The notes under the pieces were generated by a model. That model made no database searches and was not told where the DNA came from. It saw only the letters and a list, made by a program, of their open reading frames with translations. Below are positions 1 through 16,063 of a stretch of DNA of 16,063 nt, in pieces. Positions within the stretch are counted from its first letter, which is position 1. The number at the start of each line of letters is the position of its first letter. The translations under genes and the position numbers were made by a program. The stretch is from Desulfuromonadales bacterium C00003107 (GTDB taxonomy: Bacteria > Desulfobacterota > Desulfuromonadia > Desulfuromonadales > Syntrophotaleaceae): positions 1 through 16,063 of the forward strand of contig MAXT01000079.1 of NCBI GenBank assembly GCA_001751225.1, read 5' to 3'.

Positions 1-688
1 GACTTAGAGGGCTATTCATGTCTGCTTGAGGAGATTTTGATAAGACTCGGCCGTTAGCATCGATAATCGAGACCTGACCGGCATGGAGTCCTTCAACGCT
101 GCCTGACACTAAATTGACAATGCCTTGAATCTGGCCGTCGTTAAGTTTGCGCCCTGGAACCATTTTGACGATGACCGAGGCCGTGGTCTTTTCCTGCTGC
201 TCGCGAAATAGTCGTTTTGCGGCCATGGCCAGGTGCACCCGAGCGCCTTCCACAGGAGCCAGGGACGATATGGTACGGGACAACTCGCCCTGCAGGGCGC
301 GCTGGTAATTGATTTTCTGAGCAAAGTCGGTCATGCCGAAGCTCTGCTTGTCGAAGATTTCGAAACCGACCCCGGCGCCCTGAGGAAGGCCGGCTCCGGC
401 CAATTCGAGGCGGATTTCATAGACCTTGTTGGCCGGAATATAGATGGCGGTGCCGCCGCTTTCGAGGCGATAGGCGATCTTCTGTTCCTTCAGGCGAGTA
501 AGCACTGCCGCCGCATCGCCGGCCGGCAGGTTGCCGAATAGTAACTGATAATCGACATGACGGGCTTGCATCACCAATACGGAGAAGAAGACCAGGCAGA
601 GTACCGTCACTACGCCCAGACTGACCTGTCGCGATTTTGGCCATAGCTTGATGGTTTCAATAAGGTTGGGTTTGGTCTCTTCCGCCAT
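1..688 (-). CDS. fliF: Flagellar MS-ring protein FliF, N-terminal 229 residues (3' end outside window)
   Basis: FliF forms the MS ring, the inner-membrane base of the flagellum around which the motor and export gate assemble. The reverse strand reads openly from ATG at 688 (good GGAGGT ribosome site) to the window edge. The first membrane segment is at about residues 23-41. The YscJ/FliF ring-building domain follows, with family hallmarks: DYQLLFGNL (46-54), GVGFEIFD (106-113), INYQRALQGELSRTI (126-140) and VEGARVHL (146-153). The C-terminal half, with the second membrane helix and the FliG-binding tail, lies beyond the window. It is the last gene visible in the TPR-flgB-flgC-fliE-fliF operon, 71 bases after fliE. 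The family assignment is safe. Confidence 0.96.
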   Translation of the reverse strand, partial: MAEETKPNLIETIKLWPKSRQVSLGVVTVLCLVFFSVLVMQARHVDYQLLFGNLPAGDAAAVLTRLKEQKIAYRLESGGTAIYIPANKVYEIRLELAGAGLPQGAGVGFEIFDKQSFGMTDFAQKINYQRALQGELSRTISSLAPVEGARVHLAMAAKRLFREQQEKTTASVIVKMVPGRKLNDGQIQGIVNLVSGSVEGLHAGQVSIIDANGRVLSKSPQADMNSPLS

Positions 689-744
689 GGCGGTTAACCT
701 CCGGTCGGCATCTTAAAAAGAAATTGGAACGAAACACGGACAAC

Positions 745-758
745 TGGGCTGTGGCCCA
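745..758 (-). other. Small hairpin just after the fliE stop codon
   Basis: TGGGC and GCCCA are separated by four bases, giving a 5-bp stem two bases after the fliE stop on the minus strand. No T tract follows, so it is not a standard terminator. It could stabilise the upstream mRNA end or have no function. Confidence 0.25.
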
Positions 759-759
759 A

Positions 760-1053
760 TCAAACATTCATTTTCATGATTTCCTGATAGGCAGAGACCG
801 CCTTGTTGCGTAAGGCCACGAACATGCGCATGGAGATATCGGCTTTTTCCAGAGAAATCATTACCTCGTGAAGATTGCCAGTCTGGCCGCTGTGCAGCCC
901 CTCTACCGCTTGATCGGCGGTGAGCTGAGCTTCGTTGGTGCTATTGATGGCCTCTTTGAGTTGCTCGGCAAAACCGCCGCCCGGCTTGTCCGCCTTTTGC
1001 GCTGTGGTAGGGGACGGCAGGGACGAATTAATGGCATTGATATTATTTATCAT
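760..1053 (-). CDS. fliE: Flagellar hook-basal body complex protein FliE
   Basis: This is a 97-residue protein, the usual FliE length. FliE is a small periplasmic adaptor between the MS ring (FliF) and the proximal rod (FlgB). The C-terminal half carries the family signature: a helix with LHEVMISLEKADISMR (61-76) followed by VALRNKAVSAYQEIMKMNV at the very end. The N terminus is low-complexity, as is common in FliE. The start ATG lies 3 bases beyond the flgC stop, with AGGCAGGT upstream as a ribosome site. It sits between flgC and fliF, the classic order. Confidence 0.97.
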   Translation of the reverse strand: MINNINAINSSLPSPTTAQKADKPGGGFAEQLKEAINSTNEAQLTADQAVEGLHSGQTGNLHEVMISLEKADISMRMFVALRNKAVSAYQEIMKMNV

Positions 1054-1056
1054 TGG

Positions 1057-1488
1057 TTACCTGCCTATCTCGAGGGCTTTAAGGGCCATGCGTTTGCTGG
1101 CTTGAATGGCCGAGGCGTTGGCGTCATAGGTGCGGGTGGCGTTCATCATGTCGACCATCTCTTCCATGGTGTTGATATTCGGAAGGTGGACTGTGCCATT
1201 TTCGTCGGCATCGGGGTGACCCGGCTCATAGACGGTCCGCAGCGGCGACTGGCTGACCTGAATTCTTGCTACCTTGACTCCCTGGATACCCTGACTGTTT
1301 GCATTATCAAGATGCTTGGCAAAGTTTTCGTTGCTGCTTTGAAAGACGACTTGCCGTTTACGGTAGGGACCCCCCTCGGGGGTGCGCGTCGTGCTGACAT
1401 TGGCCAGGTTGGAACTGATGACGTTCAGCCGGGTTCGCTGGGCGCTTAGGGCCGAGGAACTGATCTGCATTGAGGTGAAGATATCCAT
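1057..1488 (-). CDS. flgC: Flagellar proximal rod protein FlgC
   Basis: FlgC is a subunit of the proximal rod, exported by the flagellar type III system. The N terminus has the rod/hook motif with SALSAQRTRLNVISSNLANV (13-32), in which the ANV/AN(I/V) signature is conserved. The C terminus ends in the matching helix, VDMMNATRTYDANASAIQ (112-129), found in all rod, hook and HAP proteins. The length of 143 residues is normal. AGGAGA lies 8 bases before ATG 1488. It follows flgB by 13 bases. Confidence 0.97.
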   Translation of the reverse strand: MDIFTSMQISSSALSAQRTRLNVISSNLANVSTTRTPEGGPYRKRQVVFQSSNENFAKHLDNANSQGIQGVKVARIQVSQSPLRTVYEPGHPDADENGTVHLPNINTMEEMVDMMNATRTYDANASAIQASKRMALKALEIGR

Positions 1489-1501
1489 GGTTCAGGTCTC
1501 C

Positions 1502-1915
1502 TTATCGATCACTTTGAATGATATATTTGAGCAGCCCCAGCTTTTTGTTCAACATCTGGGTCGCAGCTTCGTAATAGATCTGGTTTTCCGCCTGGGCTAC
1601 CATCTCCTGGTCGAGATCGACCCCGTTTTGATCGCCGAGGCCATTGTTGTTGGCCAGCCTTTCGACCCGGCCGTTGACCTGCTCCAGACTGCCGCTGGTG
1701 ATATCGAAGTGTTTCGCATGCCGCGGCGGGGCCGCAGATGATTTATCGGTGAGGGCCTGTTGCAGGTCCTCTTCAAAACGAAGCCGGCTAGGCGTGTAGC
1801 CAGGTGTGTCAATGTTGGCCAGGTTGGAGGAGATGATTTGCTGGCTGCGACTACGCAGGTCCAGAACCTTGCCCAATACCCCAACGGTGCGGTCAAATAT
1901 CCCATCTGTTGGCAT
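1502..1915 (-). CDS. flgB: Flagellar proximal rod protein FlgB
   Basis: FlgB is a proximal rod subunit that contacts FliE. The 137-residue protein has the rod signature IISSNLANIDTPGY (27-40) near the N terminus and the C-terminal helix MVAQAENQIYYEAATQML (105-122). GGGAGA lies about 9 bases before the ATG at 1915. The gene starts 44 bases after the stop of the large TPR gene. No separate promoter is evident in that gap, so it is probably co-transcribed with it. Confidence 0.96.
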   Translation of the reverse strand: MPTDGIFDRTVGVLGKVLDLRSRSQQIISSNLANIDTPGYTPSRLRFEEDLQQALTDKSSAAPPRHAKHFDITSGSLEQVNGRVERLANNNGLGDQNGVDLDQEMVAQAENQIYYEAATQMLNKKLGLLKYIIQSDR

Positions 1916-1959
1916 CTTTTGTTTCTCCCTTTTGCAGGCAGTTGTTTCGCCGCGGAAGG

Positions 1960-4362
1960 TCAGTAGGTTTCAGCAGCAATAAAATCACTGGCCAGTTGTC
2001 GCCAGAGAGCATTCTTTCCTTTTTCGACCAGATCCGTAAAAAGCTTAAGTGCTCTGACACGTTCTCCCTTGGCTATCAGGATTTGACCACAACGGTAAGT
2101 AGCTTGATCGCCAAAGGTTCCTTCCTCTGCCAATACCTCATAAAGAGGCAGTGCCTGTTTGGCATGGCCTAGACGGCGCAGGGCTTCTGCTTCTAAAAGC
2201 AGGCCTGAGGGGGGAATTGCTTCGCCTCGGTCGCCCAAACGGTTTGCGAAATCGATGACCTTGTTGTAGTCACCCAATTCCCAATAGATCTGTGTGGCCA
2301 TCAGTTCAATTTTGGTGCTGCGGGGATATTGTTTATCTTGTAGTAGTTCCGCCGCCTCTTCAAAACGCGCTAATTTATACAGAGAACGCAGGCGTAGCAG
2401 AAAAAGGGCCGTGCGATTTGAGCCTTTGGGATATTGCTTCAGATATGTCTTGCTGTATTTTTCGGCCAGAGTATATTCATCACGATCGTAGTAGAGGGAT
2501 GCCAGAGGCAAATAGAAAGATTCAGCAGCGTCATCGCTTTTTGCGTGATCAATCATATAAAGGTAGACTCTGCAGCCGCGATCGAAGAGCCCTAGTCGGG
2601 CGAATGCTTTGGCCAATTTGGGCAGAAACGGCCATTTCCCATCGCCTCGAATCAGCAGTTCCCGGTATTTTTCAAGGAGTATCACCGCCTGCAGGTCTTC
2701 TCCCTTGGCAATAAAGTTTTCCATCTCGGGAGGAAGAATTTCTGCCATCAATGCTTCGGCTTCGGCTCGCAAGGGACTGCTGGCAAAATTGCGTCGAAAT
2801 TTACCTAAGGTTTCGATGGCTCGCAAGGGTTCGCCAGACAGGTGGAGAGTGATGCCGAGTTTGAGCAGAATTTCCTCGCGCAATCGTCGGTCTGCTGTCA
2901 AGGAGAGAATGACTGGATAATCGCGAAGTCCTTGAAGCAGATGGCGTTCTTCCATGGTAACAAGGCCATGGTCAAGCATCTTCAACCAGGCTCGCAGGTC
3001 GCCGGTGGTTCCCGTGAAACCCTCCCGTAATAGGCGGAAATGCAACATGGCGGCCTGCTGGTCTCCATTGTGGTAGGTCGCCAGACTACTGAGGAAAAGC
3101 GCCTGGCTGGTCGCATCGACTTCTTGCAACATGGTGGACAGGCGCTGGTAAAGAAGGTGGGCTTGTTCCCACCGGTGATTATCGAAAAAGGCTTTGGCCG
3201 CTTGCTGAAAGGAATAAAGATCATCTGTTGGTAGTTCAGCATTCTTTAACTGCTTTTGATAGTATATCAAGGCTTCTCGAGACTGACCGGTTGCTACCTG
3301 GGCATCGGCGATACGTAACTGCTGAATGGAACGTAGGGCTTTGGGCCAACGACTGTTTTTCCATAGCAATTTTTTTAATGCTAATTGGCCATCGTCTTTT
3401 AGAAGGGCGATTTCCGCTTGCAACAGCTGTAACAGGTGGCGATAGGGACCTTCTCCTAATAGCTTTTCAAGGTCGGCATGCCAGACCATGGCACCGTAGT
3501 GATCATCTGTTAAAACGAGGGCCAGGTTATGCAGATAACCGACTCGCTGCTGCAGCTTCGGGGAGAGCCCCTTTTCTGGAAAGTTCTCCAGTATGGTCAG
3601 ACTTTTTTGGGCAGATTCGCTGCGTAGCAGGGCTTCGGCTTGTAGAAGCTGCTTTTTCTGCCTGCCTTCTTCACTTAATTCGGTCGAAGAAAGATTTTGT
3701 AAAAGAGCGAGAGCCTTTTGTGGTTCCTGGTCTTCAAATGCTTTGAGGATAGCTGCAAAAGAGGGTGAAGCCTCCTCGAATCCAAAACGGGGAAGGATTG
3801 GTAGGGATATTTTAAGTGGCAGGTCCATTAACAGGGGCGTTTGGTATTCGCTGAAGAATTTGTGCCATTGCCCACTAAATTTGGATTCGATCATACTCTG
3901 GCTGCTGCTGGTGCTGCTTTGTCGTGAAGGAAGACCGCTTATGCGGAAGGCGATTGCCGGGCGACTGCCCCCTGTCTCTTGCCAGAAAAGTTCCAGTTCA
4001 ACGGTGGCGGTAGCCTGGTTTGCAGCTACGGTAACGTTGACAGGGGGCTGACGCAGAAGCAGTGAAACCATCAATTGTTTTTGGGATTTGGCCAGTAGAA
4101 TCTTGACGATTTTATCGTCTTCGGCCAATAGATGCAGGGTCGGAGCTGCGGAGGCATCACTGAAAAAGAGATCAATCCGTTGTCCTGACGGTTCGACCCG
4201 GTATTCCGGAAGAACAGAAAAGTGCAGCATAACACGGCTGCTGGCAAGACCGTCTTCTTTGGTCATTCGGTCCAACAGGGGGGCCGCAGCTGCCATGGCT
4301 TGTTGGGTGGCTCCAAGCAGTAGCGCCCAGGAACAAATATATATGATGAGGCGAAGGACCAT
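1960..4362 (-). CDS. Large exported TPR-repeat protein at the head of the flagellar operon; function unknown
   Basis: The 800-residue protein begins with a likely signal peptide (residues 1-25: positive MVLR, a hydrophobic stretch, then AMAAAA), so it is probably periplasmic or secreted. Residues about 40-145 look like a beta-rich domain (alternating stretches such as RVMLHFSVLPEYRV and QRIDLFFSDA), reminiscent of an AMIN-type domain; this is a guess. From about residue 200 to the end it is almost all helical TPR-like repeats, clearest at 586-650 (FARLGLFDRG, LASLYYDRDEYTLAEKY) and 690-790 (YWELGDYNKVIDFA, EALRRLGHAKQALPLYE). It lies directly behind the sigma-54 promoter at 4450-4435 and ahead of flgB, so a role in flagellar assembly or placement is plausible. 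The start has no strong ribosome site, but the signal peptide supports it. Confidence 0.85.
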   Translation of the reverse strand: MVLRLIIYICSWALLLGATQQAMAAAAPLLDRMTKEDGLASSRVMLHFSVLPEYRVEPSGQRIDLFFSDASAAPTLHLLAEDDKIVKILLAKSQKQLMVSLLLRQPPVNVTVAANQATATVELELFWQETGGSRPAIAFRISGLPSRQSSTSSSQSMIESKFSGQWHKFFSEYQTPLLMDLPLKISLPILPRFGFEEASPSFAAILKAFEDQEPQKALALLQNLSSTELSEEGRQKKQLLQAEALLRSESAQKSLTILENFPEKGLSPKLQQRVGYLHNLALVLTDDHYGAMVWHADLEKLLGEGPYRHLLQLLQAEIALLKDDGQLALKKLLWKNSRWPKALRSIQQLRIADAQVATGQSREALIYYQKQLKNAELPTDDLYSFQQAAKAFFDNHRWEQAHLLYQRLSTMLQEVDATSQALFLSSLATYHNGDQQAAMLHFRLLREGFTGTTGDLRAWLKMLDHGLVTMEERHLLQGLRDYPVILSLTADRRLREEILLKLGITLHLSGEPLRAIETLGKFRRNFASSPLRAEAEALMAEILPPEMENFIAKGEDLQAVILLEKYRELLIRGDGKWPFLPKLAKAFARLGLFDRGCRVYLYMIDHAKSDDAAESFYLPLASLYYDRDEYTLAEKYSKTYLKQYPKGSNRTALFLLRLRSLYKLARFEEAAELLQDKQYPRSTKIELMATQIYWELGDYNKVIDFANRLGDRGEAIPPSGLLLEAEALRRLGHAKQALPLYEVLAEEGTFGDQATYRCGQILIAKGERVRALKLFTDLVEKGKNALWRQLASDFIAAETY

Positions 4363-4434
4363 GGTATTTAAGTTAATCCCAAAGTAGATAAAGTCAGAGC
4401 GGATATATTATCGATCTGTAGATGCAGTCCTTTT

Positions 4435-4450
4435 TGCTAGTAGCGTGCCA
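4435..4450 (-). promoter_or_regulatory. Sigma-54 (-24/-12) promoter for the TPR-flgBC-fliEF operon
   Basis: The minus strand reads TGGCACGCTACTAGCA, against the consensus TGGCACG-N4-TTGCA. The -24 element is perfect, the -12 element differs at one position, and GG and GC are exactly 10 bases apart. The predicted start is near 4424, leaving a leader of about 62 bases before the TPR gene at 4362. The window also encodes a sigma-54 activator (13989-15425), which supports functional use. Confidence 0.85.
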
Positions 4451-4581
4451 TATGTATAACTAGCCGATTCTCTAATTGTTTTTTTGTTCAAAGGTTGGAT
4501 TGGCGGAGTTTGGCCAAATTTTTGACAGCTATTGGGGAGAAGTGAAACTATCGGTTGAACACAAGGTGGGGCAGTGATGTC

Positions 4582-4620
4582 GCATAAGTGTGGCATGAGT
4601 GTGTGGCATAAGTGTGGCAT
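4582..4620 (+). repeat. Two perfect 15-bp direct repeats (three GTGTGGCAT units)
   Basis: GCATAAGTGTGGCAT occurs at 4582-4596 and again at 4606-4620, a 24-base period. The core GTGTGGCAT occurs three times, starting at 4588, 4601 and 4612. The block lies about 158-196 bases upstream of the predicted start of the minus-strand sigma-54 transcript, a usual distance for enhancer sites of sigma-54 activators. A protein-binding array is the favoured reading. Confidence 0.6.
4604..4619 (+). promoter_or_regulatory. Possible sigma-54-type promoter toward cheA, inside the repeats
   Basis: TGGCATAAGTGTGGCA keeps the GG-N10-GC spacing of a -24/-12 promoter, with 5 of 7 matches in the -24 box and 4 of 5 in the -12 box. 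Transcription would start near 4630, giving a long leader of about 279 bases to cheA. Because it is built from the direct repeats, the match may be accidental. Confidence 0.3.
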
Positions 4621-4795
4621 CTTCGACAGTTATGTCCCTAGTCTTGATTAGATTTTGGGTCTGTGCACGGTTCGTGAAATGTTGTTGGGATAATCTGCCC
4701 GGCCGAGAAGTAGCTAATTTGGCCCCTTGAGCCAGATCTGCTCATTTTATAAAGCCGACTTGGGCGGCTGGCAGAAAAAAGTGGTGCGAAATTTG

Positions 4796-4801
4796 TATAA
4801 T
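4796..4801 (+). promoter_or_regulatory. Candidate -10 box (TATAAT) upstream of cheA
   Basis: A perfect TATAAT lies about 110 bases before the cheA ATG. The region 16-18 bases upstream (AGAAAA) does not resemble TTGACA, so this is a weak sigma-70 promoter candidate unless an activator assists. Confidence 0.35.
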
Positions 4802-4908
4802 AGTCGAGTGCATTTTCACCGACAGGTGCTAGTGCCTTGCAACCAGGTGGCAATAGTTTGCTTTTCTGGGTCTCAGAACAACAAAACAAAGCATTCAGAG
4901 AGGGACGA

Positions 4909-7467
4909 ATGAGTAACGATATTTCTTCTGAACAGGCTGAAATCATAAACGAATTTCTCCAGGAAAGCCGGGATATGCTGGACAACCTGGAGCCGACTAT
5001 TATCGAGCTGGGACAGAGCTGTCAAAATGTCGACTGTTGGCAGGCCATGTCCTGCGGCAATGAAGACTGTTCGCGACACAATCAAAAAATTGACCATCCC
5101 TGCTGGTTGCACACTGGCTTTTTGGAAGAAGGCAAGAAAAGTTGTATTCATTGCTCGTCGGCTGAAGATTGCCGCTCCTGCGAGGTGTTTAAGTCGATAA
5201 ACGGCAGTGGCGAGACCATGAACGCTATTTTTCGTTTGTTCCATTCGATGAAAGGTAGTGCTGGTTTTCTTGAACTCGATAACATCTCGCGGGTTGCTCA
5301 CCACGCGGAGAGTTTACTGGATTTGATCCGCGCCGGTAAGGTTAAGATGCAGCCCGAGCATGTCAGCCATCTGTGCAAGGCTTGCGATTTCTCCCGGGAG
5401 GCGATGGAGGCGGTCGAAGCCGATCTTAATGATCATGCCATGGCGGAGGCTGCCGACGCCATTGCCGCCAACCTGGAACTGGCAGCTAGTGAAGCGCTCG
5501 CCATGGCCGCAACGGAACCGGCAGTAGCTGTAGAGACAGTGGCACCGCCGGAGCCCGATGCTGAGCTCTCTGCCGAGGACGAGCTGGCCATGTTGATCGG
5601 TCCTGAGATGGTGGAGAAGTTTGTTCAGGAAGCCGATGAGTTGTTGCAGAATGTTGAAGAGGGCTTGCTGGCCTGGAATGAAGCACCTCTTGATGAAGAG
5701 GCCATGGGGGCCCTGTTCCGTAGCGCCCATAGTTTCAAGGGCAATTGTGGCTTTTTTGGTTACCGGCACATGGAGCAACTCAGCCATCAGATCGAAACAG
5801 TGCTTGACTTGGTTAAGAGTGGGGGCACTTTGCACGGTGAGGCGCCGGCAGATTGTTTGCTGGAATGTCTCGATTTCTTACGCGCTGCCGTTGCCGACAT
5901 TTCTCAGGGTGGGCGCGGTGAGATCGATGAACTGGACGTTGAGCTGGCTAAGCTTGGAGCGTTAATAACTGGTGATGCCCCAGTGGTTGAGGAAAAGGAA
6001 GCCCCGTTGCTTGGGCAGATTCTTGTTGAGCAGGGTGTTGTCGACGAGGACACGGTAGATCAGGCGCTTCAGGCGCAGGGAAAACCCCTGGGAGAAATAC
6101 TGGTCGAAAAGGGGATCGCCTCAGAAAAAGAGGTGCGCGAAGCTCTCGAGTCTCAGACCAAGCCCTTAGGGCAAGTACTAGTCGATACGGGCAAGGCCGA
6201 AGCCAAAGCGGTGGAAGACGCCTTGAAGATTCAACAGAAGGCCGCTCCCCAAAAGGCGGCTAAGCCCAAACAGAGCGCGGTCGTACGCCAGGATATTCGA
6301 GTCGATCTGAGCAAATTGGATGACCTGATCAACCTTATCGGCGAAATGGTTATCGCCGAAAATATGCTGGTGCGTAGCCCTGACCTTGAGGGCTTAGAAT
6401 TGGACAATTTCGGCAAGGCTTCCCAGCACCTGAGCAAGATCGTGCGTGATTTGCAGGAAATGGCCATGATTATCCGCATGATCCCGGTTTCCGGCCTGTT
6501 CCGGCGTATGATCCGCCTGGTACACGATCTGTCGGTTAAGTCAGGCAAGAAAGTTGATCTGCAACTCTCCGGTCAGGAAACCGAAGTCGATAAGACTGTC
6601 ATTGAACAGATTTCAGACCCGCTGGTGCATCTGTTGCGCAACTCCTTGGATCACGGTCTGGAAACACCGGATGAGCGTGTAGCTGCCGGCAAGCCTGAAA
6701 AAGGAGTGGTTAAGCTTTCGGCTATGCACCAAGAAGGGGAAGTCTGGATCCTTGTTGAGGATGACGGTCGCGGTCTGAATCGGGAGAAGATCCTGAAAAA
6801 GGCTGTCAGCAAGGGGTTGGTTGCCGGTGACGGCTCCCAATTGAGCGATAAAGAGGTTTTTAACATGATTTTCCAGGCCGGTTTTTCAACGGCTGAAAAG
6901 ATTACCGATGTCTCCGGTCGCGGAGTCGGTATGGATGTCGTCAAGCAGAACTTGGAAAAAATTAAGGGTAAGATCGAGGTGACCAGCAAGCTGGGCCAGG
7001 GCACTCGTATCACCCTGCGTATTCCTTTGACCCTGGCAATTATCGACGGCATGCTGGTACGGGTCGGAGAAACCAAATGCATCCTGCCGCTGCTGTCTAT
7101 TCGTGAGATCTTTCGACCGACTCCCGATACGATTACGGTCATGCCGGACGGCTTGGAGCTGGTGCGTGTCCGGGATTGCTTCTATCCGGTAAAACATTTA
7201 TACAAAATTTTGCAGGACAAGCCTGATTCAGAACAGGTCGTTGATGGGGTGCTGGTGGTTCTTGAACATCAGGACAATACTATCTGCCTGCTGGTCGATG
7301 AAATCGTCGGTCAACAACAAACGGTCATTAAAGGTCTAACCGAATATATCGGTAATGTTGGGGTTGCTTCGGGCTGTACCATTCTTGGTAACGGTGAAGT
7401 TTGCTTGATCCTGGATGTTGGCCACCTTACCGAAGGGGCAGGGAGAGGTCGCCAGTTGCCAGCATAG
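4909..7467 (+). CDS. cheA: Chemotaxis histidine kinase CheA with two Hpt domains, a Cys-rich insert and linker repeats
   Basis: CheA takes signals from receptors and phosphorylates CheY and CheB. The 852-residue chain has: Hpt1 (about 8-170, phospho-His H112 in FHSMKGSAGF), interrupted at 38-92 by nine cysteines with two Cys-Trp pairs (C43-W44, C65-W66); an Ala/Pro/Glu-rich linker; Hpt2 (about 222-348, H274 in SAHSFKGNCGFFG); three 26-residue repeats (about 366-443); the dimerisation domain (about 460-530); the ATPase domain (N box HLLRNSLDHGLE 574-585, G1 DDGRGL 618-623, G2 GRGVGMDVV 670-678); and a CheW-like P5 domain (about 705-840). The frame is open from an ATG at 4837, but ATG 4909 is chosen because GAGAGGGA precedes it and the Hpt fold begins just after it. 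It is the first gene of the chemotaxis operon. Confidence 0.97.
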   Translation: MSNDISSEQAEIINEFLQESRDMLDNLEPTIIELGQSCQNVDCWQAMSCGNEDCSRHNQKIDHPCWLHTGFLEEGKKSCIHCSSAEDCRSCEVFKSINGSGETMNAIFRLFHSMKGSAGFLELDNISRVAHHAESLLDLIRAGKVKMQPEHVSHLCKACDFSREAMEAVEADLNDHAMAEAADAIAANLELAASEALAMAATEPAVAVETVAPPEPDAELSAEDELAMLIGPEMVEKFVQEADELLQNVEEGLLAWNEAPLDEEAMGALFRSAHSFKGNCGFFGYRHMEQLSHQIETVLDLVKSGGTLHGEAPADCLLECLDFLRAAVADISQGGRGEIDELDVELAKLGALITGDAPVVEEKEAPLLGQILVEQGVVDEDTVDQALQAQGKPLGEILVEKGIASEKEVREALESQTKPLGQVLVDTGKAEAKAVEDALKIQQKAAPQKAAKPKQSAVVRQDIRVDLSKLDDLINLIGEMVIAENMLVRSPDLEGLELDNFGKASQHLSKIVRDLQEMAMIIRMIPVSGLFRRMIRLVHDLSVKSGKKVDLQLSGQETEVDKTVIEQISDPLVHLLRNSLDHGLETPDERVAAGKPEKGVVKLSAMHQEGEVWILVEDDGRGLNREKILKKAVSKGLVAGDGSQLSDKEVFNMIFQAGFSTAEKITDVSGRGVGMDVVKQNLEKIKGKIEVTSKLGQGTRITLRIPLTLAIIDGMLVRVGETKCILPLLSIREIFRPTPDTITVMPDGLELVRVRDCFYPVKHLYKILQDKPDSEQVVDGVLVVLEHQDNTICLLVDEIVGQQQTVIKGLTEYIGNVGVASGCTILGNGEVCLILDVGHLTEGAGRGRQLPA

Positions 7468-7503
7468 ACTGCTTGAGCCGGCATGTTCAATAGCTTATAC
7501 CTA

Positions 7504-7513
7504 AGGGGGGGGG
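7504..7513 (+). promoter_or_regulatory. cheR ribosome-binding site made of a nine-G run
   Basis: The bases before the cheR ATG are AAGGGGGGGGGC, with nine consecutive G residues at 7505-7513 and a single C before the start codon. The AAGG end is the likely Shine-Dalgarno core. The spacing to ATG depends on the length of the G tract. Confidence 0.6.
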
Positions 7514-7514
7514 C

Positions 7515-8378
7515 ATGACCAATAGCGGTTCCGATTGTGCAGCTCTGATGCCGATTTCCGATGAGGAATTCGATTTACTACGAGAACTGATCTACCAGCG
7601 TTTTGGCATCAATCTTACCGATCAAAAGAAGTCGCTTTTAGTAGGGCGGATGCAGAAGCTGTTGCGAAGTTCTGGTTATTCGACCTTTAAAGTTTATTAC
7701 GACGATCTGCAAAACGACCAGTCCGAGAAAAAACTTAGTGAATTGGTAGATCGCATTTCTACTAATCACACCTATTTCAATCGGGAGCGAACCCATTTTG
7801 ATTACTTTTCCCAGACCGCTCTGCCGGCCGTTATTAAGCAGCTGAGAAAGGCTGGGGAAAAGGATCTGCGTGTCTGGTGCGCCGGGTGCTCATCGGGTGA
7901 AGAGGCCTATATGCTGTTAATGCTCATGCATGAGTATTTAGGCAGTGAATATCCGCAGTGGAATTGCGGTTTGTTAGCGACCGATATCTCTTCGCGGGTA
8001 TTGGATGTCGCTGGCAAAGGGATCTACCCGGAAGACAAAATCCAGGCTCTGCCCCAGGCGCTGCGCAACAAATATGTGCAGCCCACAGGTGATGGTCAGT
8101 TTGCCTTTAGTGATAGTTTGCGTAAAGAGGCGGTTTTTAGACGTTTTAACCTCATGAATGAGAAATTTCCATTCAAAAACCCATTTCATATTATTTTTTG
8201 TCGTAATGTCATGATATATTTCGATGCACCGACTCGTTTGAATTTGGTGAGTAAATTCCATCAGTTCATGCATCCCGGTGGTTATCTGTTTATTGGACAC
8301 TCGGAAACTCTCGGCCGCCAGCAGAATTTATTCAAGTATCTGGTGCCGGCGGTCTATCAGAAGGAACTTACTGCATGA
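7515..8378 (+). CDS. cheR: Chemotaxis protein methyltransferase CheR
   Basis: CheR transfers methyl groups from S-adenosylmethionine to glutamates of chemoreceptors. The 287-residue protein has the N-terminal helical CheR domain (about 15-75), the motif STNHTYFNRE (82-91), the SAM-binding loop CAGCSSGEE (122-130), the LLATDIS motif (153-159), FCRNVMIYFD (228-237) and GHSETL (261-266). There is no added TPR domain. It starts 47 bases after cheA and overlaps cheB by four bases (ATGA), which indicates translational coupling. Confidence 0.97.
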   Translation: MTNSGSDCAALMPISDEEFDLLRELIYQRFGINLTDQKKSLLVGRMQKLLRSSGYSTFKVYYDDLQNDQSEKKLSELVDRISTNHTYFNRERTHFDYFSQTALPAVIKQLRKAGEKDLRVWCAGCSSGEEAYMLLMLMHEYLGSEYPQWNCGLLATDISSRVLDVAGKGIYPEDKIQALPQALRNKYVQPTGDGQFAFSDSLRKEAVFRRFNLMNEKFPFKNPFHIIFCRNVMIYFDAPTRLNLVSKFHQFMHPGGYLFIGHSETLGRQQNLFKYLVPAVYQKELTA

Positions 8379-9436
8379 GTCGAAAGATTCGCGTCCTGAT
8401 TGTCGATGATTCTGCGCTGGTGCGCCAGCTTCTGGCCAAAGGTCTGGGCATGGATCCGGAGATTGAAGTCGTCGGGACGGCTTCCGATCCCTATGTGGCT
8501 CGCGACAAAATCGTGCAATTGAAGCCGGATGTAATGACACTCGACGTGGAAATGCCACGCATGGATGGGGTCGATTTTTTGCGCCGTTTGATGCCGCAAT
8601 GTCCGATTCCGGTGTTGATGGTCAGTTCGCTGACTCAGCGAGGCAAACAGATTACCCTTGATGCGCTCGATGCTGGCGCCGTCGATTTTGTCGCAAAGCC
8701 ATCGACCGATCTGGCCCGTGGCCTGGCCAGCATGCTGCAGGACTTGCGCGCTAAGGTCAAACAGACTTCCAAAGCCAATGTTTCCCATTGGAAAAATAAA
8801 CAGGCTGTCCCTTCTGCGCCGTCTTCCCGGGCCCCACAAAGAGCTTTGGCTGAATCGACCGACAAGGTCGTCGCCATCGGTGCCTCGACCGGTGGCACTG
8901 AGGCTATTCGCCAACTTGTTACCCAGTTTCCGGTGAGTATGCCCGGGGTAGTTATTGTTCAGCATATGCCGGCTGGTTTTACCAAGATGTTTGCAGATCG
9001 TCTCAATCAACTGTGCGCCATGGAGGTCAAGGAGGCCGAGAATGGTGATCGGGTGATGCCGGGGCGGATTCTGGTTAGTCCGGGTGGTTTGCATATGCGG
9101 GTAATTCGTTCCGGAGGCCTCTATCAGGTGCAGTGCCAAGCTGGCGAAAATGTCAGCGGTCACTGTCCGTCCGTCGATGTGCTGATGCACTCGGTAGCGC
9201 AACATGTCGGTAGCAATGCCGTCGGTGTCATGCTCACCGGCATGGGATCGGATGGCGCTGCCGGAATGCTGGCTATGCGCGAGGCTGGAGCTAGAAACCT
9301 GGCTCAGGACGAAGCGACATCCGTCGTGTTTGGTATGCCGAAGGTGGCCTATGAGCGGGGAGGGGCCGAGCGTCTTTTGCCGTTGGATCGTATCGCGCCT
9401 GCTGTTATCGATTTACTTTCAGAACGGAAATCATGA
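8375..9436 (+). CDS. cheB: Chemotaxis methylesterase/glutamine deamidase CheB
   Basis: CheB removes receptor methyl groups when phosphorylated by CheA. Of 353 residues, 1-120 form the receiver (acidic pair D11/D12, phospho-Asp D57 in LDVEMPRMDG, K108 in VAKP). A linker follows at about 125-160. The esterase domain comes next, with catalytic S171 (GASTGGT), H197 (VQHMP) and D293 (MGSDGAAGM). All key residues are present. It overlaps cheR at its start and cheD at its end, both by ATGA. Confidence 0.98.
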   Translation: MSRKIRVLIVDDSALVRQLLAKGLGMDPEIEVVGTASDPYVARDKIVQLKPDVMTLDVEMPRMDGVDFLRRLMPQCPIPVLMVSSLTQRGKQITLDALDAGAVDFVAKPSTDLARGLASMLQDLRAKVKQTSKANVSHWKNKQAVPSAPSSRAPQRALAESTDKVVAIGASTGGTEAIRQLVTQFPVSMPGVVIVQHMPAGFTKMFADRLNQLCAMEVKEAENGDRVMPGRILVSPGGLHMRVIRSGGLYQVQCQAGENVSGHCPSVDVLMHSVAQHVGSNAVGVMLTGMGSDGAAGMLAMREAGARNLAQDEATSVVFGMPKVAYERGGAERLLPLDRIAPAVIDLLSERKS

Positions 9437-9921
9437 GTCAATCAATATTGGGAATAGGAGATTACGGCGCCGCCAAACATCCGGGAGGGGAGGTCAAAAC
9501 CTTTGCCCTGGGGTCCTGTGTGGCGGCCATTTTGCTCGACCCCCGCACCAAAGCGGTAGGGATGGTCCACGTGGCTCTTCCCGATTCGAGCATTAATGAA
9601 ACCAAGGCTCGTCAGCGTCCCGGATATTTTGCCGATCTTGGCTTACCCCTGCTGTTGCAGGAAATGGCCAGGCTTGGTTCGCCGGCTAACGGTCGCGGTT
9701 TGGTAGTTAAGTTGGTCGGTGGTGCATCGATCATGGATCATAACGACACCTTCAACATCGGTAAGCGCAATGTGCTGGCACTGAAAAAACATCTCTGGGC
9801 TTATGGCCTGGGGCCTTTGGCCGAAGACGTGGGAGGCAATCACAGCCGAACCGTTTCCGTGTTCGTCGATACTGGCAAAGTCATCGTCAATTGCCCCGGA
9901 CGTGGGCAGTGGGAAGTATGA
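9433..9921 (+). CDS. cheD: Chemoreceptor glutamine deamidase CheD
   Basis: CheD deamidates glutamines in chemoreceptors and in other bacteria also binds CheC-type phosphatases. The 162-residue protein shows the family catalytic set: T23, C29 in TFALGSCV and H46 in GMVHVALP, followed by KLVGGASI and the NIGKRNV segment. The pairing with CheX/CheC-like genes downstream fits the known CheC-CheD partnership, although direct binding here is only inferred. The start is coupled to cheB by ATGA. Confidence 0.96.
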   Translation: MSQSILGIGDYGAAKHPGGEVKTFALGSCVAAILLDPRTKAVGMVHVALPDSSINETKARQRPGYFADLGLPLLLQEMARLGSPANGRGLVVKLVGGASIMDHNDTFNIGKRNVLALKKHLWAYGLGPLAEDVGGNHSRTVSVFVDTGKVIVNCPGRGQWEV

Positions 9922-9932
9922 AAGAAGGTGTT

Positions 9933-10796
9933 ATGAGCAAAATTGTGGATCGCGAGGCCGTTCGCCAGGCGATTGAAAAATTGCCCCTTTTTTCAACCAG
10001 TGCCTTACAGTTGCTGCAGGTGATTGCCGACCCCGAACATGAGCTTGAAGATGTCATCAAGATCGTCAAGTTCGATTCAGCATTGACCATGCGGGTGCTG
10101 AAGACGGTCAATTCGCCGGTTTATGGCCTGGTGAAGGAGGTTACCTCCATCGATCGGGCTCTCTCCTATCTTGGCGAACGCATGGTGGTCAGTATCGCGG
10201 TACAGGAGAACACTGGCCAGTTGTTTAGCAAGCCTCTTGAAGGCTATCAGGGCGAGCAGGGTGGTCTTTGGCGCCACGATCTTTTCAGCGCTATTGCTTC
10301 CCGGGAAGTCGCTCGATATGCCAAAGGGAACTTCGATCTCGACCTGGCCTTTACCGGCGGTCTGCTGCACGATATCGGCAAGTCGATCTTCGCTACTTTT
10401 TGGAAAGATGCCTCCCAGGATGCTTTAGGTCAGATCGATCAGGGGATCGTCAGTGACTACCTGATGGCTGAACAGGATCTTACCGGCCTTGATCATACTG
10501 AAGTCGGGTATGAGATGGCCTGCCATTGGAATTTGCCGGAATCGTTGCAGGCGGTGATTCTCCATCATCATCACCCGGCCGAAGCCATTGAGTGTATGCA
10601 ACCGCTGGTGTATGCGGTGCATGTCGGCGACATTGTTTCCATGATGGCCGGCTGCGATACGGGCAATGACGGTCTGCAATATCAGCTTGACTCCGGATAC
10701 AAGGAATTTTTCAATCTATCGCCGAATACGCTCGCCGAAATCGTACTGAACTCCGAAGAGGAATTCAGTAAGGCGGAAGCATCATTGGTATGCTAA
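9933..10796 (+). CDS. HDOD-domain signalling protein
   Basis: HDOD domains are HD-phosphohydrolase relatives found in signalling proteins; their biochemical activity is mostly unknown. The 287-residue protein has an HDOD core at about 15-215: KLPLFSTSALQLLQVI, VNSPVYGL (59-66) and SIDRALSYLGERM (72-84). Many metal-type residues remain: H115, H146-D147 (GGLLHDIGK), H188, a run of four His at 211-214, and H230/D233. ATG 9933 is preferred because AGAAGGTG lies just upstream. ATG 9918, overlapping the cheD stop, is an alternative. Its place inside the chemotaxis operon suggests a motility or cyclic-nucleotide related role. Confidence 0.9.
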   Translation: MSKIVDREAVRQAIEKLPLFSTSALQLLQVIADPEHELEDVIKIVKFDSALTMRVLKTVNSPVYGLVKEVTSIDRALSYLGERMVVSIAVQENTGQLFSKPLEGYQGEQGGLWRHDLFSAIASREVARYAKGNFDLDLAFTGGLLHDIGKSIFATFWKDASQDALGQIDQGIVSDYLMAEQDLTGLDHTEVGYEMACHWNLPESLQAVILHHHHPAEAIECMQPLVYAVHVGDIVSMMAGCDTGNDGLQYQLDSGYKEFFNLSPNTLAEIVLNSEEEFSKAEASLVC

Positions 10797-10812
10797 CAGG
10801 AAGGAATAAGGA

Positions 10813-11184
10813 ATGAATCGGATCGTCATAGCAGATGACTCGGCAACGGCACGGATGTTTATTCGTCGTTGTCTGGAGATTATCGGTCTGGGCGAGGCTA
10901 CGCTGGTAGAAGCGGAAAATGGCCGTGAAGCTCTTGCCCTGCTTAAAGAGGAAGATACCGATCTGCTGCTGACTGACTTGAATATGCCGGTTATGGACGG
11001 AGCGACCCTGCTCAAGTGGGTTAAGAGCAGCCCCCGTCTGCACGATCTTCCGGTGTTGGTGATCACCAGCGCCGGAAATGCAGCTAAGGAGCAGGAGCTG
11101 CTGGCGCTCGGTGCTTTCGGCGTGCTGAATAAGCCTGTTTCGCCGGTAGTCCTGAGGGACGCCCTTCAGTCGTTGATATCCTGA
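10813..11184 (+). CDS. CheY-like single-domain response regulator
   Basis: A 123-residue stand-alone receiver. It has the acidic pair D8/D9 (IADDSATAR), phospho-acceptor D55 in LLTDLNMPVMDG, switch T85 (VLVITSAG) and K107 (NKPVS), so it should be phosphorylatable, presumably by the upstream CheA. AAGGAATAAGGA precedes the ATG. It lies 16 bases after the HDOD gene and is followed after 14 bases by a CheX-like gene. It differs clearly from the second receiver at 11721. Either or both may be the motor-binding CheY. Confidence 0.93.
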   Translation: MNRIVIADDSATARMFIRRCLEIIGLGEATLVEAENGREALALLKEEDTDLLLTDLNMPVMDGATLLKWVKSSPRLHDLPVLVITSAGNAAKEQELLALGAFGVLNKPVSPVVLRDALQSLIS

Positions 11185-11198
11185 ATATGGGAGAAGTT

Positions 11199-11669
11199 AT
11201 GTCGGAAAAGCTGGAGCAGGATATGTATCGGGCCATAGCCACCACCCTCGAAAATATGGCTTTTCTGCAAGTCTGCCAAGAGGTTGAAGAGGCTAGGCGC
11301 TATCCCTCAGAGGAAATGGCTGTCAGCAGGTTGCTGATTCACGATCCTATTCAGGGTGAGCTGTTTCTACTAATGCCCAAGCCTCTATTGAGTAAGATTG
11401 TTTCCTCAGTCTATATTATGCCAGAGGAAGAGCTCTCCGAGCAGATGTTACTCGATATGTTGTGTGAGCTGATCAACACCGTTGCCGGGCTCTTTTTGAA
11501 CGCCCACCTGCCTGAAGATCAGACCTACAGCCTGGGGCTGCCTGAAAAAGTACTTGAGGGTTACGAGGACAGCCCGTTTGAAATGAAACAATGGGATTTT
11601 CAGGTAGAAAACGTAATGTTTTCCCTGGCCTTGGCCGGGGACGGATTCTTTATTGCTGAACAGTCTTAA
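11199..11669 (+). CDS. CheX/CheC-family phosphatase-like protein
   Basis: The 156-residue protein resembles CheX-type CheY-P phosphatases: TTLENMAFLQV near the N terminus and an E-x-x-N motif, E90-L-I-N93 in CELINTVAGLFL. In this family the Glu/Asn pair positions the water for phosphate removal. ATG 11199 is chosen over ATG 11187 because GGGAG lies 5 bases upstream of it and the earlier start has no ribosome site. It follows the receiver at 10813, its likely substrate. It is more divergent than the second CheX at 12107. Confidence 0.82.
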   Translation: MSEKLEQDMYRAIATTLENMAFLQVCQEVEEARRYPSEEMAVSRLLIHDPIQGELFLLMPKPLLSKIVSSVYIMPEEELSEQMLLDMLCELINTVAGLFLNAHLPEDQTYSLGLPEKVLEGYEDSPFEMKQWDFQVENVMFSLALAGDGFFIAEQS

Positions 11670-11720
11670 CGAGGTTAAAATCATAATTTTCATCAACAGC
11701 TAATCTGAGAGGGGAAAATA

Positions 11721-12092
11721 ATGGGGAAAAAAGTTCTGATCATCGATGACTCCAACACTATGCGAAAAATCGTCACCCGCTCGCTGCGTCAGGCCGGCCT
11801 CGACTTTGAAGCCATTCTGGAGGCGGGCGATGGGCAGGCGGCCCTTGATGTTCTGGCCGGAGAAACGGTCGATATCATTCTTAGCGACATCAATATGCCG
11901 GTAATGGACGGTATTGAGTTTTTGCGGCAGAAGCAGGCCGATCCGAAAATCAAGGACATCCCGGTGGTGATGATCACTACTGAAGCTGGAGCGGACATCC
12001 TTGACGAAGCCAAGAGTCTTGGCGCCGCTGGCAGCATCAAAAAGCCATTCACCCCGGACCAGATTCAGGAGACCCTGGGGAGCCTTCTGTAA
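11721..12092 (+). CDS. cheY: Chemotaxis response regulator CheY
   Basis: A 123-residue receiver with all key residues: acidic D9/D10 (IIDDSNTMRK), phospho-Asp D56 in LSDINMPVMDG, T86 (VMITTEAG) and K108 (IKKPF). The sequence is very close to standard CheY, with the DDSNTMRKIV N terminus typical of motor-binding CheY proteins. GAGGGG precedes the ATG. It is paired with cheX, which begins 14 bases downstream. It is the better candidate of the two for the classical flagellar-switch regulator. Confidence 0.95.
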   Translation: MGKKVLIIDDSNTMRKIVTRSLRQAGLDFEAILEAGDGQAALDVLAGETVDIILSDINMPVMDGIEFLRQKQADPKIKDIPVVMITTEAGADILDEAKSLGAAGSIKKPFTPDQIQETLGSLL

Positions 12093-12106
12093 TAAGGAGT
12101 TGATCT

Positions 12107-12562
12107 GTGGATTTGAGCAAGAGTATAAGCCAGGCAACTCAGGAAATCTTCCAGACCATGCTGATGATGGAAGCCAGTCCTGGGCAGGCAGTAACTGAAA
12201 GGCCTAACGGTTTTGTCGATTCCGTTAGTGCTATTGTCGGTATGGCGGGTGCCAACAAGGGGATGTTGGCCATTCACATTCCTGCGTCTACCGCCCTGGT
12301 CATTACCAGCAGCTTTTTGATGATGGAAGTTACCGAAGTGGACGAAGATGTGAAGGATGCCATTGGCGAGTTAGCCAATATGGTGGCCGGTAGCATCAAG
12401 GCCGACTTGACGGAACAGGGCCAGGAATTTAAACTGTCCATCCCTTCGGTGGTGTGCGGCGCAGAATATGAAATCGATTGTCTCACCGACAGCGATGGGG
12501 TGAGCATGCCCTTTTCTATTGAAGGTGGGGAGTTTCTGGTGGAATTTCATCTGCAGAAATAA
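12107..12562 (+). CDS. cheX: CheY-P phosphatase CheX
   Basis: The 151-residue protein carries the CheX motif E88-L-A-N91 in IGELANMVAGSIK, with the catalytic Glu and Asn of the family. The start is GTG at 12107, with AAGGAG 7 bases upstream; no ATG fits. It ends the chemotaxis operon, followed by a terminator-like hairpin. Its placement right after cheY argues that it resets phospho-CheY. Confidence 0.92.
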   Translation: MDLSKSISQATQEIFQTMLMMEASPGQAVTERPNGFVDSVSAIVGMAGANKGMLAIHIPASTALVITSSFLMMEVTEVDEDVKDAIGELANMVAGSIKADLTEQGQEFKLSIPSVVCGAEYEIDCLTDSDGVSMPFSIEGGEFLVEFHLQK

Positions 12563-12597
12563 TTTCACAGGAAATAAGACCCTCCAGTTTGATTGCT

Positions 12598-12650
12598 CAG
12601 GGCCGGGTGGTTTCAGCAACGATGAAGCTAGTCCGGCCCTGTTGTTTTTG
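12598..12650 (+). terminator. Intrinsic terminator after cheX
   Basis: A perfect 9-bp GC-rich inverted repeat, CAGGGCCGG (12598-12606) and CCGGCCCTG (12633-12641), is followed by TTGTTTTTG. The 26-base loop is long for a terminator, but the stem and T-rich tail fit. It lies 36 bases after the cheX stop and would end the operon. Confidence 0.7.
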
Positions 12651-12711
12651 TCCTGGGGTCTGCAGGGGCTTGACTGCGGTCCTTGCAGCCCGGCTGGTTA
12701 GGCTTCAAATA

Positions 12712-12740
12712 TTGAATGCGTGGTTCTTAGACCCTAAAAT
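12712..12740 (+). promoter_or_regulatory. Sigma-70-type promoter for the CheX-receiver fusion gene
   Basis: TTGAAT (12712-12717), a 17-base spacer and TAAAAT (12735-12740) match 4 of 6 and 5 of 6 consensus positions. Transcription would begin near 12747. A small hairpin TGTGC-TGAA-GCACA lies at about that point. It would give the gene at 12796 a promoter separate from the che operon. Confidence 0.5.
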
Positions 12741-12795
12741 AGTTGTGCTGAAGCACAGCTTGTATGCCGGTGGATAAATTGATAGAGTTGCACCC

Positions 12796-13968
12796 ATGGA
12801 AATAGATCCGATCATTACAGATGTTCTCGAGGAAGTGGGCAGCAAGGTCGCAGCGGGTCTAGGTGGCATGCTCGGTTGCGAATTTGACTTGCCGGCACCA
12901 ACCACCATTCTGCTATCCAAAAAGGAATTTTTCGCCCAGACTCGCAAAAAGCAGGTCATGACACGCATGGTCGTCAGTGGTGACCATGAAGGCGACATGT
13001 TTGTTTTTTGTCGGCTCAAGGATGCTGTTCAACTGAGTGGTACCCTCATTATGCTGCCGCAGGGCGAACTTGAGGAGCGGGTCAAAAAGGAGATTTTCGG
13101 CGAGGAGGAGATTGATTCCTTCGGCGAACTTGCCAATATTATCTCCGGCGATCTGTGCTCGGCTTTTGAAGAGCTCTATCCGGAGAAACTTCATTTCAAA
13201 AAAACCGATCTGGAAGCCCTCGTGCCCTCCAAGGTCAAGGTGGATGCACCGGAACCGTTTCCGCCGGGTCTGTATCTCAAAGCAGCGTACCCTGTTACCC
13301 TCGATGGCAAGGCACTGGATGAGCTTGTGTTTCTCTTTCCGGCGGCGCTGCTTGGGATAACGGTTCCTGAAGCTCTGGATCTCGAAACAGAGACCAGTGA
13401 TGAGACGTCGGTGGCTTCCGGGCGCTTGGTCAACCCGGAAGAAGCTGCGGCTTTGTTGGGCGAACTTTCGCCGGACAGTAGCTCTGCGGCCGGCGTTGCA
13501 GTGGAGACGACCTCGACAGCCAGGCCGGTTCAGGCAGGGCAGCCGACCTCCATGGAGGACGAGCCAAACCTAGCAGGAGCAGAACCGGTTATTTTGGTGG
13601 TTGCTATCGATGGCAATCAGGGCCAGACCATCAATGCCATGATTAATGAGCATGGCTACAATGCCACCCTGGTCGACCGTAAGGAAAACTTTAAGGATCT
13701 GTCGAAGACGCTGAGGGGTAGTGTAAAAGGGCTGGTTCTGGTTATGGACGAGATCGGTGAGCAGAGTTTTTCTGTTGCCATTAAGGTTCGTACTGCCTTT
13801 GGTGAGTCGGTACCCCTGATGGCAGCCGGCAGCCAGTGGACTCGAAGCAAGGTATTGCAGGCCGTGAAATACGGGGTTTGCGACATCCTGGTGACTCCGG
13901 CTAGCGCTGAAGAAGTCCTGGAAAAGGTCGAAGCCCATTTTAAATCGATGCAGAATATCGCGGTCTGA
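12796..13968 (+). CDS. CheX/CheC-like domain fused to a degenerate receiver domain
   Basis: The 390-residue protein has two parts. Residues 1-190 resemble CheX/CheC/FliN-type phosphatase domains, with E111-L-A-N114 in FGELANIISGDL matching the E-x-x-N active motif. After a low-complexity linker (about 195-262), residues 264-385 look like a receiver (VILVVAID, GLVLVMDEI, KYGVCDILVTP). D318 is at or near the acceptor position, but the conserved Lys is replaced by T367 and the switch Thr region reads LMAAGS, so normal phosphorylation signalling is doubtful. The linker contains LVNPEEAAALLGEL (211-224), similar to the CheY-binding peptide of FliM/FliN-type proteins (inference). The ribosome site is weak. 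Confidence 0.85.
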   Translation: MEIDPIITDVLEEVGSKVAAGLGGMLGCEFDLPAPTTILLSKKEFFAQTRKKQVMTRMVVSGDHEGDMFVFCRLKDAVQLSGTLIMLPQGELEERVKKEIFGEEEIDSFGELANIISGDLCSAFEELYPEKLHFKKTDLEALVPSKVKVDAPEPFPPGLYLKAAYPVTLDGKALDELVFLFPAALLGITVPEALDLETETSDETSVASGRLVNPEEAAALLGELSPDSSSAAGVAVETTSTARPVQAGQPTSMEDEPNLAGAEPVILVVAIDGNQGQTINAMINEHGYNATLVDRKENFKDLSKTLRGSVKGLVLVMDEIGEQSFSVAIKVRTAFGESVPLMAAGSQWTRSKVLQAVKYGVCDILVTPASAEEVLEKVEAHFKSMQNIAV

Positions 13969-13988
13969 TGATTGATGGGTGAGGCGGG

Positions 13989-15425
13989 TCAGAAAAGCAG
14001 TTCGGTCAGGGAACTGTCCTCTTCTTTTTTTCGTTTGATTTTCTCGATCAGAGTGGTTCGTTTCAGGTTAAGAAGTTTGGCTGCTTCGCGCTTATTGCCG
14101 CCGGTCAGTGTCAGGGCATGCTGAATCAGCTTGTTCTCGAAGCGGCTTACAGTGGAATTGAAGTCGATTCCTTCACGATTAAAGGTCACCTGCTCATCGG
14201 CAAAATCAACCACATCGTCCTGTGGCTCTTCTTTCCTTCCCTGTTGGTATTTTTCCGGCAGATCCTTCAGCCCAACGCTTTTCCCCGCACAGAAAATCGC
14301 CATTCGTTGTATCAGGTTTTCCAACTCCCGCACATTGCCCGGCCATGGGTAGCTGAGCAGAGTCTCGATCGCGATAGGTGAAAAGCCTTTCAGACCCTGC
14401 TTTCTATTGCGGTTGGCAATGGCGACAAATCGCTCGATCAGCAGCGGCACGTCCTCTTTGCGATCTCGCAGTGGCGGAATAGTGACGGGTACAACATTCA
14501 GACGATAATATAGGTCCTCGCGGAACAAACCGTCTTCAACAGCCTTTTCGAGATTGCGATGGGTCGCGGCCACGATGCGCATATCAACGGGAACTGGTTT
14601 GATCCCGCCGACCGGTTCATATTCTTTTTCCTGAATAACCCGCAGCAATTTTGCCTGCAGAGACGGTTTCATGTCGCCAATTTCATCTAGAAAAAGAGTG
14701 CCGCCATGACTGTATTGAATGCGTCCCATTTTCGATTGGGTCGCTCCGGTAAAGGCACCTTTGACGTATCCGAACAGCTCACTTTCAAGAAGATCTTCAG
14801 GAATCGCCGCACAGTTGACCGGCACAAAGTTCTTGCCCCGTCGGGGACCATGGGCGTGAACGGCTCGGGCCACCAATTCTTTGCCGGTTCCACTTTCACC
14901 TAATATCAGAACAGAAGCCGTACCTTCTTTGGCTATTTGTTCAATGCATTTGAACAGATGTTGCATTTTTGACGAATTGCCGATAATGCCGTGAAACCCT
15001 TCCGTCTTGCGAATCTTGCGGCCCTGGGGTTCGCCGTCGGTCAACAGTTCGTAATGGCTGAATGCTCTTGATGTGGCGATGACGGCCTCTTCAGGGTTGT
15101 ATGGTGTGTTAATGCAATAAAAAGCCCCTGCCTTGAGTGCCTCAACCTGGGCGTTGCGATCATCTACAGGAACCCCGGCAAGGATCACGATCTGGGGATT
15201 TGCGTTCTGAATCTTTTTCAACAACTCGATACCTTTTTTCTGGGGCAGAAAAAGGTCCGACAGCAGTACGCTGATTTCTTCATTAAGGACAATTTTAAGG
15301 GCTTCTTCCGGGGTCTTTGCCTCCAGTACTAAGCAGTCGTTCCTGTCCCGTAACAGCGCCGCAAGGCCTTCACGTTTAGAGCTGTCGTCGCTTACCAAAA
15401 GAATGCTTCTTAAAGAGTCTTGCAT
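13989..15425 (-). CDS. Sigma-54-dependent response regulator (flagellar-type enhancer-binding protein)
   Basis: The 478-residue activator has three domains. The receiver (about 5-125) has D13/D14 and D57 (LLSDLFLP), but the conserved Lys is replaced (YCINTPYN, T107) and the switch Thr position reads LAGVP. The AAA+ domain (about 145-385) has Walker A GESGTGKE (176-183), the sigma-54 contact loop GAFTGA (223-228), Walker B GGTLFLDEIGDM (241-252) and an arginine-finger region FREDLYYRLN (301-310). The C-terminal Fis-type helix-turn-helix (about 440-466) reads GGNKREAAKLLNLKRTTLIE, of the FleQ/FlrC style. It is a good candidate to activate the sigma-54 promoter at 4450-4435. It could correspond to FlgR/FlrC/FgrM-type regulators, but which one cannot be told here. 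Confidence 0.95.
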   Translation of the reverse strand: MQDSLRSILLVSDDSSKREGLAALLRDRNDCLVLEAKTPEEALKIVLNEEISVLLSDLFLPQKKGIELLKKIQNANPQIVILAGVPVDDRNAQVEALKAGAFYCINTPYNPEEAVIATSRAFSHYELLTDGEPQGRKIRKTEGFHGIIGNSSKMQHLFKCIEQIAKEGTASVLILGESGTGKELVARAVHAHGPRRGKNFVPVNCAAIPEDLLESELFGYVKGAFTGATQSKMGRIQYSHGGTLFLDEIGDMKPSLQAKLLRVIQEKEYEPVGGIKPVPVDMRIVAATHRNLEKAVEDGLFREDLYYRLNVVPVTIPPLRDRKEDVPLLIERFVAIANRNRKQGLKGFSPIAIETLLSYPWPGNVRELENLIQRMAIFCAGKSVGLKDLPEKYQQGRKEEPQDDVVDFADEQVTFNREGIDFNSTVSRFENKLIQHALTLTGGNKREAAKLLNLKRTTLIEKIKRKKEEDSSLTELLF

Positions 15426-15736
15426 CGTGGTTTATCCGTCGGATTAAGTAAATGTCGCTGAGATATCTGGTAAACCCTCTTCCACAATCGGCTAGTGACT
15501 TTGAAATTATAACACTTAGGGACAAGACAAGACCATCCTAGCAAAACTTGGCAGGCGAAAAAAGACATTTTTCTATCAAAATGGTCGGAATTGTTTAGAA
15601 AGTGAGTTTTAGTGTAAGCATGAATTGCTCGGGAGAATGGTTATTGCCCTGTGTGTCTGGTAACGGCAGGGTTGCGGGGTTTTTGCCTGGGGCCAGAGGA
15701 TGGCACAGATGTATATTTGGTGTAGTTGCCTAACTA
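15426..15736. other. Intergenic region upstream of the sigma-54 regulator, no gene seen
   Basis: No credible coding frame was found in these 311 bases. The only clear signal is the extended -10 box on the minus strand at 15506-15514. The rest shows no obvious terminator, RNA gene or repeat beyond short G/T runs near 15670. Confidence 0.5.
15506..15514 (-). promoter_or_regulatory. Extended -10 promoter for the sigma-54 regulator gene
   Basis: The minus strand reads TGTTATAAT, a perfect TATAAT with the TGn extension. No good -35 box is present at 16-18 bases, which extended -10 promoters can tolerate. Start to ATG distance is about 75 bases. Confidence 0.5.
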
Positions 15737-15752
15737 GTTTCCATCCGGAAAC
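15737..15752. repeat. Inverted repeat, candidate insertion-sequence end
   Basis: GTTTCC and GGAAAC flank ATCC to give a 6-bp dyad about 160 bases past the transposase stop. It is the only strong symmetric motif in that stretch, so it is proposed as the element's terminal region. Confidence 0.4.
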
Positions 15753-15913
15753 CCTTGATATTCGAAAACCTGTTCGCTGAGGCATGCTGATTTATGGTTG
15801 GGCGGCATGTCTCTGAACAGCAAAAAGTGTAAATGCGGCAACAATTCCGTTGCAGCCCCTGCATCCGGACGGACCAATCCCGGTAAATCAGGGGAACCGG
15901 CAGGTCTAGCCTG

Positions 15914-16063
15914 CTACGCCTGGGCCAACTCGATTCGTGCCAATACCAGAAGGTTGTACGAGACGACATTGCTCCAAACGTAGCGGCGAAAGCCCCGCCA
16001 CCCGGTCCATGTGCAGCGACTGAGACCAAAGCGACGTTTGAGGGCCGAGATATTGGCCTCTAT
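15914..16063 (-). CDS. Transposase, C-terminal 49 residues (5' part outside window)
   Basis: The minus strand is open from the window edge to TAG at 15914. The tail contains IEANISALKRRFGL, TGWRGFRRYVWSNVV and SYNLLVLAR. The Glu of IEANIS in a helix, then a basic K-R-R-F-G stretch and a YNL(x)(x)LAR helix, is the usual C-terminal end of DDE transposases, where the Glu would be the last catalytic acid. The IS family cannot be fixed from this fragment; it resembles tails of elements filed under ISNCY, from memory only. Whether the gene is intact upstream is unknown. Confidence 0.7.
   Translation of the reverse strand: MEANISALKRRFGLSRCTWTGWRGFRRYVWSNVVSYNLLVLARIELAQA

Follow-up and report, generated by a model that had tools for sequence, protein, structure and literature searches.

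A two-CW-like cysteine module inside the first phosphotransfer domain of a Desulfuromonadales CheA, and its possible role as a metal-centred input

The P1 (Hpt) domain of the chemotaxis kinase CheA is a helical bundle in which a His on the second helix engages both the ATPase domain and response regulators, and inputs to chemotaxis are usually taken to enter through receptors. In CheA of the E. coli/Salmonella type, this bundle presumably has a short loop where the kinase described here carries a Cys-rich module; by sequence, the latter resembles that type in the region of the phospho-His helix and in the helices that follow. The module itself resembles the two-CW domain (NCBIfam NF045718), whose model description states no function. 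The small subunit of 4-hydroxyphenylacetate decarboxylase (HPAD), reported to carry two [4Fe-4S] clusters, and other HiPIP-like [4Fe-4S] subunits of glycyl radical enzymes are likewise small and Cys-rich and share a similar C...C-x8-C-x2-C-x2-F run, but they show no significant sequence relation to the module and belong to a different host system. Literature searches on the two-CW domain or on a Cys-rich insert in CheA found no description, and the word "cysteine" does not occur in the main text of a survey of Geobacter chemotaxis (PMC2577667); a CheA with a two-CW-type module inside its first Hpt domain (Hpt1) looks unusual as an architecture and was not found described in the literature searched. 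A conserved sensory-type module at this place would amount to a direct input on the central kinase, and would tie an uncharacterised domain to a protein for which in vitro assays are standard, such that its chemistry could be read through phosphotransfer.

The module was found in a stretch of 16,063 nucleotides from Desulfuromonadales bacterium C00003107 (contig MAXT01000079.1), hereafter the window. As judged from its open reading frames (ORFs) and a Pfam scan of selected ones, the window is a flagellar and chemotaxis region, in which the minus strand carries genes for FliE and rod proteins. These are followed on the plus strand by genes for CheA, CheR, CheB, CheD, an HDOD protein and a CheX-like protein; a sigma-54 activator is encoded on the minus strand. 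Downstream in the che cluster, 12796-13968 encodes a 390-aa protein for which Pfam gave no match (E up to 0.001). The product of 4909-7467 is a CheA chemotaxis kinase, with the Pfam Hpt, H-kinase_dim, HATPase_c and CheW families all above their cut-offs. Among the named loci, the nearest CheA core (98% identical) comes from a Desulfuromonadaceae metagenome assembly, and one close full-length relative carries the label Syntrophotaleaceae; a cultured relative, Geothermobacter hydrogeniphilus (L064), also bears the insert described below. The features of the gene are as follows, where the limits of the two Hpt1 helices are those that we presume from the P1 structure.

4909-7467, plus strand: cheA, ATG start, 852 aa (ORF call and Pfam), in the order Hpt1 (interrupted), Hpt2, MshEN-like repeats, dimerisation, ATPase and CheW-like domains
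4930-5013, plus strand: first helix of Hpt1/P1, about residues 8-35, aligned with CheAs that lack the insert
5020-5193, plus strand: two-CW-like cysteine module, residues 38-95, about 58 residues
5035-5190, plus strand: seven-Cys core of the insert, C43 to F94
5035-5040, plus strand: first CW motif, C43-W44, invariant in the 116 insert-bearing rows of the CheA alignment
5101-5106, plus strand: second CW motif, C65-W66, invariant in the same 116 rows
5170-5190, plus strand: C88-x2-C91-x2-F94, with the sole conserved C-x2-C of the module
5209-5283, plus strand: phospho-His helix of Hpt1, about residues 101-125, with H112 at 5242-5244
5374-5385, plus strand: C156-x2-C159, near the end of Hpt1 and not tied to the insert
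5605-5886, plus strand: second Hpt domain, residues 233-326, with H274 and no insert (Pfam and motif position)
6004-6231, plus strand: three MshEN-like repeats, LG-x2-[IV]-[LV]-x2-G, about residues 366-441

The initial annotation had described an Hpt1 domain interrupted by a nine-Cys insert, and the codons bear this out: C38, C43, C49, C54, C65, C79, C82, C88 and C91, nine of the 19 Cys residues of the whole CheA, occupy the positions that it gave, as do H112, C156 and C159. It placed the insert at 5020-5190, which is the right location; the insert runs on to about residue 95, at base 5193. The insert sits in the Hpt1 loop that leads from the first helix to the phospho-His helix, and residues 101-174 align to CheA P1 chains of the PDB, whose matches start only after the insert. 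The residues H112, K115, H131 and E134 are intact in the CheA alignment (H112 in all 121 rows), which leads us to expect that Hpt1 still serves as a substrate.

That alignment comprises the window protein and the best 120 of 359 proteins found, which were ranked by likeness to the insert-bearing query, and the share of insert-bearing CheAs in it (116 of 121 rows, with five lacking the insert) is biased upward by this choice, as is that in a second sample of the best 80 of 176 described below. C43, C49, C54, C65, C88, C91 and both Trp residues are kept in 116/116 insert-bearing rows and C79 in 115, all seven Cys occurring together in 115; the possibility, raised with the initial annotation, that the cysteines are not conserved in close homologues thus does not hold for seven of the nine. 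The other two are variable: C38 is Cys in 103/121 rows and C82 in only 7/121, and the modules of proteins other than CheA have no Cys aligned to C38, so that a single conserved site of nine Cys is rejected. With C82 so rarely a Cys, the C-x-x-C-x5-C-x-x-C ending pointed out in that annotation is not the conserved one; the conserved element is C79-x8-C88-x2-C91-x2-F, in which F94 is kept in 96% of insert-bearing rows. Outside the seven Cys, positions of the insert have a mean top frequency of 0.56 against 0.77-0.78 in the flanking parts of P1, which places the constraint in the insert on the cysteines, along with W44, W66, L67, G70, G75 and a few others. Its length is almost fixed, with an aligned piece of 64 aa in 113/116. 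The two-CW cysteine pattern arose in 0/20,000 shuffles of the whole protein and in 52/200,000 shuffles of the insert alone. The CheA insert is a real and conserved element, and cysteines are its most constrained residues. From these sequences, two further alignments were made: A1, of insert-bearing CheAs, which excluded 7/120 (P0015, P0108 and the insert-less P0116-P0120), and A2, of the inserts of 37 of 49 representatives.

A six-frame search with NF045718 misses the window's own CheA and cannot be used to count CheA inserts, for which reason the A2 profile was used instead. Run against 277 genomes of the class, it matched 58 genomes at an E limit of 0.01, and the matches form two groups, one of 33 places (33 genomes) at E 5e-25 or better and one of 34 places at 4.6e-9 or weaker. 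Thirty of the 33 strong places were examined as loci, namely the window and 29 others, and all 29 of the latter lie in CheA-like ORFs. All 14 listed genomes of the window's own family belong to this strong group; the genome that contains the window is an incomplete assembly, and in it this CheA alone matches. A scan of species genomes (best 80 of 176) supplied the named loci, 25 with the insert and 55 without a match. That 55 of 80 such loci have a CheA that is otherwise alike would suit a neutral spacer, a tolerated decoration with no function, yet the near-fixed length of the insert, its presence in the 14 listed family genomes, and the retention of seven Cys amid variable surroundings make this explanation very improbable. 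CheA can nonetheless do without the insert, which is absent from many related CheAs. In the closest of these, a short loop joins the same helices and is nearly always free of Cys, with one Cys each in L078 and P0119. On a kinase-core tree of 62 rows, 23 with the insert, which excluded the insert itself from the data and omitted 19/80 named loci (seven with a weak or short core, and L119-L130), the insert label requires four changes, a count as low being reached in 0/500 shuffles; the strongly supported branches force only one change. One old gain followed by some losses would fit this history, as read from a quick tree with long branches and a count that is blind to gain versus loss.

The resemblance to the two-CW family that the initial annotation had noticed is supported by profile comparison. 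NF045718 matches the window insert at E 1.9e-4 and 21.7 bits as a 65-aa piece, and at 17.8 and 20.9 bits as 199-aa and 64-aa pieces, all below its curated cut-off of 35 bits, and it matches 37/37 diverse CheA inserts (E up to 10; best 1.5e-6). Other families give nothing consistent on these 37 inserts, at most 1/37 for any NCBIfam and at most 2/37 for any Pfam family. Both Cys-Trp motifs of the family are present, at C43-W44 and C65-W66, as is a C-x2-C near the end, and the seven Cys follow the order of family members that score over the cut-off, with the fifth Cys displaced. This order was read from a joint alignment, A4, which takes in stand-alone members of the family and a single GGDEF protein above the cut-off. 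The insert differs from the family in its length of about 58 rather than about 80 residues, in a shorter stretch from the second to the fourth Cys, in a fifth Cys that comes about six residues later, and in lying inside an Hpt domain. Ferredoxins and zinc ribbons are marked by a C-x2-C-x2-C run or by two C-x2-C knuckles, respectively. Neither a conserved run of this kind nor a conserved pair of C-x2-C motifs is found here, since C88-x2-C91 alone is conserved and C79-x2-C82 is not, and both assignments were rejected.

The weaker group of A2 matches extends the same seven-Cys order to methyl-accepting chemotaxis proteins (MCPs), diguanylate cyclases and kinases. Loci were examined for 33 of its 34 places, the remaining one having an internal stop. 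Pfam, for 10 of 20 weak-group proteins, gave five MCPs, three GGDEF proteins (one with a receiver) and two histidine kinases, and a pattern search located the seven-Cys order in a single ORF at each of 32 loci out of the 33, 32 ORFs in all. By signature, 25 of these 32 ORFs are MCPs (L031, L033-L036, L038-L043, L045, L048 and L151-L162), in which the module was placed in the HAMP connector, 19 by rule and six by eye. Pfam HAMP was seen in three of the five scanned MCPs; the match ends at position 31 of 53, and the Cys module starts within four residues of this point. The sequence after the module (ELxELG) reads as what we take to be the second HAMP helix. The MCP modules of Desulfuromonadia and the CheA insert share both their seven-Cys order and their setting, the connection of one helix to the next within a signalling helical bundle. 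They differ in that the first CW of the MCP modules is usually C[SAG] and the host of these is a receptor rather than the kinase. In the diguanylate cyclases L037 and L050, the seven-Cys module precedes the GGDEF domain and is flanked by apparent helices, and these enzymes are possible redox- or metal-controlled c-di-GMP synthases.

A search of genomes with NF045718 itself returned 21 of 271 genomes, 16 over the cut-off, and mostly short stand-alone proteins; an ORF with the seven-Cys pattern is present in 12 of 20 loci from this search and absent from the other eight. In A4, which brings together 23 modules, six Cys and one Trp are invariant, and the seventh Cys, C79 in the kinase, lies at a shifted position in some modules. 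The rows other than CheA were chosen by their Cys pattern, so that part of the Cys invariance in these rows follows from the choice itself. Nineteen of the 23 modules are matched by NF045718 at E up to 10. A GGDEF protein from L047 reaches 36.5 bits on NF045718, over its cut-off, and is also found by the CheA insert profile, and so bridges both groups; the insert alignment matched none of seven stand-alone candidates at E up to 10. As read from sequence, the seven-Cys module is a mobile signalling module that in CheA has been placed inside the phosphotransfer domain.

Comparisons with proteins of known structure bear on the cofactor that the cysteines might bind. At E up to 10, the A2 profile matched two PDB entries, a stretch of Pex12 (E 0.078), which we take to be of the RING-type zinc-binding kind, and the HPAD small subunit (E 2.5); the broader A4 profile matched only the latter (E 7.1), and a stand-alone two-CW protein gave no significant PDB match. 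Two family models each match one of the 23 A4 modules, the LSD1 zinc finger at E 0.035 and the HPAD small subunit (NF033716) at E 0.053, and the tandem CCCH zinc model of Pfam matches 2/37 CheA inserts at E 5.8 or worse. When compared by hhalign to an HPAD small-subunit profile built from 18 of the 19 homologues found, the probabilities were 22% and 3%. The A2 score against this family was reached by 0/60 full shuffles and 0/60 shuffles with Cys held in place, and that of A4 by 0/60 and 2/60, respectively. Searched against 10,980 ORFs of the examined loci, the HPAD profile gave 82 hits and ranked two-CW ORFs (24 of the 82) among the highest, but at E 1.3 or worse and mixed with unrelated proteins, and the small-subunit model found a single match across 395 genomes, which lies below the cut-off and has an internal stop. 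With no match reaching significance, the insert was rejected as a relative of HPAD or of HiPIP-like subunits, and the likeness is kept as a lead only.

These matches leave an iron-sulfur centre as a lead for the cofactor, with zinc close behind. Small Cys-rich domains often bind zinc for structural purposes, and one alternative is that the cysteines bind zinc for folding and thereby add a P1 surface for docking to CheY, CheB, the ATPase domain or a receptor, with no sensing at all. A compact fold of this sort is suggested by the conserved W44, P64, W66, L67 and G70 that accompany the Cys, and the Pex12, LSD1 and tandem CCCH matches, weak as they are, are of zinc type; that Pex12 and LSD1 score as well as or better than the iron-sulfur protein at the same level speaks against an iron-sulfur centre. 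These zinc-type matches are, however, no more significant than the iron-sulfur one, a single conserved C-x2-C does not provide the knuckle pair of a zinc ribbon, and the relatives of the module are located in sensors and HAMP connectors, where signals are modulated. A purely structural zinc site is regarded as somewhat unlikely.

The host lineage, a group of anaerobic sediment bacteria, cycles sulfur or metals, a setting that would also suit a metal-free thiol switch, in which pairs of Cys form disulfides or persulfides under oxidants or polysulfide, lock the loop and change phosphotransfer. Such control has a precedent in the kinase SrrB, which is regulated by a redox Cys pair (PMC8199190). 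Seven conserved Cys at near-fixed spacing, two CW pairs and a Cys order common to many hosts are more than this switch needs, and an odd number would leave one thiol unpaired; it is judged decidedly unlikely. The odd number of conserved Cys, together with a cytoplasmic location in an anaerobic lineage, would favour metal ligation over structural disulfides. By analogy, the spacing of the insert, one C-x2-C with scattered Cys, may be likened to the CX2CXnCXnC motif through which MASS-beta binds a [4Fe-4S] cluster (PMC12358834), a point in favour of a metal centre. Against it, seven Cys match no standard cluster count exactly.

Weighing these points, we infer, tentatively and at somewhat short of an even chance, that the two-CW-like module of Hpt1 holds a metal centre and that this centre gates phosphotransfer at H112. 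The cysteines of the insert would hold the metal centre, most likely an iron-sulfur cluster and zinc in second place, and its state (reduced or oxidised, present or absent) would alter the helix bundle at its end, some 17 residues ahead of H112. The altered end would, in turn, change either the phosphorylation of H112 by the kinase domain or the passage of phosphate to CheY or CheB. A module in a loop at one end of the phospho-His helix can plausibly alter docking, and this helix-end site, together with the MCP modules that also join two helices, is what suggests a metal-centred sensor that tunes phosphotransfer. Such an arrangement would supply the kinase with a redox or metal signal from inside the cell, independent of the chemoreceptors and confined to one Hpt domain of the two; the placement of the insert is compatible with a CheA that has its own input on the phosphotransfer domain, as the initial annotation had suggested.

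Two Hpt-type motifs are found in 103 of 109 related ORFs, some of which are incomplete. The MshEN-like repeats precede the dimerisation domain and score 56.1 bits on NF053729 (cut-off 38), with the best stretch at residues 368-416; where the published RLG motif has its Arg, they have Leu or Pro, which makes binding of c-di-GMP by these repeats uncertain. The occurrence of MshEN together with CheA has been mentioned before (PMC5013675). A wider and unlikely reading is that CheA of this lineage would itself act as a cytoplasmic sensor, with an iron-sulfur module for redox or iron in one Hpt and the MshEN-like repeats ahead of the kinase core, combining receptor, redox and c-di-GMP inputs and biasing which Hpt, and hence which response regulator, receives phosphate.

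The additional C-x-x-C that the initial annotation had placed after Hpt1, C156 and C159, is present and lies within P1 itself. C156 is Cys in 121/121 aligned rows and C159 in 116/121, and a C-x2-C-D-F motif, counted by eye, occurs in 25/25 named loci with the insert and in 34/55 without it. Since the pair is also found in CheAs that lack the insert, it was excluded as a part of the module. This C-x2-C-D-F near the end of Hpt1, kept with and without the insert, may represent a second thiol or metal site.
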